IMG/VR virus record: IMGVR_UViG_3300031746_000007
Coordinates: 1 to 64,000 of that record
Origin: a virus
Length of the DNA stretch: 64,000 nt
Reading direction: 5' to 3' (one strand)
Position numbers and translations under genes: made by a program. Below, in pieces: positions 1 to 64,000 of the stretch. Each line of letters begins with the position of its first letter. Position 1 is the first letter of the stretch. The notes beneath the pieces are model-generated. The model saw only the letters and a list, made by a program, of their open reading frames with translations. It was not told the origin of the DNA and did no database searches.

Positions 1-2
1 AC

Positions 3-284
3 CTACTCGTCGCCGGCGCCGCGCTCGCCGGTCTCGCGTTCTCGTTCGAAGCCGGTCGCTACCGGGGACACCGCGAAGGGATCGCGTACGCGGAGACGAA
101 GACGGCGATGGTCGACGAAGCCCTCGCGACGCTCGAGCTGGCTCGCATCAGCACCGAGGAGTGTCACGAGCTGGCGCAGTATCTCAAGGCAGCACCACGC
201 ATCCCGCGGCGGAGCGTTGTCCGGCAGCTGAACCTTGCGAAGCGCGCGCTCACAGAGCCCTGCAAGAACTGCGGCGGCGAGTAG
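3..284 (+). CDS. Small N-terminally anchored membrane protein, partial
   Basis: This frame is open from the left edge of the window, so its start is missing. About 93 residues are visible. They begin with a hydrophobic stretch (LLVAGAALAGLAF) that looks like the end of a transmembrane segment or signal anchor, followed by a charged, mostly helical region and a C-terminal CKNCGGE tail. It is on the plus strand, and its TAG stop directly abuts the stop of the convergent amidase gene. An anchored helical protein beside holin and endolysin genes could be a spanin-like lysis protein, but no specific family is recognised and the orientation is unusual for that role. Confidence 0.6.
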   Translation, partial: LLVAGAALAGLAFSFEAGRYRGHREGIAYAETKTAMVDEALATLELARISTEECHELAQYLKAAPRIPRRSVVRQLNLAKRALTEPCKNCGGE

Positions 285-944
285 CTAGAGCGTGATTCCG
301 GCGGCGACCAGGCGAGCGTCGACCTCGCTCGCCGGCCACAGGTTCCAGTCGGTCGGGAGAGTAGCGAGCGCGCTCGCCGCCAACACCTTGACCGGCAGGA
401 ACGCCCCCGGGCAAACCTTGTTCGCGTCCGCACTCGCACCGGCGAGGTCGGTGTGGCCGGCGGTGATGAGCCCACGCTGAATCGGGATGAGCAGCGCGAC
501 GAGCTTCACGAGCTTCGCGTACATGCCCGCCGGCGGGGTGTACTTTCGGAAGTCCCCGACTGCGGCGACGCCGATGCCTCGCCAGTTGAACCCGACCGCG
601 TGAGCGCCGCGCACCGAGAGCGGAAGCAGTTGCTCGAGCGTCCACAGCTCGGGGTCGGCGCGGAGCAGGAAGTGGTAGGGGATCGCGCCTCCGGTGCCGA
701 GCCCGACGTTGTTGAAGCGCAGCGCGAGCGCGGGCCCGTCGAGCAGCTCGTTAGGTACCGGGTTCGGGTTCGCGACCGGGTCGAGGTGGTCGAGGTCGGT
801 GCGGTGAATCACGAGGTGGGAGAGTGCCGGACGCGGGAGCACGTGCACGTTGCGCTTGTTGACCGTGCGGCATTCGGCGATGCGGTTCCACACGAACGGC
901 ACAGGCTTCGACGGCAGGTCGGCGGTCGTGTTCGTGATGACCAT
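285..944 (-). CDS. Endolysin: N-acetylmuramoyl-L-alanine amidase, PGRP/Amidase_2 type
   Basis: 219 aa. The protein has the layout of zinc amidases of the Amidase_2/PGRP family, which cut the bond between MurNAc and the stem peptide. A first histidine lies in HLVIHRTDLD, the core strand reads GIGVAAVGDF, and GHTDL followed by KVCPG supplies the second histidine and the cysteine ligand. No signal peptide is visible, so release through a holin is expected. The start chosen is the ATG at 944, which overlaps by one base the stop of the upstream MshEN-like gene, indicating translational coupling. It is the last gene of the late transcript. Confidence 0.85.
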   Translation of the reverse strand: MVITNTTADLPSKPVPFVWNRIAECRTVNKRNVHVLPRPALSHLVIHRTDLDHLDPVANPNPVPNELLDGPALALRFNNVGLGTGGAIPYHFLLRADPELWTLEQLLPLSVRGAHAVGFNWRGIGVAAVGDFRKYTPPAGMYAKLVKLVALLIPIQRGLITAGHTDLAGASADANKVCPGAFLPVKVLAASALATLPTDWNLWPASEVDARLVAAGITL

Positions 945-1306
945 CACTTCACCTTGAGCTTGGCTGCGATCGCATTCGAGATCCCGGCGATCTCGCCGAG
1001 GCTCGCCGACACCTCGCGCATGTGGTGTGCCTGGCGCGAGAGCTGGTGTTGCACCTCCTCCTGCCCGGTCGTCTCGCCCCTCGAGCGACGCTGTTCGTAG
1101 AGCGCCTCCTCGAGCTGGTCGCGGTCGATCGCCCCCATCTCGATCAGGATCTCGCCGAGCGGGGGCGCCGCCATGAGTTGCCTCTCGATCGCTGCCTTGA
1201 CCTGCTCGGGGGTCACGAACCCGCGGCGGATGAGAATGTTGCCGAGCGATGTCTGGTCTGCGGATGCCTCTTCGACTTCTTTGTGCTTCGACCCACGCCA
1301 CAGCAT
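944..1306 (-). CDS. MshEN-like (GspE N-terminal type) domain protein
   Basis: 120 aa. Residues 20-43 (LGNILIRRG...AAIERQ) and 49-72 (LGEILIEMG...EALYEQ) are two 24-residue copies of one motif, separated by exactly five residues (LMAAP). That is the architecture of the MshEN domain of type II secretion/MSHA ATPases, a known cyclic di-GMP binder. The arginine that usually opens each motif is Ser in copy 1 and Pro in copy 2, so ligand binding is uncertain. The C-terminal part (73-120) looks like an amphipathic helix. The ATG at 1306 is chosen because GGGAGG lies six bases upstream. The gene sits between the holin candidate and the amidase. Confidence 0.7.
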   Translation of the reverse strand: MLWRGSKHKEVEEASADQTSLGNILIRRGFVTPEQVKAAIERQLMAAPPLGEILIEMGAIDRDQLEEALYEQRRSRGETTGQEEVQHQLSRQAHHMREVSASLGEIAGISNAIAAKLKVK

Positions 1307-1319
1307 CGACGCCTCCCGG

Positions 1320-1556
1320 TCAGAGCTTCGATGACAGGCTATTGAGTGCATCCTTCAGGCCGCCGATCGCTTCCTTCATCGCGGTAATGGCTTGGACATT
1401 TTGAACGGAGACGTCAAGGATCTGTTTGTGCAGCTGCCCGATGTACTGGTCTTTTCGGTAGTAGGCGATCGCCAGTGCTCCGAGCAGAGCGTAGGGCCCG
1501 CCCGACATGAGAACGCTCACGAGCTTTTCGAATGCCGCTGCCAGGTCGGTCGCCAT
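1320..1556 (-). CDS. Putative holin, one membrane segment plus coiled coil
   Basis: 78 aa. A short amphipathic N-terminus is followed by one hydrophobic segment (GGPYALLGALAIAYYR) and then a long heptad-like helix (residues about 37-78). Small one-segment proteins next to an endolysin are often holins or holin-associated proteins. The start at 1556 has AGAGG upstream. The stop at 1320 lies just upstream of the ribosome site of the next gene. Confidence 0.65.
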   Translation of the reverse strand: MATDLAAAFEKLVSVLMSGGPYALLGALAIAYYRKDQYIGQLHKQILDVSVQNVQAITAMKEAIGGLKDALNSLSSKL

Positions 1557-1590
1557 TGGTACCTCTCGAGCTATTGTGCTTCGACCCCCG

Positions 1591-1968
1591 TCAGATGTCG
1601 AGAGGCTTGTTCGGGTCGGGGGTCGACTGCGGCACGAGCACGCGCCCGAGCACCAGCCCGATCGCGAGTGGCCACGCCGGCGGCACGACGATCGGCACCA
1701 TGAGCCCGACGATGAGCGCGCCGAGCAGGAGCCCGGCGCCGATGAGCACGCGCAGCCAGCCCGGTCCCCACGTCCGGCCAGGCCAGAACAGGTGCGTCAT
1801 CAGGCCGCCCAAGAAGAGCGGGATGACCGGGTGATGGTAGGCGAGCGAGAGGAGCAGGTTGCTGATCGTGCCCCTCGAGCCGGCGAAGCTCACGGCGATG
1901 AAGTCCCACACGATGAGCCCGCCGGTCGCGCCCGCGACCACGATGCCGGTGCGTTGACGCCAGGTCAT
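1591..1968 (-). CDS. Multi-spanning small membrane protein, possible holin or antiholin
   Basis: 125 aa with several hydrophobic segments: about residues 8-28, 40-60 and a long one or pair from 75 to 115 rich in L, V, G and P. The short tail is polar (STPDPNKPLDI). No family is recognised. Its place between the last tail-fibre gene and the one-segment holin candidate makes a lysis role the best guess. The start overlaps by one base the stop of the YadA-like gene upstream. Confidence 0.6.
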   Translation of the reverse strand: MTWRQRTGIVVAGATGGLIVWDFIAVSFAGSRGTISNLLLSLAYHHPVIPLFLGGLMTHLFWPGRTWGPGWLRVLIGAGLLLGALIVGLMVPIVVPPAWPLAIGLVLGRVLVPQSTPDPNKPLDI

Positions 1969-2525
1969 CAGCTACTCGCCACGATGCCGGCGCCCTCGAG
2001 CGCCGACAAGATCAGGTTGATCGCCGCGCGTGCCTCGGCGTCGGCGGTCGCGCCGCCGGTCGGGTCGGGTATATGGGCCGGCTGAGTCGACGGCACCACG
2101 CCGCCGAATGCCGCGAACCCCGCGCTCACTTGAAGAGCCTTCTTCTGAGTCGATGACCCACCCACGAGCCCGACCGTCACGGTGTCGTCAGCGGTCGTCG
2201 CCGACTCGGTTCCGATCGCGACCGCCCGCGCGTGTCCGGCTACCGCACTCTTGCCGAGCGCAATCGCGCCTACCTGATTTGCGTTCGCGCCCCAGCCGAC
2301 TGCCGTCGCCAGGCCAGAAGCCGCCGTCGCGGCAGCGCCCGAGCCGACTGCCGTGGACCCTTCCCCGGTCGCCTGCGCTCCGGACCCTATCGCTGTTGCA
2401 TCATCGGCCGTGCCCGTGTTCGCGGCGGTCCCGGCTTCGCCACCGTAGCGTTCGCTACGCGCGCCGGTGCCGGGAGAGCCAGGCACCTCTTTGAAGATCG
2501 CGTTGCCGAAGAGTTTGGCTGCCAT
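1968..2525 (-). CDS. Tail-fibre tip protein with YadA-head-like repeats
   Basis: 185 aa. Residues about 40-110 carry degenerate repeats of the type A[IV]G.GA.A.G..[ST][TA].[AV]VG (AIGSGAQATGEGS, TAVGSGAAATAASG, AIALGKSAVAGHA, AVAIGTES). These resemble the left-handed parallel beta-roll heads of trimeric autotransporter adhesins (Hep_Hag/YadA head). A Gly/Ala/Thr-rich linker and a helical C-terminus (ARAAINLILSALEGAG) follow. In a phage such repeats usually form trimeric fibre tips that touch the host. It is the last gene of the fibre block. The repeat similarity is visible; the role is inferred. Confidence 0.7.
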   Translation of the reverse strand: MAAKLFGNAIFKEVPGSPGTGARSERYGGEAGTAANTGTADDATAIGSGAQATGEGSTAVGSGAAATAASGLATAVGWGANANQVGAIALGKSAVAGHARAVAIGTESATTADDTVTVGLVGGSSTQKKALQVSAGFAAFGGVVPSTQPAHIPDPTGGATADAEARAAINLILSALEGAGIVASS

Positions 2526-2526
2526 G

Positions 2527-2784
2527 TTACAGCGCCCCTTGTGAGTCGAGCATCACGACGATGTCGCCCGCGACGATGTCCTGCCGCAGCTTGGCGGTTG
2601 CCAGTTCGCTCACGAGCCGGTGCGCCGCCTCATAGTCGTTATAGTGACCGGCGACGTTCTCGTCGAGCATGTCGATCTCAGCGCCCGGCGCCACGACCGT
2701 GCCGCCCATCTCGACGACCGCGTAGGGCGAGCCCGTCGCGTTCTTGATCTTGATCGACCCGTTTCTCAGCGGCAACCCCTGCAT
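2527..2784 (-). CDS. Small protein of the fibre block, unknown function
   Basis: 85 aa. The N-terminal half is beta-rich (SIKIKNATGSPYAVVEMGGTV) and the C-terminal half is mixed with a predicted helix. The start at 2784 has a good AAGGAG six to eight bases upstream. No family is recognised. Its place between a beta-helix spike and the YadA-like protein suggests a fibre accessory or chaperone, which is inference only. Confidence 0.75.
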   Translation of the reverse strand: MQGLPLRNGSIKIKNATGSPYAVVEMGGTVVAPGAEIDMLDENVAGHYNDYEAAHRLVSELATAKLRQDIVAGDIVVMLDSQGAL

Positions 2785-2796
2785 GACTGTCTCCTT

Positions 2797-4122
2797 TCAG
2801 AAGCGACTGATGCGCGAGCCCGTTGCGAGATTGAGCGCGTAGGTGCCCGAAGACGCGAGCGCTGCCCACGTCACGTCGGTCACACCATCGACCGTGACCT
2901 CACCAGCCGCGCCTGTGATCGTGGGAGTGAAACTGATCTTGATCGCGTTGGCGACCTCGTGCGCGTACAGCCCCCAGCCCGCGTTGCCCGTACCGACGAG
3001 CGAGCTTTCGATGTAGAGCTGCGACATGAACAAGGAGAAGCACCCGACTGTGCAGTTCTTGATCTCGGTGTCCCGCAGTCCGATGGTCGCCGCCTGGCAC
3101 CCGATGCCGGTAGAAGCGCCGTCGATGATCGTGTTGAAGAACTTCATCCCGGAAGGACACGCGAGAACCCGCAAACCCGTGCCCGTCCCGCGCGAGTACA
3201 CGCCGAAGATCGCGCCGCCTCCGGCACAGTTCTGAAAGTCGACACCGACCGACGCACACTGAGCCAACAGCCCGCGCGTCGAGAGGTCGGCTTGGTTGAA
3301 TATGTTGTAGAGCGCAATTCCGAACGACGGGCCGACCGCCCCCACGTCGCGCCAGGAAACCGAGAACGAGCTTTGCTCATAGAGCCCGACCGTGGCGGCA
3401 CCCCTGGCGAGCACACGAATCATAAAGACGCGCACGTTGTTGTTGCCGTAGTAGCGGTACGTCCCTGCCGCGATCTTCAGGTCACGGAGGAACATGTTGC
3501 CCAGGTTGCGGAGAAGATGCACGCCGTAGGGAATCCCGGGGAACAGAGCGAGCGCCTTCGGGCTCGCCGAGGTGATGACGGTCCCCGAATCCTCGATCGT
3601 GTAGACCGAGCCCGCGCCGAAAGATGTCGAGACATCGGCAACCGTGAGGGCTGTCGCCGTGTTGGCCGCGATCAGCTTGATCTGTCCTGCCCCCGGTCCC
3701 GACGCGATGTTGACGTAGCGTCCGACGAGGTCGTCGGGGGTCCAGGTCGCCCCCGCGTCGACAAGCGTGCGCGTCGTTCCGCCGGTAGCTGTCCCGGTCG
3801 GCGAGCCGGTCGCGAGGGTTGACGTGATTCGCGTGCCGGCGATCTGAAGCCCGGCCGAAGCCAGCATGCCCTCGACCATGAAGCCGGCGAAGTTACCGAC
3901 GCCGATGTTGATGAGAGCGTTCGCCGTCGTGGCGCCGCCGTATCGGATGACCGGCGCGAGCGCGTCAATCGCCGCTTGAATGGTCAGGAACGGAAACGCC
4001 GAGTAGTCGCCTCGGGTGATGCGCGCCGGCCGGTTGGCCGAGGGCGTGTCGCTACCGGTCGTACTGACGGCGAGCACGATGTTGCCTTGCGATTCCAGAC
4101 CACCGAAGCGAAGTTGTGCCAT
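2797..4122 (-). CDS. Beta-helix tail spike, paralogue 1 of pair A
   Basis: 441 aa. The N-terminus (GLESQGNIVLAVSTTG, then RPARITRGDYSA and TIQAAIDAL) is the typical entry to a right-handed parallel beta-helix. The middle is a series of short V/I/N/G-rich strands. The last about 40 residues (VTVDGVTDVTWAALAS ... ATGSRISRF) match the end of the neighbouring 459-residue protein closely, as does the N-terminus. The two are paralogues whose middle parts have diverged. The likely role is a receptor-binding spike or depolymerase, but no catalytic residues can be assigned by eye. Confidence 0.8.
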   Translation of the reverse strand: MAQLRFGGLESQGNIVLAVSTTGSDTPSANRPARITRGDYSAFPFLTIQAAIDALAPVIRYGGATTANALINIGVGNFAGFMVEGMLASAGLQIAGTRITSTLATGSPTGTATGGTTRTLVDAGATWTPDDLVGRYVNIASGPGAGQIKLIAANTATALTVADVSTSFGAGSVYTIEDSGTVITSASPKALALFPGIPYGVHLLRNLGNMFLRDLKIAAGTYRYYGNNNVRVFMIRVLARGAATVGLYEQSSFSVSWRDVGAVGPSFGIALYNIFNQADLSTRGLLAQCASVGVDFQNCAGGGAIFGVYSRGTGTGLRVLACPSGMKFFNTIIDGASTGIGCQAATIGLRDTEIKNCTVGCFSLFMSQLYIESSLVGTGNAGWGLYAHEVANAIKISFTPTITGAAGEVTVDGVTDVTWAALASSGTYALNLATGSRISRF

Positions 4123-4125
4123 GAC

Positions 4126-5505
4126 CTACCGCCTATTGATCCGCGACCCGGTCGCTTCGTCGATTGCGTAGTCGCCGACGTTTGCCAGTTCGGCCCACGT
4201 CACCGCGCCGACTCCGTCCACCGTCGCATCGCCGAGCGTGCCCGTGAGCGTAGGTGTGAAACCAGCGAGGCTCACGACATTCGAGCCGCCATCTAGGCGG
4301 AGGCCAAACCCTGCGTTACCAACACCCACAAGTGAACCGCCCATTGTTATCCGGCAATTGTCGAGAGTGAATGTCCTGACAGTCGTGTTGTTGATCGCTA
4401 ATTCGAAGCATTCTCCCGTCGATCCGTACCCGGCGACTCCGATCTGGCATCCGTCAAGTAGCAAGCCGTAGATCCCAACATCGGCGACGCCGTACACATA
4501 TAGGCCACTCACGCCACCGGTTGCCGAACAGTCAAGAACGTAAAACCAACCCACACCACGAAATCCGGAGAAGGGATAATCACAATTTACGACCCCACAA
4601 AAATAGGATTGAAATAAAGGGCAGACTTGAGCTTGAAAACCAACAGCGCAATCCATTGCGAAGCAGTACCCGTATGAAGCTGAAAGCGTCTGACCAGCAA
4701 TGAAGGCGTAACCTGAACCAGTACCTACCGCCACGCATCTTTCGTAAAATATTAGGCCGCTGTCCAACACACCGAACGCAGCGACCGCACCAGATATCAC
4801 CGCCTTTAGGTCTTTCAGATACACGGACGAAGTTTCTGCGATGCTAACGTAATCGAACCGGCCAGTCGGTTTTGTATTGACGATCGTTGCTACATCTTCG
4901 ATCGTGAACACCGATGTAGCGTCGAACGCGGGTGTGGGATACGAGGCGAACGTAATGGTGTCCGTCGTGTTGCTCATCACCGGCAAAATCTGACCCGCGC
5001 CGGAGCCCGCAGTCACACTGACGAATCGGCCACGAAGATCGTTGACCGTCCAACCTGCACCAGTCAGGGTCAGCGATCTCGCGCCGCCACTCGTCGCCGT
5101 TCCTGAGTTTGGTCCGGTGGCTGGTGTGGCAAGCTGTCGAGTACCAGCAATAGTCAAATCGTAATTCAAACCAAAGACCGCGAAACCAGGAAAGGTTCCA
5201 GCCCCCACGTTGATCGTGGCTGTGAGGTCTGGGGCAGCGTAAGTCAGCCCCGTGCGACTTAGCAGCGGCAGCGCGTCGATGGCGGCTTGAATTGTGGCGA
5301 ACGGCTTGGCCGAGTAGTCACCTTGAACGATGCGCGCCGGACGAGTCGGATCAACGTCGAGCCCGGTCGTCGCGACGGCGAGCGTGATGTTGCCCTGCGA
5401 CTCTAGCCCGAGGATCTGCGATGCGGGCAACCCTGGCAGCGGCAGCGCGGGAGGAAACGCGATGTTGCCGAGGAAGCTCTGAGTATCGCGCATCGAATGG
5501 GCCAT
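4126..5505 (-). CDS. Beta-helix tail spike, paralogue 2 of pair A
   Basis: 459 aa. It shares the GLESQGNI.LAV.TTG.D entry, the RPARI..GDYSA block and the VDGV..VTWAELA ... ATGSRINR end with the downstream gene, with a diverged central beta-helix. The stretch coding for the central part (about 4300-4770) is clearly richer in A and T than its surroundings, which suggests that the receptor-contact region was exchanged with another phage. It starts at 5505 with GAGG upstream. Confidence 0.8.
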   Translation of the reverse strand: MAHSMRDTQSFLGNIAFPPALPLPGLPASQILGLESQGNITLAVATTGLDVDPTRPARIVQGDYSAKPFATIQAAIDALPLLSRTGLTYAAPDLTATINVGAGTFPGFAVFGLNYDLTIAGTRQLATPATGPNSGTATSGGARSLTLTGAGWTVNDLRGRFVSVTAGSGAGQILPVMSNTTDTITFASYPTPAFDATSVFTIEDVATIVNTKPTGRFDYVSIAETSSVYLKDLKAVISGAVAAFGVLDSGLIFYERCVAVGTGSGYAFIAGQTLSASYGYCFAMDCAVGFQAQVCPLFQSYFCGVVNCDYPFSGFRGVGWFYVLDCSATGGVSGLYVYGVADVGIYGLLLDGCQIGVAGYGSTGECFELAINNTTVRTFTLDNCRITMGGSLVGVGNAGFGLRLDGGSNVVSLAGFTPTLTGTLGDATVDGVGAVTWAELANVGDYAIDEATGSRINRR

Positions 5506-5513
5506 TGGCTACC

Positions 5514-5804
5514 TCACATCCCTGGACGTGTGCCAGGACGGCCACCGCGATTCGGCAACGGAGGCTCCATACGCGGAGGTGGAGCCAGCCGCTCAGGCAA
5601 GCCGGTAGCGTTGCCGAGGTTGCACTCGACGAACGTGAACGCGGGATTGAACGTGCAGTTCGTGAACGCCGACTCGGCGAAGTTGCAGCTCTTCGCCGTG
5701 CCGTTGAACGTGCAGCCGGTGAAGTCGGTCTGCGCGTGCATCGCCCACACGAGATCGCCGTCGTTGTAGGTCACGTTTGAGACTGCGTTGCGCGGCATCG
5801 GCAT
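5514..5804 (-). CDS. Small protein with pentapeptide-like cysteine repeats
   Basis: 96 aa. Residues about 25-67 show a short run of five-residue steps with aromatic or hydrophobic centres and regular cysteines (TDFTGCTFNG, SCNFAESAFT, NCTFNPAFTF, ECNLGNATG), as in pentapeptide-repeat solenoids. The C-terminus is a Pro/Arg/Gly-rich tail. It lies between two spike genes and starts at 5804 with TAGGAGA upstream. It could be a small capping or joining piece of the beta-helix spikes, but the function is unknown. Confidence 0.7.
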   Translation of the reverse strand: MPMPRNAVSNVTYNDGDLVWAMHAQTDFTGCTFNGTAKSCNFAESAFTNCTFNPAFTFVECNLGNATGLPERLAPPPRMEPPLPNRGGRPGTRPGM

Positions 5805-5842
5805 GGTGTTCTCCTAGTAGAGTTGCGGTCGGATGTTCGTTC

Positions 5843-7141
5843 TCACGCCTTCGTGACGCCGAGTCCGTACCCATAATCGTAGTCGCCGCCATACGGCCCG
5901 ATCAAATCAGCGATCGACATCCACACGGTTCCAGCCGGACCCCGAATAGCAATCGCCTTGGTGGGGTCTATCGTGTCAGCCCACGTTCCTTGCAATCGAC
6001 ACCGACCGAAGCCGTTCAGGTCCACCCACTTGCCCGGGGTTTTTCCGTCTAGGGCTTTGCCTCCTGCCAACAACATCGCATCGGTGTAGTTCAGGAACCA
6101 AACCGTGCCCTCCCAACCTCCCCCCATCATGTTGATCATTTGGTACAGGCCGCCGCGATCGACGGCCCAGCTCCGATAGTGCAGGAAGAAGATGTCGTTG
6201 GAGTTGCGCGCGTTGACCGCGTTCCAGTTGAATGCCAGACATTGTCGGCCCTCGACAAGTCGCAGAGAATTGAGCAACGAAACACCGTCGAACTCCACGA
6301 CGCTGTCGTAAGCGTAGAACACACTGTAGCCGTTTTCGATGAAGCAGTTGTAGACGTAGGTGATCGCCCCGGGACTGCTCGCGTAGCCAGCCGCGCCTCC
6401 CGAGTTGGCACACCTGAAGTGACAGTTTCCGAATTGCAGCGTGCTCGGGTTGAGCTGATAGAAGAAGCTCCACGAGCCTCCGGGGTCTTTGTCGAACATC
6501 ACCGAGTCGACATAGAGCGACCCCGACAAGATCGAGATCGTGCCGCCGCCCAAGAACCGCACTGAGGGCTTGAGGATTTTCGCCACGGTCCCGACCGACC
6601 CCGGACCCCACGGGTTCGCGGAGGGAATCCCGATCGTCAGGTCGTGCGTGCCGTTGGCCAAGATCGGAGCCCGTGACGGGTAGTCGGGATAGCCGGGCCA
6701 CGGCACCTCGACCCAATAGCCCGCCCATTCATCGACCGTCCACGCCGGATTGCCGGCCGGCTGGTGAACGTGGCAATCGTCCCCCGAGTAGCTGTCGACC
6801 GTGAACGTCGCAGTCGGGGCGCCCCATGCCCCCACGAAATTGACGCTCCCGGCGAAGTCTGCCTCGAGACCAGTCGAAGGTATCGTGTAGTCGCCGGCAG
6901 CAAACTGAACGGTCACGTATCCGTTGGCACCGACGAGCGAGATCGGCAAGCGCTTGAGCACCTCCGCCAGCGTCTTCAGCGGTGTGGTCGTGCCGGGGTT
7001 CCAGGGGCTGTCGTCGCCGAGCGCCGCGTCGACGAGGATCGTTGCCGCCGGCCAGACCGCGCCTTCAGTCTGCGTCGTTGCCGTGAACGGACCGATCTTG
7101 ACCGCGCGTCCGAACGTCTGCTCGAGGTGGTGATATGCCAT
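5843..7141 (-). CDS. Beta-helix tail spike, paralogue 1 of pair B
   Basis: 432 aa. Near the N-terminus is LGDDSPWNPGTTTPLKTL, followed by VDSYSGDD.HVHQPAGNPAW. Both blocks recur in the next gene upstream (554 aa). The C-terminus ends in SIADLIGPYGGDYDYGYG, also matched there. The middle reads as many short strands, as in a beta-helix. The spike or receptor-binding role is inferred from fold pattern and position. Confidence 0.8.
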   Translation of the reverse strand: MAYHHLEQTFGRAVKIGPFTATTQTEGAVWPAATILVDAALGDDSPWNPGTTTPLKTLAEVLKRLPISLVGANGYVTVQFAAGDYTIPSTGLEADFAGSVNFVGAWGAPTATFTVDSYSGDDCHVHQPAGNPAWTVDEWAGYWVEVPWPGYPDYPSRAPILANGTHDLTIGIPSANPWGPGSVGTVAKILKPSVRFLGGGTISILSGSLYVDSVMFDKDPGGSWSFFYQLNPSTLQFGNCHFRCANSGGAAGYASSPGAITYVYNCFIENGYSVFYAYDSVVEFDGVSLLNSLRLVEGRQCLAFNWNAVNARNSNDIFFLHYRSWAVDRGGLYQMINMMGGGWEGTVWFLNYTDAMLLAGGKALDGKTPGKWVDLNGFGRCRLQGTWADTIDPTKAIAIRGPAGTVWMSIADLIGPYGGDYDYGYGLGVTKA

Positions 7142-7148
7142 CGTTGCC

Positions 7149-8807
7149 TCACACCGACGCGATCCACGCGCCGAACCCGTAGTCGAACTCGCGACCGTAG
7201 AGCGCCGCCAGGTCAGCCGCCGAGAACTGCACGGCGGGGTAGCCGTACCACACCCACGGGTTCATTTGAATCGTCGCGACCGAAGCCTCTTGCGTCCAGC
7301 TCTCGAGGAACACGCGACAGCCCGGGTTGATGCCGAACCAGTATTTCGGCGCGTGCCCCGGGATCTGTGTCGGGTAGCCGCCGTATGCGTGAATGGTCGC
7401 CGACTGTTGCCCGGCGTGAAAGAACATGTAATCGGTGTTGATGCAGTAGATCGCGTCGCCGTAGATGTACCAGACCTCGCCGCCGCGGTCGCTCCAATAG
7501 AGGTAGCTCACGTTGCGAAGCACGAGACTCTGACGGATGTCGGTCGTGGTGTGAAACCGCGTCTCGATGACGAACCCGCAGTTCGCAGCGGTGATGGTCT
7601 GAAAAAATAGCGACCCGCCGTAGGGGACGATCGCCGACTGAAGATTCAGGAACATGCAGTTGTCGAAGCGAACGGTTGCGCCGGGCTCCTCGACGTACAT
7701 CATCTTGGCGGCGCCGTCGCCTTTGAAGAGGCAGTTGGTGAAGGATGTCGCGCTCGCGTACACGTCGAACATGTACGGCAGCGCGTTCACCGACGTGTCG
7801 AAGATGACTCGCACGAACCCCGACGCAAAGCGCGCGCCGTTCGTCCCTTGAAGGAGGAAGGTGGCCGGACCGACGATGCGCGACGTCATCTCGGCGATCG
7901 TCACTGACGTGCCGATCGGGATGTACGTCGGAGCGCCCGTTCCCCAGTTCACAGTCAAACTGTGCGTGGTGTTGGCGATGATGAAATACTCGTACGTGTA
8001 TACGCCCCACGGTGGACCGTAGTCGATCGACACCCGAAGCACACGACCGACGTGCTCATCGACCACCCATGCCGGATTGCCCGGAGCCTGGTGCACGACC
8101 ATGTCGCCGTCCGAGTAGCTGTCGATCGCGAACGTGTGGAGGTCGGAGGCTTCGCCGTAGAAAAACACGTTCGACAGGTCAATCGGTAGCCATTCGCCCG
8201 CGGCTCCGAAAGAGTGTGCTCCACCCTTCAAAAGCACACGCACGACCGGAGCGGTCGCCACATCGGCCACACCCGCGGTAGCTTGGTGATCTGCCACCGG
8301 CAGTCGCGCGAACAGCGCGTCGAGTGTCTTGAGCGGCGTCGTCTTGCCGTCGTTCCACTCGGAGTCGTCGCCGAGCACCGGGTCGACCGTGATCTGATAC
8401 GGCCCCGTCTCGCGCCGCACGACGTGCGGGTTCGGGATGCGCTGCCAGGTCGACGCGCGTCGGAACCAGAAGTTGCCTTTGTCAGCCGCGTAGGCGAGCG
8501 TGCCGGCCGGATCGGCGGTCGCGAGCAGCACCGACTCGTCCGCGTAGATCTTCGTCCCGCCGCCACCCCCGCCACCGAACGCGACCTCGGTCCAGTTGGC
8601 GTTCAGCAACCCGCCGACGAGCGTCCAGACCTTGCCGTCGCTCCGCGTGTAGACCCACATGCCGAGCTTGCGCCGCTCGGACGGGACGGCATCGCGCTCG
8701 GTGTGGTCGGCGACCGTGCGGAAGCCGCCCAAGAACTCGGCGTCTTCGACGATCGGGAAGGGTTGCGCGTTCTTCGGTTTGATGATGTCGATGACAGTGA
8801 CGGGCAT
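7149..8807 (-). CDS. Beta-helix tail spike, paralogue 2 of pair B, with N-terminal extension
   Basis: 552 aa from the ATG at 8807. This is preferred to an in-frame GTG six bases upstream because AGGTGG is then seven bases away. The first about 130 residues are a separate domain (FLGGFRTVADHTERDAVPSERR, a WTLVGG strand, then a Gly-rich linker), probably for attachment to the tail. The remainder parallels the downstream 432-residue protein: LGDDSEWNDGKTTPLKTL, SYSDGDMVVHQAPGNPAW and the ending LAALYGREFDYGFGAW. One copy with and one without the attachment domain suggests a branched or nested spike assembly. Confidence 0.8.
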   Translation of the reverse strand: MPVTVIDIIKPKNAQPFPIVEDAEFLGGFRTVADHTERDAVPSERRKLGMWVYTRSDGKVWTLVGGLLNANWTEVAFGGGGGGGTKIYADESVLLATADPAGTLAYAADKGNFWFRRASTWQRIPNPHVVRRETGPYQITVDPVLGDDSEWNDGKTTPLKTLDALFARLPVADHQATAGVADVATAPVVRVLLKGGAHSFGAAGEWLPIDLSNVFFYGEASDLHTFAIDSYSDGDMVVHQAPGNPAWVVDEHVGRVLRVSIDYGPPWGVYTYEYFIIANTTHSLTVNWGTGAPTYIPIGTSVTIAEMTSRIVGPATFLLQGTNGARFASGFVRVIFDTSVNALPYMFDVYASATSFTNCLFKGDGAAKMMYVEEPGATVRFDNCMFLNLQSAIVPYGGSLFFQTITAANCGFVIETRFHTTTDIRQSLVLRNVSYLYWSDRGGEVWYIYGDAIYCINTDYMFFHAGQQSATIHAYGGYPTQIPGHAPKYWFGINPGCRVFLESWTQEASVATIQMNPWVWYGYPAVQFSAADLAALYGREFDYGFGAWIASV

Positions 8808-8809
8808 GG

Positions 8810-9577
8810 TCACACCACCTGAACGGTCGTCGTGCCGAGGTTCGCGTTCGCGCTTCGCCAGAGGTCATAGTTCTGCGTGACGCCGTGCGCGTTCGTCACC
8901 GCGACCGTGCCGATGAAGTTGAAGCCGCCTTCGAACGTGCCGACGAAGAACGTCGGGGTGCCGTAGCTCGTCGGCGCCGCGTAGTAGATGTACTGTCCGG
9001 AGCCGGGCGACACGGTGAACGTGATGTTGCGACTTGCCGAGAGCGTCTGTCCGGCGAGCGCTTTGATGAACGTCTCGTCCGACCCGCCGGCGACGCCGAC
9101 CCCGTAGTAGAGCCGGGGTCGCCAGGTCGTCGACACCGATCGCGTGCCGTTCTCGAGACCGAGCGCGGCCGACAGCGTCCAGGTCACGCCCGAGTTGTTG
9201 CCCGTGCGCGTGTAGCCATGCAGGTACGTGAACGCGGTCGGGGTCAAGCTCACGTCGAGCACCGGGTTGCCGGCGTTGTCGACGACCGATGCCGACGACG
9301 GGGCTTGCGAGTAGGTCGCCGTGAACGCCGGGTTCGTGAGGGTCTGCCCGACCTCGAGCACGCCGGCCGGGCCGCCGAAGCTGTTGATGCCAAACCCGGG
9401 GAGGATGTAGCTCTGCCGGATCGGGCGGAACGCCGGCACGCCGCCGACCTCGATCAGCGCATAGCCGTCGTTACCGGTGACCGGGGGGAGACCGCTGCCG
9501 CCGCCGGCGTTGCCGAGCTTGCAGAGCGTGACCAGCTCGAGCTTGCTCGAGGTCGGCTTGAGGATGATGCGGCTCAT
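8810..9577 (-). CDS. Tail fibre or baseplate-proximal fibre protein
   Basis: 255 aa. A Gly-rich linker near residue 25 is followed by beta-rich sequence with Thr/Ser/Gly repeats typical of fibre shafts and knobs. There are no membrane segments or known motifs. The start at 9577 overlaps the upstream stop by ATGA, so it is translated together with the two preceding fibre genes. Confidence 0.7.
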   Translation of the reverse strand: MSRIILKPTSSKLELVTLCKLGNAGGGSGLPPVTGNDGYALIEVGGVPAFRPIRQSYILPGFGINSFGGPAGVLEVGQTLTNPAFTATYSQAPSSASVVDNAGNPVLDVSLTPTAFTYLHGYTRTGNNSGVTWTLSAALGLENGTRSVSTTWRPRLYYGVGVAGGSDETFIKALAGQTLSASRNITFTVSPGSGQYIYYAAPTSYGTPTFFVGTFEGGFNFIGTVAVTNAHGVTQNYDLWRSANANLGTTTVQVV

Positions 9578-10278
9578 GGTGCCACCGGTGCGCGGATGTC
9601 GAAGATGAAGACGTCGCTCGTTTGTTGGAACGGGCCGGGCTTCGTGATCTCGATCTCACCCGACCACACGCCGGCGACGAGATCGCTCTCGTCCCAGTCG
9701 ATCTGCGCGATGCCGTTCAGGGGGTCGGTCAGAAGCGCGATCTTCTCGAGCGGGGTCGGGTAGCCGATATGCAGCTCGATGATCCAGCCGGTGATGTCCG
9801 TGCCGCTGAAGTCGAGGATGAGCGGCTCGGTGTCGCCGGCGACCAGCTCGAGCGTCGGAGGCGGCGGGCGCTCCGGCACCGGGGCGACGCTCTGCAAGAG
9901 CTGAAGCGGCGACGTCGGGATGACTGCGTCTCGCGAGCCGTCCTTCGTGAGCCACACGTCCCACGCGTACATGCCTGCGAGCCAGTCGTGTGTGTCTCCG
10001 GGCTCGAGCAGGAACACGCCGATGCCGGCGACGACGCTCGCCTTCTTGGTGACGCGTGGCCAGCTGTCGTGCCAGAGCTTCGGGTTCTTCTTGATCGTGA
10101 GGAGCAGCTCGGTCCCGGCACCCGTCAGGTCGACGAGGCTGCCGCCCGGCGTGACCACGCTCACCCGAAGGGTCACGTCCGAACCTTGCGGGATGCGCAA
10201 GGTCTGCCGCGGATCGGCCGGCACGAGCCCGCGCCGTGGCGTCCCATCCTCGAGCACCGCTGTGAGCGAGATCTGCAT
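9574..10278 (-). CDS. Fibre/baseplate protein with two tandem beta-sandwich-like domains
   Basis: 234 aa. Two similar halves can be recognised, about residues 25-130 and 145-230. Each begins with a Thr/Val-rich strand with a polar turn (QGSDVTLRVSVV; AGDTEPLILDFSGTDITGW) and ends with a W-containing segment (MYAWDVWLTKDG; GVWSGEIEITKPG). This repeats the style of BppU-type upper-baseplate domains, which hold fibres. The assignment to that family is tentative. Confidence 0.7.
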   Translation of the reverse strand: MQISLTAVLEDGTPRRGLVPADPRQTLRIPQGSDVTLRVSVVTPGGSLVDLTGAGTELLLTIKKNPKLWHDSWPRVTKKASVVAGIGVFLLEPGDTHDWLAGMYAWDVWLTKDGSRDAVIPTSPLQLLQSVAPVPERPPPPTLELVAGDTEPLILDFSGTDITGWIIELHIGYPTPLEKIALLTDPLNGIAQIDWDESDLVAGVWSGEIEITKPGPFQQTSDVFIFDIRAPVAP

Positions 10279-10281
10279 GGT

Positions 10282-10848
10282 CTACCCCACAAGCTCGATC
10301 AGCACGACCGACCCGTAGCGCACCGACGCCGAGGTCGCGCCGTTCAGGCGACCTTGAAGCTCGTAGGTCTTGTCCCCCGTGCCCGGCACCTGATCGGTCT
10401 GGAACTTGCTCGTCTTCCACTTGGCACTCGCAGCGAGGTCGTACGGGCCGCCGAGCACGCGCATGTTGTCGTTGGCGTCGATCTCGACGAGCCGGAGCTG
10501 CGCTTGCGTGCCGACTGCCTTGTGTTCGAACTGCACGATGCCGAACGCTTTGGTGAGGTTGGGGATGTAGAACTGCGCATTCACCGACACGCCGCCGATA
10601 GGATCCCACTCGGCGTCGAGCAGGATGTCCTTCTTCGTCGCGACCAGGCTGGTCGCGATGCGCGGGTACGGGACCGGATCGGGCGGGACGGGAGCGGCCA
10701 CCTCCTCGATGGTCGCGGTGCCGGCCGCCACCTCGGCGAGCACGTCCTGATACCTGAAGTTGTCGTCTACTTCAGGAATCCACTGAGTCGTGTCAGGGTC
10801 CTGTAGCATCGGAGGCGTGCGGTAGCTGTGACGCTTGTAGATCTTCAT
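10282..10848 (-). CDS. Tail-fibre associated protein, unknown
   Basis: 188 aa. The N-terminus (KIYKRHSYRTPPMLQ) is basic, residues about 50-62 are a Pro-rich linker (APVPPDPVPYP), and the C-terminal domain is beta-rich. The start has AGGAGG seven bases upstream. No family is recognised. It lies between the long tail fibre and the BppU-like protein, so it probably belongs to the same fibre assembly. Confidence 0.7.
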   Translation of the reverse strand: MKIYKRHSYRTPPMLQDPDTTQWIPEVDDNFRYQDVLAEVAAGTATIEEVAAPVPPDPVPYPRIATSLVATKKDILLDAEWDPIGGVSVNAQFYIPNLTKAFGIVQFEHKAVGTQAQLRLVEIDANDNMRVLGGPYDLAASAKWKTSKFQTDQVPGTGDKTYELQGRLNGATSASVRYGSVVLIELVG

Positions 10849-10857
10849 GCCAGCCTC

Positions 10858-13353
10858 CTAGTATTCCGCGCTCGCTTCCCAGAAGAACCGTACCGTCCAG
10901 GGAGCGGTGGGACTGACCACGATGCCCGTGTTGTTCGCCACGTCGAATCCCATGTCGTTCGACCTCGCGATCGAGGTGACGCGCGCCGTGCCGGTCACGT
11001 CAATGGAGCCGAGCACGAAGGCGGGCGTCTGCACGGTCACGTTCGGCGCCGTGCCTCTCATGCGCGTGCGGAAGCGTACCTGTGCGATCGCCCAGTCGCC
11101 CCCGTTCGCCACTGTGATGTTCCCAATACCGGAGTTGTAGGGCCAGTTCGACCCGCCGTTGCTCCACGTCGTTTGAAAGAACCGCTCGGCGTTGACGATC
11201 TCGCCACCGACACTCCCGTGTCGCATTTGCCATGCTGGCGCTACGGCTCCCGCGACCAACATGACGCGACGGATGTAGCCGTAGGCCACAGCGCTAGTAG
11301 CGGCGAATGTGAAGGAGAACTGAACCGATACGGCTGTCACACCCGCGCGCAGTGCCGGGACCGTCAGGGAGTAGGTGGCGTACGCGGAGACAGGCGGGAA
11401 AACAAAGGTGGCCGCCGCATCGACTTGATTGCCTGTCGCGTAGTCGGGGGTAGCGGTTCCCGGACCCACGGTGGTAGTCGACACCACGCGCGCCGTTATC
11501 GACGTCGGGCTGCCGGCCGTGTTTCGCTTTGCCTGGAACGTGAGGATCAAGGGTTTCCCGGAACAGCCTTGAGGCACACCGTCTTCGCGACACAGTTCTT
11601 GTGTGATCCAAATTGTATCGGGCGCGGCGGTCGGGCAAACGACGAAAATCTCCCCGAGGTCCGGGTCGGTGTAGGTGCCCGCGGTATTAACACCCGCCCC
11701 GGTATCGGCACCGTTCGTGCGCCACAGCCCCCAACGGTCCACTCGCGGGAACCCGCGAACGGTCGGGATGACGATCGGCTCGATGCCAACGTGTTGCTTC
11801 AACAAGAAGGCTGAGTTGTCCACCTTGTTCGACAATAAGCGCGTGTTCTCGGCCAGGGTGTCGACGTAGTTCTTCGTCGCCGCATCCTGCGCTGCCGCCG
11901 GATCGAGCAGGTCGTTGATCCGGTGACTCACCATGTCGATGACCTGCGCGGTCATGCGCAGCGTGCCGTCCGCGGCGACGCGGAGCAGCACCGCGCCAGT
12001 CTCGTCCTGAACCTGAACTTGATCCGCCGTCGAGCCGGCGTTGAATCGCTTGGTGATGAGCGGCGGGGTCGACGTGCTGTTCGCTTGAAAGATCCCGTTC
12101 TGGATCTTCTTGCTGAGCATGTCGAGGTCACCCGTCGACAAGAACGACGCGAGCGCGGTGCCGGCTTCGTCCTGAGCCTGAAACAGATCCGCAGTCGCCC
12201 CGGCGCTGAAACGTCGAGCGAACAGAGGGACCGTCGTCGCGTCTTGCGCTTGGAATATGGCTCGCTGAACCTTCTTACTGGTCATGTCCAGGTTGCCGAG
12301 ACTCGTGAAGCGGGCGAGTACAACGCTCGTCTCGGTGTGCACCTGAAAGATGTCTTGCGATGACGCAAAGAACCTCTGAGCCACAAGCGCGACCGTCGAC
12401 AGATCGCCAGCGCGGAACGTGTAAGGCACGCCGAGTTTGCCGCCGGGTGTCGCATTCAACCCGTCGATGCGGTGCGCGTTCAGCATGCCGCTCGAGGGCG
12501 CACCGTAGAGCATGTACGCGCGATCGATCGGGGTGATGTCGGCGCCGCCGACCCCGTCGAACCAGAAGTCCCGGAGACCGCCGCTCACCGACATGATGCT
12601 GCCGACCTGCCGGCGGAAGGTGCCGGGGGTCGTCGAGATCGTCGCGGTGTCGCTCACGTAGATAGGATCGCCGACCGCTCCGGTGCCGAGCGTCATGTTC
12701 GCGAGCCGGCCGATGTAGCGCACTTTCGTGAGCGCCCCAGCGGAGACCGACGCGTTGCCCGCTACATCACCCTCGACGACACAGAGCAGCTCGTCCAGGT
12801 TGCCGAGCGTCGACGCCGGCGCCTTGACGAATCCCGGCACCGTCTCTTGACCAGGCAACCCGGCTTTGATGACCTGACCGCTGGTCACGCGCACGACGTC
12901 GCCGCGCGTGAGTGTGCTGCCGGACGTGTTGGCGCCGACGATGATGCCGGGATCCGAGAGCAGCGCGTCGATGCGCTGGTACAAGGAACCTACCGCGGTC
13001 GCCCACCCGCGCATCGTATCGCTCTCGTTAGTCTCGCCGGCGGCCGGGATGCGCTCGAGCGTCTTGACCTGGCGCACTGCCACGATCGCGCGGTTGATCT
13101 GCTCGTCAGGCAGGCCGAAGTTGACGATCAGCTGAAGCAGGTACGACCCTTCCTTCTTCGGGGTGAAGGTCGGGTTCTCGATGTTGGTAGCGCTCAGCGC
13201 ATCAGTCGTGCCGAGCGGCTGGTCGAGGATCGACCAGAGGTAGGTCGTCTCGCCGCCGAGATCTTGGTTGCTCAGCTGTACGAGCGTGTTGATCGGCAGG
13301 TTGTCGTTGCTGCCGGGGGTGCCGTTTACTTCGATGCGCGCCTGCGTGGCCAT
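10858..13353 (-). CDS. Long tail fibre with PKD-like N-terminal domain and internal repeats
   Basis: 831 aa. Residues 5-95 look like an Ig/PKD-type domain (TTYLWSILDQP ... EGSYLLQLIVNFG). Residues about 320-478 hold three copies of a unit of roughly 54 residues containing RF.AG.TAD.FQ.QDE.G and LDM.SKKIQ. The segment DPAAAQDAATKNYVD at about 484-498 is the repeat element found in many tail fibres (coliphage T4/P2 type). The C-terminal 300 residues are beta-rich and presumably contact the receptor. It is the largest fibre of the window. Confidence 0.85.
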   Translation of the reverse strand: MATQARIEVNGTPGSNDNLPINTLVQLSNQDLGGETTYLWSILDQPLGTTDALSATNIENPTFTPKKEGSYLLQLIVNFGLPDEQINRAIVAVRQVKTLERIPAAGETNESDTMRGWATAVGSLYQRIDALLSDPGIIVGANTSGSTLTRGDVVRVTSGQVIKAGLPGQETVPGFVKAPASTLGNLDELLCVVEGDVAGNASVSAGALTKVRYIGRLANMTLGTGAVGDPIYVSDTATISTTPGTFRRQVGSIMSVSGGLRDFWFDGVGGADITPIDRAYMLYGAPSSGMLNAHRIDGLNATPGGKLGVPYTFRAGDLSTVALVAQRFFASSQDIFQVHTETSVVLARFTSLGNLDMTSKKVQRAIFQAQDATTVPLFARRFSAGATADLFQAQDEAGTALASFLSTGDLDMLSKKIQNGIFQANSTSTPPLITKRFNAGSTADQVQVQDETGAVLLRVAADGTLRMTAQVIDMVSHRINDLLDPAAAQDAATKNYVDTLAENTRLLSNKVDNSAFLLKQHVGIEPIVIPTVRGFPRVDRWGLWRTNGADTGAGVNTAGTYTDPDLGEIFVVCPTAAPDTIWITQELCREDGVPQGCSGKPLILTFQAKRNTAGSPTSITARVVSTTTVGPGTATPDYATGNQVDAAATFVFPPVSAYATYSLTVPALRAGVTAVSVQFSFTFAATSAVAYGYIRRVMLVAGAVAPAWQMRHGSVGGEIVNAERFFQTTWSNGGSNWPYNSGIGNITVANGGDWAIAQVRFRTRMRGTAPNVTVQTPAFVLGSIDVTGTARVTSIARSNDMGFDVANNTGIVVSPTAPWTVRFFWEASAEY

Positions 13354-13362
13354 GCGTCACCC

Positions 13363-14463
13363 CTATCCGTTCAGCGAGACAAGCGCGTGAGCGAAACCGT
13401 CGTTCGCACCAGGGTACATGAAGAACAGCGAGATCTTGACCGCCAGTTGTCCAATCGCGACCTTGACCGGCGGGCTCGCGTTCACACCACCGAGCGCTGC
13501 CTGCATGGGAGCGTCGATCGTTACGATGGCAGGCATGGTCGGTAGCCCCAATCCCGACGACAGGTAGACGATCGGGATGCCGGTAGGGACGCCCGAAATG
13601 ATGTAGAGGTCGCCGATTATGCTCGTCAGCGGGTTGTACGCCGTCCACACGGCCGACGCGATGACGCCCGGAGGAGCGTTCAGTGAGTCCAAAATCAGTG
13701 AAAGGAAGCCGGGCTGCGGTGTCCTGATTCGCGCCGCGATCTGGCACATGCCTGCCGGGTGGAGCATCGGCCGCCAGTGCACGATCTTGCTGTCGTCGAC
13801 GGAGGTGACGCCGCCGCCGACCTGGATCTCGGCGAGCTTGAAGTAACCCGGGGTCGTGCCCGGAACGGAAGGAGACGCCGCCGGCACGCCGGTTTTGAGC
13901 GAGAGCGCCGCCGTCGAGTTGGCCGGCGCCGCGACCGTGCCGTAGCTGCCATCGAAGTCCCAGCTCAGCGTCTTGTTGACGAGGTTCGGTTCGAACACGC
14001 CGGTCGACGGATTGAGAACGTCGCGGCTGGTCGGGTCGGTCACGACCCGGTTGACCCGGACCTCTAGGATGTCGATGCGGCTGTTCGGCAGCGACGGGGC
14101 GGCGGGGAGAATGACGGGCTGATCTGCGTTCAGCACCGCCGGCTTCCACAGCGACAGGTCGTTCAGGCCGCCGATGCCATTGATGTCCGAGGTCGTGCCC
14201 GCGTCGTAGAAGAAGCCGATGCCCTTCTTGACCGCGAGAGTCATCGTCGCCGGGCTCGAGGCGCGCAGCTTGAACGCCTCGCCGATGCCGCCCGAGGGCG
14301 GGGTGCCCGGACCGTCCGGAGAGATCGCGCCGCGGGGCGTGTAGATCTGCATGAGCACGTCGCGGAGCGCGCGGTCGGCGTCCGACTCGGCTCGATTCAC
14401 GTCCGAAGAAAGCGGGCGCTCGCGGGTGTTGATGATCGTGCGGTTGAACGGATTGTTGGCCAT
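13363..14463 (-). CDS. Baseplate-to-fibre connector or proximal fibre protein
   Basis: 366 aa. A helical, arginine-rich N-terminus (residues 5-45, RPLSSDVNRAESDADRALRD) is followed by a beta-rich body with paired strands such as SRIDILEVRVNRVV. This organisation, directly after tail protein I and before the long fibre, is that of proteins that attach fibres to the baseplate. No named family is claimed. Confidence 0.7.
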   Translation of the reverse strand: MANNPFNRTIINTRERPLSSDVNRAESDADRALRDVLMQIYTPRGAISPDGPGTPPSGGIGEAFKLRASSPATMTLAVKKGIGFFYDAGTTSDINGIGGLNDLSLWKPAVLNADQPVILPAAPSLPNSRIDILEVRVNRVVTDPTSRDVLNPSTGVFEPNLVNKTLSWDFDGSYGTVAAPANSTAALSLKTGVPAASPSVPGTTPGYFKLAEIQVGGGVTSVDDSKIVHWRPMLHPAGMCQIAARIRTPQPGFLSLILDSLNAPPGVIASAVWTAYNPLTSIIGDLYIISGVPTGIPIVYLSSGLGLPTMPAIVTIDAPMQAALGGVNASPPVKVAIGQLAVKISLFFMYPGANDGFAHALVSLNG

Positions 14464-14466
14464 GAC

Positions 14467-15636
14467 CTATTGCCCCTTCAGTTCGACTGCCACAGAAACG
14501 CCCGCCGGCTTCGCCGCTTGGAGCGAATCGTAGAGCCCTTTATACAGGGATTGTCGGGAAAGGTCGAACCCATCCCACGCCCCCTCGAGATACCCGTACG
14601 CGAGCGCGATCGCGGGGGTCACGTCGTACGCGCAGCACGCGCGCAAGCCACCCGTGACAGAACTCACGTACTGAATCGCGATCGTCTTCGTGTCATCCCA
14701 CACCATGCCGGTGTCGCGCAGCGGCTGAATCGCGTCGACGACGACGATGACCCCACCCCGGAAGTCGTTCAGGTCGAGCCACCGATTGCGGAACGGGTAG
14801 GGTGGGCGGGGGTCATCGAACACGAACAGGTTCGGGTCGAACGGGGAGCCGGCGAAGGCGCTCGAGGGCGCGTCCCAGCATTCCTGGTAGGTTTGTTCGA
14901 ACGTCTCGATGAAGTCGTACGTGGCGAAGACGGGTTGAAGGATCGAGTCGGTCACTCGCCGGAGAGCGGCCGGGCTCACGGTGTCAGGGAGCGTACGAAC
15001 GCGAGACCGATAGGCGTCGTCGCGCTCGCCGCTCAGCCGAGGCAGCCCGCGGTTGCCGCCCAAACCGTCGAGCGCCGCGTCCTTGCCGCCGGTTGTCGGA
15101 GCCGTCTGGTAGACTGTGAACGTGATGTCCCCATAGTCCGGGACCTCTCGCCACACCTTCACGGTGTCGATGTCACCTGGCAACAGCGGGCCCGCCGCAG
15201 TCACGATCTCCCCCGGCACGTTCCAGTCGTAGCCGACCGAGATCGCCTCGATCGGGACCGTCTTCGGGCCCAGCTCCGCCGGCCCGAATGTCACGTCGGC
15301 AAGCGTCGAGAAATCGCGCCCGCCTTTGCTGGTCGTCACGATCGAGCCTGCCTTGATCGTGACAGTGAGCCCGGTCGGATGCGGTGCCGCCCGAGAGATC
15401 TTCACGGTCCCGATTGCCTTGGCGCCGCTGTCCGCGGTGAGGATCTGCGCGTTCTGCCCGGCGACCTCGGCTGCCTTCGACACCGCAGCATACATCGCGG
15501 AGAAGCCTTGAAGCAGCTCGTACCCCGGGCCCGGGTCCTTGAGAGGCTCAAGGTACCCGGCCGGCAGGATGCGCGTGAGCAGGTCAAGGAAGTCCTGTTG
15601 TGTGCGCGCGACGACCGGGATCTCGATAGCTGCCAT
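14467..15636 (-). CDS. Tail protein I-like baseplate component
   Basis: 389 aa. It lies immediately downstream of baseplate J, the place of P2 gpI/YmfQ-type proteins. The N-terminal helix region (TQQDFLDLLTRILPAGYLEPLKD) and the central RLSGERDDAYRSRVRTLPDTVSPAALRRV segment are typical of gpI/J-region proteins: the latter phrase recalls the inner part of baseplate J (ESDDALRAR). The C-terminal half carries a large W/Y/P-rich insert. It may be a fusion of gpI-like and J-like pieces. Function in closing the baseplate is inferred. Confidence 0.7.
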   Translation of the reverse strand: MAAIEIPVVARTQQDFLDLLTRILPAGYLEPLKDPGPGYELLQGFSAMYAAVSKAAEVAGQNAQILTADSGAKAIGTVKISRAAPHPTGLTVTIKAGSIVTTSKGGRDFSTLADVTFGPAELGPKTVPIEAISVGYDWNVPGEIVTAAGPLLPGDIDTVKVWREVPDYGDITFTVYQTAPTTGGKDAALDGLGGNRGLPRLSGERDDAYRSRVRTLPDTVSPAALRRVTDSILQPVFATYDFIETFEQTYQECWDAPSSAFAGSPFDPNLFVFDDPRPPYPFRNRWLDLNDFRGGVIVVVDAIQPLRDTGMVWDDTKTIAIQYVSSVTGGLRACCAYDVTPAIALAYGYLEGAWDGFDLSRQSLYKGLYDSLQAAKPAGVSVAVELKGQ

Positions 15637-15644
15637 GCTCTACC

Positions 15645-16856
15645 TCACGGTGCCAGCGAGTAGGCGTCGGGGTTGATGCCGGTGATGATCGGCTGGTTCG
15701 TCTGCGACGCCAGCGCGCTCACCAAGCTCAGCGATGTTCGGATGACCTGAAGTGGTTTGGTGATGATGTCACCGACCGGGCTCACGATCTCCTTCCCGGT
15801 GTACGACAAGCCGGTCACGGTCTGAAGCGCCCTACTCATGTCGGCGACGACGAGCGGCGCCCCTGGCGCGAGACCATTGATGTAGTTCACGATCGCTGCC
15901 CGAGCGAGCAGCGCCGCGTTGTTGACGTCCGCGCCCGCCGTGAACGCGAGCGACAGCTGCACCGGTTGCAGGATGACATTCGCCACGATCGGCTGCACGA
16001 AGATGCCAGCCGGCCGAACGTCGACGAGCGCGTTCAGCACCGCCGTCGTCAGGAACTGACTCTGCGTCTGGTATAGGGGTGGGACCGTGCTGTAGTCGAC
16101 GAATGCCGCGGTGTACGCGTCGGCGACGATCAGCTGCACGAATCGCGCCGGCCGCCCGAGAGCGTCGAGCACTTCGAATGCCGCTGCCGTGCGTACCCCG
16201 GGGATGCCGAGCGCCGCTGCCTCGAGCGCTGCGAGCGTGCCCCGCCGGGCCGTCGAGAAGAACCGACGAGCGCGGTCGCGAAGGGACGCGTCCGTCTCGG
16301 CGTCGTCGCCGCCGGCGGTCGCGAGCGTGTTCGTGACCTTGAGGTCGGGTGCCGACAACGGGATCGCGGTGATGATGCTCGTGACCTTCCCGGTCCCAAC
16401 ATTCTGAGACGCGCCGGCGAGCACACTTCTGACAGCCACGACGACCGGTCCGGTTGTGCCGACCGCGAACACGGTGCTCTCGACGGTGATGAACTGATTC
16501 CCGCCCGCGGTCTGAAGCACCGCGCCGGTCGGGATGTTGAAGTTGCCGGGCGCCGGCAGCACGGTCGAGAACTCGACCGAGCCGAGCGATGCCGCGGCGG
16601 CTTTGCGGGTGAGCCCGTAGCGGTCGAAGACCAGGCGATCGAGGTCAGTGTCCTTGGCGGAGTCGAGAAACAGCGACGAGCTGAGATCGGCGACCTGCCC
16701 GATGCACTCGTCAGCCATAGCCCCGGCGGCAGCGATGAGGATGTTCGCATCCATCCCGTCGCGCTCGACTGCCTCACGGGACACGCGCGCGTTGCGTGCG
16801 AGCACTTCATCCCGGGCGATGCGGAACAGGTCTTGAAAGGTTGGCAGATTCGGCAT
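15645..16856 (-). CDS. Baseplate J-like wedge protein
   Basis: 403 aa. The phrase DTDLDRLVFDRYGLTRKAA at about residues 69-87 is characteristic of the Baseplate_J family (P2 gpJ / T4 gp6), as are the following strands around a PTGAVLQT turn and the ASLRDRARRFF...RRGT helix at about 190-205. These proteins form the ring that links the hub to the fibres. It starts at 16856 with GTAGGAGTAGG upstream and lies in the usual order gp25-like, J, I. Confidence 0.88.
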   Translation of the reverse strand: MPNLPTFQDLFRIARDEVLARNARVSREAVERDGMDANILIAAAGAMADECIGQVADLSSSLFLDSAKDTDLDRLVFDRYGLTRKAAAASLGSVEFSTVLPAPGNFNIPTGAVLQTAGGNQFITVESTVFAVGTTGPVVVAVRSVLAGASQNVGTGKVTSIITAIPLSAPDLKVTNTLATAGGDDAETDASLRDRARRFFSTARRGTLAALEAAALGIPGVRTAAAFEVLDALGRPARFVQLIVADAYTAAFVDYSTVPPLYQTQSQFLTTAVLNALVDVRPAGIFVQPIVANVILQPVQLSLAFTAGADVNNAALLARAAIVNYINGLAPGAPLVVADMSRALQTVTGLSYTGKEIVSPVGDIITKPLQVIRTSLSLVSALASQTNQPIITGINPDAYSLAP

Positions 16857-16865
16857 GACCTACTC

Positions 16866-17696
16866 CTACAAAGAGAACGACGGGATGCTGAACTGAAGCT
16901 GCTCGCCGGTCGGTCGCGTCGTGGCCCTGATAGCTATCGTGAGCGTGTTGCTCGAGTCCAGGGTCAACACCACCGACGCCGCCGACACTTCCGGCTCCTT
17001 CAAAACCTGACGCTCGATCGCGGTCTTGAGCTGCCGCAAGCTCCCGGGTTGAATCGTTTCCTTGACCCGGTAGGTCACCCCGTAGTTCGGGAGGTGAAAG
17101 AACTCGCCTTGCCGGGTCGAGAGCCGGCGGATGATGAGCTTCTTGATCAGCTCGAGCCCGGTCACCGTTTCGTAGTCGCCGGAGGATGTCGTCACGAGCG
17201 TACCGCCGAACACGTCCGGCGAGCCTTGCGGAGACTGCGGGTTCGCGATGTCCCGGGCGATCGCGCCACGCTTGGCGAGCTTGGCCTGCATGCTCGTGTC
17301 GGTGTCGGCGACGAGCCCGGCGAACTGCGCCTTGCGTGGCGGCAGCAAGAGACCGCCGCCGGCGTCGAGCAAGGTGATGCTCGAGACCTCGTGCACGATG
17401 GTCGCGTCACCGAACGGCTGGTCGACCACGATGCCGTAGATCGTGGGTGTGTACTCGATCACGCTCATCACGTTCAGGTAGGTCGGGCCGTCGAGACGTT
17501 GCACCGTCCAGGTCGCGGGATTGAGCGCATCACCGGCGGCGACTTTCGAGGCGTGCATCGGCTCGTTCGTCAAGTAAACGCGCACCTCGTTCACACTGGT
17601 TGCCACGGCAGCGGCGAGGCTGAGCCCCTCCGCGAATGGCGGCGAGCCGAGCGGTCCGAGTCCATACGGGTCGAGTCCCCAGCCATAGAGAGTCAT
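16866..17696 (-). CDS. gp25-like baseplate wedge protein with N-terminal extension
   Basis: 276 aa. The C-terminal about 110 residues (LIIRRLSTRQGEFFHLPNYG ... LKTAIERQVLKEPEVSAASV) match the pattern of the GPW/gp25 family: an arginine strand with GE, a Y-G turn, then a helix ending in EP. The N-terminal 160 residues are an additional domain rich in G, P and V. The ATG at 17696 is chosen because it overlaps the upstream stop as TGATG and has a G-rich ribosome site. gp25 family proteins initiate sheath assembly in the baseplate. Confidence 0.75.
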   Translation of the reverse strand: MTLYGWGLDPYGLGPLGSPPFAEGLSLAAAVATSVNEVRVYLTNEPMHASKVAAGDALNPATWTVQRLDGPTYLNVMSVIEYTPTIYGIVVDQPFGDATIVHEVSSITLLDAGGGLLLPPRKAQFAGLVADTDTSMQAKLAKRGAIARDIANPQSPQGSPDVFGGTLVTTSSGDYETVTGLELIKKLIIRRLSTRQGEFFHLPNYGVTYRVKETIQPGSLRQLKTAIERQVLKEPEVSAASVVLTLDSSNTLTIAIRATTRPTGEQLQFSIPSFSL

Positions 17697-18082
17697 GCGA
17701 TCACCCCCCGGGTGTCGACCCGTAGCCAAGCGGCACCGTCAGAGAATGCCACGATCGGCAGCCCGGCCGCACCGTTGCTCACGTAGATCATCGAGCCGAC
17801 ATTCGCCGCGGCTGCCGGCACCGTCGCGACGGTGTAGCTCGGGAGCCGTACCGGGAACACTGTCGCACCGGTTTGATTGAGACGCTCGATCGCGATCGAC
17901 AACGCGTCGAGGTAGTCGAGCCACGGCTTGACCTGCGGCGCCGGCGTCGCGGGGTCTTCGAACGTGGGCGCGATGACCTGCGTAGCTCCGACGTTGGCGC
18001 CGTACCGGAACACCGACTCGACCTCGGTACGGATCGCGACCATGCGGTCGGCGTCGCTCTGTTGCACCGCTAGCGCTGGCAT
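17693..18082 (-). CDS. Baseplate-region protein, unknown
   Basis: 129 aa. An N-terminal helix (VQQSDADRMVAIRTEVESVFRYG) is followed by a beta-rich C-terminus ending in strands that resemble head/tail decoration loops (GSMIYVSNGAAGLPIVAFSDG), a pattern often seen at fibre or spike tips. It lies between the spike gpV-like protein and the gp25-like wedge. No family is recognised. Confidence 0.7.
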   Translation of the reverse strand: MPALAVQQSDADRMVAIRTEVESVFRYGANVGATQVIAPTFEDPATPAPQVKPWLDYLDALSIAIERLNQTGATVFPVRLPSYTVATVPAAAANVGSMIYVSNGAAGLPIVAFSDGAAWLRVDTRGVIA

Positions 18083-18089
18083 CGTCGCC

Positions 18090-18926
18090 TCACTTCGTGT
18101 TGCTCACGGTCGAGAGATAGCTCACAGCCGCCGCCTCAAAGGTGCCGATCTGCGTAGCTGCGGCGGTTTCCGGGGTCGCCTTCCCGGCGAACAACCCCTG
18201 TAGCGCCAAGAACCCGGGCTTCAGCGCGGCCAAAGGACCGACCGCCGCATTCGCGAGCACCAAGAACTGCGCGGCGGCGAGCGTATAGAAGGCCGCCGAC
18301 GAGCTGTGCGCCGCTTGTACCGCAGTGTTAGAGACCGCTTCTTTCGCCCGGTACGTCGTGCCGAGAACGAGTTGCTCGGTTGCATTCTCGTCCCCGAGGC
18401 GCACGACCGGGCTCTTCGCGATGACGCGTGAAGCACCGTCGATCACGACGTCGGTACCCGCCTTGAGCGTGACCGTCGCATCCGAGTCGATCTCGACCTT
18501 GCCCGAGCCGGTGACCTTGAGCCGAAGATTCTTGTCCTTCTCGACGACCAGCATGATCTCGGCGGGATCGAGCACTGCCTCCGCCGGCGGGGTGTCGGCG
18601 GCGGTCCACAAGCGCTTGACGACGGTGACCCCCAGCCGCGGGTCGCCGCCGGGGATGACGACGATCAAATCATCGTGAAGGTGGATCGGGGTGTAGAACC
18701 CGAATCCCGGACCGACGTAGTCCGACGCCACGACCGCCGTGTACTTCTCGCCAGTCGGCATGAGCTGCACGTTGACGAACACCCCGTACTTAGGGTCGAC
18801 CTTCGATTCGCCGAGCGCGACCGCGAGTGACACCCACGCGCGCGGATCGATGCCGGGGCGCGACACCGCTTGAGCGAGCCGGCCCGTGTCCATTTTGCTC
18901 GAGACGCGTGCGCGAGTGTGCAACAT
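18090..18926 (-). CDS. Baseplate spike / gpV-like assembly protein
   Basis: 278 aa. Residues about 20-110 look like an OB-fold with the G.FV.V path seen in phage baseplate assembly protein V. Residues about 120-200 are repeating short strands (LRLKVTGSGKVEIDSD, ATVTLKAGTDVVIDG) as in the beta-prism needle of gpV/gp5C spikes. The C-terminus is an Ala-rich helix region. The ATG at 18926 (TGATG with the hub stop) is preferred to a GTG one codon upstream. It pierces the outer membrane in related phages. Confidence 0.78.
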   Translation of the reverse strand: MLHTRARVSSKMDTGRLAQAVSRPGIDPRAWVSLAVALGESKVDPKYGVFVNVQLMPTGEKYTAVVASDYVGPGFGFYTPIHLHDDLIVVIPGGDPRLGVTVVKRLWTAADTPPAEAVLDPAEIMLVVEKDKNLRLKVTGSGKVEIDSDATVTLKAGTDVVIDGASRVIAKSPVVRLGDENATEQLVLGTTYRAKEAVSNTAVQAAHSSSAAFYTLAAAQFLVLANAAVGPLAALKPGFLALQGLFAGKATPETAAATQIGTFEAAAVSYLSTVSNTK

Positions 18927-20875
18927 CACCCATCCCCCAAGACTTCAACCGTACCGATAAAGTCGCTAGCGTCCGTGACCTCGCCTATCTCGACGGACGT
19001 CGGCTCTGCCGCGCCAATCACCGCGGTTGTCGCCGTAGCCGAATAGCGCATCTCGACGAAGTTTTGGAAGTCGAACGCGATGCCAAGACCAGCGTCGTTG
19101 CTCCAATCGAACTTGACCGTCGTCACGCGGAACGTCTTGGTGAGTTGCTGGTTCGACCCGTGGGCAGACTGCACGATCGCGGTCGCCAACGCCTTATCGC
19201 CCAACCGCTTCGCGACCGCTTCAATCTCCGCCGCCTCCGACCGACGTGTGTGATCGAGCAGCTCGTGTGCAAACGTCGGAAAGGTCTGCAACCCTGAGTC
19301 GACCGTGCGGAATTCGACGGGATCCCCGGGACGTAGACGAAGGAGATCGGGGTCCTGGTTATTGCCGCCGAAGCTCGAGAGGTTCTTCGTCGTGACCGAC
19401 CCGCCTAGCTCCTGTCGACCGATCTCCGCGTGCAAATTCTTCGCGATGTTCTCGAGGGTTTTTTGGTTCCGGATACCGTAGACCGGGAAGTAAAGCTCGT
19501 CTGTTTTGGCACCCTTGCCGCTCGAGCCGACCTTCGACGTGCGCTTCGCCGTGTCAGTCTCGGGTGGGTAGACCGCTCTCAGGAGGCGGTTGTCGGGCCC
19601 CTTGACCGGGTTGTCCCCGTCGTAGCTCACCACTTTGATCGCTGGCACGACCACGCCACCGAGCTTGCGTTCGAACTTCAGGTTCTGAATGTCTTTGCCG
19701 AAGACCATGCGCCGGTACCCGAACGGTGCCTCCGGCTTCGACACAAGAGGATGTCCGACCTCGCGCTTGTGCGGTTGGTTGCCACCGAACGGGTACGGGA
19801 AGTTGGGGTCGAACGGGTTTTGATCTACGGTCCTCTGATCGAAGAGAGACCGCGCCGGACGGATGCGCAGCTGCGGTCCGACGAAGTAGGGAATACCCCC
19901 GACGAGCAAACAGTAGTTGGTGATCAAATCCCAGTAGCTGATCGTGTCGGGGTTGCCTTGCGTCGTCGGTACCGTCTCGCCGTTCTGCCCCGCTTGCGCT
20001 TGACTCGCCTCGTCGGGGTCGGCGTCGAACTGCGGGCGCGTCTGGTCACCGACGACGTGCGGACTAGGGACTACCCCGTTCGGCCACTCGGACGCTTGTG
20101 TCGCTACCTGAATCCCACCGCCTTGCGGATTGAACCGGTTGACGAGGTTGCGCACGACCACGTCGATCGGTTGCTTCAGGCTGAGCAGTTTAAGGATCTT
20201 CGGCGACACGTTGGTGTCGAGCAGCGTGCCGCGCAGATCACGCCCTTCGATATGGATGTAGCTACCGCGATCGCTGAACTCCGCGGTGATGGTGTCAGCC
20301 ATGCCGACTAAAACAAGGTTCGTCGAGGTCGGCACGAGCACGGAGGAGCGCCGGCCGCCTTCCTCGACACGCCCGACCATGCCGTTGGCCCACTCGGCGT
20401 GACTCACCGTTCCGAGGTGGATCTCGGCGCGCAGCGCGCGGATGACACGGGGGTCGATGGGCAGATCGCGATGTAAGATGTCGAGAGCGAATGTTCCCGC
20501 CTGCCTGTACCCAGGAAGCTCGATTGAAGCGCCCTTGGGAATGATGTTCATCACCTTGCTTGCCGAGATCGAACCAGCCTCGGCAACGATGTCGGGTCCG
20601 AGCCCAACCTCTTCGTCGGTAGTGACTATAGCGAGCCCGGGGATCACGAGTGTGTCGAGTGTCAACCCGTCGACCGATATTTCCTCTGGGGAGAGATCTA
20701 CCGTCACCTCCCCGATCTCCCCTGTAAACTCTTTCGCGTCAGCCATTTGATCCGACGTCTTCGGTGCGAACTTCTCCTTCAAACCTTCATCGAATAGGAT
20801 CTGAAGATTGACCACGAGGCTAGGTCGAAAGACGGAATTTGCCGCCGCCGATCCGCTGTTGCCAGATTCGCCCAT
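18926..20875 (-). CDS. Baseplate hub protein, gpD/gp27-like
   Basis: 649 aa. It contains HIEGRDLRGTLLD (about residues 205-217), a phrase typical of late-control gene D / gp27 hub proteins, and a long C-terminal region with Arg/Lys-rich strands and LRLRPGDPVEF. It lies between the LysM protein and the gpV-like spike, the conserved hub position. It is longer than P2 gpD (about 390 aa), because of inserts in the middle (SQAQAGQNGETVPTTQGN). Confidence 0.75.
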   Translation of the reverse strand: MGESGNSGSAAANSVFRPSLVVNLQILFDEGLKEKFAPKTSDQMADAKEFTGEIGEVTVDLSPEEISVDGLTLDTLVIPGLAIVTTDEEVGLGPDIVAEAGSISASKVMNIIPKGASIELPGYRQAGTFALDILHRDLPIDPRVIRALRAEIHLGTVSHAEWANGMVGRVEEGGRRSSVLVPTSTNLVLVGMADTITAEFSDRGSYIHIEGRDLRGTLLDTNVSPKILKLLSLKQPIDVVVRNLVNRFNPQGGGIQVATQASEWPNGVVPSPHVVGDQTRPQFDADPDEASQAQAGQNGETVPTTQGNPDTISYWDLITNYCLLVGGIPYFVGPQLRIRPARSLFDQRTVDQNPFDPNFPYPFGGNQPHKREVGHPLVSKPEAPFGYRRMVFGKDIQNLKFERKLGGVVVPAIKVVSYDGDNPVKGPDNRLLRAVYPPETDTAKRTSKVGSSGKGAKTDELYFPVYGIRNQKTLENIAKNLHAEIGRQELGGSVTTKNLSSFGGNNQDPDLLRLRPGDPVEFRTVDSGLQTFPTFAHELLDHTRRSEAAEIEAVAKRLGDKALATAIVQSAHGSNQQLTKTFRVTTVKFDWSNDAGLGIAFDFQNFVEMRYSATATTAVIGAAEPTSVEIGEVTDASDFIGTVEVLGDG

Positions 20876-20876
20876 G

Positions 20877-22088
20877 CTACGGTGCCCGCAGCGTACTGGC
20901 CGGCGCGGGCTGCCCCAGCGAGTTGAGTTGTGGAACGATCACGACGTCTCCCGCGATCAGCCGACTGGTGTTGAAACCGTTATAGAGCATGAGCCGGATC
21001 CACTCGTCCGGCGTGCCGTAGTATTGCGTCGACACGTCGCGGAGATCCATCCCGTCTCGAGCGATGAACGTCGCGAGCGGCTTCGTCTGGTCCTGCGTCT
21101 GCGCGATCATCTCTTGCTGCCGGCGAGCCACCTCCGCCTTGAGCTTGCGCGCCGCCCGCTTCGCCTTCCGTATCGCGCGCTCCGCGGCGAGCACCTCGTC
21201 TTGCGACTCGGCATTCGGGTCCACACCAGGCAACGCGTTCGGGTCGTCTACCGTCACCGACGACGAGGTCACGGGGTCGAACCCGACAGCTCGCGCGATG
21301 CGCGCCGGGATATTCTCTATCGTCTTGACCAGCTCCTTGCACTGGTCGCCGATGGTCTGACACGCTGCGATCATGTTGCCGGCAATTGCATACGGGGCGA
21401 CGACGAGCTTCGCCGCCTGCTTCGCCAGGTCGACGAGCCCGGACACCGCCGCGACGATGTTGTCGAGGATGGTGTTGACTGCGTTGATCCAGCTGGCGAT
21501 AGCTGCGAACTCAGACTTCAATTCGTTGATTGCCCCGATGAGGGAGTTCACCGCGGCGATGATCGAATTGATCATGTCGGCCAAGCTCGAGAGCACGTTG
21601 AATACGATCGGCAGCTCGTCTTCACCCTGGCTCATCCAGGTAAATTCCATCTCCCACTCGACGTCTTCGGCGCGCAGCCACGTTTGCTTGAACTTCGTGA
21701 GGATGCCCTGCCTGACGATGTCATCCCACCCAACCTCGACGAGAGACCCGCGCCGGCGGAACCCGTCCGCGAGCTTCACGAGGTCCGAGACATTGTCAAC
21801 GATCGAGCCGTTGTAGTACGCCTTGCCGGTCTGCCCGAGGATCGGGATGCCGAGGTGGCTCGTCGTTTTGATGAACCGGTCCTTCCACATGCCGTTGATC
21901 GACGTCGTTCCTTCTTGTGGCCCAAGCATCTGCACGGTCGCGATTGGGTTGCCCGGGTACCACGTGAACTCGGCCCGCATCGAACCTTCGAACGTCATCG
22001 GCCGATAGGGCAACGCGCGCCCGACCAGCTCGAGCGAGTTGCGCTCGCCTTGAAGCTCGACGATGACGAGTGAACTGGGGTCGCCCAT
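20877..22088 (-). CDS. LysM-domain baseplate/tail protein
   Basis: 403 aa. The N-terminus has strands around a W-Y-P-G turn, the centre (about residues 165-270) is a long hydrophobic-helical stretch with repeated I/V/A spacing (SLADMINSIIAAVNSLIG), and residues about 300-330 are a basic coiled coil. The C-terminal 50 residues have a LysM-like pattern (DLRDVSTQYYGTPDEWIRLM ... GDVVIVPQL). LysM proteins at this place, just after the tape measure, are known tail-hub parts of many myoviruses (gp53-like). Confidence 0.75.
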   Translation of the reverse strand: MGDPSSLVIVELQGERNSLELVGRALPYRPMTFEGSMRAEFTWYPGNPIATVQMLGPQEGTTSINGMWKDRFIKTTSHLGIPILGQTGKAYYNGSIVDNVSDLVKLADGFRRRGSLVEVGWDDIVRQGILTKFKQTWLRAEDVEWEMEFTWMSQGEDELPIVFNVLSSLADMINSIIAAVNSLIGAINELKSEFAAIASWINAVNTILDNIVAAVSGLVDLAKQAAKLVVAPYAIAGNMIAACQTIGDQCKELVKTIENIPARIARAVGFDPVTSSSVTVDDPNALPGVDPNAESQDEVLAAERAIRKAKRAARKLKAEVARRQQEMIAQTQDQTKPLATFIARDGMDLRDVSTQYYGTPDEWIRLMLYNGFNTSRLIAGDVVIVPQLNSLGQPAPASTLRAP

Positions 22089-22091
22089 CTA

Positions 22092-23972
22092 CTACCTCAA
22101 AGCGAAGGCGGGGGTGAACCCGCTCTGTAGCTTGCGCTCCCCGAGCGCGGCCAGGTCGGACGAGAACGCGAGCGCGATGCGGTCGGGGTCGAACCCTTCG
22201 GAGAACTTCTGCGTGATGTCGAACCGACTGCCGCGGAAGTCGTAGTTCGGCGCCGGCGGTCGGTCCTTGTTTGCTGCGTCTCGGTCGGCCTTCCGCTTGG
22301 CGATGAGGGCATTCGTCCGCGCGATCTCCCGCTGCCGTTGCTTCTCGTTCGTCTGGTCTTCGGTGTACTTCCAGGCACGTCCGAGAATGCTCGGCAACCC
22401 CTCTTGGAGTGCGGCGACCGGGTTCTTCGCGATGAACGAAATCGTCTCCATGATAGTCTGCAAGAGGTGGACCTGTGCGTCGAGCACGTCCGAGAAGATC
22501 ATCACGACGCCGAACACGAACTTGTGAAAGAAGCTGCCGAGCGCCGAGTCTTCGCTGAAGGTCGTGGTGAACAGGTCGGCGATGACCATGAACCGCGACA
22601 CGATCTTGTCGAACGCCAGGCTCACGTGCGAGCCGATGCTGTCGACGTTGTTGCGGATGAGGTCGACGGCCTTGAGAACGGTGGCGATGACTACCGCGAG
22701 CACGACCGCGCCACCCACGAGCCGCAACGCCGTAGCCGCGAACCGCGCCATGCCGGGGAGCGCTCGCGTGAACCGGCCGAACACTCCGGCGACCCCTGGG
22801 ACCTTCGGCACGGGCACTTTAGATAGCGCGGTTGGGATCCGAGCGATGGTCTTCTCCGAGAACTTGCCGAGCCCGTCGCCGTAGATTGCTTTCCCCTTGA
22901 TCGCCAGAACAATGCGCGTCGTGTTCACGTTCATAGCCGTGATGATCGGGGTGTTGGCCGCCGCCTGCGAAGCCTTCTCCGCCGCCACACCAACGGCAGA
23001 AGCCGCGGCGCCGCCGACTTTGACCCCCGCCGACTCCAAGAACCCGCCGCCGAGCTTCTTGCCCCACCCGACCATGCCGGTGCCGGTCATCTTCATCAGA
23101 GAGAAGTTGAGCAGGAGCACCTTCGTGACCTGCTTCACCGTCCCAAGGTGGTCGCGAAGAAAATTCGCCAACGTCTCGCCGAACTTCTTCGCCTTCGGCA
23201 ACCATTCTGTGAGCTGGTCGCTCAGACCCCGCATGAGGTCTTCGACGACTGGCAGGAGTTGGATGCCGATGATGCGCTGAATGTTCTCCCACGTGCCTCG
23301 GATCTTGAGCCCTAGCTCCCGGATTCGCGACTGCCGGTCGATGTTCTCCTGCGTCGCAATGCCGAGCTTCTTGTACTCCGCGACCTGCTCGCGAATATGC
23401 TCCGGTCCTTTCTTGAGCAGGTTCGTAAACTTTCTCGCCGTCTCACCCTGCATTCGGAACAGGAGACCGACCTTCGCTTGATCGACCGTGCCCTTCTTCG
23501 CGTGCTCCGCCATCTTCATAATGGCTTTTTCCGGGCCTTGCGAAAGGTCGATGCCGAGCCGTTGGAACTCCTTCCCCATGCCCTGCATGCCGCGGCGCAT
23601 CCCGTGCGCCGCCATGTTCGCTCGAGCCCCCGCCTTCGACATCTGCATGAGCGCGCGAACGCCTTCGTTCCCGCTGATCCCGACCGACTCCATGGCATCT
23701 ATGAGACCGCCGGCGCTGTCCGCCGACATCTTCGTGTAGTCCTGCACCTTCTTGAGCTGGTCGAGGTACTCCTGCGTGCCCTTGACGATATGCGTGAGTG
23801 ACATCGCGCCGCCGGCCACCGCAGCGATCGAACCGAACGTGCCGACAACATTCGACGCCTTGTCGAACAATCCACTAACCCTCGACGCCGACGACGTGAG
23901 AGCCGACAACGCCGTCGCGCCCTTGTTGTTGACGACGAAATTCGTAGTGACGTTGTTGACAATGTCGGTCAT
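22092..23972 (-). CDS. Tail tape measure protein
   Basis: 626 aa. It begins with a polar helix and a Gly/Ala-rich hydrophobic segment (about 44-60), then helical sequence with many basic residues, and a clear membrane-type segment at about 412-437 (LRLVGGAVVLAVVIATVLKA). The M- and G-rich motif near 117-135 (ANMAAHGMRRGMQGMGKE) is common in tape measures of short contractile tails. It directly follows the two-frame chaperone. Its start overlaps the stop of the frameshift extension as ATGA. At roughly 1.5 angstroms per residue it would suit a tail of about 90 nm. Confidence 0.88.
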   Translation of the reverse strand: MTDIVNNVTTNFVVNNKGATALSALTSSASRVSGLFDKASNVVGTFGSIAAVAGGAMSLTHIVKGTQEYLDQLKKVQDYTKMSADSAGGLIDAMESVGISGNEGVRALMQMSKAGARANMAAHGMRRGMQGMGKEFQRLGIDLSQGPEKAIMKMAEHAKKGTVDQAKVGLLFRMQGETARKFTNLLKKGPEHIREQVAEYKKLGIATQENIDRQSRIRELGLKIRGTWENIQRIIGIQLLPVVEDLMRGLSDQLTEWLPKAKKFGETLANFLRDHLGTVKQVTKVLLLNFSLMKMTGTGMVGWGKKLGGGFLESAGVKVGGAAASAVGVAAEKASQAAANTPIITAMNVNTTRIVLAIKGKAIYGDGLGKFSEKTIARIPTALSKVPVPKVPGVAGVFGRFTRALPGMARFAATALRLVGGAVVLAVVIATVLKAVDLIRNNVDSIGSHVSLAFDKIVSRFMVIADLFTTTFSEDSALGSFFHKFVFGVVMIFSDVLDAQVHLLQTIMETISFIAKNPVAALQEGLPSILGRAWKYTEDQTNEKQRQREIARTNALIAKRKADRDAANKDRPPAPNYDFRGSRFDITQKFSEGFDPDRIALAFSSDLAALGERKLQSGFTPAFALR

Positions 23973-24221
23973 CGATCCACCTTCATTGCTTCGCCCTCGT
24001 CTCGGATCAATTGGCCGACCTCAGTCGACAGGTCGCATAGATCCGAGACCGTCATGCCGAGACAGTCCTCGACGCCCTGGTGCCCGTAGCGCCCCAAGAA
24101 AGCGATCGTCTTCCAAATGTCGCGCACATGCTCTGCCACCCCGTGTCGGGCTATGCTGAGCGCGTAGCTGGCGAAATCTATTCGACCCGAACCTCTCGGC
24201 TCCCCAGAAAATCCTCGACGT
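23969..24221 (-). CDS. Tail assembly chaperone, -1 frameshift extension (no start of its own)
   Basis: This frame is open from a stop at 24221-24223 to a TGA at 23969-23971 and would give about 83 residues, ending IRDEGEAMKVDR. It contains a convincing helical protein sequence (DFASYALSIARHGVAEHVRD, AFLGRYGHQGVEDCLGM) but no well-placed start with a ribosome site. It overlaps the end of the upstream frame and is in the -1 frame relative to it. Tail chaperones of phages such as lambda, P2 and Mu are extended this way. The slip must occur between 24221 and 24178, where the message has TTTT and GGGG runs. Confidence 0.65.
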
Positions 24222-24564
24222 CAGACTCCGCCGGCGAGTGCAGCTTCGCATGAGCTGTCATCACGAGGTTGCGAAGCATTGGGCTCATCGTGTTGAACGC
24301 CTTGTCGGCGCTCCCATCCGCGATACTGACGCGCTCGCCGTTCACCTCGGCGATCGATTGCTGCACCTGTTCATAAGCCAGCTTGATCGGATCTCCGTTA
24401 GAACGCTTCGCCGCCATCATCTCCTCGCGCGCAGTCAGCTGCACGAGCCCGACCGTCTTGAAGTCTTCGCCACCCAACGCCGAAGGCACCTTGTAGGTGT
24501 AGATCGGGCGTGATGGTTTCTGAGCCAGTGCTTCCGAAATGTTCTGAGTTGCCTTCGTCGCCAT
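24178..24564 (-). CDS. Tail assembly chaperone, first frame
   Basis: 128 aa. It lies between the tube and the tape measure, the fixed place of the tail assembly chaperone (lambda gpG, P2 gpE). It has the usual mixed helical content, with VQLTAREEMMAAKR near residue 40 and an end DVEDFLGSREVRVE. The start at 24564 has GGAGG seven bases upstream. The last codons overlap a second frame whose product continues the domain, so a minor, longer product made by ribosomal slippage is likely. Confidence 0.8.
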   Translation of the reverse strand: MATKATQNISEALAQKPSRPIYTYKVPSALGGEDFKTVGLVQLTAREEMMAAKRSNGDPIKLAYEQVQQSIAEVNGERVSIADGSADKAFNTMSPMLRNLVMTAHAKLHSPAESDVEDFLGSREVRVE

Positions 24565-24603
24565 TGTGTCTCCTCCTGACACGGCACGCGCTCGCGTGCC
24601 TGG

Positions 24604-25035
24604 TTACAAGATGGTGCCGTCCGACGCTTGGAAGTCGATGCCGACCGTACCGTAGTCGGCGCGGCTGCCGAAGCTCAGCGGGATCTCGCCGAAGAACGCG
24701 TCGCTGATCAGCACGCGCGGCTTGTCGCCGTTCGGGAAGTTCAGCGTCGCCTTGATGTTGATCTGCGTGCCCGGGGTGCGCCGCTTGGCGCGGTCGACGA
24801 TCGACTTGATGATGTCGAAGACATCCTGGTTCTCGTAGTGGAACTCGATGCGCCCGCGCATGCCATTGAAGATCTCGTCGTAGCGGTTCGTCTTCTCGCC
24901 GAGGTAGGCTTCCTCCTTCGTCTCGAGCTTGTAGGCGAACTCAAACGACCGGACGTCGGTCGTGGTGTCCGCGACCTCGCCGTCGACGATGAGCGAAACC
25001 TCGACCTCTTGTCCTTTGATGCGTTGGTCGGCCAC
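24604..25035 (-). CDS. Tail tube protein
   Basis: 143 aa, starting with GTG at 25035, with AAGGAG eight bases upstream. Beta-rich, with the layout of contractile-tail tube proteins: an N-terminal strand pair (GQEVEVSLIVDGEVA), a central F-rich strand, a helix (DVFDIIKSIVDRAKRR) and C-terminal strands with FFGEIPLSF. It is encoded between the sheath region and the chaperone, as expected. It is separated from the gene before it by a strong terminator-like hairpin, which may reduce or allow separate control of tube expression. Confidence 0.8.
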   Translation of the reverse strand: MADQRIKGQEVEVSLIVDGEVADTTTDVRSFEFAYKLETKEEAYLGEKTNRYDEIFNGMRGRIEFHYENQDVFDIIKSIVDRAKRRTPGTQINIKATLNFPNGDKPRVLISDAFFGEIPLSFGSRADYGTVGIDFQASDGTIL

Positions 25036-25051
25036 TGGAATCTCCTTTGCG

Positions 25052-25099
25052 CAAAAAGAAAAAAGGCACGTGGTATCGCCGAAGCGAAAACCACGTGCC
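25052..25099 (-). terminator. Rho-independent terminator-like hairpin upstream of the tube gene
   Basis: On the minus strand a perfect 10-bp stem (GGCACGTGGT with ACCACGTGCC) around a 15-base loop is followed directly by TTTTTTCTTTTT. This is a textbook intrinsic terminator read in the direction of the late genes. It lies between the 187-residue protein gene and the tube gene, in a 137-bp gap that also holds a second small inverted repeat (AGCCCG/CGGGCT near 25142-25162). It would partly end the sheath transcript here. Confidence 0.8.
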
Positions 25100-25172
25100 C
25101 TATCCCCGGGGGTTTAGCCCGGGTGAAGCCGTGTCATGCCAAGCCCGATACTGCACCGGGCTCAGTCTACCG

Positions 25173-25736
25173 TCAAGCCCTGGTCACCAGGATGATGATC
25201 TCGCCGGCGACCGTGTTCTTGCTCCGACGAAGCACGAGCGTCCCGCCGGCCGGGATGACCGGCGTCTCTTGCACGATGACGCCGCCGTCGCGCCCCTTCG
25301 ACGCCGTCGACGTGTCAAAGGCATCCGACAAAGCGCTTCCGCCGCCACCGGTAGCGTTGCGCAGCTGCGCCGACGATGCCGACACCGCCGTCTTGACGAG
25401 CACCATCGCGTCGAGGATGCGGAACGCATACGGGGCGTTCGCGTTGTAGAGGATGACATCGTCCGCCGTCCCGCCGACGCCAGCCGTGAACTGTTGCCGA
25501 ATCACGTTCGCGACCGGGATGCTCGGGAGCGCGTCGTGAGACGTCGCCACGTCACCGCTCTTCGTGAGCGTCACGTGGAACACCTTCGCCGCCGCCGCGC
25601 CGCCGAGCGCATCAGTGAGCACGGAACGACTGGCCGCGGTCAGCACCGCGATCTCCCGGTTTGCCAGCACACCCCGATAAGGGGCGGGCAACGCGACCGT
25701 GTCGCCCGCGATGTTCTCGACCTTGAAGAGAGGCAT
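25173..25736 (-). CDS. Structural-region protein between sheath and tube, unknown
   Basis: 187 aa. The N-terminus is beta-rich (VENIAGDTVALPAPYRGVLA), a Gly-rich turn (RNATGGGGSALSDAF) lies near residue 125, and the C-terminus again consists of strands (GGTLVLRRSKNTVAGEIIILV). It resembles single-domain virion proteins, perhaps a second tube or a decoration protein. It starts at 25736 with GGAGACACCC upstream and is co-transcribed with the sheath gene. Confidence 0.75.
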   Translation of the reverse strand: MPLFKVENIAGDTVALPAPYRGVLANREIAVLTAASRSVLTDALGGAAAAKVFHVTLTKSGDVATSHDALPSIPVANVIRQQFTAGVGGTADDVILYNANAPYAFRILDAMVLVKTAVSASSAQLRNATGGGGSALSDAFDTSTASKGRDGGVIVQETPVIPAGGTLVLRRSKNTVAGEIIILVTRA

Positions 25737-25746
25737 GGGTGTCTCC

Positions 25747-27726
25747 TTACGCCGCGGTGACCTTCACGCCTTCGCCGGCTTCGATCTGAAGCACGATGAA
25801 GTCGGCGGTCGCCAGCGTCCGGACCTTGCCGATGAGAACCCAGATACCCTTCGCCTCGAGATCGGGGGTGTTGCCCGACTTGTCGTCGAGCAGGTAGCCC
25901 GAGATCCGCTGCGCCGGCGGGTTGTTCTCGGAGAACAACCCGGACAAGAACGCGTCGGCCTCACTGAGGATCGCGTCCTTGAGCGAGTTGGTGAGCGGCA
26001 GTTTCGAGAAAGCCACGAACCGCTGCGCCAGGCTGTCTTCGATGAAGTCAGCCATGCGCCGGCGGTTGATGTTCTTCTCGCCCGAGGTCAGGCTGGTCGT
26101 GATGCCGCTCTGGAAAATGGGCCCGACCGTCCGATCGATCCGCAGCGCGGCGATGCCGCTCGAGCGGAAAGCGATGTAGTCGGACATGAGCAGACCGCTC
26201 ACGAGCCGCTGGAACCCGATGACCGGAGCCATCACATCCGGGACAGGCGCGGTGCCTTGGCCCGGGTTGCGCTCCGGCGGCAGATTCGAGAGCAGGCTCG
26301 CCATCCACGCATTGAGGTGCGTGTCGAGCAACCCGTCCGTGTGCACGAACCCATCGGCGCCCTTCATCTGGTAGCCGACCGCCTCGGGGACGAACGTCTG
26401 CGCGCCCGGCCAACACCAGATCACGCGCTCGTGCCGGTAGGTCGAGAGCAGCGCCGCCTGCGCCGACGCCGTGTCGACGACGGTGAGCGCCGGCGACATG
26501 ACGGTGATGCGCCCGACGCCCTGGCTCGAGGCGGAGAGCACGTGCGCCTTCTGCGCGGTCCGGATCTCGGCGCCCGTGCGAGCCGGGAGCAGGATGTTGA
26601 CGTCGCGCGCCGGCGACTCTTCGGTGAGCAGCGCGTCGAACGCGGTCGCGTAGAGCGCCGCAATCGCCACGTCATACACCGCGTTGGCAGCCTGCACGGC
26701 AGCCGTGTAGGTGAGCGCGCCGCTCGGGTGCGTCCGGAGCTTCAGCCCGGTGAGCGCTTCCCACGACTTGCCATCGGTGCCCGGACCGGCCGGGACCAGC
26801 GACGGGGAGACGACGGTAGCGAGCGCCACCGTCGAGTCGAGCGGGCGAGCCGGGACGAGGCACGCGCTCGTCGAGCTGAGCGAGCCCGCACCGGACTCAC
26901 CATCGCTCGCCGGGTGAACGCGCCACGCCAGAGCGATGCCGCTCGTCCAATCGAACGCGGAGCCGTCCTGCTTCTCGACGGTGAGCTGCGTCGCGGACGC
27001 GGCATCCACCGTCACGCGGTACGTGTCGGCATTCGCGCCTTGCGCCAAGGTGGCACCGATGACGCCGAGAACGAGCAGATCGCCGGCCTGAACCGGGCCG
27101 CCGTTCTTGGCAGTCAGGAAGCTGCCGGTCGCCGAACCGAATACCTGCGTCGCCGCCGGCGCCGTCGCGGTGACCGCGCCGTCGATGCCCGAGGCGAACT
27201 GACCGGTCGAGGTGAAGACGACCTGCTTCATGCTGCGGATGCGGTTGCCGCCCGACTTGAACTCGCGCCCGGCATACACGACGCCGGCGGCGAGGGTGAC
27301 GATCGGAACCGCGCGCGTAGCGCTCGCGTTCGTCGGCAGCGTGCGCCACATGCGCGTCGCCTTGTCGGAAGCGAGGTTGATCGGGATGAGAACGAGCCGC
27401 GAGAACTTCTTGTTGCGCAGCGCCAGGAAGCCGCTGCCGCCGCTGATCCCGGTGTCGCCGATCGTCGCGTCGAACCCGCCGACCTTGTTCGCCAGATCTT
27501 GCCCCGAGAAGACCTCGACGGGCTGCGGCTTCGTCGTGACGGTGCCGGTCGTGTCTACCGCCACACCATAGGTCACATCGGCGAACTCGCCGACGCAACA
27601 CACCGTGCCGACCCCGACACCGTTGACCGCGCCCGGCGGCGGCAGATCGACGATGACGACACCCTCGATGAGCGTGATGATCTCAGTGCCCGGGAAAAAC
27701 TGATAGCGACGAATGAAGCCGGCCAT
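25747..27726 (-). CDS. Tail sheath protein
   Basis: 659 aa. The length, position next to the tube and the C-terminal third support a contractile sheath: QKAHVLSASSQGVGRITVMSPAL, a G-F-QRLVSGLLMSDYIAFR segment, then NINRRRMADFIEDSLAQRFVAF and the final strands (ATADFIVLQIEAGEGVKV), where sheath proteins exchange strands. N-terminal start FIRRYQFFPG... also fits. The family assignment rests on pattern and gene order rather than a single signature. Confidence 0.85.
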   Translation of the reverse strand: MAGFIRRYQFFPGTEIITLIEGVVIVDLPPPGAVNGVGVGTVCCVGEFADVTYGVAVDTTGTVTTKPQPVEVFSGQDLANKVGGFDATIGDTGISGGSGFLALRNKKFSRLVLIPINLASDKATRMWRTLPTNASATRAVPIVTLAAGVVYAGREFKSGGNRIRSMKQVVFTSTGQFASGIDGAVTATAPAATQVFGSATGSFLTAKNGGPVQAGDLLVLGVIGATLAQGANADTYRVTVDAASATQLTVEKQDGSAFDWTSGIALAWRVHPASDGESGAGSLSSTSACLVPARPLDSTVALATVVSPSLVPAGPGTDGKSWEALTGLKLRTHPSGALTYTAAVQAANAVYDVAIAALYATAFDALLTEESPARDVNILLPARTGAEIRTAQKAHVLSASSQGVGRITVMSPALTVVDTASAQAALLSTYRHERVIWCWPGAQTFVPEAVGYQMKGADGFVHTDGLLDTHLNAWMASLLSNLPPERNPGQGTAPVPDVMAPVIGFQRLVSGLLMSDYIAFRSSGIAALRIDRTVGPIFQSGITTSLTSGEKNINRRRMADFIEDSLAQRFVAFSKLPLTNSLKDAILSEADAFLSGLFSENNPPAQRISGYLLDDKSGNTPDLEAKGIWVLIGKVRTLATADFIVLQIEAGEGVKVTAA

Positions 27727-27737
27727 GTTCTTGTCTC

Positions 27738-28412
27738 CTAGCAGTCAGTCAAAACTAGACCCGGTATTACCACATCCGGCCCGACCGCGTCCAAGTGGAA
27801 CGAGGGCTTCGCCAGCGGGTAGGTGAAGATGTTCATCACGGGGACCTCCCCCGCGATCGTGAACGCAGCCTTGCGGTAGCGCCGCATGGCATCCTGTTCG
27901 TTGTCGAGATAAGCCATCCCCTTGAGAAAGTACCGCGCGCGTGAATTGAAGTAGAACGGCAGCTCGAGAAAAAACCCACTCATGTAGTCGACCGGGTTGA
28001 ACGCCGTCTCGAGCCCGGCCACGATCGCGCGCCGCGCCGGCGGGTCGTTCGCCCACACCTCGACCGTCAAATCCTGCACGAGCGCGCACGCACTCACGAG
28101 ATAGCGACCGTCCGGCGGCCCGGGGAGCTTGTTGCGGCTGGTCGGCTGATCGGGCGTGAAGCCCGTCGAGTCATACGTCCCCTCGCCGATGCCGCCGACG
28201 TACGCGCGCGGGAACTTCGCCTCGTCTTCAGGCTCCGCCCACGTGTCGAGCACCTTGTTGAACCGCAGCTCGCGCCCGCCCGGGGCTTTGAATACGAGCA
28301 TCGACAGGTACTCGGCGAGACCCCGCGTTAGCGCCGTGCGAGAATCCGTCTCCTGATCGCCGGTGTATGCGATAGGGATGCCTGGCTTCGTGATGAGCGT
28401 CGCCTTGTTCAT
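27738..28412 (-). CDS. Neck/tail-completion protein, unknown
   Basis: 224 aa. It lies between the sheath and a gp10-like protein, the place of tail terminator proteins. Parts of the sequence such as LTVEVWANDPPARRAIVAGLETAFNP, where a strand is followed by a helix, fit a tail-terminator fold. The start overlaps the upstream stop by ATGA. Confidence 0.7.
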   Translation of the reverse strand: MNKATLITKPGIPIAYTGDQETDSRTALTRGLAEYLSMLVFKAPGGRELRFNKVLDTWAEPEDEAKFPRAYVGGIGEGTYDSTGFTPDQPTSRNKLPGPPDGRYLVSACALVQDLTVEVWANDPPARRAIVAGLETAFNPVDYMSGFFLELPFYFNSRARYFLKGMAYLDNEQDAMRRYRKAAFTIAGEVPVMNIFTYPLAKPSFHLDAVGPDVVIPGLVLTDC

Positions 28413-28927
28413 CGCCGCGTCAGCTCCACATCCATCTCGTGACGAATCTCAGCATGCACCGCTTTCGACATCTCGTCTATCCCGTCCGACATGACGTTGC
28501 GCGCTTGCAATCCTCTCTTCTCGATCGACTTGGCGATCGCCCACGCCGCGGCCTTGGCGGCATCCCCGGAGAGCTTGAGCTTGTTGTGCGCCCATCGCTC
28601 GAGGTTCACGATGCCCGACCTACCTACCGCCGCCGGGCGCCGACCGCCGTCGATCACAGGGGAGTAGGGCTGCGCGTTGAATACCTGCGCACCATTCGAC
28701 AGCGGCGCGGTTTTCCAGGCTGCCTTGTAGAGACCGGTGTTGACCGCGCCCACGGTGCCGTGCTCGCTCGCAGGCGGCGCGAAATCAGTGCGACGCTGCA
28801 TGATGCCGATGCACCGCATCGCCCCGGACTGCACCCCGCGGATCGCTGCCGGAAAGAACCGCGTCCCGAGCCGCTTCATGTAGGCAGCCCATTCCGGCCC
28901 GGTCATGTTGAACGTGACGGTCGCCAT
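28409..28927 (-). CDS. HK97 gp10-like neck/minor tail protein
   Basis: 172 aa. Starts MATVTFNMTGPEW, followed by a basic helix and the phrase VNTGLYKAAWKTAPLSNGAQVFN, close to the [TG]G.y..sw......g..v.n pattern of gp10-like head-tail joining proteins, then a Y-SPVIDGGRRP turn. The C-terminus is a helix-rich basic region. It overlaps the next gene upstream by one base. Confidence 0.65.
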   Translation of the reverse strand: MATVTFNMTGPEWAAYMKRLGTRFFPAAIRGVQSGAMRCIGIMQRRTDFAPPASEHGTVGAVNTGLYKAAWKTAPLSNGAQVFNAQPYSPVIDGGRRPAAVGRSGIVNLERWAHNKLKLSGDAAKAAAWAIAKSIEKRGLQARNVMSDGIDEMSKAVHAEIRHEMDVELTRR

Positions 28928-29460
28928 CAGAGAAGGTCCCCATTCTCTTGACGATCAGCGTGCGCCTTCTCGAGCCGTACCTGCCAGTAGAACTTTCCGG
29001 AGAAGTACATCGGTGCCGATCGGAGATAGAACCGCCGCTTGTCGCTCGAGCCATCCGACTTCGGGAACTCGATCTCGTAGAAGACCTCTTCGTCCGGGCC
29101 CGGCTCCTTGCCGTCTTCTTTCATCGACCGGAGCTGCCCGTCCGTGAAGCGACCGCTGATCTCCGACACCGAGATCATACCGACCTCGTCGAGCCCGATA
29201 GGCTGCACGATCTCGGTCATGGTCGTGAGATCTTGCACGAGCGGGGTCGGAAGGATGTCGAGAGCCGCCTCGATGACCGGTGTCCCGACGCCGCGCTGCC
29301 CGGAACTCCACCGCACCCGCACGACCCGGACCTTGTAGGGCCGCATGCCGAACTTCGTGAAGAGGTCGCGAACGCGGTCGGCGACGGGGATGAGCTTCTG
29401 CGCGAGCGTCTTGCCGAGCTGCAAGCTCGTCGGATCGGTGTATGTAGGGCGCGCGGGCAT
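28927..29460 (-). CDS. Head-tail joining protein, unknown family
   Basis: 177 aa. The N-terminus is helical (LGKTLAQKLIPVADRVRDLFTKFG) and is followed by beta-rich sequence with strands (KVRVVRVRWSSG; MISVSEISGRFTDGQL; RRFYLRSAPMYFSGKFYWQV). Gene order places it between the connector and gp10-like proteins. Confidence 0.7.
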   Translation of the reverse strand: MPARPTYTDPTSLQLGKTLAQKLIPVADRVRDLFTKFGMRPYKVRVVRVRWSSGQRGVGTPVIEAALDILPTPLVQDLTTMTEIVQPIGLDEVGMISVSEISGRFTDGQLRSMKEDGKEPGPDEEVFYEIEFPKSDGSSDKRRFYLRSAPMYFSGKFYWQVRLEKAHADRQENGDLL

Positions 29461-29463
29461 GGG

Positions 29464-29868
29464 TTAGTGCACCGGGATCGAGCCCGCCTTGACCCCCGAA
29501 AACGACCGGTACCTCGTCGAGTAGGGATAGATCGGGGCGCCGAGGATGTCGGCGAGGCGGAAGCCCCACCGAACATACTCGCGCTCGAGCATGTCGGGCT
29601 CGTTCTCGCGGAGCTTCAAGGAGTCGAGCGCGCTCGCCGCCAGTCGATCCTGCGCCTCGACGAGCTTCGCCTCGATGTCATCCATGATCTTGAGGATGCG
29701 GCGCACTCGGTCGGTCGCCTCCTCGATGAGATTATTCAGCGACGTCTCGACGAGAAACATCGTCTGAATCGGGCGCGGGATGCCGTACGAGATCGACGCC
29801 GCGGGTTGCACAGCCAGGTAGCCGAGGTGATACCTCGCGCGCTCCTTCTCTCGTGCATCCAACGGCAT
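29464..29868 (-). CDS. Head-tail connector-like helical protein
   Basis: 134 aa. It is almost wholly helical, with a long coiled segment (residues about 42-95, NNLIEEATDRVRRILKIMDD ... AEAQDRLAASALDSLKLR). The size, helicity and location right after the capsid block match adaptor-type connector proteins, but no direct family motif is visible. Confidence 0.7.
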   Translation of the reverse strand: MPLDAREKERARYHLGYLAVQPAASISYGIPRPIQTMFLVETSLNNLIEEATDRVRRILKIMDDIEAKLVEAQDRLAASALDSLKLRENEPDMLEREYVRWGFRLADILGAPIYPYSTRYRSFSGVKAGSIPVH

Positions 29869-29877
29869 CGTCGACCC

Positions 29878-30150
29878 CTACTTCACTTCTTCGATGTCCG
29901 CCCCGCTGTCGATCAGCCGCTTGATCCCATCGGCCCCGCCGTACCCGGACGAGTCGATGACGTCATCCTTGCGGAGCTTGATCGCCTGCCCGAAGAACGA
30001 CGCCTTGCAGTTCGACTTCACCCGATACTTCGGGGAGACGGCTGCCACGACCGGAACAACCATCGCCGGCGAAACCGCGGAAATCTCGAGCACGGGCTCG
30101 ACGCCGGTCTCCGGCAGCTGCTTCTTCTCGATCTTCTTGGTAGACGCCAT
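29878..30150 (-). CDS. Small protein of the head-tail block
   Basis: 90 aa. The N-terminus is Lys-rich (STKKIEKKQLPETG), the middle is hydrophobic and strand-like (LEISAVSPAMVVPVVAAVS), and the C-terminus is mixed (LRKDDVIDSSGYGG). AAGGAG precedes the start at 30150. It is the first gene behind the structured region that follows the capsid gene. No family is recognised. Confidence 0.7.
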   Translation of the reverse strand: MASTKKIEKKQLPETGVEPVLEISAVSPAMVVPVVAAVSPKYRVKSNCKASFFGQAIKLRKDDVIDSSGYGGADGIKRLIDSGADIEEVK

Positions 30151-30322
30151 GTTCTTCTCCTTCGAAAAAGTAAGAGGCGCAACAGCGAAACAGCTCGATC
30201 AACAAGCCCCGATCGAAGGGGATGCAATAGTCTCCCTATTGCGCCTCTCACCCAACGCGCCCACACCACGCCGACAAGCGACGGGGGATTCAACCGAAAC
30301 AGAAGTCGCCAAGTGACCTGGA
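30151..30322 (-). other. Untranslated stretch with branched RNA-type structure
   Basis: No gene is seen here apart from the leader of the 90-residue protein. On the minus strand AGAGGCGCAA (30239-30248) can pair with TTGCGCCTCT (30173-30182), closing a loop that contains a hairpin with loop CCCC-TTCGATC-GGGG. A competing stem, GCAATAG-GGAGA-CTATTGC, uses part of the same bases. TACTTTTTC follows the closing stem. This may be an attenuator or weak terminator with two alternative folds. The interpretation is inference. Confidence 0.45.
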
Positions 30323-30478
30323 TTAGAGGTCGACATTTTGACCAGCTCCGATGAGAATCCGAGGCGCTAAAAACAGCCCAGAAGCGTTGACGCTACACAA
30401 GGCAGCATCGCCGGGCTGAACGCCCACAACAGCAACTCGCAAAAGCCGTGCAGTGGGCAACTTGATCACGCTCGCCAC
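30323..30478 (-). CDS. Possible 51-residue protein behind the capsid gene
   Basis: A GTG at 30478 opens 51 codons ending in TAA. The product (starting VASVIKLPTARLLRVAVVG and ending ILIGAGQNVDL) has alternating hydrophobic strands and reads like a real beta-domain. AGGTAGG lies about 11 bases upstream, not ideal, and GAAGG abuts the start. It would be the only gene in the 427-bp gap behind the capsid gene. It is not recognised, and GC use at third positions is lower than in the neighbours, so it may be spurious. Confidence 0.4.
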   Translation of the reverse strand: MASVIKLPTARLLRVAVVGVQPGDAALCSVNASGLFLAPRILIGAGQNVDL

Positions 30479-30484
30479 CCTTCG

Positions 30485-30512
30485 ATCCTACCTACCCGGC
30501 TGCGCGGGTCAA
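30485..30512 (-). promoter_or_regulatory. Possible late promoter behind the capsid gene
   Basis: TTGACC (30507-30512), a 16-bp spacer and TAGGAT (30485-30490) on the minus strand. The -35 half is part of the preceding hairpin, so a terminated capsid message and a new transcript could meet here. The element resembles the other TTGAC[GAC]/TAG elements of the late region, but has a one-base shorter spacer. Confidence 0.4.
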
Positions 30513-30527
30513 GGCGAACCTTGACCC
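30506..30527 (-). terminator. Stem-loop with UUCG tetraloop behind the capsid gene
   Basis: GGGTCAAGG, TTCG, CCTTGACCC on the minus strand: a perfect 9-bp stem with an exceptionally stable tetraloop. No T-run follows, so it is more likely a barrier that protects the 3' end of the capsid message than a strong intrinsic terminator. Confidence 0.55.
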
Positions 30528-30550
30528 ACGACAGCCGAGCAGGAGGAGGA

Positions 30551-30566
30551 GACACCCGAAGGTGTC
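30551..30566 (-). terminator. Second stem-loop with UUCG tetraloop near the capsid stop
   Basis: GACACC, TTCG, GGTGTC on the minus strand, 12 bases behind the capsid stop codon. It is followed by a C/T-rich stretch (TCCTCCTCC), not a T-run. With the larger UUCG hairpin 25 bases further on it forms a pair that could stabilise the abundant capsid transcript. Confidence 0.5.
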
Positions 30567-30598
30567 ACCGTGCTCGATCACTCACCGTGCTCGATCAC
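30565..30598 (-). repeat. Perfect 17-bp tandem duplication across the capsid stop codon
   Basis: The 17-base unit TCACCGTGCTCGATCAC (plus strand) occurs at 30565-30581 and again at 30582-30598 without a gap. The copy next to the gene body encodes the end VIEHGE of the capsid protein and the stop codon; the outer copy is untranslated. A recent slippage duplication is the simplest explanation. Confidence 0.85.
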
Positions 30599-31984
30599 CT
30601 GGACCCGCTTGTAGCGGGCGCCGTCGCCGGTGGTCGCGTCGGTGCGGATCGGCCAGGCGCCGATGAACTTCCACGACGTGCTCACGAGGTCTTGCAACCT
30701 ATTGAGCGGCGCGCGGATGATCAGCTGGATCCGATCCGAGAACACCTCGATGCCGTTGTTCGTGATGCGCGGTTCGCCGATACGACCCGTCACGCCGGCC
30801 TCGGTGATGAGCCCGGAGAGATCCTGGTAGTATTCGTACATCGCGCCTTGGCCAACGAACAGCGGGCGGTGCACCTTCATGCCGGTCGACGGGTTGCCGT
30901 TGTTGAACAGCTCGCCGGCGAACGGATCGTCCTGCGTGAAGGTCGCGGTGAGCCCGCCTTCGACGGTCTCCGGCAACGGGCATTCGCTGTTGCGGAAGAA
31001 GACGCAGTTCAGCAACTCGCCGACCGCGAACTGCCGATACATGAAGTGATCGGGCAGCGCGGTGAGCAGTCGCTGGAACTCGTCGTCGCCGAAGATCTGC
31101 GCCTGCGACGTCGGGTCGAGGTGGCAATGGAAACGACCGTCCGGCATCTCCGGGACGTTCATCTGCCAGAACCGCGCGACCGCCGTGCGGATGGTCGCCA
31201 GATCGAGCTTGTCGCTCGAGCCGACGTCGTCGACCTTGAAGCCGCCGCCCACGCGCACCAGGCTGGTGCGATCGTCGGCGATGACGTAGGCGCGATCGGC
31301 GGTCGAGGTGAGCGCTCCGCTGAGCGTGAGCACACCCGGACCGACTTCGTCGCCCGCGGTGTCGGGCGAGAATCCGATGACGGTGTCCGCGAGAGCGGCG
31401 CCGTTATCGAACACCACGACCTTGAGCGGGTTGTTCGTCGACACGACGTCGAACCGAACGGGGCTGCCGGCGGGGAGATCCGGCCGACGAGCGCGGGTGA
31501 ACCCGTTCAGCCGCTTGACGCGGAGACTGGTGCCCGACTGCGGACCGCCATCGGCGACGGTGTGGCCGGCGAGGGCAGCACCGTACAGTTGATTGCGCGG
31601 GATCCGGTTCATCGCCTGCGCGGCCGACATGCCGAGCTGGTGCGCGTTGCGCAAGAACAGGTTCGCGATCGCCGAGATCGACGTCGGCATGTGGGTGTCG
31701 ATGCTGTCGCTGTACTGGTTCAGCATCGCGGTCCACTGCTCTTCGGTGTAGCTCGAGGGCAGCGGATCGGTGCCGGGGACGAGCGGCTTCATCTTCGGCT
31801 TGATCAAGCCGACGCCGGTGAACACCATCGTGTCGCCGACGTTCGCCGGCCACAGCTGCGGCACGGCTTCGCCGCGGAACAAGAGCCGCGGGAACAGCGC
31901 GTCGTGAAAGGCGCGCTCGAGAAGGTTTTCCTGAACCAGTGCGCGGATCGCCGGGTCCTGAGTAATCGTACTAAAATCGGGCAT
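30578..31984 (-). CDS. Major capsid protein
   Basis: 468 aa from the ATG at 31984. This is preferred to the in-frame ATG six bases upstream because AGAGGAG then has normal spacing. The N-terminal third (NLLERAFHDALFPRLLFRGEA, then GDTMVFTGVGL and STEEQW-type helix) and the G-I-EVFSDRIQLIIRAPLNR strand near the end resemble HK97-fold capsid proteins of the N4 gp56-like group. It follows the scaffold gene and has its own probable promoter upstream and stable hairpins downstream, consistent with very high expression. Confidence 0.85.
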   Translation of the reverse strand: MPDFSTITQDPAIRALVQENLLERAFHDALFPRLLFRGEAVPQLWPANVGDTMVFTGVGLIKPKMKPLVPGTDPLPSSYTEEQWTAMLNQYSDSIDTHMPTSISAIANLFLRNAHQLGMSAAQAMNRIPRNQLYGAALAGHTVADGGPQSGTSLRVKRLNGFTRARRPDLPAGSPVRFDVVSTNNPLKVVVFDNGAALADTVIGFSPDTAGDEVGPGVLTLSGALTSTADRAYVIADDRTSLVRVGGGFKVDDVGSSDKLDLATIRTAVARFWQMNVPEMPDGRFHCHLDPTSQAQIFGDDEFQRLLTALPDHFMYRQFAVGELLNCVFFRNSECPLPETVEGGLTATFTQDDPFAGELFNNGNPSTGMKVHRPLFVGQGAMYEYYQDLSGLITEAGVTGRIGEPRITNNGIEVFSDRIQLIIRAPLNRLQDLVSTSWKFIGAWPIRTDATTGDGARYKRVQVIEHGE

Positions 31985-32018
31985 CGCCATCTCCTCTAAA
32001 AGTGAGAGTACACGTTCA

Positions 32019-32048
32019 CTACTACGACCAAAACCCTACAGTCGTCAA
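32019..32048 (-). promoter_or_regulatory. Probable late promoter of the capsid gene
   Basis: TTGACG (32043-32048) and TAGTAG (32019-32024) with an 18-bp spacer on the minus strand. It ends about 35 bp before the capsid start in an otherwise empty 95-bp gap. It belongs to a set of similar late elements (near 33570, 34649, 36023 and 43349). Confidence 0.5.
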
Positions 32049-32079
32049 GCGTGCCCGCAACCTCTCGAGGAGACGACGA

Positions 32080-32931
32080 CTAGATATTGATACCCAGTCC
32101 CCGCTTCGCGAGCAGCGCCCTGAATTCCGTGGGCGACAACTTGGTAGCGTCCACCTTGCCATTCTGTGCGGCAGCTACTGCGGCCTCACCCGGCTTCGGA
32201 GCCGCGGGGGCTCCTGCGCCTGTGCCGGTCGTCGCCGGTTTCACAACCTCACCGAACAGGTAGGGGTGCGACGAACGCAGGTCGGCGAAGTATTTTCCGT
32301 GGTCGAACTTCGCCAGCTCGTCTTCGCTCTTGCTCTCGAGCGACCGAGTCAGGAGACGAATGGCATAGTCGGGATCCTTGATCCCGGCGATGACCGCCGA
32401 CTCCCGCAACTCCATCTCCGCCTCTTTGGCATCGAGCTGGCGTTGCAACTCCTTGCGCCCGTCCGTCTCCGTCTTCACGCGACGCCCGAGATCATCGATC
32501 TGCCGTTGCAGCTGCACGCGCTCGCGATCCCACTTGTCGGTTCCCGACTTCGGGGGATTCTCGGGCGCTTGAGCCGGCGGCTTCGCCTCGGGTGTCTGCG
32601 GCTGTGCAGGATTCTTGAACCCCGAAAGGGCTCGTTGCAGATCCTCCACCGTCGTGAATCCGGAGTCCTTGGCGAACGACGACAGCGCTTCTTTCCGACC
32701 CTTCTCGCGAGCTTCGTCCTTCAATCGCTTGTAGGCCGACTGCGAGAGAACCTGAATGCGCCCGTCCTTGCCCGGGACCATCCCTTGCGGCAACGACTCC
32801 GCCGCCGGTTGAGCCGGAACTGGCGAAGGTGTGGCGACCGGCGCGGCTGGCGCCGTCACGATCTCCGGCACTGTCTGGGGTGCCGGTACCACTGTTGCTT
32901 GCGGGGGTGCTACTACCTGTGCGTCTGGCAT
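32080..32931 (-). CDS. Capsid scaffold protein
   Basis: 283 aa. The first 50 residues are a Pro/Ala/Val-rich flexible tail. From about 60 to 215 the sequence is charged and helical with a strong coiled-coil (WDRERVQLQRQIDDLGRRVK ... LQRQLDAKEAEMEL). The C-terminus is a short basic-hydrophobic helix (SPTEFRALLAKRGLGINI) of the kind that binds capsid protein. This composition directly upstream of the capsid gene is typical of phage scaffolds. No protease gene is recognised nearby. Confidence 0.82.
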   Translation of the reverse strand: MPDAQVVAPPQATVVPAPQTVPEIVTAPAAPVATPSPVPAQPAAESLPQGMVPGKDGRIQVLSQSAYKRLKDEAREKGRKEALSSFAKDSGFTTVEDLQRALSGFKNPAQPQTPEAKPPAQAPENPPKSGTDKWDRERVQLQRQIDDLGRRVKTETDGRKELQRQLDAKEAEMELRESAVIAGIKDPDYAIRLLTRSLESKSEDELAKFDHGKYFADLRSSHPYLFGEVVKPATTGTGAGAPAAPKPGEAAVAAAQNGKVDATKLSPTEFRALLAKRGLGINI

Positions 32932-33101
32932 ATCGCTTCCTCTTGCCCGTGGGATACTCCGCTTGGTCGAACCGGCAAGTTACCGCCGCCGTCGCGTAGA
33001 CGGCGAAGTTTCTGCCGGGCGCCAGTCGGCGAATCGCCAACGCTATGAAAGTCACGGCGGGGATGTCCCCGCCGCTACAGTTGCAGAACTACGACCTCGA
33101 G
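32932..33101 (-). other. 170-bp gap with two perfect hairpins
   Basis: No gene is seen. On the minus strand there is CGGCGGGG-ACAT-CCCCGCCG (33055-33074), followed by TGACTTTC, which could end the transcript of the 141-residue protein. Closer to the scaffold start lies CGCCGTC-TACGC-GACGGCG (32987-33005). A second reading frame that runs from a GTG at 33055 into the scaffold gene was considered and not accepted. Confidence 0.5.
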
Positions 33102-33527
33102 CTACGCTCGCGTGAACGCGCCGTTCATGTCGACGGCCGGACGCGGGATGTACTCGATCACGAACGCGGTGACGTCGGCAGTCGCGAAGGTCAGCGTCTT
33201 GCCGTCGTCGCTCAACTTGGCGATACCCATCGCCGCACTGGTCGCCGGAGAGACGACGGTGCCGGCGGCATCGGTGATCCCGTAGGAGCCGACCGCGGTG
33301 CCCGTGGTCGCGGCAGTGACGCGAAGCGCTACGACCGCGAGGATCGCCGGGTTGCGACCGTGAGCCGCGTCGGTGATGTCGTGCGTGGCACCGGTCAAAC
33401 CGGTCAACGTGACCTTCTTCGGCGTCAACATGGTGCCGAGATCCATCTGCGCGAGCACGTCGGCGATCTTGCCCAGGCTGGCTTCGTCGAGAGCGCTCTT
33501 GAGAGTTTCCTTGAATGTCGTGGTCAT
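33102..33527 (-). CDS. Head decoration-like protein
   Basis: 141 aa. A short helical N-terminus (FKETLKSALDEASLGKIADVLA) is followed by a beta-domain (KKVTLTGLTGATHDITDAA ... LAVVALRVTAATTG ... GKTLTFATADVTAFVIEYIPR). The size and fold pattern, together with the place before the scaffold, suggest a capsid decoration protein. The start at 33527 has AAGGAG upstream and a probable promoter behind it. Confidence 0.7.
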   Translation of the reverse strand: MTTTFKETLKSALDEASLGKIADVLAQMDLGTMLTPKKVTLTGLTGATHDITDAAHGRNPAILAVVALRVTAATTGTAVGSYGITDAAGTVVSPATSAAMGIAKLSDDGKTLTFATADVTAFVIEYIPRPAVDMNGAFTRA

Positions 33528-33569
33528 CTCTTCTTCTCCTTCCGATCTCTCGGAAAAATTACAATCCTG

Positions 33570-33599
33570 TGACTACCGCAGGCAGAACGGCGTTGTCAA
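33570..33599 (-). promoter_or_regulatory. Probable late promoter of the decoration/capsid block
   Basis: TTGACA (33594-33599) and TAGTCA (33570-33575), spacer 18 bp, on the minus strand, in the 73-bp gap before the decoration-like gene. It is one of five elements of this type in the structural region that are separate from the early-type elements. Confidence 0.45.
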
Positions 33600-33600
33600 A

Positions 33601-33981
33601 TCACGCGCGCTCGCCGAGGTAGATGCGTACCTGAGTCGGGGTCGCCGGCACGCGCGTCAGATCGATCGCGGTGATCGGCACGCTCTGCGACAGAAGGATG
33701 AAGGTCGAGTCGACCGGCACGGACTGTTGCGTCCCGTCCGCGCTCGTGATCCGAACCTTCACCTTGCCGCCGATCGTCTTCACGATGACCACGTTCGCAT
33801 TCGTGACGCCACCGAACTGCACCGGCACCGGCGTGTCGACGGTGAGATCAACGTCATACTCCGTCTTCTTGGTGACGACCATCGACTCGTCCATAGGCGC
33901 GTCGACGTTCGGCGCGAGCGACGGCACCCCATCGAGCGGGGTGTTCGTGTAGCCGCCGGTCAGTGCGAACTGGTAGGCCAC
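33601..33981 (-). CDS. Small beta-rich structural-region protein
   Basis: 126 aa, starting with GTG four bases after the upstream stop. The N-terminus is loop-like (GGYTNTPLDGVPSLAPN) and the remainder consists of strands (TEYDVDLTVDTPVPVQFGG; KVKVRITSADGTQQ; FILLSQSVPITAIDLTRV; TQVRIYLGERA). It is a plausible virion surface or decoration protein. No family is recognised. Confidence 0.7.
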   Translation of the reverse strand: MAYQFALTGGYTNTPLDGVPSLAPNVDAPMDESMVVTKKTEYDVDLTVDTPVPVQFGGVTNANVVIVKTIGGKVKVRITSADGTQQSVPVDSTFILLSQSVPITAIDLTRVPATPTQVRIYLGERA

Positions 33982-33984
33982 GAG

Positions 33985-34197
33985 CTACCGCCCGCCGCTC
34001 GACATCGGGCCGAGGGTGAAGGGGCTCGGGTCCGGAGCCTTCGGCATCTGCGCGGTCGGGAGACGATCATCGGTCGGCACCGAGACGATGTTGTCCTTGT
34101 AGGTCCCGACCTCCGAGTCGTAGCGCTCGGTGAAGTCCTTGAACTGCTTGTCCTGGCCGACGTTGCTGGTCTCTTCGGCGTTGGGCTTGTCCGGCAT
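33985..34197 (-). CDS. Very small protein, family with C-terminal PFTL-type motif, copy 1
   Basis: 70 aa. It shares NVGQDK..KDF...YD.E.G.YK with the neighbouring 61-residue protein and ends in a Pro-rich tail with PSPFTLGPM. A good GGAGAG ribosome site is seven bases upstream. Nothing in it indicates an enzyme. It could be a small capsid-bound protein. Confidence 0.75.
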   Translation of the reverse strand: MPDKPNAEETSNVGQDKQFKDFTERYDSEVGTYKDNIVSVPTDDRLPTAQMPKAPDPSPFTLGPMSSGGR

Positions 34198-34208
34198 GGT
34201 GCTCTCCT

Positions 34209-34394
34209 CTACTTCTTCAGGTTGATCGGGCTCGGGGTGTTCGGGAGCGTCGCGGTCGACTGCGTCGGCTTGCCGCCTTCGGCGCTCTTGTACTTACCGT
34301 ACTCGGCATCGTACCCGTCGACGAAGTCCTTGACCGGCTTGTCCTGCCCGACGTTGGCCGCCGCGCACGCGTTCTTGGATCCGCTCTCTGCCAT
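34209..34394 (-). CDS. Very small protein, family with C-terminal PFTL-type motif, copy 2
   Basis: 61 aa. It is a paralogue of the downstream 70-residue protein (NVGQDKPVKDFVDGYDAEYG) and ends TPSPINLKK. It has AGGAGAG upstream of the start. The two genes probably arose by tandem duplication, followed by divergence of the loop between the common centre and the tail. Confidence 0.75.
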   Translation of the reverse strand: MAESGSKNACAAANVGQDKPVKDFVDGYDAEYGKYKSAEGGKPTQSTATLPNTPSPINLKK

Positions 34395-34403
34395 GATGCT
34401 CTC

Positions 34404-34631
34404 CTACTTCTTGCCGCCGAGGGTGAAGGGGGTCGGCGTGTCGATCGCCGAGGCACCGCCGCCGACTTGCGGCGGCTTCTCCGCGTAGTGCTGCGTCGGC
34501 AGACCGGGCGCGATCGGATGCCCCGCCTGCGGATCGTAGTTCGGCCCGTCTTCGAAAGACTCGGGACGAGCGAACCGCAGCGCGAGCTTGCGCAAGCCAC
34601 GAAACACTCCGGGGGGTCCTTGATACGGCAT
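34404..34631 (-). CDS. Very small protein with the same C-terminal motif
   Basis: 75 aa. The N-terminal half is basic (PPGVFRGLRKLALRFARPE) and unlike the two neighbours, but the tail TPTPFTLGGKK matches theirs. It is preceded by AAGGAGAA and by a good late-type promoter. Sharing only the C-terminus with neighbours suggests a common binding or targeting peptide. Confidence 0.72.
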   Translation of the reverse strand: MPYQGPPGVFRGLRKLALRFARPESFEDGPNYDPQAGHPIAPGLPTQHYAEKPPQVGGGASAIDTPTPFTLGGKK

Positions 34632-34648
34632 GCTGTTCTCCTTCTGCT

Positions 34649-34677
34649 CTACTACACGACGCTTCTCTGAACGTCAA
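34649..34677 (-). promoter_or_regulatory. Probable late promoter of the small-protein cluster
   Basis: TTGACG (34672-34677), 17-bp spacer, TAGTAG (34649-34654) on the minus strand. It overlaps the end of the endonuclease VII gene and lies about 18 bp before the start of the 75-residue protein. Same sequence class as the capsid promoter. Confidence 0.5.
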
Positions 34678-35134
34678 CGATCGTCTCACCAAGCGCGGTC
34701 TGACATCTCTGAAGATATCGCGCGCCTGCCTCCAAAATCGACGGGGCGTCGTTCGCCATCGCCACCATCGTATTGCACTTGGCGCACAGCAACCCTCTAA
34801 CCCTACTGCTCCGATGATCGTGATCCACGACTGGGCGTGTGGTTACCAGCGGCTTTTCACAACACGCGCAACACCCGCGCTGCTCCGACCACATTTTCTG
34901 AAAGCGGTCGAGCGTCAAACCGTATCGTCTCCGCAACGCACACGCGCGCTGCTTCTCCCGGCGAATCGGATCCGAATCTCGAGCCCGGACCTTCTCCTTG
35001 TTCGCCGCACGCCACGCCCTTGTTCTATCACTCAGCTCTTTCCTATGCGCGTGCCGATACGCGCGAGCCTCTTCTTTGTGAGCGTCGCGATACGCTTTTC
35101 GCTTTTCCAACCGCGTCTCGATCCGGTTACCCAT
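34652..35134 (-). CDS. Recombination endonuclease VII-like nuclease
   Basis: 160 aa. The N-terminal 65 residues are a strongly basic helix. The domain after YGLTLDRFQKMW shows C88/C91, DHDH at 104-107, and G-LC-KCN at 115-121, the zinc sites and catalytic histidines of the T4 endonuclease VII (Endonuclease_7) family. These enzymes resolve branched DNA before packaging. In this phage it lies in the head gene region. The start directly follows the upstream stop and has only a weak ribosome site, so coupling is likely. Confidence 0.85.
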   Translation of the reverse strand: MGNRIETRLEKRKAYRDAHKEEARAYRHAHRKELSDRTRAWRAANKEKVRARDSDPIRREKQRACALRRRYGLTLDRFQKMWSEQRGCCACCEKPLVTTRPVVDHDHRSSRVRGLLCAKCNTMVAMANDAPSILEAGARYLQRCQTALGETIVDVQRSVV

Positions 35135-35776
35135 CTACTTACGGCGTGGCTCACTCAAATGTACCGACATCGGCAGCCCTTGGTGAAAGCGTTGGTTGCT
35201 CATGTGCCCGATCGTTTCCGCACCGGGGTTGCTCTTGACGTAGACCTTAGCACCGGTCGCCGCGACGTAGTATCGCCCGCCTCGAGCGCCTTCTTGCACC
35301 GCCTTTGCCTCGGCAGTGTGCGCGTGGGTAGACAACTCCTGCGCCGAACGGCTCGCCTGAGATTTGACGTCGTCGGTCTTGCCTTGGTTGTGTTTTGCCG
35401 CCGCTTCGAAATGCGACCACGCAGCGGTAGAGTGCCACGACGCCGCATCCGTGTGTCCGGCGGCGCGTAGCTGTTCGGCTTTTTCTCGATGATAGACGTG
35501 CGCTACCTCGTGATCGACCGGACCTTGTGCTTTCTCGGCGTTCTTGCCGTCCTGGCTCATCTTCGGCTCGCGGGCTTTCTTGAGCTGCTCCGCCATCTCG
35601 CGGCCTTGGGCCATGCGACCGCGGGCCCGCGCCTCTAGCCCTTCGATGCTGCCGAGCTTGCCTTCCTTGTCGCCCGGCTCCCACTTCTCGCCGTGTGACT
35701 CGGGTGTCTCTCCGCCAGCCTTCTCGGTCGAGACATACTTCCGCTGCCCGAACTTGTCTTCGTGCCAGTATCCCAC
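35135..35776 (-). CDS. Putative capsid-associated protein with RGG-Y-YV motif
   Basis: 213 aa, GTG start. Helical and charged, with several histidines (DHEVAHVYHREKAEQL; AASWHSTAAWSHFEAAAKH). Near the C-terminus is GARGGRYYVAATGAKVYV, which is matched in the 172-residue protein two genes on (GVRGGQYVVTASGEKHYVG). Such short motifs recur in phage proteins near Mu gpF-like head genes. No enzymatic function can be given. Confidence 0.65.
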   Translation of the reverse strand: MGYWHEDKFGQRKYVSTEKAGGETPESHGEKWEPGDKEGKLGSIEGLEARARGRMAQGREMAEQLKKAREPKMSQDGKNAEKAQGPVDHEVAHVYHREKAEQLRAAGHTDAASWHSTAAWSHFEAAAKHNQGKTDDVKSQASRSAQELSTHAHTAEAKAVQEGARGGRYYVAATGAKVYVKSNPGAETIGHMSNQRFHQGLPMSVHLSEPRRK

Positions 35777-35779
35777 GAC

Positions 35780-36016
35780 CTATCCCTTCCCGGGCTTCAG
35801 CTCGAAAGGCAGACCGGGGTGCGACAGCGGCTTCGTCTCGAGCCCGGGGATCACGACCTCGCCGAGGTCGCCCTTGTCGGCGCGCTCGGGGTGCTCGGGC
35901 GGAAGCGCGAGCCACTTCGCGTTGCCGTGGTAGTCCGCTTCTCGGTGCATGACCCCGGGACGTTCCACGATTGGAGTGTCGACCGGGATCCCGACGTTCG
36001 AATAGCTCTTTGGCAT
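35780..36016 (-). CDS. Small protein of the head cluster
   Basis: 78 aa. The sequence is Pro-rich and mostly without helices (VGIPVDTPIVERPG, then ALPPEHPERADKG). It ends GLPFELKPGKG, which resembles the PFTL-type tails of the three small proteins to its left in the map. It has its own late-type promoter. No family is recognised. Confidence 0.65.
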   Translation of the reverse strand: MPKSYSNVGIPVDTPIVERPGVMHREADYHGNAKWLALPPEHPERADKGDLGEVVIPGLETKPLSHPGLPFELKPGKG

Positions 36017-36022
36017 GACCCA

Positions 36023-36051
36023 AACCTACACGCGAGCGACGAGGTCGTCAA
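36023..36051 (-). promoter_or_regulatory. Probable late promoter
   Basis: TTGACG (36046-36051), 17-bp spacer ending in GTG, TAGGTT (36023-36028), minus strand, in the only gap (39 bp) between the 172-residue and 78-residue protein genes. Belongs to the TTGAC[GAC]/TAG class. Confidence 0.5.
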
Positions 36052-36055
36052 CCGC

Positions 36056-36574
36056 CTAGCGCTGCCACGGTCCCTTGCCCCGCGTCTGCGCTGCGTCGTG
36101 GTGTTCGTTGTTGCCGACGTAGTGCTTCTCGCCGGACGCGGTCACGACGTACTGTCCACCGCGCACGCCGGTCTGCAAAGGCTGCGCCCCCTTCGCCGGC
36201 AGCTTGCCCTTCTGATACTTGCGGATGTCGCCCGGCGACGTGTAGCCGCCTTGATCCATCTGCTTCATCCCGGGTCCGACGTCCCGATACTTTCCGGAGC
36301 GCACCGCAAGCTCACGCCCGATCGCTCGAGCCTCGTCGTGCGTCTGCTTCTTGAACGTCGCGAACGACCCTTTGCCGCCAGACAGCCACGGTCGCGGTTG
36401 TTCGCCGGTTGCCCGCTCATACTCCAAACGCGCGATTGCGACTTTGTGCGGCGCCGTCGCTTCTTCATACCTCGCCTGGCTCATCGACCCCTTGTGCTCT
36501 TCTTCCATCATCCGCAAGAATGCACGACGCTGCGACAGATCGGTGTCGATCGACTCCGTAGATCTCTTGGTCAT
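36056..36574 (-). CDS. Putative capsid-associated protein, second RGG-Y motif protein
   Basis: 172 aa. The N-terminal half is a basic helix (SQRRAFLRMMEEEHKGS), the middle is polar, and residues about 138-153 read GVRGGQYVVTASGEKHYVG, matching the protein encoded two genes on. The start has GGAGTAGG upstream. The role is unknown; the motif suggests a common binding element. Confidence 0.65.
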   Translation of the reverse strand: MTKRSTESIDTDLSQRRAFLRMMEEEHKGSMSQARYEEATAPHKVAIARLEYERATGEQPRPWLSGGKGSFATFKKQTHDEARAIGRELAVRSGKYRDVGPGMKQMDQGGYTSPGDIRKYQKGKLPAKGAQPLQTGVRGGQYVVTASGEKHYVGNNEHHDAAQTRGKGPWQR

Positions 36575-36577
36575 CGC

Positions 36578-36928
36578 CTACTCCTTCGCCTTCACGGTCC
36601 CGCCCATCTTCTTGAAGACGTGCGTGACGACCGCCCAATAGTCCCCGGCTTCCGCCTCGCCCTCGGGCCCGGCCGCCGCGAGCGCCTTCTCCCAGATCGG
36701 CTCCTCCGCCGGGTCGACCCACGACGGCGGGTTGCCGTCCGCCTCGGGGTCGTAGCCGTCGACGAGCGCCATGATCTCCTCGTCGCCGCCCCCGTCCTTG
36801 AGCTGTTGTCGGATCTCGTCGACGTCGATCGGCGGCAGCTTGATCTTACCCTTCACGAACGGCGGAGCGTTGGCCGCCTTCACGAACGTCGCGAGCTGCT
36901 TCGGCTTGATCTTGGCCATGACCGTCAT
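36578..36928 (-). CDS. Unknown protein of the head-gene cluster
   Basis: 116 aa. The N-terminus is basic, the middle acidic with DVDEIRQQLKDGGGDEEIM and a W-P-turn (GNPPSWVDPAEEPIWEKAL), and the C-terminus is helical (DYWAVVTHVFKKMGG). It resembles small phage proteins of unknown function that accompany head genes. A good GGAGGGG ribosome site supports the start at 36928. Confidence 0.7.
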   Translation of the reverse strand: MTVMAKIKPKQLATFVKAANAPPFVKGKIKLPPIDVDEIRQQLKDGGGDEEIMALVDGYDPEADGNPPSWVDPAEEPIWEKALAAAGPEGEAEAGDYWAVVTHVFKKMGGTVKAKE

Positions 36929-37336
36929 CTACTCCCCTCCCGACCGCTCTGACAAGGGTGGTCGGCGAAGGTTGCGCGCCTTCGTCTCATACTCGAGCCG
37001 GAGGTCAGGGTTCGCTCGCACGATGTCTGCGTCAGCCACGACGTGCGGATTCCAGAACCGCATCGCCCCGTCGCCCCCATGACCGAGCCGCACGTGACAC
37101 TCGAGCGGCGACATGCAGAGCGAGACCATGTTCGACTCATCGAATTCCAGCTCGGGATAACGGTCGACCGGCAGCACGTGATGCACCTGAACCCGATCGT
37201 CTCCACCGCACGCCGCACACCTCGAGTGCTCCTTGAGAAACCAGCGGGCCGCCTCCGCCCACTGTGCCGACCTGCGCCGGCGGAGCCACTCGTGCACACG
37301 CGACCTCGTCCACCGGTAGCGGTACCCCAGGCTCAT
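36929..37336 (-). CDS. HNH endonuclease
   Basis: 135 aa from the ATG at 37336, which overlaps the upstream stop as ATGA. Zinc pair CAAC (40-43), then VHHVLP with catalytic H52/H53, an N in SNM at 69-70, and C80/H81...H86. This is an ordinary HNH nuclease. Such enzymes beside terminase and portal genes often assist DNA packaging, but it could equally be a homing-type nuclease. Confidence 0.8.
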   Translation of the reverse strand: MSLGYRYRWTRSRVHEWLRRRRSAQWAEAARWFLKEHSRCAACGGDDRVQVHHVLPVDRYPELEFDESNMVSLCMSPLECHVRLGHGGDGAMRFWNPHVVADADIVRANPDLRLEYETKARNLRRPPLSERSGGE

Positions 37337-38274
37337 CGGTCCACCCGCTCCCCGTCGACCCACTGCCACGCCGGCACACCCCAGTGTGGGCGCCACGGTT
37401 GCAACGCCTCACGCCCATTCGGCCGGAGCACCGGCAGCCCCCGCCACCCGCGGAACCGCTCGAGCCGCTTCACCCTCTTCGGATCCCCTCCGACGACGTC
37501 GGCGAAATCGTCAGGCCACACGAACATCCCGCCGGCCGGCGCGACCTGCCCGTGCATCACGAGCGAGTCGTCGTCGACGCGATCGTCTAGCGGGTTGCCG
37601 GCGTCGTCGACGTGCTCGCACCAGCGAAGCATGAGGTCGGGCAACTCGTCTGCCGCCGCCTTCACACCATCAGCCTGCGTCGCGGCGAACGCGGTCATCG
37701 TCTCGGTGCGTACCACGCGCTCCGCCTGCCACCATTGCTCATCCATGACGTCCATGACGCGCTCGGTAGCTTCCCCGAGTGTTTCGCCAGTCACGAGAGA
37801 CATCGCGAGCGCCGACTCGGCGGCTTCGACGTTGCGCACCATCATCGCTGCCGCGTTCTGTTCGTTGCGCAACCGGAGCATTGACTCCCGCTTGCCGAGC
37901 ACGCCTTCGAACCGCGACGCCTCCTCGATCGGGAGCACGACCTCGGCACCGGTGTAGCGCGCCTCGAGTTTTTTGATGTTGCCGATGAGCCCGCGCAACG
38001 CGTCCGTGCGCGCCGCCCGTCCGACCTCATGCACGTGCGACCTCATTTGCTTCGCGAGCTGCGCCTGCCCGGTCAAGATCTGTGCTTTGTAGAGCCGGAG
38101 CTGGTGCGCGGTGAACTTGTCGCTCGTCTTGCCAACGTGCGCGAGCTTTGCTTCGATCTCCTGCAACGCGCGCGTGTAGAAGTCGCGCACCTGTGCCACA
38201 CCGCCGCGCTCTACCACACGAGCGAGCCGGCGGCGGCTCTCCTCGACCATGATCTCATACGGTGCGCGTGCCAC
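37333..38274 (-). CDS. Mu gpF-like head morphogenesis protein
   Basis: 313 aa, GTG start coupled to the upstream stop. It is helical with VVRTETMTAFAATQADGV at about residues 183-205 and RWCEHVDDAGNPLDD near 216-230, followed by APAGGMFVWP. These are the core features of the Mu F / SPP1 gp7 minor head family. In many phages such proteins enter the capsid and are fused to or encoded beside toxin-like domains, which fits the ADP-ribosyltransferase gene directly upstream in the operon. Confidence 0.82.
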   Translation of the reverse strand: MARAPYEIMVEESRRRLARVVERGGVAQVRDFYTRALQEIEAKLAHVGKTSDKFTAHQLRLYKAQILTGQAQLAKQMRSHVHEVGRAARTDALRGLIGNIKKLEARYTGAEVVLPIEEASRFEGVLGKRESMLRLRNEQNAAAMMVRNVEAAESALAMSLVTGETLGEATERVMDVMDEQWWQAERVVRTETMTAFAATQADGVKAAADELPDLMLRWCEHVDDAGNPLDDRVDDDSLVMHGQVAPAGGMFVWPDDFADVVGGDPKRVKRLERFRGWRGLPVLRPNGREALQPWRPHWGVPAWQWVDGERVDR

Positions 38275-38277
38275 AGC

Positions 38278-39228
38278 CTAATCCGATCGCGTCCTACCGA
38301 GGTACTGCCGCGCGTAATCCTCGAGCGACGTCCCCGAATAGGTCGACTTCTTCTCCTTCTTCTCGGTGTACTCCCCGCGCTCCGCCTTCTTCGCAATCAC
38401 CTCGAGCCCGCGCCCCGGACGGTCCTGAGCTTGCACGATGTCGCGCGCTCGAATTTTGATGCTCCCGCTCGTCAGAACTGTGACCTCTTGCTCGCCTTCG
38501 TTGCCCGGATCGAAGCCGCCTTTCAGGCGATGCGTCATCACGATCGATTCTCGTGGCACCGTGACCTTGAAATAGAACCCGTTCCCTTCGTCGCCTCCGG
38601 CCGACGACAGCGCGGCGAACGTCTGCGCTACTTCTGGCGACTCTGAGAACGACGACAGAACGCCGGCGTCGAGGGTGATCTCGGCGTCCGGATCCTCTTG
38701 AACAGCCTGATATGCTTCGTCGTACATATACGCGAGCGACGAGTTTCCGCGAATGCCTCGCCACAGTTCTATCTTGGGCTTGTCGTACAGAGACTGCGAC
38801 ACAGCGGCGACGGCTGCGATGTCCCGCCGAACACCGTCATCTGCGAGCCCTTTGTTGAACGCACGGCTAACCTGCCCGACGTACTTACCCACATCCTTCA
38901 CGGCATACTCGATGTTGGCCGCCTTCTCGGCCGCGCGCGTGCTGCGTTCCAACTCCTTCTGAATCAACGCACCGCGATCGCCGTGCACCGCTTTCGCGCA
39001 CGCCGCCCGCATCGTCGCCGTCTCCGACGTCCCGGGGGACGCCCGCCAGCCATCCACCAAGCGCCACAACCGGGTCGAGTCACCGCCGGCGCGCGCGATC
39101 GCCTTGTCCGTGTTGCCCTTCTTCACGAGCCCGCGCAGCTCCTCGGGCTTCACCCAGTAGCGTTGCTTGTGCGCCTTCCCGAGACGCTCGACCACCTTCT
39201 CGATCGCGATGAGCCCGGAGCCGGCCAT
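38278..39228 (-). CDS. Putative ADP-ribosyltransferase with shared N-terminal module
   Basis: 316 aa from the ATG at 39228 (GGAGGAG five bases upstream). Residues 5-31 (GLIAIEKVVER, then KQRYWVKPEEL) match the N-termini of two other proteins of this window. The C-terminal part has the three marks of R-S-E class ADP-ribosyltransferases: LWRG with R157, LSSFS at 191-195, and EQE at 246-248 in front of a V-T-V-L strand. An ExE motif points to arginine as target. It lies next to the Mu gpF-like gene, as for T4 Alt-like injected enzymes. Function and packaging are inferred. Confidence 0.7.
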   Translation of the reverse strand: MAGSGLIAIEKVVERLGKAHKQRYWVKPEELRGLVKKGNTDKAIARAGGDSTRLWRLVDGWRASPGTSETATMRAACAKAVHGDRGALIQKELERSTRAAEKAANIEYAVKDVGKYVGQVSRAFNKGLADDGVRRDIAAVAAVSQSLYDKPKIELWRGIRGNSSLAYMYDEAYQAVQEDPDAEITLDAGVLSSFSESPEVAQTFAALSSAGGDEGNGFYFKVTVPRESIVMTHRLKGGFDPGNEGEQEVTVLTSGSIKIRARDIVQAQDRPGRGLEVIAKKAERGEYTEKKEKKSTYSGTSLEDYARQYLGRTRSD

Positions 39229-39230
39229 GT

Positions 39231-39410
39231 TTACTCCTCCTCGCGAATGTCGCGCGGGGGCCACGGATCGTCGTCGAGGTCCGGTCCCGGCACCGGGCTC
39301 GGGGGTTCCCCGAACGGGGTCGGGAAGTCCGGACCGTCCATCGGCTCTTGCAGCTTCAGCTCGCGGCGAATGAGCGCGGCGAGCGCCTTCGCGTCAATCG
39401 GCTTTGTCAT
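39231..39410 (-). CDS. Small acidic protein, 59 residues
   Basis: Short gene with a clear GAGGAG seven bases before the ATG at 39410 and stop TAA at 39231. The N-terminus is a helix (DAKALAALIRRELKLQE) and the C-terminus is Pro/Asp-rich (FPTPFGEPPSPVPGPDLDDD). It overlaps the HNH gene upstream and lies two bases before the ADP-ribosyltransferase gene. Its tight placement suggests a partner of that enzyme, but no function is known. Confidence 0.65.
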   Translation of the reverse strand: MTKPIDAKALAALIRRELKLQEPMDGPDFPTPFGEPPSPVPGPDLDDDPWPPRDIREEE

Positions 39411-39777
39411 TTTGCTCCTCGTGTGCGTCGTCGTGACACTCCTCGCAGACCGTCACGATGTTGCTCGGGTCGTTCGAATGCCCCTTGTTGCTGCGCAGCG
39501 CTCGACTCACGAGGTTCGGCGTCCCACCTTTGTGGTGCACGCTGAGCATCTTCTGACCGCCGCACTCCTTGCACTTCCACTCGTCCCGCCGGAACACACC
39601 GAGCACGAGCGACGGCGGGAGCCCGCCCTTACCACCGGTCGCGAGCGTGGCACCCTTCTCCTTCGCCTCTGCCTGCATCTTCGCGAGAGCCTTCTCCTCG
39701 TTCTGCGAGAGCTTGGGCTCCTCTTCTTTGGCGGGAGGTGTCCGGTTCTTCGCCAGCTTCACGACCGCTTCGCTCAT
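39394..39777 (-). CDS. HNH endonuclease
   Basis: 127 aa from the ATG at 39777 (overlap with the upstream stop). The first 55 residues are charged and flexible. The HNH core has C69/C72, HH at 81-82, N106 in DPSNIVTVC, and C111/C114 with H119. It is the second HNH gene within 2.5 kb of the structural cluster, and is of a different subtype from the one at 36929. Confidence 0.85.
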   Translation of the reverse strand: MSEAVVKLAKNRTPPAKEEEPKLSQNEEKALAKMQAEAKEKGATLATGGKGGLPPSLVLGVFRRDEWKCKECGGQKMLSVHHKGGTPNLVSRALRSNKGHSNDPSNIVTVCEECHDDAHEEQNDKAD

Positions 39778-40199
39778 TGCAGCGTCACCTTCCCCGGCAT
39801 CTCCGGTACCTGGAACAACACGGGGTTCTTGTCTTCCGGCGGCGCCGAGATCTCGACGAGGCACCACGACGGACACTTTGCCGCCGCGATCTCCGCCGCA
39901 CTGCGGCAGCTGTCACACGCCCCGACGTCGGACACCTTGATCATCGGACCGTACTTCGTTGGGATCGTCGGCACCGTGCACGAACCATCCGGGTTCGACA
40001 CCATGATCTGCGCGACGAACTCGGGGTTGCGCTGCACCAGCTCGTCGAGCAACACGAGCACGCGAATCCGCACCGACGCCGGTCGACCGCACTGCTCGCA
40101 CCGCTTATTGAGAGCGGCGATATGCGTCTCGCGCGCTGTCATCTCGCCGCTCACGAACTTTCGAATGTGCTCCGGCGTCCGATTGTTCATCTTCTTCAT
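39774..40199 (-). CDS. Zinc-binding protein, unknown function
   Basis: 141 aa. Two CxxC pairs are visible, CEQC (34-37) and CDSC (about 94-97), followed by further cysteines (AKCPSWC). A strand region lies between them. GGAGGAG precedes the start. It overlaps both neighbouring genes by four bases. It could bind nucleic acid or be a structural zinc protein; no family is recognised. Confidence 0.7.
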   Translation of the reverse strand: MKKMNNRTPEHIRKFVSGEMTARETHIAALNKRCEQCGRPASVRIRVLVLLDELVQRNPEFVAQIMVSNPDGSCTVPTIPTKYGPMIKVSDVGACDSCRSAAEIAAAKCPSWCLVEISAPPEDKNPVLFQVPEMPGKVTLQ

Positions 40200-40666
40200 C
40201 GTTTCGCTCCTCCTGCGAAAACAGGTTCACCGTAGATCTGACTCACCACTGACCAGCTCACAGCCATCGGACCGTGCCCGAGTCGCAACCCCCGATCATC
40301 GACGAACAAGTCGGCGATCGGTTTGCCTTGCGCCCCGTCGTCGATCGCATCGAACACCCCCGGCAGCTCCTTCGCGACAAAGTCGAGCATCTGTTGATAG
40401 CGCGCCTGGTTCAGAACCTTGTCGGCATCCCACGTTTTCTGGTGCACCTTTCGCACCCCCGCGCGCACCATAGGGTCGAGCGCCGCATCCTCGCGCAGCG
40501 CTCGGTTCGCTCGAGCGGAGTACAGTAGCAGACTGTGCCCGGCCGCCTTGAGAGACGCTAGCCCGGCCTTCGCCCCGGGTACGAACATGAGCCCCGACGT
40601 GACGTCGTCGTACCCGCGCCCGTGCGCGTCGACGACGGTCCCGTCGAAGTCGACAGCGATGAGCAC
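40196..40666 (-). CDS. HAD-superfamily phosphatase
   Basis: 156 aa. The N-terminal VDFDGTVVD carries D6 and D8, the nucleophile and acid of HAD hydrolases; LLLYSARAN gives the second motif (Ser), K in the QKTWDADK region could be the third, and ADLFVDDRG near residue 121 is the metal-binding DD motif. Small phage HADs act on nucleotides or on 3'-phosphate ends. Substrate is unknown. It lies between the RyR-domain gene and the zinc protein. Confidence 0.8.
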   Translation of the reverse strand: MLIAVDFDGTVVDAHGRGYDDVTSGLMFVPGAKAGLASLKAAGHSLLLYSARANRALREDAALDPMVRAGVRKVHQKTWDADKVLNQARYQQMLDFVAKELPGVFDAIDDGAQGKPIADLFVDDRGLRLGHGPMAVSWSVVSQIYGEPVFAGGAKR

Positions 40667-40667
40667 G

Positions 40668-41168
40668 TCATCCCCCGAATCGCTTGTTCTTCTTCGAAGG
40701 CTTGACCTCGGGAACGATCTCCGCGTTCTTCACCACGTCCCCGCTCGTCGTGAGGATGCCGACCTCTTCGGTCGCGTCCTTGCGCGAGGTCGGGTGCGTC
40801 ACCTCTTCGACCAGAACGGTCGGGACATTCTGCGCCACCGCCCGCACGACCGCCAGGAACAACCGATCCTTGACCTGTTGCTCCGCCGGCAGCTGCTCCC
40901 ACGGAACGAGACACGGATGCTCGAGCGCCTCCGGTCGTTTGGCCGGTCCGTACTTCCACCCGGCCTTGAGCTTGTGCTCCATCCATTCAAAGTGACTCTG
41001 CTCCGGCGACTTGCCGGGGTCGGCGATCGCCGACGTGACGCCGGCGATCGCGCTTTCCCGCTGCCATTCCGGAGCGGCGTCCCACGACGGGATAGTGTGA
41101 TCCCCGAGCGTCGTGCAGTAGGCACGGTTTGCTTCGTGAGCAATGCGCGCGATTTCTTCTGCGGTCAT
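40668..41168 (-). CDS. RyR-domain protein
   Basis: 166 aa. It contains EWMEHKLKAGWKYGPAKR, then HPCLVPWEQLP and a KD-LF helix, the pattern of the RyR domain (PF02026) found in ryanodine receptors and in many phage proteins. The N-terminus (IARIAHEANRAYC) is a helix of the same type of phage protein. Its role in phages is unknown; a nucleotide-ligand binding role has been suggested for bacterial RyR domains. The gene is directly behind the portal gene. Confidence 0.78.
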   Translation of the reverse strand: MTAEEIARIAHEANRAYCTTLGDHTIPSWDAAPEWQRESAIAGVTSAIADPGKSPEQSHFEWMEHKLKAGWKYGPAKRPEALEHPCLVPWEQLPAEQQVKDRLFLAVVRAVAQNVPTVLVEEVTHPTSRKDATEEVGILTTSGDVVKNAEIVPEVKPSKKNKRFGG

Positions 41169-41177
41169 CGACAGCTC

Positions 41178-42929
41178 CTACTCTTCATACGACTCGGAAC
41201 CAGAAGTCGGCTCCTCGGGGTACTGTTCCTCGGGGTACTGTTCGGGACCGCCCGGCACCCCCTCGCCGCCGAGCATGCCCATCGCTTGCTGCATCATCGC
41301 TTGTTGCTGCCCTTGCGCCTCGGATTTGAGACGCGCGATCAACGCCTGCACGTCTTCGACGTCGTAGTATTCGGCGACGAACTGCACCGCGTGATCGAGG
41401 TCGAGCACACCCCCGGTGCGTGCGGCGATTGCCGCTCGAGTCGCCAGCTCGACGTCGGAGAGCAGCGGTTCGAAGTAGTGCGGCCACTGAATCGAGACCG
41501 AGCCACCCTTGCCGAGCTTCGGCTCGACGTAGCTCGTCTCGCCCGTCTCGGGGTCGATGACCTTGCGCTTCGGCAAGATCACGCCAGCGCGTACCGTCTC
41601 CCCGGTCAGGGGATCCGTGGTCTTCGTCTCCTTGAGCTTCTGAACCGCGGCGAGCATCATCTCCGCCAGAACGAGAACGAGCTTCTGCCCGTACTGCTCA
41701 CGCAGCACGTCGGCCTTCGCCAGCATCGACGAGAACGCGCGCTCGATCTCCGTCGCCGTGCTCCGCGACATATCCGGCCGCTCGAGCACGCACTGCGCAC
41801 TCTCGAGCGTGAACCCACGCAACTGACCAGCCAGGTCGAGAGCTGCCTTCGGACCGGAGCCGGAGATCTCGATGTAGCTGCTACTGCTCCCGGTCGGCAG
41901 CTTGATCGCGTTGTCGCTGCCCTTCTTGACGTCGGACATTTCGGCGTCGGTGATGAGGCTCAGCGTCGGATCGCAGTTCGCCACGATGCCCTTGTTGGCT
42001 TGTGCGATGAGAGCGTCGATCGCCGCGATCATCTCGTAGACGCCGTGACAGTCGGGGTCGCCGTCGACGTCGTCCTGCACCGGCAGGTTCTGCGCCCACA
42101 CCACCGGGCAGAACCCGAGCCCGTGCTCGACTACCGTCGACCCGACCGCCGCCCAATCCGGCTCGTCGCCGTCGCCGACCGGCACCGGGTTGAAAAGCAC
42201 GTCTTTCTCTTCGTCGATGATGCGCCGGTACCAGTACGCTTCCTCGCGCCACACGCCGGCAGCGTCGCGCTGCTCGACCGGGTACATGTAGCGCTTCTCG
42301 ATCGACTTGAGCTTGTGCGTCATCCGGTCGGCGAACGTCGGCTGCACCCACCGGGGGTCATGCACCTCGATGACGATCCTGCCTTCGACAAACTGGAACC
42401 CGACGCACGCTGAGCCCATCGCTCCGCCGTACTGCCGCGCCAAAAGCATGAGCGCCCACAACCGCCCCGAGTCGACGAGCGCCCCGAGATAAGCCTCGGT
42501 GTCGGGGTCAGACTCGACCTTCAGAGTCGGGTGTCGCTTCTCCGAGAAGAGCAAGCCGGTGAACCGGTCGACGATGACGCGCACCAGCGGGTATGGTGCC
42601 GAGGGTCGACGGAACTTGATCGGCATCGTCGAGCCCGCGTCGTAGAACCCGGGAGGGATAGTCCCCTGCGACGCGATCGCTTCCGTCTCAATCGGATCGC
42701 AGGCAGTCCCACCATTCCAGTCCACCCGCCGACCGCTGTATGTCTCGCACCGATGCCATGCCCACAGGTAGTTCAGGCGTTGTTGTCGAGGGCTGAGCCC
42801 GAGCCGGGCAACCCGATCGTTCGTTTGCTGCGCAGTCTCGGCAGCACCTACGCTCTTCAGCGTCCGCTGCGCCAATCCGCCCAACAACCTCCGGACCAAG
42901 CCCGGCTCGTAGCTCGTGCCGCTGGACAT
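41178..42929 (-). CDS. Portal protein
   Basis: 583 aa. The size, place next to the large terminase, and the order of features fit phage portals: a helical N-terminus, a PLVRVIVDRFTGLLF segment near residue 115, the clip/stem region with FKLPTG-like strands followed by helix (GQLRGFTLESAQCVL), a MLAKADVLREQYG wing helix and a long Gln/Met-rich helical C-terminus. The last residues are a short duplicated QYPEE tail. Confidence 0.85.
   Translation of the reverse strand: MSSGTSYEPGLVRRLLGGLAQRTLKSVGAAETAQQTNDRVARLGLSPRQQRLNYLWAWHRCETYSGRRVDWNGGTACDPIETEAIASQGTIPPGFYDAGSTMPIKFRRPSAPYPLVRVIVDRFTGLLFSEKRHPTLKVESDPDTEAYLGALVDSGRLWALMLLARQYGGAMGSACVGFQFVEGRIVIEVHDPRWVQPTFADRMTHKLKSIEKRYMYPVEQRDAAGVWREEAYWYRRIIDEEKDVLFNPVPVGDGDEPDWAAVGSTVVEHGLGFCPVVWAQNLPVQDDVDGDPDCHGVYEMIAAIDALIAQANKGIVANCDPTLSLITDAEMSDVKKGSDNAIKLPTGSSSSYIEISGSGPKAALDLAGQLRGFTLESAQCVLERPDMSRSTATEIERAFSSMLAKADVLREQYGQKLVLVLAEMMLAAVQKLKETKTTDPLTGETVRAGVILPKRKVIDPETGETSYVEPKLGKGGSVSIQWPHYFEPLLSDVELATRAAIAARTGGVLDLDHAVQFVAEYYDVEDVQALIARLKSEAQGQQQAMMQQAMGMLGGEGVPGGPEQYPEEQYPEEPTSGSESYEE
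41213..41242 (-). repeat. 15-bp tandem duplication in the portal tail
   Basis: The 15-base unit CCTCGGGGTACTGTT (plus strand) occurs twice without a gap and adds a second QYPEE unit to the portal C-terminus. It keeps the frame. The duplication is in a disordered acidic tail and probably has little effect. Confidence 0.85.
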
Positions 42930-42932
42930 CGG

Positions 42933-43328
42933 TTACTCCTTCACAGGCTCCGGCACGCGACGCGCGAGCGGGCGATCCCCGAGCACGTCTGCCTTCTGCG
43001 CGAGGTCGACCGCGACCGAGGCGACGATCATCCACTTCTCGGATGACTCGGGCCGCGGGGGTTTGCCCTCGACCATTTGCTGCCCCTTCTCGTCCTTGGT
43101 GATCTTCTGATCGACCGGCTGCATCGCCAACATCGTGCACGCGCGCGCGACGTCGAGCATGCTGAGCGATACGGTCTTCGCCAACACCGCGATCTTCTCG
43201 TCGAGCTGCCGGCCGATCGACACGATCGACACAGGGGTCTGCATCATCTCCGGCGGGATGCCCGGCACCGCAGACAACCGCGCTGCCTGGTCGTGATTCA
43301 AAGCCTGCTTCAAGTCTTCGCCTTCCAT
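42933..43328 (-). CDS. Unknown protein between terminase and portal
   Basis: 131 aa. A helical protein with KQALNHDQAARLSAVPG at the N-terminus and MLDVARACTMLAMQPVDQ in the middle; the C-terminal third (SEKWMIVASVAVDLAQKADV) is another helix. It is the first gene behind a likely late promoter that overlaps the terminase stop. No family is recognised. Confidence 0.72.
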   Translation of the reverse strand: MEGEDLKQALNHDQAARLSAVPGIPPEMMQTPVSIVSIGRQLDEKIAVLAKTVSLSMLDVARACTMLAMQPVDQKITKDEKGQQMVEGKPPRPESSEKWMIVASVAVDLAQKADVLGDRPLARRVPEPVKE

Positions 43329-43348
43329 TGTCGTCTCCTCCTTGTGGT

Positions 43349-43377
43349 TTTCTACGCTACACTGCCCGACCCGTCAA
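43349..43377 (-). promoter_or_regulatory. Probable late promoter of the portal operon
   Basis: TTGACG (43372-43377), 17-bp spacer, TAGAAA (43349-43354) on the minus strand. The -35 overlaps the last codons of the terminase gene. It is about 20 bp before the start of the 131-residue protein gene. Confidence 0.55.
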
Positions 43378-44828
43378 CGCGACGTGAGATCGACACGCCC
43401 CGTCTGCATCTTCTTCGAACCCATGCGAGCGCCTTCTCGGGCAAACCAGCTCGCCATGAGCGTGTCGCCGGTGTGCGCGTTGGGGTCGAAGAACAGCATT
43501 TCTTGAATCCACTGCGCGACTTCGGGGTGCATCACACCCCCGCCGTCGTTCGGGATGATCCACTTCCCGTTGCTCATCTCGACCGCGATCGACTCGACAC
43601 CGAACTCCGGGCTCGCCTTGTTCTTGCCGGTCGTGAACGCCCGGATAGGGACCGCGCTGCCGGCGCGCGCGAACTGCAACAAGTAGTCCTGCGCCGCGTT
43701 GTTCTCGACGACCACAATCGAATTGTAGCGATGGTGTGTGTCGATAAGCCGGTTGACGATGTCCGGTCCCGCCCACTTGCCGGCGTCGATATTGATGAGC
43801 TGTCGGGATTCGTCCGGGTGCACGAAGATGGTAAACATCACCGTGCGACCGGCCGCCGCGTGCTTCTGCACCCCGAGGTCGACCCCCGTGAATGACCGCC
43901 CGCGAGTGACGCCGGCCATGATCGGCAAGAGCTTGAGCCCGCGCCCGCGCTCGAGACACAGATCGATCCAGGCTTGCTTGAACCGCGACTCGCTATCGTC
44001 GCGCGCCTGGCACATCATCTGCCGAGCGAACTCGAGCGGGCCCAGCTCGAGACGCCGCTCCTCGATGCGCGACTTCGGCCACCTCTCCGGCCAACGCGGC
44101 TCACCCGTCGAATCCATGACCGGATACCGGAGAGCCGTCCAGGTTGGTTGACGCGCGAACCGGTGCAACGAATCGTCGGGATGATACGCGTTGCCGACAA
44201 TCCACACCCGCGCGTCGCGCGTCAGTCGACCGATGAGCGTCGCGTGAATCCACTTCCAAAGGTCTTCGCGCGCCGCCGGCGTCCGACAGTTTTCATAGTC
44301 GAGGATGTCGTCGAAGATCAACAAGTCGATGCGTGCCCCGACTATGTTGCCGTGGATACCGCACGCCTGTAGCGAGGGGTCTTTGCCAACGACCGTGCGC
44401 TGCACGAACAAGTGATGCGACGTCCAGGGGTCGCCCTTCTTGAGGTGCGGGAACACCATCGCCAGCTCCGCCGAGCTTTCGATGTACTTCGCCACCGTCC
44501 GAACGATCTTCGCCGCCTGCTCGTGCGTGTTGCTGATCACGACGACGCGCGAATTCGGGTTACGCCCCAGCTCCCACAGCACGCGCCCGATCGAGACCTG
44601 TTGCGTCTTGCCGCCTTCGGTGTGGCTCCACAACAACAGTCGTCGATGCGACGACATGAGCCCTTGCCAGGCGACGTGCATCGGCGCCATCTCGATCGGC
44701 GCCCCCGTCATCTCGTCCTTGAGCACGAACTCCATGAAGGCAGAGGGGTCCACCCGCGCCGCTTGCGCGTGGATCTCCTGCGCCTGACGCAGTCGATCTA
44801 GGAACTCCTGACCGGCATCGTCGCTCAT
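43374..44828 (-). CDS. Terminase large subunit
   Basis: 484 aa from the ATG at 44828, which overlaps the upstream stop as TGATG. The ATPase part has a Walker A-type loop SHTEGGKT at 68-75, LLIFDD (Walker B) at 169-174, and a coupling-type VGNAYHPDD near 211-219. The nuclease part has FTGVDLG with D317, VVVENN with E375 and a late acidic residue in HTGDTL. This is the packaging motor with RNase H-fold nuclease. No small terminase subunit is recognisable in the window, unless the small HTH protein at 45340 serves. Confidence 0.9.
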   Translation of the reverse strand: MSDDAGQEFLDRLRQAQEIHAQAARVDPSAFMEFVLKDEMTGAPIEMAPMHVAWQGLMSSHRRLLLWSHTEGGKTQQVSIGRVLWELGRNPNSRVVVISNTHEQAAKIVRTVAKYIESSAELAMVFPHLKKGDPWTSHHLFVQRTVVGKDPSLQACGIHGNIVGARIDLLIFDDILDYENCRTPAAREDLWKWIHATLIGRLTRDARVWIVGNAYHPDDSLHRFARQPTWTALRYPVMDSTGEPRWPERWPKSRIEERRLELGPLEFARQMMCQARDDSESRFKQAWIDLCLERGRGLKLLPIMAGVTRGRSFTGVDLGVQKHAAAGRTVMFTIFVHPDESRQLINIDAGKWAGPDIVNRLIDTHHRYNSIVVVENNAAQDYLLQFARAGSAVPIRAFTTGKNKASPEFGVESIAVEMSNGKWIIPNDGGGVMHPEVAQWIQEMLFFDPNAHTGDTLMASWFAREGARMGSKKMQTGRVDLTSR

Positions 44829-45343
44829 CAGAACTCGTGACCGCAGTTCGGACACGTGGTCAGCTTGCCCTCGCGTGCCGTGAACGTCACCTCGCGCGTC
44901 GCGTGCGAAGCCTCCGCCGACGCCTCGCTCGCCGTCTTCTCTGCCGCCGAGCACAGCTTCGCAATGTCGGCCGCATCGAACCCGGTGCTCTCGAGCAACC
45001 CGTCCGCGGTCTCATTGATCTCCTGTAAGAGGTCGGCGAGCTGCGGTCGGTTCCATTCCGCGGTCTCCGCGCTCCGATTGAGAGCTACCCCGAGAGCGAT
45101 CGCCTTGCGGTCGTCGATGTCGAGGCGCACGATCTTGACGACCGTCCACCCCAGATCGCGCATGACCTGCAACCGACCGTTGCCGCCGATGACCCGCCCG
45201 GTCGACTTCTGCACGACGAGCGGCTCGACCTGCCCGAACTGCAACAGGCTCGCCTTGATCGCGGCAAGGTTGTTCGTCGGATGCTTCCGAGCGTTGCGCG
45301 GGTCTTCAGTCAGCGACCCGATCGGCATGACCTCGACGATCAC
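44828..45343 (-). CDS. ParB/Spo0J N-domain-like protein with C-terminal zinc motif
   Basis: 171 aa using a GTG at 45343 that forms a GTGA overlap with the upstream stop; an ATG at 45328 is the alternative. Contains DPRNARKHP, then Q-FGQVEPLVV and GGNGRLQVMRDLGW, the ParB-like nuclease (CTPase-fold) domain core. The C-terminus ends CPNCGHEF, a half zinc site. Such proteins frequently precede terminase genes in phages and may have a role in DNA recognition for packaging or in transcription. Confidence 0.8.
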   Translation of the reverse strand: MIVEVMPIGSLTEDPRNARKHPTNNLAAIKASLLQFGQVEPLVVQKSTGRVIGGNGRLQVMRDLGWTVVKIVRLDIDDRKAIALGVALNRSAETAEWNRPQLADLLQEINETADGLLESTGFDAADIAKLCSAAEKTASEASAEASHATREVTFTAREGKLTTCPNCGHEF

Positions 45344-45600
45344 GCGGCTGCCCGGCGCGGCTTCTCGAGCCACTCCTCGACCGGAATCTTGAGCTGCTTC
45401 TCGACGGCTACCGCGAGCCACAGAGGTATCGCGCGGTCACCCTTGAGGTACCGCGAGAACGCCGACAGCGACGCGCCGAGCTTCAACGCCAGCTGCTCGC
45501 ACGTCAGCGCATCCTCCTTGAGCAAGAGCGTGACGATCCTCTCAGCCGCCCGCGAATCGGGCTTGAGCGTGATGTACCGCCCCGAAGTAGGTCCACCCAT
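45340..45600 (-). CDS. Small helix-turn-helix protein
   Basis: 86 aa. The central part (ALTCEQLALKLGASLSAFSRYLKGDRAIP) is a helix-turn-helix of the Cro/CI type, followed by a helix (LWLAVAVEKQLKIPVEEWLEK). The ATG at 45600 has GGAGG six bases upstream. It is located before the ParB-like and terminase genes, so it is either a regulator or the DNA-binding small terminase subunit; the sequence does not decide. Confidence 0.72.
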   Translation of the reverse strand: MGGPTSGRYITLKPDSRAAERIVTLLLKEDALTCEQLALKLGASLSAFSRYLKGDRAIPLWLAVAVEKQLKIPVEEWLEKPRRAAA

Positions 45601-45602
45601 GA

Positions 45603-45968
45603 TCAACCTCCGCGTGCTTCCTGCACCCACGCTGCCAGCTGCGGCAGCCCATTGTCATCGACGAAAAAGCGCGGCAGCCCGAGCCGTCGCGCCTCCGCCT
45701 CTTCTCCTCGAGCGCCGGCGGAACCCTTCCACCGAGCCGTGAATACTACCGCGTGACACATCCGAAGCAGGTCGAGCGTTGCCTCGAGCCAGAACTGATC
45801 CGACAACGTCCGGTCATAGAACCGGTACATTGAATGCGGACACACCGGCACCGCACCCGTGAGCGCTACGTGAAACGCGAGTGCCTCTGCCTCGCGCACG
45901 TTGCACTCGACCAGCCACCCCGACTCGGCTCGGAATGGCCCGGCTATGTAGACGCGTCTCATAACCAT
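45603..45968 (-). CDS. DUF4406-like / nucleoside deoxyribosyltransferase-fold protein
   Basis: 121 aa. VYIAGPFR near the N-terminus, a helix with AEALAFHVALTGAVPVCPH, LDLLRMCHAVVF, and a W-GSAGARGEEAEARRLG end: this is the DUF4406 pattern, a Rossmann-like fold close to nucleoside 2-deoxyribosyltransferases. Several starts are possible (ATG at 45968 or 45962, GTG at 45980); GGAG is 11 bases before the first. It is the first gene of the packaging block and lies directly behind a promoter-like sequence. Confidence 0.75.
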   Translation of the reverse strand: MVMRRVYIAGPFRAESGWLVECNVREAEALAFHVALTGAVPVCPHSMYRFYDRTLSDQFWLEATLDLLRMCHAVVFTARWKGSAGARGEEAEARRLGLPRFFVDDNGLPQLAAWVQEARGG

Positions 45969-45970
45969 AA

Positions 45971-45999
45971 CATTTACCACTCCGTTTGTCCTGAGTCAA
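45971..45999 (-). promoter_or_regulatory. Promoter-like element between integrase and packaging genes
   Basis: TTGACT (45994-45999), 17-bp spacer, TAAATG (45971-45976) on the minus strand, in the only gap (about 50 bp) between the integrase stop and the DUF4406-like gene. It could start the packaging transcript, though the predicted start point then lies very near the first codons. It lacks the AATGA block of the early elements. Confidence 0.4.
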
Positions 46000-46018
46000 G
46001 CCCCTTGGCAAAAGAAAC

Positions 46019-46972
46019 CTACAGCCCGATCCCGTCCGCCGCGTTGTCGTCGAAGAGCCCGGCGTCGCGAATGTACCGGCGCACCATCGTCACCGACCGA
46101 TGTCCAGTCTGGCCCATGATCGCGCGCTCCGACTTGCCTGCTCGAGCCGCCGTCGTCACGAGCCCGGCCCGGAGCGAGTGACCGGAGACCTTGGCCGGGT
46201 CTAGCCCGGCAGCCTTGGCCGCCGACTTGATCAGGTTCGCGATGTCCTTGCCGTCGAGCCGCAGCCCGGTCGACTTGCCATGCCTGGTCAGCCCGACGAA
46301 CAGCGGGCCCGCTACGTCTCCGCGCTCGCCGAGCCACACCGTGACCGCGCGCACCGGGCAGAGCGACCCGCCGCGCGGGATGCCGACCTTCCGGCCGGCT
46401 CCTTCCTGGTCGGTCTTCGACCGCCGCAGCGTCACCGTGAGCCCATCCTCGGACGTCGCCAGGTCGACGACGTCGAGCCCTACCAGCTCCGATCGGCGGA
46501 ACGCACCGGCGAACCCGAGGAGGAGGATCGCGCGATCGCGCGTGCCCTTGAGCCCGGACGGAAGGGTCGACACCATAGCCCGGAGGTCCGACAGAACGAT
46601 CGGCGCGACCTGCCGCTGAGCCGTGAGCTTCGTCCGGCGGATGCCTTGAAGCACCGACCGCACCGGTGCCGACGCTCGAGGAGAAGGATACCCGCCGGCG
46701 CGCTGCGCCTCAGAGATCGCGGCGAGAGCCCTCTCGATGGTCGCCACCTTGCGACCGGAATCGGCGAGCTTGGCAATGTAGACGGCTACGGTCTCCGGCG
46801 TCGCCGGCATGAACGAGAGATTGCGCGACCCGCACCACGCCGTGAACGCACCCCAGCTCGTGCGGTAGGCGCGTCGTGTCGCGTCCGACTTGGCCGCCTT
46901 GGCATAGGTGCGTGCCGACTCGAGCGAACGAGCTAGCGCCGCCGGTGCCGCGGGGATGAGGTCAGCACCCAT
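46019..46972 (-). CDS. Tyrosine recombinase (integrase)
   Basis: 317 aa from the ATG at 46972. An N-terminal SAM-like core-binding domain (residues about 12-110) is followed by the catalytic domain with all expected residues: R159 in GAFRRSEL, K186 in RRSKTDQ, H265 and R268 in GHSLRAG, H291 in TGHRS, and Y300. It should integrate or excise the phage genome, which implies a temperate life style. The start lies inside the last codons of the upstream zinc-finger gene, so the integrase is translated as the third gene of the P1 early operon. No attachment site is identified nearby. Confidence 0.9.
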   Translation of the reverse strand: MGADLIPAAPAALARSLESARTYAKAAKSDATRRAYRTSWGAFTAWCGSRNLSFMPATPETVAVYIAKLADSGRKVATIERALAAISEAQRAGGYPSPRASAPVRSVLQGIRRTKLTAQRQVAPIVLSDLRAMVSTLPSGLKGTRDRAILLLGFAGAFRRSELVGLDVVDLATSEDGLTVTLRRSKTDQEGAGRKVGIPRGGSLCPVRAVTVWLGERGDVAGPLFVGLTRHGKSTGLRLDGKDIANLIKSAAKAAGLDPAKVSGHSLRAGLVTTAARAGKSERAIMGQTGHRSVTMVRRYIRDAGLFDDNAADGIGL

Positions 46973-47303
46973 AACGCCGCTCCGATTCGCACTCGGCGCG
47001 GTACTCGTCATCCTCGGCGCACTTGCCCTCCCAGGCTTCGCGCTCCTCATCGGTCAGAGCCTTCACGTCGACGACCTTGACCTTGCCGGTGCCGTTGCAC
47101 TCGTCGCAGGGTCGGTCGTAACCGCCGCGCATGTACTCGGCGAACTCGTCTTCGTCCCAGTCGCGTTCGCGGTCAGCCTCGGTGATTGCCCCGAGGTACG
47201 CACTGCTCTTGCCGTGACCGTCGCAGCTTCCGCAGATCTCCCAACGTGTCGGGAGCACCCGCTCGTTACCGTCCGCATCCTCGATCGTGTAGTCCCGCGG
47301 CAT
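46962..47303 (-). CDS. DnaJ-type zinc-finger protein
   Basis: 113 aa. Two CxxCxGxG-type pairs, CGSCDGHG (about 23-30) and CDECNGTG (about 67-74), as in the cysteine-rich domain of DnaJ, separated by an acidic helix. The C-terminus is acidic (EEREAWEGKCAEDDEYRAE). It has no J domain. It overlaps the integrase start and could be a regulator or partner of recombination; function unknown. Confidence 0.75.
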   Translation of the reverse strand: MPRDYTIEDADGNERVLPTRWEICGSCDGHGKSSAYLGAITEADRERDWDEDEFAEYMRGGYDRPCDECNGTGKVKVVDVKALTDEEREAWEGKCAEDDEYRAECESERRYGC

Positions 47304-47317
47304 CCTCGCCTCCTTCT

Positions 47318-47602
47318 CTAGTAGTCGCTTCCGAACCGCAACTCGCGCTCGATGTCGAGAGCGTCGGCGACCTCGTCGCCGAACATCGCGCGGTCTTCTT
47401 TCCAGCGGTTGTAGTCGGCGACGCCGGCGTTGTACTCGGCGTTGTCGCGAGCACGCTCGGGGTCACGCTCCACCGCTTCCGGCTCCGGGCAGCTCGTGTG
47501 CCGCGAACCCAGGCAGCGATCCCACATGATCTTCTCGCCAGCTTCGAAGCGCTCGTTGCACTTGCGACACTTGCCGGCGAACTTCGCAGTGATGATTCTC
47601 AT
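47318..47602 (-). CDS. Small zinc-binding protein
   Basis: 94 aa. The N-terminal 40 residues have CRKCNERFEAGEKIMWD and HTSC, a treble-clef-like zinc site often seen in phage proteins. The remainder is an acidic helix. It is the first gene of the operon of promoter P1, with AGGAGG upstream of the start. Confidence 0.75.
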   Translation of the reverse strand: MRIITAKFAGKCRKCNERFEAGEKIMWDRCLGSRHTSCPEPEAVERDPERARDNAEYNAGVADYNRWKEDRAMFGDEVADALDIERELRFGSDY

Positions 47603-47623
47603 CGCCTTGCCTCCTCGATTGTC

Positions 47624-47652
47624 AGCTTCTCATTCTCCCCGTCACTTGTCAA
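47624..47652 (-). promoter_or_regulatory. Early promoter P1
   Basis: TTGACA (47647-47652), 17-bp spacer ending in GAGAATGA, -10 position GAAGCT. Drives the 94-residue zinc protein, the DnaJ-type zinc protein and the integrase. The -10 departs most from the set. The leader is of class A (GACAATCGAGGAGG). Confidence 0.7.
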
Positions 47653-47677
47653 GAGAATTCGTACCCCCGTATCCTGG

Positions 47678-48142
47678 TCACCGACCGGAGCCGCGGAGCA
47701 TCGACTTCTCGGCGAAGCTCATCGTTCGCTCACCGGCGACGATCACGTGGTCGAGCACCGGGATCCCGAGAATCTTGCCGGCGTCGACCAGCCGACCGGT
47801 CAGCGCGACATCTTCGGCACTCGGTGTCGGGTCGCCTGAAGGATGGTTGTGCACGACGATCACGGCGGAGGCACCGAGCAGCACCGCGGTTCGAAACACC
47901 GTCCGCGGGTCGACCCCGACCCCGTCGATGCTGCCGCGAGCGACCTCGACGTAGCCGAGCACCCGGTTCTTGACGTCGAGCGGGAAGGCGAGAAACACCT
48001 CCTGCTCTTCACCCTCGAGCAGAGCCGCCGCGATGCTCGCCGCGTCCCGGGGCTCGCGTATCGGGGTCTCGTAGTCGACTTTGGAGTCAGCCGCCACCGG
48101 CACCCGGCGCGACCGCAGCTCGAGCTTCTTGACCGTCTTCAT
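47678..48142 (-). CDS. RadC-like JAB/MPN metalloprotease-fold protein
   Basis: 154 aa from the ATG at 48142 (GGAGGAG upstream). A complete JAMM zinc motif is present: E48, then H98-x-H100-x7-S108-x2-D111 (VHNHPSGDPTPSAED). RadC proteins of mobile elements and phages share this domain; it lacks the N-terminal HhH part. Its biochemical role is not settled. It may act in recombination or against host defence. It is the second gene of the P2 operon. Confidence 0.82.
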   Translation of the reverse strand: MKTVKKLELRSRRVPVAADSKVDYETPIREPRDAASIAAALLEGEEQEVFLAFPLDVKNRVLGYVEVARGSIDGVGVDPRTVFRTAVLLGASAVIVVHNHPSGDPTPSAEDVALTGRLVDAGKILGIPVLDHVIVAGERTMSFAEKSMLRGSGR

Positions 48143-48152
48143 GTCTCCTCCT

Positions 48153-48386
48153 TCAGCCACCGGCCCCGTAGGTCGTCTCGGCGAGAGCCGAGCCGGCGTC
48201 GATGGTCTCCTCGAAAGTCCGGGCTTCCTCGAGCCAGTCCCAGGTCTCGAGAGCCTTGGCGAAGGCGGCGCCGACCGGACACTCAGCCTTGTGGGGTTCG
48301 TGGGTGTCCCAGGAACCGCAGGAGCAGCGGCGACCGCGAAGCGTCGCTTTCATCAGCCGGCGAAGCACTGAAGCGCGAGTCATCAT
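48153..48386 (-). CDS. Small cysteine-containing protein
   Basis: 77 aa. A basic N-terminus (TRASVLRRLMKATLRGRR) is followed by CSCGSWDTHEPHKAECPVG, a likely zinc site with three cysteines and two histidines, and an acidic helical C-terminus. First gene of the P2 operon, with GGAGG five bases from the start. Not recognised. Confidence 0.7.
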   Translation of the reverse strand: MMTRASVLRRLMKATLRGRRCSCGSWDTHEPHKAECPVGAAFAKALETWDWLEEARTFEETIDAGSALAETTYGAGG

Positions 48387-48405
48387 GGCGACCTCCTACG
48401 CTCAG

Positions 48406-48434
48406 AGTGTCTCATTATCCTGTACAGTTGTCAA
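48406..48434 (-). promoter_or_regulatory. Early promoter P2
   Basis: TTGACA (48429-48434), 17-bp spacer ending in GATAATGA, -10 GACACT. It serves the 77-residue protein and the RadC-like gene. About 60 bp upstream, on the other strand, begins the zeta-like operon, so this gap is a divergent control region. Confidence 0.75.
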
Positions 48435-48494
48435 TAGAATATGGCACACCGCGCCCCCTGTTTTTTCTTAGTGTTTTCGTGCTAGATCTCACAC

Positions 48495-49631
48495 ATGGCC
48501 GACTTTCGCGAAGAGCTTCACCCGCGGGACCGTGGCAGATTCGCTGAAAAAGCGCGCGAAGCCGAAGCACTTGCCACCCTCGCCGACATCAAACACACCC
48601 GGGACGCTCGCGAGCGCTCCGCCTCCCACCCCATCATGCGCGAGCCGACGACCCCGCCCCCGGGCGAGCGAGCGGCCTACGCGCCCGACATCCGACGCGA
48701 CGACAACGATGACGGCATCGCCGACCGCTCTCGTGTCGGTCTCGGCGGGCGCGACACGTGCCCTCCCGGCGAGATCCCTCGCCTCCCGAACCTCACCGAG
48801 CGCGAGCGCGAGGTCGAGTCTCACTTCGCCGACGCATACGAGCGCGACCCACAGGCCAAGGTCGACGAGTACCGCGCCACCGTGAAGAACAACGTCTTCA
48901 ACACCGACGACGCGAAGATGCTTTCGCCCGACTACAACCCTCCGAAGGAACTGGGCTACTCACGCGACGCGATCAATGACATGCGCTCGCAGAACAACGT
49001 GCTCGTGCACCAGACCGCGAACGCGATCGCGAAGACCGCGTTCCTGCAACGTCTCGACGAGCTGCCCGCCGGCTCGAGCGTGCTCGTCACTGCCGGCGGC
49101 TGCGCGGCTGGCAAGGGCTACGCGATCGGACACGTCGAGCAGGCCAAAGCGCTCGAGAACATCGTGGGCGCAACCTGGGATGCGGCCGGCGAGCAGAACA
49201 GCACCGAGAACCCCTGGATCCTCGACGAGTGCCGAGCCCGTGGGCTCAAACCGATCTACACCTTCGTCGACGCCGACCCGCTCGCACGCTGGTCGAGCGA
49301 CCATCCGCACGGGGTCATCGAGCGCGCCGCCGGCAAAGGTCGCATGGTCGACGCCCGGCTCTTCGCTGACAGCTACGCCGAGGGGTCGAAGAACTTCGCC
49401 GCCTTTCACGCCGCCCACAAAGACGACGCCGACGTCGGCTTCATCCTGATCGACGCGCGCACCGACTCCGCTACCCCGCGCCTGCTCGAGAACTTCCCCG
49501 AGGTCGCGCTGCGCGCTGACTCCGACGAGATCTATGCGCAGGCGTCCCGCATCGTCGACGAGAAGCTCGACCTGAACCCGGCGATCCGCCGCGGCGCTAC
49601 GGTCGGACGCAGGATCTGGGGAGCCCCGTGA
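48495..49631 (+). CDS. Zeta-toxin-like P-loop protein
   Basis: 378 aa on the plus strand. Residues 1-20 (FREELHPRDRGRFAEKA) form a HPRD.GRFA element common at the start of phage head-region proteins. FNTDDAKMLSPDYNP at 135-149 and VHQTA at 171-175 precede a Walker A loop GGCAAGKG at 201-208, and VDADPLARW at 258-266 follows. This is the order of phage zeta-like kinases. Zeta enzymes phosphorylate UDP-N-acetylglucosamine in bacteria; activity here is not shown. The upstream ribosome site is weak. Its TGA overlaps the GTG of the next gene. First gene of a plus-strand island. Confidence 0.72.
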   Translation: MADFREELHPRDRGRFAEKAREAEALATLADIKHTRDARERSASHPIMREPTTPPPGERAAYAPDIRRDDNDDGIADRSRVGLGGRDTCPPGEIPRLPNLTEREREVESHFADAYERDPQAKVDEYRATVKNNVFNTDDAKMLSPDYNPPKELGYSRDAINDMRSQNNVLVHQTANAIAKTAFLQRLDELPAGSSVLVTAGGCAAGKGYAIGHVEQAKALENIVGATWDAAGEQNSTENPWILDECRARGLKPIYTFVDADPLARWSSDHPHGVIERAAGKGRMVDARLFADSYAEGSKNFAAFHAAHKDDADVGFILIDARTDSATPRLLENFPEVALRADSDEIYAQASRIVDEKLDLNPAIRRGATVGRRIWGAP

Positions 49632-50935
49632 GCCCGGCCGCTCGCGAAGGTCTCGTCGCCGTCGAGCGGGAAGTGTCGCGCTCCACAGGCGAGACCCACA
49701 CGCAGCGCTTTTGGGTACGGCGCGAAGATCTGAAAGACACCGTGCGCGCCGACCCCCGCCTTCGTGTGGTCGCGAGCAGCAACGCTCCCAACCTCACAAA
49801 GCTCACCGCTAGCGAGCGCAAACGAACATCATGGGACCGGGCCCCACCCATCGTCAAATCGGCGGCCCGCTCTCTGCTTCAAGATGCCGGCGGTTTGTCG
49901 GCAGCGCTCGAGGCGATTCAGAACTCCAAAAAAGACGACCTGCTCATCGACCCGGTATCCAAACAACCGACGACAGCCCTTCGTGTTCGCAACGCGCTCG
50001 AGGCACTGCGCCCGCAACCCCTCCCCAAAAACGAGGAGTATGTCACCGTTCACCACGCCACGGACGCCGCGAGCGCGGCGACGATCTTGAAGGACGGGCT
50101 CATCCCCGAACTGAAGCCCCACACGCTCGCCTCCGAGCGCTACGAAAAAGGCGAGGCTGCCACCTTCTCCCCGGGCTCCGGGCTGTCCCGCGGCACCTAC
50201 GTCGCCGAGCCGGGCAAAGCCGAGAGCTACGGGCGGGTCGTGCTCGAGCTGAAGATCCCGAAGTCCTATCTCGAGGTCTCTCCCGAGCAGACCACCCTCG
50301 GTGTCACCGACGCCGGCGAGTCTCTGAAAACTCACGACGGTGCGGTCATCACCAAACCGATCCCGCCATCCGCCATCCGCGACGTGGCGGCGCCGCGATT
50401 CACCTTCGAAAAGCCGCTGCCGGCCGGGATACACGAGCCGGTTGCTGCCGCCCTGACCACCCTTCTCGACACCTACCCGGAGATCAGCGGTCTCAAGATC
50501 AACATGAGCGAGCTGTCCGGCACTGGCGTCATGGCGCTAGGCGGGAAGACCAGCATCACCCTCAATACCCAGATCTGGGATGACCCCGCCAAGCTCGCCG
50601 AGCATGAGAAAGCGTGGACCGGTCTAGTCATCGACGCCACCCCCGCCGGGACCGTGGTGCACGAGGTCGGTCACGTGATGTCGAAGTACGTTCACGATCA
50701 GCTCGGAGACGACGACTTCGATCGCATCATCACAAAGCACGCGCCAGACCACGGCTCTCTCTCCTCCCCCTCAGTGTATGGACAAGAGTCGCCCGGTGAA
50801 TTCTTGGCCGAATCGTTCTCTGCCCGGCACTTCGGTCACCACGCGAACAGAGACACTGAAGAAATGCAGCGCTACCTTGCGGCATCGGTCTCCTTGTGGG
50901 ACGAGCTGATCTCCGAAGCGAGGAAACCCCGATGA
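49628..50935 (+). CDS. ART-like and HExxH metallopeptidase protein with shared N-terminal module
   Basis: 435 aa, GTG start in a GTGA overlap. Residues 7-37 (GLVAVEREVSRS, HTQRFWVRREDLKD) match the N-termini of the GNAT protein (59419) and the ADP-ribosyltransferase (38278). Residues about 137-255 (VTVHHATDAASAATILKDG ... GTYVAEPGKAESYG ... VVLELKIP) resemble an H-Y type ADP-ribosyltransferase fold. HEVGH at 345-349, with PGEFLAESFS at 389-398 giving a third metal ligand, is a zinc metallopeptidase motif. Multi-domain proteins of this type are described as polyvalent proteins that phages inject. Functions are inferred. Confidence 0.7.
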   Translation: MSPAAREGLVAVEREVSRSTGETHTQRFWVRREDLKDTVRADPRLRVVASSNAPNLTKLTASERKRTSWDRAPPIVKSAARSLLQDAGGLSAALEAIQNSKKDDLLIDPVSKQPTTALRVRNALEALRPQPLPKNEEYVTVHHATDAASAATILKDGLIPELKPHTLASERYEKGEAATFSPGSGLSRGTYVAEPGKAESYGRVVLELKIPKSYLEVSPEQTTLGVTDAGESLKTHDGAVITKPIPPSAIRDVAAPRFTFEKPLPAGIHEPVAAALTTLLDTYPEISGLKINMSELSGTGVMALGGKTSITLNTQIWDDPAKLAEHEKAWTGLVIDATPAGTVVHEVGHVMSKYVHDQLGDDDFDRIITKHAPDHGSLSSPSVYGQESPGEFLAESFSARHFGHHANRDTEEMQRYLAASVSLWDELISEARKPR

Positions 50936-51189
50936 TCCCCGTCACCCCGCCCCCGCACCTCCGCATCACCGCCGACCCCGAGCCCGACGACACCGTCGTC
51001 AGCGACCCGAAGCAACCGCTCTACGACCTCGCCGAGATCCTCCGTTCGAACCTCGAGAAGAACCTCGCCGACCCCGAGACCTTCTCGATCGAGCGCGAGC
51101 TTCAAGAAGACGCGATCGAACCGAGCCCCGACCTCGGGTTCCCCGTCGAGCTACCCGACCTGAACCCGGACGGTTCGACGAAGCCCTAA
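50932..51189 (+). CDS. Small acidic protein of the effector island
   Basis: 85 aa. It starts at an ATG that overlaps the previous stop (ATGA) and is rich in Asp, Glu and Pro (PEPDDTVVSDPKQPL; ELPDLNPDGSTKP). An internal helix lies at about 28-60. The tight overlap suggests a partner of the preceding effector, possibly an inhibitor or chaperone. The stop codon shares bases with the stop of the convergent 97-residue gene. Confidence 0.68.
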   Translation: MIPVTPPPHLRITADPEPDDTVVSDPKQPLYDLAEILRSNLEKNLADPETFSIERELQEDAIEPSPDLGFPVELPDLNPDGSTKP

Positions 51190-51479
51190 CCGACGCAGAT
51201 CACCGTCGCGACTTGGTACCGCTCGCCGTCCGACGACAGCTTGATCGCGACGCCGGAGAAGAACGAGTCGCCGTGAAAACCGTCGTACCCGAGCAGCGAC
51301 AGGTCCCCCGTACGCATGAACTGGTCGAGGTGGTACCACGTCCCGCGGTAACACAAGAACCCGTCGACGACCTCCTCGGGATCCTGGTAGTCGAACTCCC
51401 GCTCGAGCACCGCCGCCGGCACCTCGGTCCTGTAGGCGAACGGCTTCCACTTGTGGTCAGTCTTGATCAACGTCTTCAC
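51186..51479 (-). CDS. Conserved phage-type protein, unknown function
   Basis: 97 aa with GTG at 51479 (GTGA overlap; GGAGG seven bases upstream). The phrases DHKWKPFAYRTEVP and VDGFLCYRGTWYHLDQFMR are those of a small family often seen in early regions of phages, whose role is unknown. Second gene of the P3 operon. Confidence 0.75.
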   Translation of the reverse strand: MKTLIKTDHKWKPFAYRTEVPAAVLEREFDYQDPEEVVDGFLCYRGTWYHLDQFMRTGDLSLLGYDGFHGDSFFSGVAIKLSSDGERYQVATVICVG

Positions 51480-51682
51480 GTCAGCACCTCCGCCACGGGC
51501 TCGACAGCCTTCCACACGTCGCGAGCCGTCTTGACCGTCTTGAACGCATCGATCGCGAGCGCACCCGCAGCCCCCGCCGGCGCACCGAACACCATCGCAC
51601 ACACGAACGCGAGCACTGCCGCAGCCGACATCACCTCCGCCGTCCGGAGCCCCTTCCCGCACGCACTCACCAGGCTTCCCAC
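51476..51682 (-). CDS. Small membrane protein
   Basis: 68 aa. A polar N-terminus is followed by one hydrophobic segment (AAVLAFVCAMVFGAPAGAAGALAI, about 21-44) and a short amphipathic helix. It could sit in the inner membrane. First gene of the P3 operon. Confidence 0.68.
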   Translation of the reverse strand: MGSLVSACGKGLRTAEVMSAAAVLAFVCAMVFGAPAGAAGALAIDAFKTVKTARDVWKAVEPVAEVLT

Positions 51683-51708
51683 GACCGCACCTCCTCACCA
51701 CAATCACT

Positions 51709-51737
51709 ATCGTGACATTCTCGCCTTCGTTTGTCAA
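51709..51737 (-). promoter_or_regulatory. Early promoter P3
   Basis: TTGACA (51732-51737), 17-bp spacer ending in GAGAATGT, -10 CACGAT. The block after AATG differs (TCACGAT for GAGAC.), which makes it the most diverged element. It serves the membrane protein and the 97-residue protein. Confidence 0.65.
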
Positions 51738-51750
51738 GAGAAAAGAGACG

Positions 51751-52029
51751 TCAGGCCGACATCACCTTCGACCCGTTATCCTCCGCGCTACCGGTCTCGT
51801 CCCAGTTGACCAGATCGAGCGTCCCATCCTCCCGCACCGCCGGTACCCGGTCGTATGCCTCGCGCGCCGACGACTCGAATGCCCGAACCAGGAAGTCGAG
51901 CACCACCGTCTCGCTCTTGCCCGATTCCTTGACGAGCCAGTCGACCCAATCCTTTCGGATCCGCACCTCGACCCGCCGGGTCGTTCTCACGACCCCGTCC
52001 TTGCTCATCGTCCACTTCACTCGAGCCAT
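51751..52029 (-). CDS. Possible ribbon-helix-helix DNA-binding protein
   Basis: 92 aa. RTTRRVEVRIRKDWVDWLVKES is a basic strand followed by a helix, then GKSETVVLDFLVRAFE, a second helix; this is the size and order of a ribbon-helix-helix domain. The C-terminus is acidic. It would suit a regulator of early genes. Third gene of the P4 operon. The assignment is tentative. Confidence 0.6.
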   Translation of the reverse strand: MARVKWTMSKDGVVRTTRRVEVRIRKDWVDWLVKESGKSETVVLDFLVRAFESSAREAYDRVPAVREDGTLDLVNWDETGSAEDNGSKVMSA

Positions 52030-52032
52030 CGT

Positions 52033-52362
52033 TCAGCCCTCCTCCGCCATCCGCCGGCGAGCCGCGTGGAGCGCTCCCATCGGCGTCCCCTTCGTGGTGA
52101 GCAACCCGACCGACCGGCAGGCTTCGTGAGCCGCGGCGCCGCACGTCGTGCAGGGCTTCCGGCGCATCCACTCTTCCGGAGCGTACCGAAGAAAGGTCTC
52201 GGTGCCGTCCGACCCAACCCGGTACATCTCGAATCGAGTCGTTTTCTTCGACCCCTTGAACCCCTCGACCCGCTTCACTTTGAACGTCGCACCCTCGAGC
52301 GACGTGAACGTGAAGCACCCGGTCACCTCGAGCCACCCGTAACCCCTCGTTCGCATCGTCAT
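52033..52362 (-). CDS. Protein with a C-terminal CxxC...H zinc-finger motif
   Basis: 109 aa from the ATG at 52362. The N-terminal 70 residues are beta-rich (YGWLEVTGCFTFTSLEGATF). The end (CTTCGAAAHEACRSVG ... GALHAARRRM) has the C-x2-C-x6-C-x-H-type spacing of a short zinc finger common in phages and actinobacterial proteins. AAGGAGG lies upstream. Confidence 0.7.
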   Translation of the reverse strand: MTMRTRGYGWLEVTGCFTFTSLEGATFKVKRVEGFKGSKKTTRFEMYRVGSDGTETFLRYAPEEWMRRKPCTTCGAAAHEACRSVGLLTTKGTPMGALHAARRRMAEEG

Positions 52363-52373
52363 CGCACCCTCCT

Positions 52374-52550
52374 TCAAGCGGCCTTCTTCACCGGCTCCGC
52401 GTCCCCGTAGCAGGGGAGGTCGCAGAGATCTTCCGCCGCGTGTTTCCAGCAGTACCAGCTGCCCTTCTCAGCCCGGCAATCGCAACCGGGGTGCCCGCAG
52501 CTCGGTGCCCCAACCATCCGGAGCCCGCTCTTCTTCGTTCCTTTCTTCAT
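52374..52550 (-). CDS. Small cysteine-rich protein
   Basis: 58 aa. Five cysteines and a histidine in SCGHPGCDCRAEKGSWYCWKH and CDLPCYG suggest one or two zinc sites. The N-terminus is basic. First gene of the P4 operon with AAGGAGG before the start. Not recognised. Confidence 0.7.
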   Translation of the reverse strand: MKKGTKKSGLRMVGAPSCGHPGCDCRAEKGSWYCWKHAAEDLCDLPCYGDAEPVKKAA

Positions 52551-52574
52551 CGCGAGCCTCCTTCCCACGATGCA

Positions 52575-52603
52575 AGTGTCTCATTATCCCGTACGAATGG
52601 CAA
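52575..52603 (-). promoter_or_regulatory. Early promoter P4
   Basis: TTGCCA (52598-52603) in place of TTGACA, 17-bp spacer ending in GATAATGA, -10 GACACT. Leader of class B (CATCGTGGGAAGGAGG). It serves three genes, including the possible ribbon-helix-helix protein. The weaker -35 may make it less active. Confidence 0.65.
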
Positions 52604-52644
52604 TAGAAAACGACAAGCCGCGGTCGATTCTTTGACGCTGTGCG

Positions 52645-52944
52645 TCAGGCAGCCGCAGCGGTGAAGCCACACACCCCGGCAGTCGAATCACCCATCCCGA
52701 GCATCGCAGCCGCGGCAGTCTCGGCAGCCTCGGCGGCAGCCACCGCAGCCTCGGCCGCCTTCTTGGCGACGGCGAGCATGGCGGCGACCGCATACTTGGC
52801 TTTGTCCGAGCCGTCCGACTCCTCGGCAGCGGTGCCGGCGGCATCCGCGGCGAACGCCGAAGCCGACGACGACTCGCGAGCGATGTAGGCCAGGGCTTTC
52901 ATCGCCTCACCCATCGACGATCCGCTCTTCTTCTTGCCCGCCAT
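52645..52944 (-). CDS. Alanine-rich helical protein
   Basis: 99 aa, of which about 40% is alanine (AVAKKAAEAAVAAAEAAETAA). It begins with a basic stretch (AGKKKSGSSMGEAMK) and ends in small and hydrophobic residues (CGFTAAAA). It should be one long helix, perhaps DNA- or membrane-associated. Only gene behind promoter P5. Confidence 0.65.
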   Translation of the reverse strand: MAGKKKSGSSMGEAMKALAYIARESSSASAFAADAAGTAAEESDGSDKAKYAVAAMLAVAKKAAEAAVAAAEAAETAAAAMLGMGDSTAGVCGFTAAAA

Positions 52945-52967
52945 GACACCCTCCTTCCTACAGGCAG

Positions 52968-52996
52968 AGTGTCTCATTCTCCCGTACGATTGTCAA
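52968..52996 (-). promoter_or_regulatory. Early promoter P5
   Basis: TTGACA (52991-52996), 17-bp spacer ending in GAGAATGA, -10 GACACT. Leader of class B-like type ending GTAGGAAGGAGG. Serves the Ala-rich protein alone. Confidence 0.75.
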
Positions 52997-53001
52997 GAGA
53001 A

Positions 53002-53277
53002 TTAGCGCTGTTGCTGGTATCCGATCGCCTCGAGCGCAGCGACCTCGAGCAGCGCCCACTCCTCCGGCGTCTCCGGTCCCTCCGGCTTGCGCAACGCCGC
53101 GAACCGGTCGTCGCCCATGAGCTTGCGCCGCATCGCGCCCGATCGGCGCGCGAGCCAGACCTCCTCGGCGTGATCGTGAATTCGCTGGAACCGAAAGTCG
53201 AGCTGGTCCCATACCGTCGTCATCCGCCCGATCGACGCCATGTTGTCGACGACCTTGTTGCCGCAGTCGCTTCCCAT
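53002..53277 (-). CDS. Unknown early protein
   Basis: 91 aa. A mostly helical protein with QLDFRFQRIHDHAEEVWLAR and PEEWALLEVAALEAIGYQ. The start has GAGGAGGG upstream. Its stop lies next to the -35 of promoter P5. Last gene of the P6 operon. Confidence 0.7.
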   Translation of the reverse strand: MGSDCGNKVVDNMASIGRMTTVWDQLDFRFQRIHDHAEEVWLARRSGAMRRKLMGDDRFAALRKPEGPETPEEWALLEVAALEAIGYQQQR

Positions 53278-53287
53278 CGCACCCTCC

Positions 53288-53770
53288 TCATCCGCTCGAG
53301 TCGTAGCTCGAGATCTCGCCGCACTTCTTGCAGCGGGTCACGTGCCAACACATCCCGAAGTGTTGCACCCCGAGCTTCCGCGCCTCGTCCCCCGAGATCT
53401 CTTCGAAGTCGTGCTCGCATGCGAGCGTGTGCCAGCAACCCTGGCACCGCGCCGGGTCGGTCACGTTCTCGTGATCAGGCGACCCGTACTCGATCAGGTG
53501 CGCCCGGCAGCTCTTGTGCAGCCGGAGCTTCGCAGCCGCAGCCTCAAGCTCAGCCGTGACACCCTCGGGCGTCAGCGAGATCTTGCCGCTCTTCACGTCG
53601 TCGATGAACTTGCGCCACTCGTCATCCCAGCCCTCGATCCCGCGCACCCACTTGGCGCGACACGTGAGCTTGAAAAGCTCTTGCTCCTTCTGGTAGACGG
53701 CATACTCAGCCGCCCGCTTCGCCTCGAGCGCTCGTCGCTCCGCGGCTTTCATCCTCGGCTTTCGTGGCAT
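53288..53770 (-). CDS. Early protein with several cysteine pairs
   Basis: 160 aa. The N-terminal part is a basic helix (MKAAERRALEAKRAAEYAVYQ). Further on are C-x2-C groups (CQGCWHTLAC; CWHVTRCKKCGEIS), which suggests two zinc sites. Resembles small phage zinc proteins. Third gene of the P6 operon. Start at 53770 with AAAGGAGG upstream. Confidence 0.7.
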   Translation of the reverse strand: MPRKPRMKAAERRALEAKRAAEYAVYQKEQELFKLTCRAKWVRGIEGWDDEWRKFIDDVKSGKISLTPEGVTAELEAAAAKLRLHKSCRAHLIEYGSPDHENVTDPARCQGCWHTLACEHDFEEISGDEARKLGVQHFGMCWHVTRCKKCGEISSYDSSG

Positions 53771-53781
53771 CACACCCTCCT

Positions 53782-54171
53782 TTAGAAGCTGAAGTCGTGA
53801 TACTTGCCGCGGCGCCCGATGCTGAGCCCTTTGCCGCCGCCGCGGAGCTTATTCAGCCGGCCGGTCACCGGGTTCTCGACCATCTCCCCCCACTTCCCGC
53901 TCGGAGCCCGCTTGAAGTAGAAGACCCGTCCGTCCGGGTTCGGGGTGAAAACGTAGTCCTGACACTCGCTCATCCCGTTTTTGTCGACCCGCTTGGCGTC
54001 ATCTTCGACGACCTTGACGACCACCGAGCCCTTGTCGCGAAGGATGTCGACGATCGTCCCGGCGTCGCGGTCCGACCAGCCGCACATCGTGACCCCCATC
54101 CCGATCTCGGGCTCGGGCTGTCCGATGACGCTCCTTGAAATGATGTCGTTGGTGATGCTGCCGAAAGCCAT
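53782..54171 (-). CDS. Conserved phage protein of the GWSDR type
   Basis: 129 aa. The phrase VTMCGWSDRDAGTIVDIL near residue 28, followed by VVVKVVEDDA and Y-F-FKRAPSGKW, is found in small phage proteins of unknown role. It is beta-rich and has no membrane segment. Second gene of the P6 operon. Confidence 0.75.
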   Translation of the reverse strand: MAFGSITNDIISRSVIGQPEPEIGMGVTMCGWSDRDAGTIVDILRDKGSVVVKVVEDDAKRVDKNGMSECQDYVFTPNPDGRVFYFKRAPSGKWGEMVENPVTGRLNKLRGGGKGLSIGRRGKYHDFSF

Positions 54172-54180
54172 GATGCCCTC

Positions 54181-54378
54181 CTAGTTCTTGCGGATGGTAT
54201 CGACGAAAGCGCGAATCGTCTCACCGAGCACCGTGTCATCGACCCCGCCGGCGACTGCCGCCATGCCGACTTCGAAGACCGTGCAAATGTCCATCATGTC
54301 GATCTGAATCCCCGAGCACGTCGCGTAGTAGGCTTTACTGACGCGCGCCTCGGCTGCCCTGGTTTCCTTCTTTGTCAT
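54181..54378 (-). CDS. Conserved small phage protein
   Basis: 65 aa. The sequence SKAYYATCSGIQIDMMDICTVFEVG is of a type repeatedly seen in phage early regions and plasmids. Mostly helical. First gene of the P6 operon. Confidence 0.75.
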   Translation of the reverse strand: MTKKETRAAEARVSKAYYATCSGIQIDMMDICTVFEVGMAAVAGGVDDTVLGETIRAFVDTIRKN

Positions 54379-54399
54379 CGCTGCCCTCCTTCGATTGTC

Positions 54400-54428
54400 A
54401 TCGTCTCATTCTCCGAGACGATTGTCAA
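54400..54428 (-). promoter_or_regulatory. Early promoter P6
   Basis: TTGACA (54423-54428), 17-bp spacer ending in GAGAATGA, -10 GACGAT. Class A leader (GACAATCGAAGGAGG). Serves four genes. In this copy and in P7 the spacer is self-complementary to the -10 side (CGTCTC with GAGACG), so a small cruciform or operator is possible. Confidence 0.78.
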
Positions 54429-54434
54429 GAGAAT

Positions 54435-54734
54435 TTAGCGGAGGTAGGTGCCCCCGTACTCGGTCACCCCGAGCGCCCCCGTGAAGATGTTGCCGCGAGC
54501 GTGCTTCGCCGGCTTCTTCCACCCATCGGCCTTGAGCACGTCGCCGTTCGTGGTGTCGATGAAGCAGTGCACCGACCGGCTGTCGTCCTCGCGAACGACC
54601 CGGATGTAGCGCCGACCGGGGTCGAGCTTCAGCACCGGGCGCGTCAGGTTCGGATAGCGTTCGTGACCTTTGTCGACGATCGCCTGTGCTTTCGCGAGCC
54701 AGGTCTCGAGCGCCGCTGTGAACTTGGGATCCAT
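54435..54734 (-). CDS. Conserved phage early protein
   Basis: 99 aa. Contains PGRRYIRVVRED, SVHCFIDTTNGDVLKADGWKKPAKHARGN, phrases common in a small family of phage proteins without known function. The start at 54734 has GAGGAGG upstream. The only gene behind P7. Confidence 0.77.
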   Translation of the reverse strand: MDPKFTAALETWLAKAQAIVDKGHERYPNLTRPVLKLDPGRRYIRVVREDDSRSVHCFIDTTNGDVLKADGWKKPAKHARGNIFTGALGVTEYGGTYLR

Positions 54735-54756
54735 TGTTCTTTCCTCCTCGATTGTC

Positions 54757-54785
54757 ATCGTCTCATTCTCCGAGACGATTGTCAA
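54757..54785 (-). promoter_or_regulatory. Early promoter P7
   Basis: TTGACA (54780-54785), 17-bp spacer ending in GAGAATGA, -10 GACGAT. Spacer and -10 are identical to P6, and the leader is also of class A. A second TTGACA lies 11 bases further upstream (54791-54796). Confidence 0.78.
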
Positions 54786-54804
54786 GAAAATTGTCAAAAA
54801 AAGG

Positions 54805-55029
54805 TCAGTCGGTCCTGACCTGCCAGGTGATGTTGAACCCATCCTCGCGCGCGACCTTGTCGGCGAGCCGCTCGCCCGCCGGCGTGAGCTTGCCCCACTC
54901 GTCGACGAGCCCGGCTCGAGCCCACTTGCCGGTGAAGTCGGCGATCGGCAGCGTCCCGCGAAAGGCTCGCATGACGACGATCATCGATCGTTGCGTGCCG
55001 GTCAGTTTGTCGGGGTCGATGAAATTCAT
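54805..55029 (-). CDS. Unknown early protein, possible winged-helix fragment
   Basis: 74 aa. TQRSMIVVMRAFRGTLPIADF, then ARAGLVDEWGKLTPAGERLADKV has the helix-helix-wing style of small winged-helix domains. Overlaps the upstream gene by four bases. Last gene of the P8 operon. Assignment weak. Confidence 0.65.
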   Translation of the reverse strand: MNFIDPDKLTGTQRSMIVVMRAFRGTLPIADFTGKWARAGLVDEWGKLTPAGERLADKVAREDGFNITWQVRTD

Positions 55030-55256
55030 GGTCTACTCCCCCGTGCTTTCCAGAACGGTTCGAACGCGAACGGAATGTCGGCCCAGAGCTTGCCGTCGAC
55101 CGCGCTCCTGAAATGGGTGGCGCCGTGAATCTCCCCGGAGCCGATATGCTCGGCGATGATCTTCTCGGCGATCGGCGTCGCTTCGACGTATAGGTCCGAC
55201 TCGTGCGAATCGATCTTGCACCCCGCGCTCACCAGAGCTTCATACACACTTGCCAT
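55026..55256 (-). CDS. Unknown early protein
   Basis: 76 aa from the ATG at 55256 (GGGGGAG upstream). A compact mixed domain (YEALVSAGCKIDSHESDLYVEAT) with strands and two helices. It resembles small phage proteins in which a strand-helix segment is followed by FRSAVDGKLWADIPFAF. Role unknown. Confidence 0.7.
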   Translation of the reverse strand: MASVYEALVSAGCKIDSHESDLYVEATPIAEKIIAEHIGSGEIHGATHFRSAVDGKLWADIPFAFEPFWKARGSRP

Positions 55257-55269
55257 GATCTCCCCCTTC

Positions 55270-55458
55270 TTATGTCGCCGAGAGCCAGCTCTCGGCTGCT
55301 TTCGGCGTCGTCGGAATCGGCCCGACGTCGAGGTCGATGTCGACCCCACCGCACTTCGGGCAGCCCTCGCTCGAGGCGCGCGTCGCGCCGGCGACAGTCT
55401 TGAAAACGTGCCCGCACTCGAGGCACTTGTAACCGCTGGTGTGCTTCGTGGTTTTCAT
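55270..55458 (-). CDS. Zinc-ribbon protein
   Basis: 62 aa. CLECGHVF and CPKCGG separated by about 20 residues form a typical zinc ribbon. The C-terminus is polar. First gene of the P8 operon; starts at 55458 with AAGGAG upstream. Could bind nucleic acid. Confidence 0.75.
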   Translation of the reverse strand: MKTTKHTSGYKCLECGHVFKTVAGATRASSEGCPKCGGVDIDLDVGPIPTTPKAAESWLSAT

Positions 55459-55482
55459 CGCTGGTCTCCTTCCCACGACGCT

Positions 55483-55511
55483 ATCGTCTCATTATCCCTT
55501 CCGTGTGTCAA
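55483..55511 (-). promoter_or_regulatory. Early promoter P8
   Basis: TTGACA (55506-55511), 17-bp spacer ending in GATAATGA, -10 GACGAT. Leader of class B (CGTCGTGGGAAGGAG). Serves the zinc-ribbon gene and two more. Confidence 0.76.
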
Positions 55512-55521
55512 GAGAATTCGA

Positions 55522-55824
55522 CTAGACCCTCGGTGCCATCAGGTCGCGCGCGAGCATCATGCACCACTTCGACCGGTTCAACATTTGCCGCATCCGCTCC
55601 CGATCGGCCGGCGTCGAACCCGGGACCGCGACCAATTCCTGCACGTCGCTCGCGATGCTCATCGCGAGCATGACCACGTCGCGCGCGTCGGTGAAGTCGG
55701 TCATCGTGCAGCCGGTCTTGAAATCGGCGTTCGTCGCGCCGAACATCGTGCGCTCACGCGCCTGCCGGCGCTCCGCCTCGAGCGCGTCAAGCTCGTACGC
55801 CGCCACCTGTTTCTCCCGTGCCAT
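55522..55824 (-). CDS. Unknown helical early protein
   Basis: 100 aa. The N-terminus is a charged helix (YELDALEAERRQARERTM), the centre has FTDARDVVMLAMSIASDVQEL, and the C-terminus is RSKWCMMLARDLMAP. It is wholly helical. Second gene of the P9 operon. Not recognised. Confidence 0.7.
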   Translation of the reverse strand: MAREKQVAAYELDALEAERRQARERTMFGATNADFKTGCTMTDFTDARDVVMLAMSIASDVQELVAVPGSTPADRERMRQMLNRSKWCMMLARDLMAPRV

Positions 55825-55837
55825 CGTCGCCTCCTTC

Positions 55838-56176
55838 TCAGTCGCAGTTGCACATCACCAGGCACCGCGCGTAGTCGATACCCGTCTCCTCGTGCAGCGT
55901 CGCAGCCGCGTCACCGGGGCGACCGATGTCACCCGGGTCACGAGCGCGGTCGGAGAGCCGGCGGAACTCGGCGTTGTAGGCATCCTCTGCGATCTCCTCT
56001 GCCATCCGCGCCTTGATCGCCGCTGCTTTGAGATCGACGAACCGGCTTTCCGCTTTCGCGGCGACTTCCATGACCTTCTTGTAGCGCGTCTCCGCGCGGT
56101 TCATCCGCGTCCACGCCTTACCCGCTTTGCGCTCCGCTCTGTTGCGGTGCGCTTCCAACCTCTCGAGCTTCGTCAT
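55838..56176 (-). CDS. Coiled-coil early protein
   Basis: 112 aa. Residues 5-70 are a long basic coiled coil (LERLEAHRNRAERKAGKAW ... YKKVMEVAAKAESRFVD). The end has RCLVMCNCD, possibly a metal site. First gene of the P9 operon, with GAGGAGG upstream. Confidence 0.7.
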   Translation of the reverse strand: MTKLERLEAHRNRAERKAGKAWTRMNRAETRYKKVMEVAAKAESRFVDLKAAAIKARMAEEIAEDAYNAEFRRLSDRARDPGDIGRPGDAAATLHEETGIDYARCLVMCNCD

Positions 56177-56194
56177 GTTGCCTCCTCGATTGTC

Positions 56195-56223
56195 ATCGTC
56201 TCATTCTCCGTGCCGAGTGTCAA
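56195..56223 (-). promoter_or_regulatory. Early promoter P9
   Basis: TTGACA (56218-56223), 17-bp spacer ending in GAGAATGA, -10 GACGAT. Class A leader (GACAATCGAGGAGG). Serves two genes. Confidence 0.76.
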
Positions 56224-56234
56224 GAGAATTCGAC

Positions 56235-56705
56235 CTACCCGCCGGTGATCTTCATCCCCTTCGACCGGCGCTTCAGATCTTCGAAGAGCTTCCGGTTCGG
56301 GTGAAGCTCCCAGAGCTTCGGCTCGTTCACCGGTCCCCAGACCATCGTGCGGCAGAGGGTTTTGCGAATCTCGTCCTTGGTGTACGTGTGGCTCTCGTGG
56401 TACTCGCCGCCGGGCGGCAGCGTCAGGTCGACGACTTTGCCGTTCCAGGTCAGCCAGGCGTGCTCGATCGGGATCCCGAGCAGGCTCGCTCCCGAGGCAT
56501 ACCCCTCGTGGTACTCGATGCCGGGCAGCTCCGTGTAGAGCATGAACCGCGCGCAGTTCTCGTAGCAGCTTTTCATCTTCGGCACGAACCCGATGCGCCG
56601 AATCTCCGCCTTGATCTCCGGCGGAAGGTGCGACCACGGCACCGGACACCAGCCGCGGGTCGAGTACAACTCGATCCGCCGGTCAGTCGTCAATCGCTTC
56701 CTCAT
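56235..56705 (-). CDS. Papain/transglutaminase-like fold protein
   Basis: 156 aa from the ATG at 56705. CYENC at 47-51, EHAWLTW with H82, and VVDLT with D93 are spaced as the Cys-His-Asp triad of transglutaminase/NlpC-like enzymes; phage proteins with the pattern C..N / HAW / V.D.T are widespread but uncharacterised. The C-terminal 50 residues are helical and basic. Only gene behind P10. Activity is not shown. Confidence 0.7.
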   Translation of the reverse strand: MRKRLTTDRRIELYSTRGWCPVPWSHLPPEIKAEIRRIGFVPKMKSCYENCARFMLYTELPGIEYHEGYASGASLLGIPIEHAWLTWNGKVVDLTLPPGGEYHESHTYTKDEIRKTLCRTMVWGPVNEPKLWELHPNRKLFEDLKRRSKGMKITGG

Positions 56706-56728
56706 CGCGCCCTCCTTCCTACGATGAG

Positions 56729-56757
56729 AGTGTCTCATTCTACCGTCCGTGTGTCAA
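56729..56757 (-). promoter_or_regulatory. Early promoter P10
   Basis: TTGACA (56752-56757), 17-bp spacer ending in TAGAATGA, -10 GACACT. Class B leader (CATCGTAGGAAGGAGG). Serves the papain-like gene. Confidence 0.76.
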
Positions 56758-56762
56758 GAGAA

Positions 56763-57989
56763 TTAGGCGGCGACCGGCACCTCCTCGACCTTCCCGACCG
56801 CCTTCACCCGGGTCACCACCGTCTCGGTGATGCCGTTCCGGGTCGCGTGTTTCTTGACCGTGGCCTTCACTTTCCAGGTCTCCCCGACCTCCCCGAGCGT
56901 CCCGCCGGCGGAGGCGAACCAGACCGCCACGTTGCCCTCGGGAGTCAGGAACCGGTGGATCCGGGTCAGCCCGTACATCCCCTCGACGTCGAAGCGGTCG
57001 ATCAAGGTCAGGGTCAGGTCGAGCCGCTTGCCGGGCTCACCGAAGGCTACCGAATTCTCGAGCCGCTTGCGCTTGATCTCGTTCCCGACCTCCTTGTTGT
57101 AGGCGGAGACGATCGAGGCGGCGATCCCGCCTTCCTTGTACCCCACGTGACCGAACCGGGCGACCAGCCGCACGTTCCAGAGGTAGTCGCTCGAGGCGTT
57201 CTCGGTGAGCCCGACCGCCCACTCGGCGGCAGCCCCCGCGAGTTTCTCATCCTCGGGAGTAGGCACCGGGCGCGAACCCGGATTCTCGCGCCAGTGGCGG
57301 AGCAGGTAGCTGTCGGGGTTCAGCGTCGACCAGACCGTGTCAGCCGTCGCGGTCCGCGGAGGGTTCGAATCCCGTGCAGCCCCTCGGCTCATCCACCCGT
57401 CCCGGCGGATGATGCAAGCGGTCATGGCCAAGAAATCGGCGAGCGGGACCACGTTGTACCCACCGCGACCGCCGCCCCCGAAATCCTCGGCCTCGCGGCA
57501 GAGAGCGTCGATTTCGAAGAGCACCTCGGCCCCCGCCGCGAGAGCTTCCGGGCTCTTGTGGCCCAGGAAGTCTTTCAGGCAGGAGCGGCCGACGAGCTTG
57601 AAGGTCCCGTCGTCGTGGGCGACCACGAAGACCTCGAGCCGCGAGCGGGTCAGGCGGCAGTGGTCGCAGGCGATCGGCGCGGTCCGGTAGCCCTCGGGGA
57701 CCTCCTCACCCGGCACCGACCGGATGACGTTGCCCTCACCGAGACTGGCGACGACGGCGATGAGGCGCCACCCTTCGAACTTGGGTGCCTTGCCCTCGAC
57801 GTCGACCTCGCAGAACTTCATGCTCGGGCGTTTCTTGGTGTCCGGGTCGACCTCGCCATACTCCTTGACGAAGGGCTCCCCGACCGTCCAGGTCGGAGGC
57901 TCGACCCCGAGCTTCGTCGCGCGCTTCACCAGCTTGCCGAGCCCGGCGACCAGGCGCGAGACGTTGAATTCGGGAACCGTGACTTTCAT
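56763..57989 (-). CDS. Large conserved early protein with a zinc site
   Basis: 408 aa. IACDHCRLTRSR with C108/C111, then KLVGRSCLKDFLGH with C137, form a zinc-binding core seen in proteins of phages and plasmids. FGGGGRGGYNVVPLADFLAM follows near 172-191. The second half has an unusual beta-rich region with R-K-R-LENSVAFGEPGKRLDLTLTL and a C-terminal domain resembling a small OB-like fold (ETWKVKATVKKH). It is the longest protein of the early region and has its own promoter P11. The function is unknown. Confidence 0.77.
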   Translation of the reverse strand: MKVTVPEFNVSRLVAGLGKLVKRATKLGVEPPTWTVGEPFVKEYGEVDPDTKKRPSMKFCEVDVEGKAPKFEGWRLIAVVASLGEGNVIRSVPGEEVPEGYRTAPIACDHCRLTRSRLEVFVVAHDDGTFKLVGRSCLKDFLGHKSPEALAAGAEVLFEIDALCREAEDFGGGGRGGYNVVPLADFLAMTACIIRRDGWMSRGAARDSNPPRTATADTVWSTLNPDSYLLRHWRENPGSRPVPTPEDEKLAGAAAEWAVGLTENASSDYLWNVRLVARFGHVGYKEGGIAASIVSAYNKEVGNEIKRKRLENSVAFGEPGKRLDLTLTLIDRFDVEGMYGLTRIHRFLTPEGNVAVWFASAGGTLGEVGETWKVKATVKKHATRNGITETVVTRVKAVGKVEEVPVAA

Positions 57990-58007
57990 CTCCCTCACCT
58001 CAAGAGT

Positions 58008-58036
58008 ATCGTCTCATTATCCTGTACGGTTGTCAA
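58008..58036 (-). promoter_or_regulatory. Early promoter P11
   Basis: TTGACA (58031-58036), 17-bp spacer ending in GATAATGA, -10 GACGAT. Class C leader (CTTGAGGTGAGGGAG). Serves the 408-residue protein alone. Confidence 0.77.
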
Positions 58037-58054
58037 GAGAATTCGCAACAAAGA

Positions 58055-58252
58055 TCAACCCGCAGCCGGCTTCACCCTCGGCTCGACCACGGCAATGACT
58101 TCGAACACACCGCTCCCGCGGTCTACCGTGCGATAGATGCACATCGGGCAGTTGTGGAACTTGACGCTCTTGCGCGCCTCTCGGAGACACGCCGCCTTGC
58201 TCGTGCGCGGGTAGATCGAAGTACCGTAAAAGTACAACGCCTTGTTTTTCAT
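58055..58252 (-). CDS. Small basic early protein
   Basis: 65 aa. Begins KNKALYFYGTSIYPR, has a CPMC pair in its middle, and ends in strands. Could bind a metal with CREARKSVKFHNC. Only gene behind P12. Not recognised. Confidence 0.7.
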   Translation of the reverse strand: MKNKALYFYGTSIYPRTSKAACLREARKSVKFHNCPMCIYRTVDRGSGVFEVIAVVEPRVKPAAG

Positions 58253-58269
58253 CGCCTCACCTCAAGCTT

Positions 58270-58298
58270 AGAGTCTCATTATTCGGTACGGTTGTCAA
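58270..58298 (-). promoter_or_regulatory. Early promoter P12
   Basis: TTGACA (58293-58298), 17-bp spacer ending in AATAATGA, -10 GACTCT. Class C leader (CTTGAGGTGAGGCG). Confidence 0.76.
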
Positions 58299-58311
58299 GA
58301 GAATTCAAACC

Positions 58312-58656
58312 TCAATCGTCGCGATCGGCCAGTCTGTGTGCGACCCGCTCCCGCAGCCACATCGGCACCTCGCTCGCGTACACCCGCAACCGCGGTGTAT
58401 TCAGCGCTCGAGCCGCGCGCATCGTGTCCCAGAACCACTCACTCGCCCACTTGCGCCCTTTGCCGTACGTGGGATCGTGCCGGTTGATGCGGTCGTGAAC
58501 CCCCTCGCGGAATTCCGCGAGCACCGTCGCACCCGTGACCGGCGCCCACCCCGTGAGCCCGTGGTCGTAGGTGCGCGCGGGGTCGACCGCTTTGACCGCG
58601 GCGACGTACGCTTTGAGCGACACCGAGTGACCATTTCCGAGTCGGATGGTTTTCAC
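58312..58656 (-). CDS. Conserved phage early protein
   Basis: 114 aa, GTG at 58656 with a perfect AAGGAGGT six bases upstream. The phrases VKTIRLGNGHSVSLKAYV, EFREGVHDRINRHD and GRKWASEWFW, RALNTPRLR are those of a phage family of unknown function. The start overlaps the upstream stop (GTGA). Third gene of the P13 operon. Confidence 0.78.
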   Translation of the reverse strand: MKTIRLGNGHSVSLKAYVAAVKAVDPARTYDHGLTGWAPVTGATVLAEFREGVHDRINRHDPTYGKGRKWASEWFWDTMRAARALNTPRLRVYASEVPMWLRERVAHRLADRDD

Positions 58657-58859
58657 GAAGCACCTCCTTTTTTTCGCAAAGAGTGCCCGACGCTCGGCTT
58701 CTCGCCGACCACCCTCACGACGCGGATGCCGGTCCATCCGTACGCATGCGTCAACTCGTCGACCCGTTTGCGAGCGTCGGCTTCCAGAGAATTGCCCCAC
58801 ACACTGTGCACCACGTTCTGCGCGTCTACGACGCAATGCCAAACACCACTCGTTCTCAT
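58653..58859 (-). CDS. Small early protein
   Basis: 68 aa. GVWHCVVDAQNVVHSVWG at the N-terminus, a helix (LEADARKRVDELTHAYG) and a strand (IRVVRVVG) give a small alpha/beta domain. It precedes the conserved 114-residue gene and is coupled with it. Start at 58859 has AAGGAGA upstream. Confidence 0.72.
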   Translation of the reverse strand: MRTSGVWHCVVDAQNVVHSVWGNSLEADARKRVDELTHAYGWTGIRVVRVVGEKPSVGHSLRKKGGAS

Positions 58860-58909
58860 GGGTCTCCTTCACGAACGTACCCTAAAACAGCCAGACCAAT
58901 CACACCCTC

Positions 58910-59131
58910 CTAGCTGAGTGACACCGGGCGCGAATCGGTCTCGAGCATTCGGTAGTTGACCGGCTCGTCGCTCGTGAGAACGACGAAGTCCGAAGGCATG
59001 AACCATCGCATGAGCAGCTCGACTCCGGCGCGGGTCGCCTCTTCGAAGGTAGAGAACGCGCACCCGTTTGAGCACGCCGTCTCCTTCGTGCTGCCCGTAC
59101 CGCCTCCGTAAACGCCAACCTTGAACGACAT
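58910..59131 (-). CDS. Small early protein
   Basis: 73 aa from the ATG at 59131 (AAAGGAG upstream). A strand, a Gly-rich turn (VGVYGGGTGSTKE), an ACSNGC cysteine pair, a helix (FEEATRAGVELLMRWF) and strands make up a compact domain. First gene of the P13 operon. Not recognised. Confidence 0.7.
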   Translation of the reverse strand: MSFKVGVYGGGTGSTKETACSNGCAFSTFEEATRAGVELLMRWFMPSDFVVLTSDEPVNYRMLETDSRPVSLS

Positions 59132-59164
59132 CGCAGGCTCCTTTCCGTTTCTCCCCACGATCGG

Positions 59165-59193
59165 ATGGTCTCATTATCGTGTACGATTGTCAA
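59165..59193 (-). promoter_or_regulatory. Early promoter P13
   Basis: TTGACA (59188-59193), 17-bp spacer ending in GATAATGA, -10 GACCAT. Class B-like leader (GATCGTGGGGAG). Serves three genes. Confidence 0.75.
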
Positions 59194-59236
59194 GAAAATA
59201 GAGACACGAATCGACCGGGCTCGAGCGGAGCCCGCG

Positions 59237-59422
59237 CTACTTGATCGGCTTCGTCAGCTTGACCAGCCGCGCAGCCGGGCTCGAGCGCCCGGGAGGCAGC
59301 GACGCCTTCAACCGCGCCGCGCTCGTGAGCACCCTCTTGCCTTGCGCGTCGTACTCGATGAACTCCCCGGCGTCAGCCAGCGACAGCAACTCGGCGCCCT
59401 CGTCGACCTGCGGCTTCGTCAT
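59237..59422 (-). CDS. Small protein coupled to the GNAT gene
   Basis: 61 aa. The start ATG overlaps the stop of the GNAT gene (ATGA). Its N-terminus is acidic (VDEGAELLSLADAGEFIEYD) and its C-terminus basic (ARLVKLTKPIK). Like the 85-residue acidic protein behind the 49628 effector, it is a small partner behind a module-bearing protein. Confidence 0.68.
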   Translation of the reverse strand: MTKPQVDEGAELLSLADAGEFIEYDAQGKRVLTSAARLKASLPPGRSSPAARLVKLTKPIK

Positions 59423-60390
59423 AGTCCTAGCCGTCCCTTCGCCACTTCGAACCCGGGGTCGCCGTCGCGCAACGACAGCTCGCCTTGCCACGACGTGTCA
59501 CCGAGCAGGAAGTCCTTGCCGACCGGTTTGCCATCGACCTTGATCGATGCGACCTCCCACGCCCGATCGGCGTGTCGATCGGCGAGCGCCCGCGCCTCGG
59601 CCGGCGGCATCCCCGCCTGCTCGAGCACCTTCGGGAATTCCTGCCGCACCTGATCGGCGTGCTCCTTGTTCCAGTTGAACCCGAACCGCGCCCACGTGTA
59701 GCGACCGACACTCCCGGCCGCCATTGTCACCTTCGACACCCCGAGCTTGCGGTACTCCTCGAAAGCGTTGCGCGTGATCTCGGCACCGATGCCCTTGCCC
59801 TGTTGATCCTCGTCCAGAAACATCCCGACGTGGTGCACCGTCAACGCACCGGACGAATCGCGCGCGAACTGCCGCGTGATCGTGCCGACCTGTTGACCGC
59901 TCCGATCGTGCAGCGTCGCCGCCACTAGCACCGCCGGAGAATACTCCACCGTCGACCGCGGAGCCCCGAGATTCGAAAGCGCCTGATAGCGAATCGTCTC
60001 CTCGTCCAACATCTCCTCACCAGGATTGTCGGCTGCGAACTTCGCTCGCACCGTGTCCATAGCCATGCGAACCGTGCTCTCGTCGTGCGTTACGACCACG
60101 CGCTTGTCGGCACGCTCGTCGTCGACGTGGTCTATCTTCACCGCGTAGCCGGGCGGGGGGCGCATGGTCTGCCGCAACTCCGCCGGCGTGATCTTCTTCT
60201 GGAACACGCGCTCGACGTTCTCATCGAAGTGTTCTGGAAACTCCTCGGGGTTCTTCGACTCGACCGCCGCCGAGCCCTCGCCCGTCAGCTGATCCTTGAA
60301 CCCGCCTTCGCGAATCCAGAACCGCTGCGTGTGCGTCCGCCCCGACCGCGACACCTCACGCTCGACTGCGATCAAGCCTTCACGTGGCAT
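59419..60390 (-). CDS. GNAT acetyltransferase with shared N-terminal module
   Basis: 323 aa. Residues 4-33 (GLIAVEREVSRS, THTQRFWIREGGFKD) are nearly identical to the start of the plus-strand 435-residue effector and similar to the ADP-ribosyltransferase at 38278. The C-terminal domain has an acetyl-CoA loop, MFLDEDQQGKGIGAEI at 190-205 with Q197-x-x-G-x-G, and a following VTMAAGS / GRYTWARFGF segment, i.e. motifs A and B of GNAT enzymes. Substrate unknown. It is fourth in the P14 operon, far from the head genes. The module suggests joint targeting with the other two. Confidence 0.78.
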   Translation of the reverse strand: MPREGLIAVEREVSRSGRTHTQRFWIREGGFKDQLTGEGSAAVESKNPEEFPEHFDENVERVFQKKITPAELRQTMRPPPGYAVKIDHVDDERADKRVVVTHDESTVRMAMDTVRAKFAADNPGEEMLDEETIRYQALSNLGAPRSTVEYSPAVLVAATLHDRSGQQVGTITRQFARDSSGALTVHHVGMFLDEDQQGKGIGAEITRNAFEEYRKLGVSKVTMAAGSVGRYTWARFGFNWNKEHADQVRQEFPKVLEQAGMPPAEARALADRHADRAWEVASIKVDGKPVGKDFLLGDTSWQGELSLRDGDPGFEVAKGRLGL

Positions 60391-60404
60391 GCTCGCAACC
60401 TACC

Positions 60405-60698
60405 TCACTCCGACTCGATCGGCCAGAGCCCGAAGTCCCCGTCGCGCCAGCCCCAGCTCGCGCCCTCGACCGGCACGCACTGCTCGAGCAGCTCGCACGC
60501 CTCATCCTCTTCGTGAGCGTCGTCGCTCATGTCGTCTCGCAGCGCCGCCGACAGCGCGCGCACCTCGTCCTGGTGACCCGCCATCGCACAGAACGCCGCG
60601 AGCGCATCCGCGCATCGCCGGCGCGTGTGCTCGTGCCCGAGCGCCCCGTCTCCGAAACACCCGCAATCCTCTAACCCGAGCTTCGTCCACCCTGCCAT
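60405..60698 (-). CDS. Small early protein
   Basis: 97 aa from the ATG at 60698 (GGAGGG upstream). A cysteine-containing N-terminus (LGLEDCGCFGDG), a helix with RRCADALAAFCAMAG, and a highly acidic region (DDMSDDAHEEDEACELL), ending W-G-WRDGDFGLWP. Not recognised. Third gene of the P14 operon. Confidence 0.7.
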   Translation of the reverse strand: MAGWTKLGLEDCGCFGDGALGHEHTRRRCADALAAFCAMAGHQDEVRALSAALRDDMSDDAHEEDEACELLEQCVPVEGASWGWRDGDFGLWPIESE

Positions 60699-60708
60699 GT
60701 TGCCCTCC

Positions 60709-61002
60709 TCACAAGCATCCGTCGTCATAGTGGTCTTCGTCGAGCCCGGCCGCCTTCGACGTCTCCGGCTCCTCCGGGAAAAGCTCCGCCGCCGTGCAGC
60801 CATCCCACGTGATCTTCGCGTCGCCGTACGCGCCCACCGCGTAGCCGAACGTCGCACTGATGTCGGGGTGCGGTCCGACGTACCGGTGAGCGAACTTGCG
60901 CGCACCCTCGAGCGTCTTGAACTTGCCCCGCTTGTGGTAGTGGTCGATCGTCGTCAGCCGCACCACGATCTCCCTGCCCCCGGTCCCCTTCGTCTCGCTC
61001 AC
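60709..61002 (-). CDS. Small early protein
   Basis: 97 aa, GTG start at 61002 with GGAGG eight bases upstream. Beta-helix-beta style with IVVRLTTIDHYHKRGKF, LEGARKFAHRYVG, and an acidic end (LDEDHYDDGCL). Second gene of the P14 operon. Not recognised. Confidence 0.7.
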   Translation of the reverse strand: MSETKGTGGREIVVRLTTIDHYHKRGKFKTLEGARKFAHRYVGPHPDISATFGYAVGAYGDAKITWDGCTAAELFPEEPETSKAAGLDEDHYDDGCL

Positions 61003-61003
61003 G

Positions 61004-61261
61004 TTAGACCTCCTTCCATGTCAACCTGTACTCCCAGAACCGACGCACCATCATCCCGGTCCCGCCGAACAGCCCGTGCCGATTGTGCTGATGGTCGTAC
61101 CGCTTGCCCTTGCGAGCCTCGACCCTGCCCTCGGCGACGAGCTTCCGGAGCACCTTGCGAGCCGCGACCGGGGTCAGCCCCATCGCCACCGCGACCTCCT
61201 TCGTCGGGCACCATGCCCCGGCGCCAGCAAGAAACCCGAGAGCCTTCGTTCGCGCATCCAT
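61004..61261 (-). CDS. Winged helix-turn-helix protein
   Basis: 85 aa from the ATG at 61261. TKEVAVAMGLTPVAARKVLRKLVAEGRVEARKGKRY is a clear winged helix-turn-helix of the MarR/ArsR sort, with recognition helix and wing. It may regulate the early promoters. First gene of the P14 operon. Confidence 0.75.
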   Translation of the reverse strand: MDARTKALGFLAGAGAWCPTKEVAVAMGLTPVAARKVLRKLVAEGRVEARKGKRYDHQHNRHGLFGGTGMMVRRFWEYRLTWKEV

Positions 61262-61278
61262 CGCCTCACCTCGAGCAT

Positions 61279-61307
61279 AGCGTCTCATTCTCCCGACCGT
61301 TTGTCAA
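61279..61307 (-). promoter_or_regulatory. Early promoter P14
   Basis: TTGACA (61302-61307), 17-bp spacer ending in GAGAATGA, -10 GACGCT. Class C leader (CTCGAGGTGAGGCG). Serves five genes, among them the winged-helix and GNAT proteins. Confidence 0.76.
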
Positions 61308-61312
61308 GAGAA

Positions 61313-61813
61313 TTATCGATCTTCGACGAGCACGAGGTCGCAGTTGTAGGAATCGAAGGAGAAGAACGGCACCCCCTCCGCCTTGGCCCGCTCGCGAGCC
61401 TCGGACCCGACCGTGTCGATCATGCTGCCGTCCTTGGCGCAGTAGACCCCGTTACCCATCCCGCAGTACGCGAAGACGCCGGCCGCGCACGGCACCGGCT
61501 TGAGAGGGGTGTTGGCGTGAATCCACCGATCCCCGTAGGGCTTCAGCATGTAGACGTCGCCCGGCTTCCACACCTTGCGCCGCGCGATCTTCGCCGCTAC
61601 CGCGTCGAGCTTGGCGAGCATCGCGGCATCGACCGGCTTCAGCTCGCGCATCGCGGTCAGCGCTTTCGAGACCGCCTCGCTCGTGGCGAGCAGCGCGGAG
61701 AGCGCCCGGTGATAGGTCGCCTCGTCGACGAACTTGTCCGAGAGGTACGTGCGCATCGTGCCCTCCTCGAGCACCGGCACCCCCTTGAGATTGAACAGCA
61801 CGCGCTCCGTCAT
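61313..61813 (-). CDS. Unknown early protein
   Basis: 166 aa from the ATG at 61813. Strand-rich N-terminus (VLFNLKGVPVLEEGTM), a helical centre (TYHRALSALLATSEAVSKALTAM), a beta-rich part with WKPGDVYMLKPYGDRWIHAN, and a C-terminal FFSFDSYNCDLVLV. Conserved-looking, but no family is named. Third gene of the P15 operon. Confidence 0.72.
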   Translation of the reverse strand: MTERVLFNLKGVPVLEEGTMRTYLSDKFVDEATYHRALSALLATSEAVSKALTAMRELKPVDAAMLAKLDAVAAKIARRKVWKPGDVYMLKPYGDRWIHANTPLKPVPCAAGVFAYCGMGNGVYCAKDGSMIDTVGSEARERAKAEGVPFFSFDSYNCDLVLVEDR

Positions 61814-61836
61814 CGCACCCTCCTTTTGGTTGTCAC

Positions 61837-62172
61837 TCACGACGGGTAGAACCCGAGCACGAACCCGTTGTAGGGTTCGGCGTTCCAGCCCTCACCGCGC
61901 AGCCCGGTCGGGAACGGTCCCGGGGTCGAGTAGTTCCCCAGCTCGCCGGCGCTGATGTCGCTCCCGGCACTCACCATCGTCCACTCGAATGGGCCCTCCT
62001 CCCAACACACCGACCAGCCCGAGCCCCAGCCGCGCTCCTTCGTCTCGGCCGGCGACCAGAGCACCGCGCCCCGCGCGTCCCAGGTCTCCGTGAGCCACGT
62101 GTGGAACCTCTTCGCCGCAGCCGCCGGCGTCTTCGCCTCGAGCACCTTCGCCGCTGTCACCTTCACTGGCAT
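61837..62172 (-). CDS. Unknown early protein rich in tryptophan
   Basis: 111 aa. W-rich phrases (FHTWLTETWDARGAVLW, GWGSGWSVCWEEGPFEW) and an end EPYNGFVLGFYP suggest a compact beta-domain. It is of the type of phage early proteins of unknown role. Second gene of the P15 operon. Confidence 0.72.
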   Translation of the reverse strand: MPVKVTAAKVLEAKTPAAAAKRFHTWLTETWDARGAVLWSPAETKERGWGSGWSVCWEEGPFEWTMVSAGSDISAGELGNYSTPGPFPTGLRGEGWNAEPYNGFVLGFYPS

Positions 62173-62182
62173 CGCACCCTCC

Positions 62183-62440
62183 TCAAGCCGTCGCCGGCTT
62201 CATTGTGAGCCCCGCACACTTCCAACCGTGGTACTGAGCGGGGGTGGTCGCGATCAACTTCGTCCCGTGGCGCTTCGTGATCAGCGTCCCGTCGTGGCCG
62301 AAGAACAAGAACAAGGGCAGCGTCGCATCCTCGGCGAGCTTGCCGAACATCGACTCGTCGAGCAGCAACTCAAACGCCGCGGCAGCCTTGGCCGCCTTCA
62401 ACGCCCACATCGCCTTCATCCGCTTGGCCGTCTTCGACAT
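62183..62440 (-). CDS. Unknown early protein
   Basis: 85 aa. A basic Ala/Lys helix at the N-terminus (KRMKAMWALKAAKAAAAFELL) is followed by strands (LPLFLFFGHDGTLIT; GTKLIATTPAQYHGW). First gene of the P15 operon with GAGGAGG upstream. Confidence 0.7.
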   Translation of the reverse strand: MSKTAKRMKAMWALKAAKAAAAFELLLDESMFGKLAEDATLPLFLFFGHDGTLITKRHGTKLIATTPAQYHGWKCAGLTMKPATA

Positions 62441-62464
62441 CCCGCACCTCCTCGCTACATGAGG

Positions 62465-62493
62465 AGTGTCTCATTCTCTGAGCCGAGTGTCAA
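62465..62493 (-). promoter_or_regulatory. Early promoter P15
   Basis: TTGACA (62488-62493), 17-bp spacer ending in GAGAATGA, -10 GACACT. The stop codon of the upstream operon lies inside the -35 hexamer. Serves three genes. Confidence 0.75.
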
Positions 62494-62699
62494 GAGAATA
62501 GTGGCGTCAGTCGGCCCGAGACGCGCACCAGAAGATTCGCCTTGTACGCGAGCGGTGTCGGCGTGCCGCAGTGCCCGTCCCACACGACATAGACCGTGTC
62601 GGCGCAGAGACTCTTGACCGTGCCGAGATTGCCGAAGTCGTGGTCGACGTCGACCGACTGCGTCACCCGATCCCCTACCAGCATGTTCGTGTTCGCCAC
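62490..62699 (-). CDS. Small KOW/SH3-like protein
   Basis: 69 aa, GTG at 62699 with GAGGAGGG six bases upstream. LVGDRVTQSVDVDHDFGNLGTV then ADTVYVVWDGH has the pattern of a KOW-type SH3 barrel (G-D-V ... G.V ... V.WD). These occur in ribosomal and regulatory proteins. Last gene of the P16 operon; its stop overlaps promoter P15. Confidence 0.65.
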   Translation of the reverse strand: MANTNMLVGDRVTQSVDVDHDFGNLGTVKSLCADTVYVVWDGHCGTPTPLAYKANLLVRVSGRLTPLFS

Positions 62700-62709
62700 G
62701 TTGCCCTCC

Positions 62710-63222
62710 TCACTCTTCGATCCGGGCCGGCGCCTTGTTGCTGCCGCGGCACTTTCGAGTCGACGAGTACCGGGCGTAGAACCCGTACCCACCGCGGTCA
62801 GGCTCGTCGTGACTCGGGACCTTGCCGCGCTTCACCTCGAGCGCCGCGCCACAGACCTTGCAGATCCCGACCGGCGGCACCTCGGTCTCGACCGAGCCCT
62901 CGGGAGCCGGCCGCGCCGTGATGTAGAGGTAACCGTAGCTCGCGTTCGTGGAGCACGTGAACTCTACCCCGCCGATGACGACCGCTTCGACGTCAGCCCT
63001 CGAGGGTTCGAACCGGTCCTTGGCCCAGCGGATGAACTTCCGGAGCGGTCCCGCGTTCATCTTCTCGCGGAATGCCTTGCGATCCTCCTCGGTGCCGACC
63101 ATGTCCTGACGGTCCGGCAGGAGATCGACGACGAGCCCCGTGTAGATGGCGCGTGCGCCCCACAGCACCGGCGCCTCGACCCCGGCGCTCTTCAACCCGA
63201 ATGCCAACTCGCTCGACTTCAT
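62710..63222 (-). CDS. Early protein with cysteine pair
   Basis: 170 aa. The N-terminal half is alpha/beta (ELAFGLKSAGVEAPVLWGARAI), the second half has AVVIGGVEFTCST and CKVCGAALEVKRGK, part of a zinc site completed perhaps by C in the last helix. Unknown function. Second gene of the P16 operon. Confidence 0.72.
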   Translation of the reverse strand: MKSSELAFGLKSAGVEAPVLWGARAIYTGLVVDLLPDRQDMVGTEEDRKAFREKMNAGPLRKFIRWAKDRFEPSRADVEAVVIGGVEFTCSTNASYGYLYITARPAPEGSVETEVPPVGICKVCGAALEVKRGKVPSHDEPDRGGYGFYARYSSTRKCRGSNKAPARIEE

Positions 63223-63238
63223 TTGCTCTCCTCCTCCG

Positions 63239-63337
63239 TTAGCGAACCGTCATCGGCTTCATCGCCGTCTCATCCGGCGACGCCGGGAACAACAGACAAC
63301 CGAGCAGCAACCCCAGAACCAGAACCATCGCGCTCAT
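63239..63337 (-). CDS. Tiny membrane peptide, possible lipoprotein
   Basis: 32 aa. The start at 63337 has GGGAGG seven bases upstream, better than many of the neighbours. The sequence (MVLVLGLLLGCLLF) is one hydrophobic segment with a lipobox-like LLGC, and a short polar tail. First gene of the P16 operon. Small lipid-anchored peptides are known in superinfection exclusion, but that is only a suggestion. Confidence 0.55.
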   Translation of the reverse strand: MSAMVLVLGLLLGCLLFPASPDETAMKPMTVR

Positions 63338-63358
63338 CGTGACCTCCCTTCGATTGTC

Positions 63359-63387
63359 ATCGTCTCATTCTCTCGTACGCTTGTCAA
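63359..63387 (-). promoter_or_regulatory. Early promoter P16
   Basis: TTGACA (63382-63387), 17-bp spacer ending in GAGAATGA, -10 GACGAT. Class A leader (GACAATCGAAGGGAGG). Serves three genes, the first being the 32-residue membrane peptide. Confidence 0.76.
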
Positions 63388-63400
63388 GAGAATTCGACGG

Positions 63401-63586
63401 TCACTCCGCCGAGCCGGCGTCGACCGTGCAGCCGCACCGGGCGCACTTGACCGACCAGTAGCTCTTGACCCAGGCCATGCCGCGGAGCACCCAGGTCGTG
63501 AAGCACGTCGCCTCCGCGCAGCCGCAGCGCTCGCACTCCCCGATCTCGCAGCTCGCCTCCGTCACCCTCGTCGTTCTCTCTGGCAT
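63401..63586 (-). CDS. Zinc-ribbon-type protein
   Basis: 61 aa from the ATG at 63586 (GGAGGT upstream). C-x2-C pairs in CERCGCAEATC and CARCGC, separated by about 28 residues with WVLRGMAWVKSYW between, suggest a two-part zinc ribbon. Not recognised. Confidence 0.72.
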   Translation of the reverse strand: MPERTTRVTEASCEIGECERCGCAEATCFTTWVLRGMAWVKSYWSVKCARCGCTVDAGSAE

Positions 63587-63597
63587 CGTGACCTCCT

Positions 63598-63834
63598 TCA
63601 CTTCTTCGTGAGCCCCAACTCGTACGCGAGATCCTCGAGAGTGTCGCCGTACTCGGTCGGCTTCCCCGGCGCTTCGGCTTTCCAGGCCCAGCGCGACTCT
63701 GGGAGACACCACTTGTGGCGCCCGACCTTGTAGACCGTGCCGTCCGGCCCGGTCGCCTCGTACTTCGGACCGTAGTCGAGACCGGGGACGAACCCCGGCA
63801 GCTTCCGAAACAGTGCCATCATCGCCTTCGTCAT
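63598..63834 (-). CDS. Small early protein
   Basis: 78 aa. A basic N-terminus (AMMALFRKLPGFVPG) and a beta-rich centre (YEATGPDGTVYKVGRHKW) with a C-terminal helix (TLEDLAYELGLTKK). The end resembles that of the next gene upstream (LAKAAKRLGLK). Not recognised. Confidence 0.7.
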   Translation of the reverse strand: MTKAMMALFRKLPGFVPGLDYGPKYEATGPDGTVYKVGRHKWCLPESRWAWKAEAPGKPTEYGDTLEDLAYELGLTKK

Positions 63835-63845
63835 CGCCGTCCCTC

Positions 63846-64000
63846 CTACTTCAACCCGAGTCGCTTGGCCGCTTTCGCGAGCGTCGTCAGGCGATGCCCG
63901 CCGCGGAAGCAGCGAAAGACCTTGCCGTCGTTCCGAACGAAGAACCGCGCTCGCGCGCGACCCTTGCCGGTCGAGAGCAGCACCCCGCCAGTCAACCAGT
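63846..64000 (-). CDS. Small basic protein, partial at the right edge
   Basis: At least 50 residues, open to the window edge, ending LAKAAKRLGLK. The visible part has two strands (ARARFFVRNDGKVFRCF) and a basic helix. The start lies outside the window. Confidence 0.6.
   Translation of the reverse strand, partial: WLTGGVLLSTGKGRARARFFVRNDGKVFRCFRGGHRLTTLAKAAKRLGLK

What the first reader, a model, noticed from the sequence alone, without database searches (positions are those of the whole stretch)
944..1306. MshEN-like cyclic di-GMP-binding fold in a phage lysis cassette
Two 24-residue motifs separated by exactly five residues are the hallmark of MshEN domains from secretion ATPases. Here the domain stands alone with a short helix, between holin candidate and amidase, and coupled to the amidase. 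The opening arginines are missing, so it may have lost ligand binding and kept the fold, or may bind a different ligand. Control of lysis by a second messenger would be new.
Basis: partly seen in the sequence, partly recalled or inferred. Interest (0 to 1): 0.62.

Follow-up and report, generated by a model that had tools for sequence, protein, structure and literature searches.

The report
MshEN-fold protein in phage lysis operon
A bacterial virus carries, between its candidate membrane-hole genes and its cell-wall-cutting enzyme, a small protein with the same fold that bacteria use to sense the signal molecule cyclic di-GMP; it probably helps run or time host-cell bursting by docking on a membrane partner, and whether it still senses any signal is open.

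Summary
Window 944-1306 (-) is a real 120-aa gene with a good ribosome-binding site. It has two 24-residue MshEN motifs (aa 20-43 and 49-72) with a 5-residue spacer, then a 39-residue helix. NCBIfam NF053729 (MshE-related c-di-GMP motif) matches at 1.1e-27, 95.6 bits against a cut-off of 38. AlphaFold2 models superpose on MshE:c-di-GMP (5htl) at 0.7 A over 53 columns, even with a phage-only alignment. The gene lies between two small membrane-protein genes and an Amidase_2 endolysin gene, which it overlaps by one base (TGATG).

MshEN motifs are also fused to membrane/coiled-coil proteins in other phage contigs (L004/L005, L052). This points to a membrane-partnered accessory protein.

Loss of arginine alone does not decide ligand binding: PilF domains with K, L and P there still bind, but Ser abolishes binding in PilF GSPII-A. 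Motif I has Ser, so I lean to weak or no c-di-GMP binding. Control of lysis by c-di-GMP is untested, a minority reading. New variant of a known kind.

The parts
944..1306 (-). MshEN-like protein, 120 aa (MLWRGSKHK...KLKVK)
1312..1317 (-). Shine-Dalgarno-like GGGAGG of the MshEN-like gene
1178..1249 (-). motif I, SLGNILIRRGFVTPEQVKAAIERQ (aa 20-43); Ser instead of Arg at position 1
1091..1162 (-). motif II, PLGEILIEMGAIDRDQLEEALYEQ (aa 49-72); Pro instead of Arg at position 1
950..1066 (-). C-terminal single long helix (aa 81-119), weak heptad periodicity (z 2.2, p 0.026)
1320..1556 (-). 78-aa protein, one membrane segment (about aa 12-31) then a coiled-coil-like tail (aa 36-78, heptad z 3.4) that should be cytoplasmic by the positive-inside rule; candidate partner and candidate holin or holin accessory
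   Evidence: SD GAGAGG; no family match
1591..1968 (-). 125-aa protein with several hydrophobic segments (strong at aa 7-29 and 68-112); holin candidate
   Evidence: weak tblastn match to a 70-aa membrane protein of a 595-kb phage
285..944 (-). endolysin, N-acetylmuramoyl-L-alanine amidase (Amidase_2), 219 aa; start codon overlaps the stop of the MshEN-like gene by one base
   Evidence: PF01510 2e-10, 41.5 bits, cut-off 26; PHROG lysis families; PDB amidases incl. T7 lysozyme

Best explanation
The gene encodes a soluble cytoplasmic accessory lysis protein built on the MshEN four-helix module. SHOWN: the fold by prediction and profile, the stand-alone form with a long C-terminal helix, the late operon order (tail fibres, two membrane proteins, this protein, amidase), and the one-base coupling to the amidase. 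INFERRED: its C-terminal helix pairs with the cytoplasmic coiled coil of the adjacent 78-aa membrane protein, so the MshEN module sits at the inner face of the membrane. There it acts as a scaffold or brake on assembly of the membrane (holin-type) proteins and so sets when the amidase is let out. Ligand state: the pocket is partly kept (Leu2, Gly3, Gln24 in both motifs; 8 and 9 of 11 key positions), but Ser/Pro replace the stacking Arg. I therefore expect weak or no c-di-GMP binding, the module serving mainly as a protein-protein piece.
For: Fold; a control model from only the two phage sequences gives the same fold (pLDDT 82.5). Operon. Partnering: in L003, a 202-kb phage, the closest phage relative (42% over 85 residues, conserved on into the RGE..EE linker) lies directly behind a small membrane/coiled-coil gene of the same layout (L003:9669-9998, heptad z 3.3). 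That phage shows no match to the window's terminase or baseplate-J protein, so the pair seems to recur outside shared synteny. Fusions: L004/L005 encode MshEN module, weakly hydrophobic segment and coiled coil in one 191-aa protein. L052, a phage fragment with a lambda-type major head gene, encodes membrane segment, coiled coil and one MshEN motif. Zixibacteria L008 also has a membrane-anchored MshEN protein. Precedent for an MshEN_N-type subdomain lacking the c-di-GMP motifs: X. citri PilB ND0, in a PilB-PilZ complex (PMC8389850).
Against: The two 'small membrane + coil' proteins are not detectably similar in sequence, so their pairing rests on layout and position. L003 has no Amidase_2 and its pair sits among tail-fibre-like genes, so 'lysis' is clear only for the window. 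L004's membrane segment is below my hydropathy threshold, and its coil may lie on the other side of the membrane. No complex was modelled and no function tested.
Confidence: 0.45

Rival explanations
1. Signal-gated lysis: the protein binds c-di-GMP (or another cyclic dinucleotide) in the usual MshEN pocket, and the bound/free state changes its hold on the membrane partner, so host signal level sets lysis timing.
For: NF053729 far above cut-off; stand-alone MshEN_N (aa 1-62) is enough for 0.35 uM binding (PMC5013675); position 1 tolerates K, L (PMC11731258), and PilF GSPII-C binds with P335 in motif II; both Gln24 and both Gly3 are kept.
Against: Ser at position 1 gave complete loss in the PilF9-65 series (PMC12002112), and motif I here has Ser. 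L003 keeps Ser/Pro at both positions and has further pocket changes (I2, M21), i.e. non-Arg is the family state. No GGDEF/EAL gene in the related phage records, though the host could supply the ligand. The host is unknown.
Confidence: 0.2
2. Decoy of host type IV pilus / type II secretion ATPases: the free MshEN module copies the N-terminus of PilB/MshE and blocks pilus extension or secretion, for instance to exclude other phages.
For: Best solved matches are PilF, PilB and MshE; other phages are known to inhibit pilus assembly at PilB (PMC8143254, PMC8764522; titles/abstracts only read).
Against: The gene is placed in a late lysis-type operon and coupled to the amidase; the C-terminal helix and membrane-coil neighbour are not explained; in X. 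citri PilB, PilZ binds mainly through hydrophobic residues at and beyond position 72 (ND1), which are absent here.
Confidence: 0.1
3. Cyclic-dinucleotide sponge against signal-based host defence (such as CBASS using c-di-GMP), by analogy with viral sponge proteins.
For: [quoted passage not shown] phage sponge proteins against CBASS exist (PMC11722364, abstract).
Against: A late operon position is wrong for an early anti-defence gene; Ser in motif I; no PADLOC match; the C-terminal helix is unexplained.
Confidence: 0.07
4. Structural or incidental: a virion or tail-fibre assembly factor, or passenger cargo, that merely happens to lie next to the amidase.
For: In L003 the relative lies among tail-fibre-like genes with no Amidase_2 in the record; such proteins are very rare in phages.
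Against: One-base coupling to the amidase and two membrane proteins just upstream; recurring membrane/coil partner.
Confidence: 0.18

Closest known systems
MshEN_N module of V. cholerae MshE (PDB 5htl)
   Same: two 24-residue motifs, 5-residue spacer, four-helix fold, 0.7 A over 53 columns, Leu2/Gly3/Gln24 kept
   Different: no ATPase, no MshEN_C half, no opening Arg; extra 39-aa C-terminal helix
PilF GSPII-C of Thermus thermophilus
   Same: best solved-structure sequence match; motif II also starts with Pro (P335)
   Different: motif I keeps Arg; part of a pilus ATPase; binds c-di-GMP (second KD of full-length PilF, 0.3-0.5 uM)
PilF GSPII-A of Thermus thermophilus
   Same: Ser at an opening position; fold kept
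   Different: also lacks the Gln residues (H33, R62), which the phage protein keeps; shown not to bind
DUF4388 (PF14332)
   Same: shares one motif-like stretch, 25.8 bits vs cut-off 25
   Different: match covers only profile positions 48-76 of 122
holin / accessory / amidase operons such as xhlA-xhlB-xlyA of PBSX (own knowledge)
   Same: coiled-coil membrane protein, multi-span membrane protein and amidase in one operon
   Different: no soluble MshEN protein there; order and topology of the coil protein differ

Membership tests
MshEN-type motif domain (NCBIfam NF053729) | curated profile cut-off (38 bits) | tested here: met
   95.6 bits, 1.1e-27, profile 2-53 of 53
MshEN-type motif domain (NCBIfam NF053729) | two 24-residue motifs linked by 5 residues | tested here: met
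   aa 20-43 and 49-72, spacer 44-48
MshEN-type motif domain (NCBIfam NF053729) | four-helix MshEN_N fold | tested here: met
   AF2 pLDDT 89.5; 5htl_B prob 1.00, rmsd 0.7; phage-only control agrees. Prediction, not a solved structure.
c-di-GMP-binding MshEN receptor | Arg, Lys or Leu at position 1 of each motif | tested here: not met
   Ser and Pro; Pro is tolerated in PilF GSPII-C motif II
c-di-GMP-binding MshEN receptor | Leu2, Gly3, Leu17, Leu21, Gln24 | tested here: inconclusive
   motif II all kept; motif I has V17, I21 (conservative; I/I cost 2.4-fold in PilF)
c-di-GMP-binding MshEN receptor | binds c-di-GMP | not testable with these tools
   needs ITC/DSF
Pfam MshEN PF05157 | curated profile match | tested here: not met
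   no match in own-genome search or hmmscan at E<=1
T2SS/T4P ATPase (GspE/PilB) | MshEN domain followed by ATPase domain | tested here: not met
   120-aa ORF, no ATPase
Phage lysis cassette | endolysin gene | tested here: met
   Amidase_2 above cut-off; amidase structures
Phage lysis cassette | holin gene | tested here: inconclusive
   two small membrane proteins by hydropathy, no holin family match

The most novel reading that the evidence does not exclude
A phage lysis operon whose timing is set by host cyclic dinucleotide level: the MshEN module binds c-di-GMP (or a different cyclic dinucleotide through its altered Ser/Pro pocket) and relays this through its C-terminal helix to the membrane/coiled-coil partner, a layout recurring in several phages as neighbours or as fusions.
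Probability: 0.2. Interest if true: 0.85.

Novelty: new variant of a known kind. Interest (0 to 1): 0.5.

Why it matters
MshEN modules are known from secretion and pilus ATPases, glycosyltransferases and other bacterial proteins; I found no paper in the library linking one to phage lysis. If it is a membrane-docked lysis regulator, it adds a new kind of soluble part to holin-endolysin systems. If it still senses a cyclic dinucleotide, a phage would time bursting by the host's sessile/motile signal. The claim is cheap to test because isolated MshEN_N modules express and bind as 60-residue pieces.

Tried and rejected
Start at 1351: rejected, no SD as good as at 1306. DUF4388 and fumarase-C C-terminus Pfam matches: short shared-motif or sub-cut-off matches only. 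INPHARED tblastn hits MT836856 and MT835655: both look like bacterial fragments (citrate synthase, threonine synthase; T2SS ATPase with prepilin peptidase), not phage relatives. Pattern scans of IMG/VR: apart from L003 and L052, the hits whose reading frames I could read were nucleases, integrases, tape measure, DnaB and the like. Searches with the 78-aa protein, the amidase and the 125-aa protein in IMG/VR: no relatives. About 1,370 bacterial genomes in four phyla: matches are mostly pilus/secretion ATPase-length frames or soluble multi-motif proteins, and no prophage copy was recognised. Spanin reading of the membrane/coil proteins: weak PHROG hit for L003 (0.0034), but charge placement predicts a cytoplasmic coil. 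Profile search with A3 ringing in the window, L003 and L004 is by construction; only L052 (1.7e-9) is independent there.

Full report
OBSERVATION. The reported gene is there. On the minus strand, 944-1306 encodes 120 aa beginning at an ATG with a GGGAGG a few bases upstream. Two 24-residue MshEN motifs, aa 20-43 and 49-72, are separated by exactly five residues. The pair is unique in the six frames of the window and was not reproduced in 100,000 shuffles of the protein. The gene's stop and the amidase's start share a base (TGATG), so the two are likely coupled in translation.

IDENTITY. The curated NCBI model for this motif pair, NF053729, matches end to end at 95.6 bits against a cut-off of 38. 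The older Pfam MshEN model does not match; I did not examine which half of the ATPase N-terminus that model covers. A profile from 17 bacterial domains alone scores the window protein at 69.7 bits and no shuffled copy appears, although those domains were collected with a window peptide, so motif II is favoured. The independent search of solved structures gives PilF at 1.1e-14. AlphaFold2 gives four short helices matching MshE and PilF GSPII-B at 0.7 A, followed by one long helix aa 81-119. Repeating the prediction with only the two phage sequences gives the same helices and the same top match, so the fold was not imposed by ATPase relatives in the alignment. Foldseek E-values are weak (0.04) because the module is short; probability is 1.00.

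SETTING. The record is an 84.7-kb virus fragment of a contractile-tailed phage: baseplate J, sheath, tape measure, portal and major head protein. Downstream of tail-fibre-like genes the operon runs: 125-aa protein with several hydrophobic segments, 78-aa protein with one membrane segment and a coiled-coil-like tail, MshEN-like protein, Amidase_2 endolysin. This is a plausible lysis operon, but neither membrane protein matches a holin family.

RELATIVES. Such proteins are rare in viruses at the sensitivity available: three IMG/VR contigs by peptide search and one more by DNA pattern. The searches need exact short matches, so this is a lower bound. L003 (202-kb phage) carries the nearest relative. 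It shares Ser and Pro at the two opening positions and the linker RGE..EE beyond the domain. It sits directly behind a small membrane/coiled-coil gene. The window's terminase and baseplate protein found no match there; these two searches lacked a positive control. L004/L005 and L052 carry MshEN motifs inside one protein with a hydrophobic segment and a coiled coil; L052 is a true phage fragment (major head protein 3e-33) and has only one motif. The two separate small membrane proteins are not similar in sequence, so the recurring partner is an argument from layout, not homology.

MECHANISM. I favour a soluble accessory lysis protein docked by its C-terminal helix onto the cytoplasmic coil of the 78-aa membrane protein. 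Shown: fold (predicted), gene order, coupling, coil periodicity (78-aa tail z 3.4; MshEN-like C-helix only z 2.2; L003 C-helix not significant, z 0.9). Inferred: docking, side of the membrane, effect on lysis timing.

LIGAND. Against the extended consensus (R/K/L)LG..., motif I keeps 8 of 11 and motif II 9 of 11 positions. Literature read here points both ways. K167L PilF GSPII-B binds at 2 nM (PMC11731258), and GSPII-C, whose motif II starts with Pro, binds with a KD in the 0.3-0.5 uM range. A Ser at motif II position 1 gave complete loss in the rebuilt GSPII-A module (PMC12002112). The isolated MshE module of 62 residues binds at 0.35 uM (PMC5013675), so a free-standing module could bind. 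Because motif I has Ser and the phage relative keeps both changes, I lean to weak or no c-di-GMP binding.

KNOWN OR NEW. By curated profile it is a member of the MshE-related motif domain. It is not a secretion ATPase. Whether it is a c-di-GMP receptor is untested, with one defining residue pair not met. A stand-alone or membrane-fused MshEN module in phages, and in a lysis-type operon, I did not find described in the held papers. Hence new variant of a known kind.

Noticed in passing
window 2797-8813 (-): Several neighbouring tail-fibre-like proteins (2797-4122, 4126-5505, 5843-7141, 7149-8813); the first two share similar openings (...PARI..GDYSA.PF.TIQAAIDAL), suggesting serial duplication of a receptor-type protein.
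   Followed up: no
window 1968-2525 (-): 185-aa protein with three YadA head repeats (PF05658 4.5e-11), adhesin-like repeats just upstream of the lysis-type operon.
   Followed up: no
L052:624-1301: Phage protein with membrane segment, coiled coil and a single MshEN motif at its end, near prohead protease-like and major head genes; a coil dimer could bring two half-sites together.
   Followed up: partly
L008:5809-6186: Zixibacteria protein of 125 aa: N-terminal hydrophobic segments followed by a bare MshEN pair, i.e. a membrane-anchored MshEN module without ATPase.
   Followed up: no
L046 (MT836856.1), L085, L087: Soluble bacterial proteins with several MshEN-like motifs in a row with non-Arg openings, beside response-regulator genes in two cases; the motif seems to be used as a repeat outside secretion ATPases.
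   Followed up: partly
L046, L047 (MT836856.1, MT835655.1): Records labelled 'Bacteriophage sp.' that carry citrate synthase, threonine synthase, prepilin peptidase and a secretion ATPase: they look like bacterial fragments.
   Followed up: partly
L003:8378-9183: Small membrane protein overlapping a 164-aa protein with SHC...TEAT...DICSELL, by eye like a permuted papain-fold hydrolase, a possible second lysis enzyme in the L003 phage; no profile match found.
   Followed up: partly
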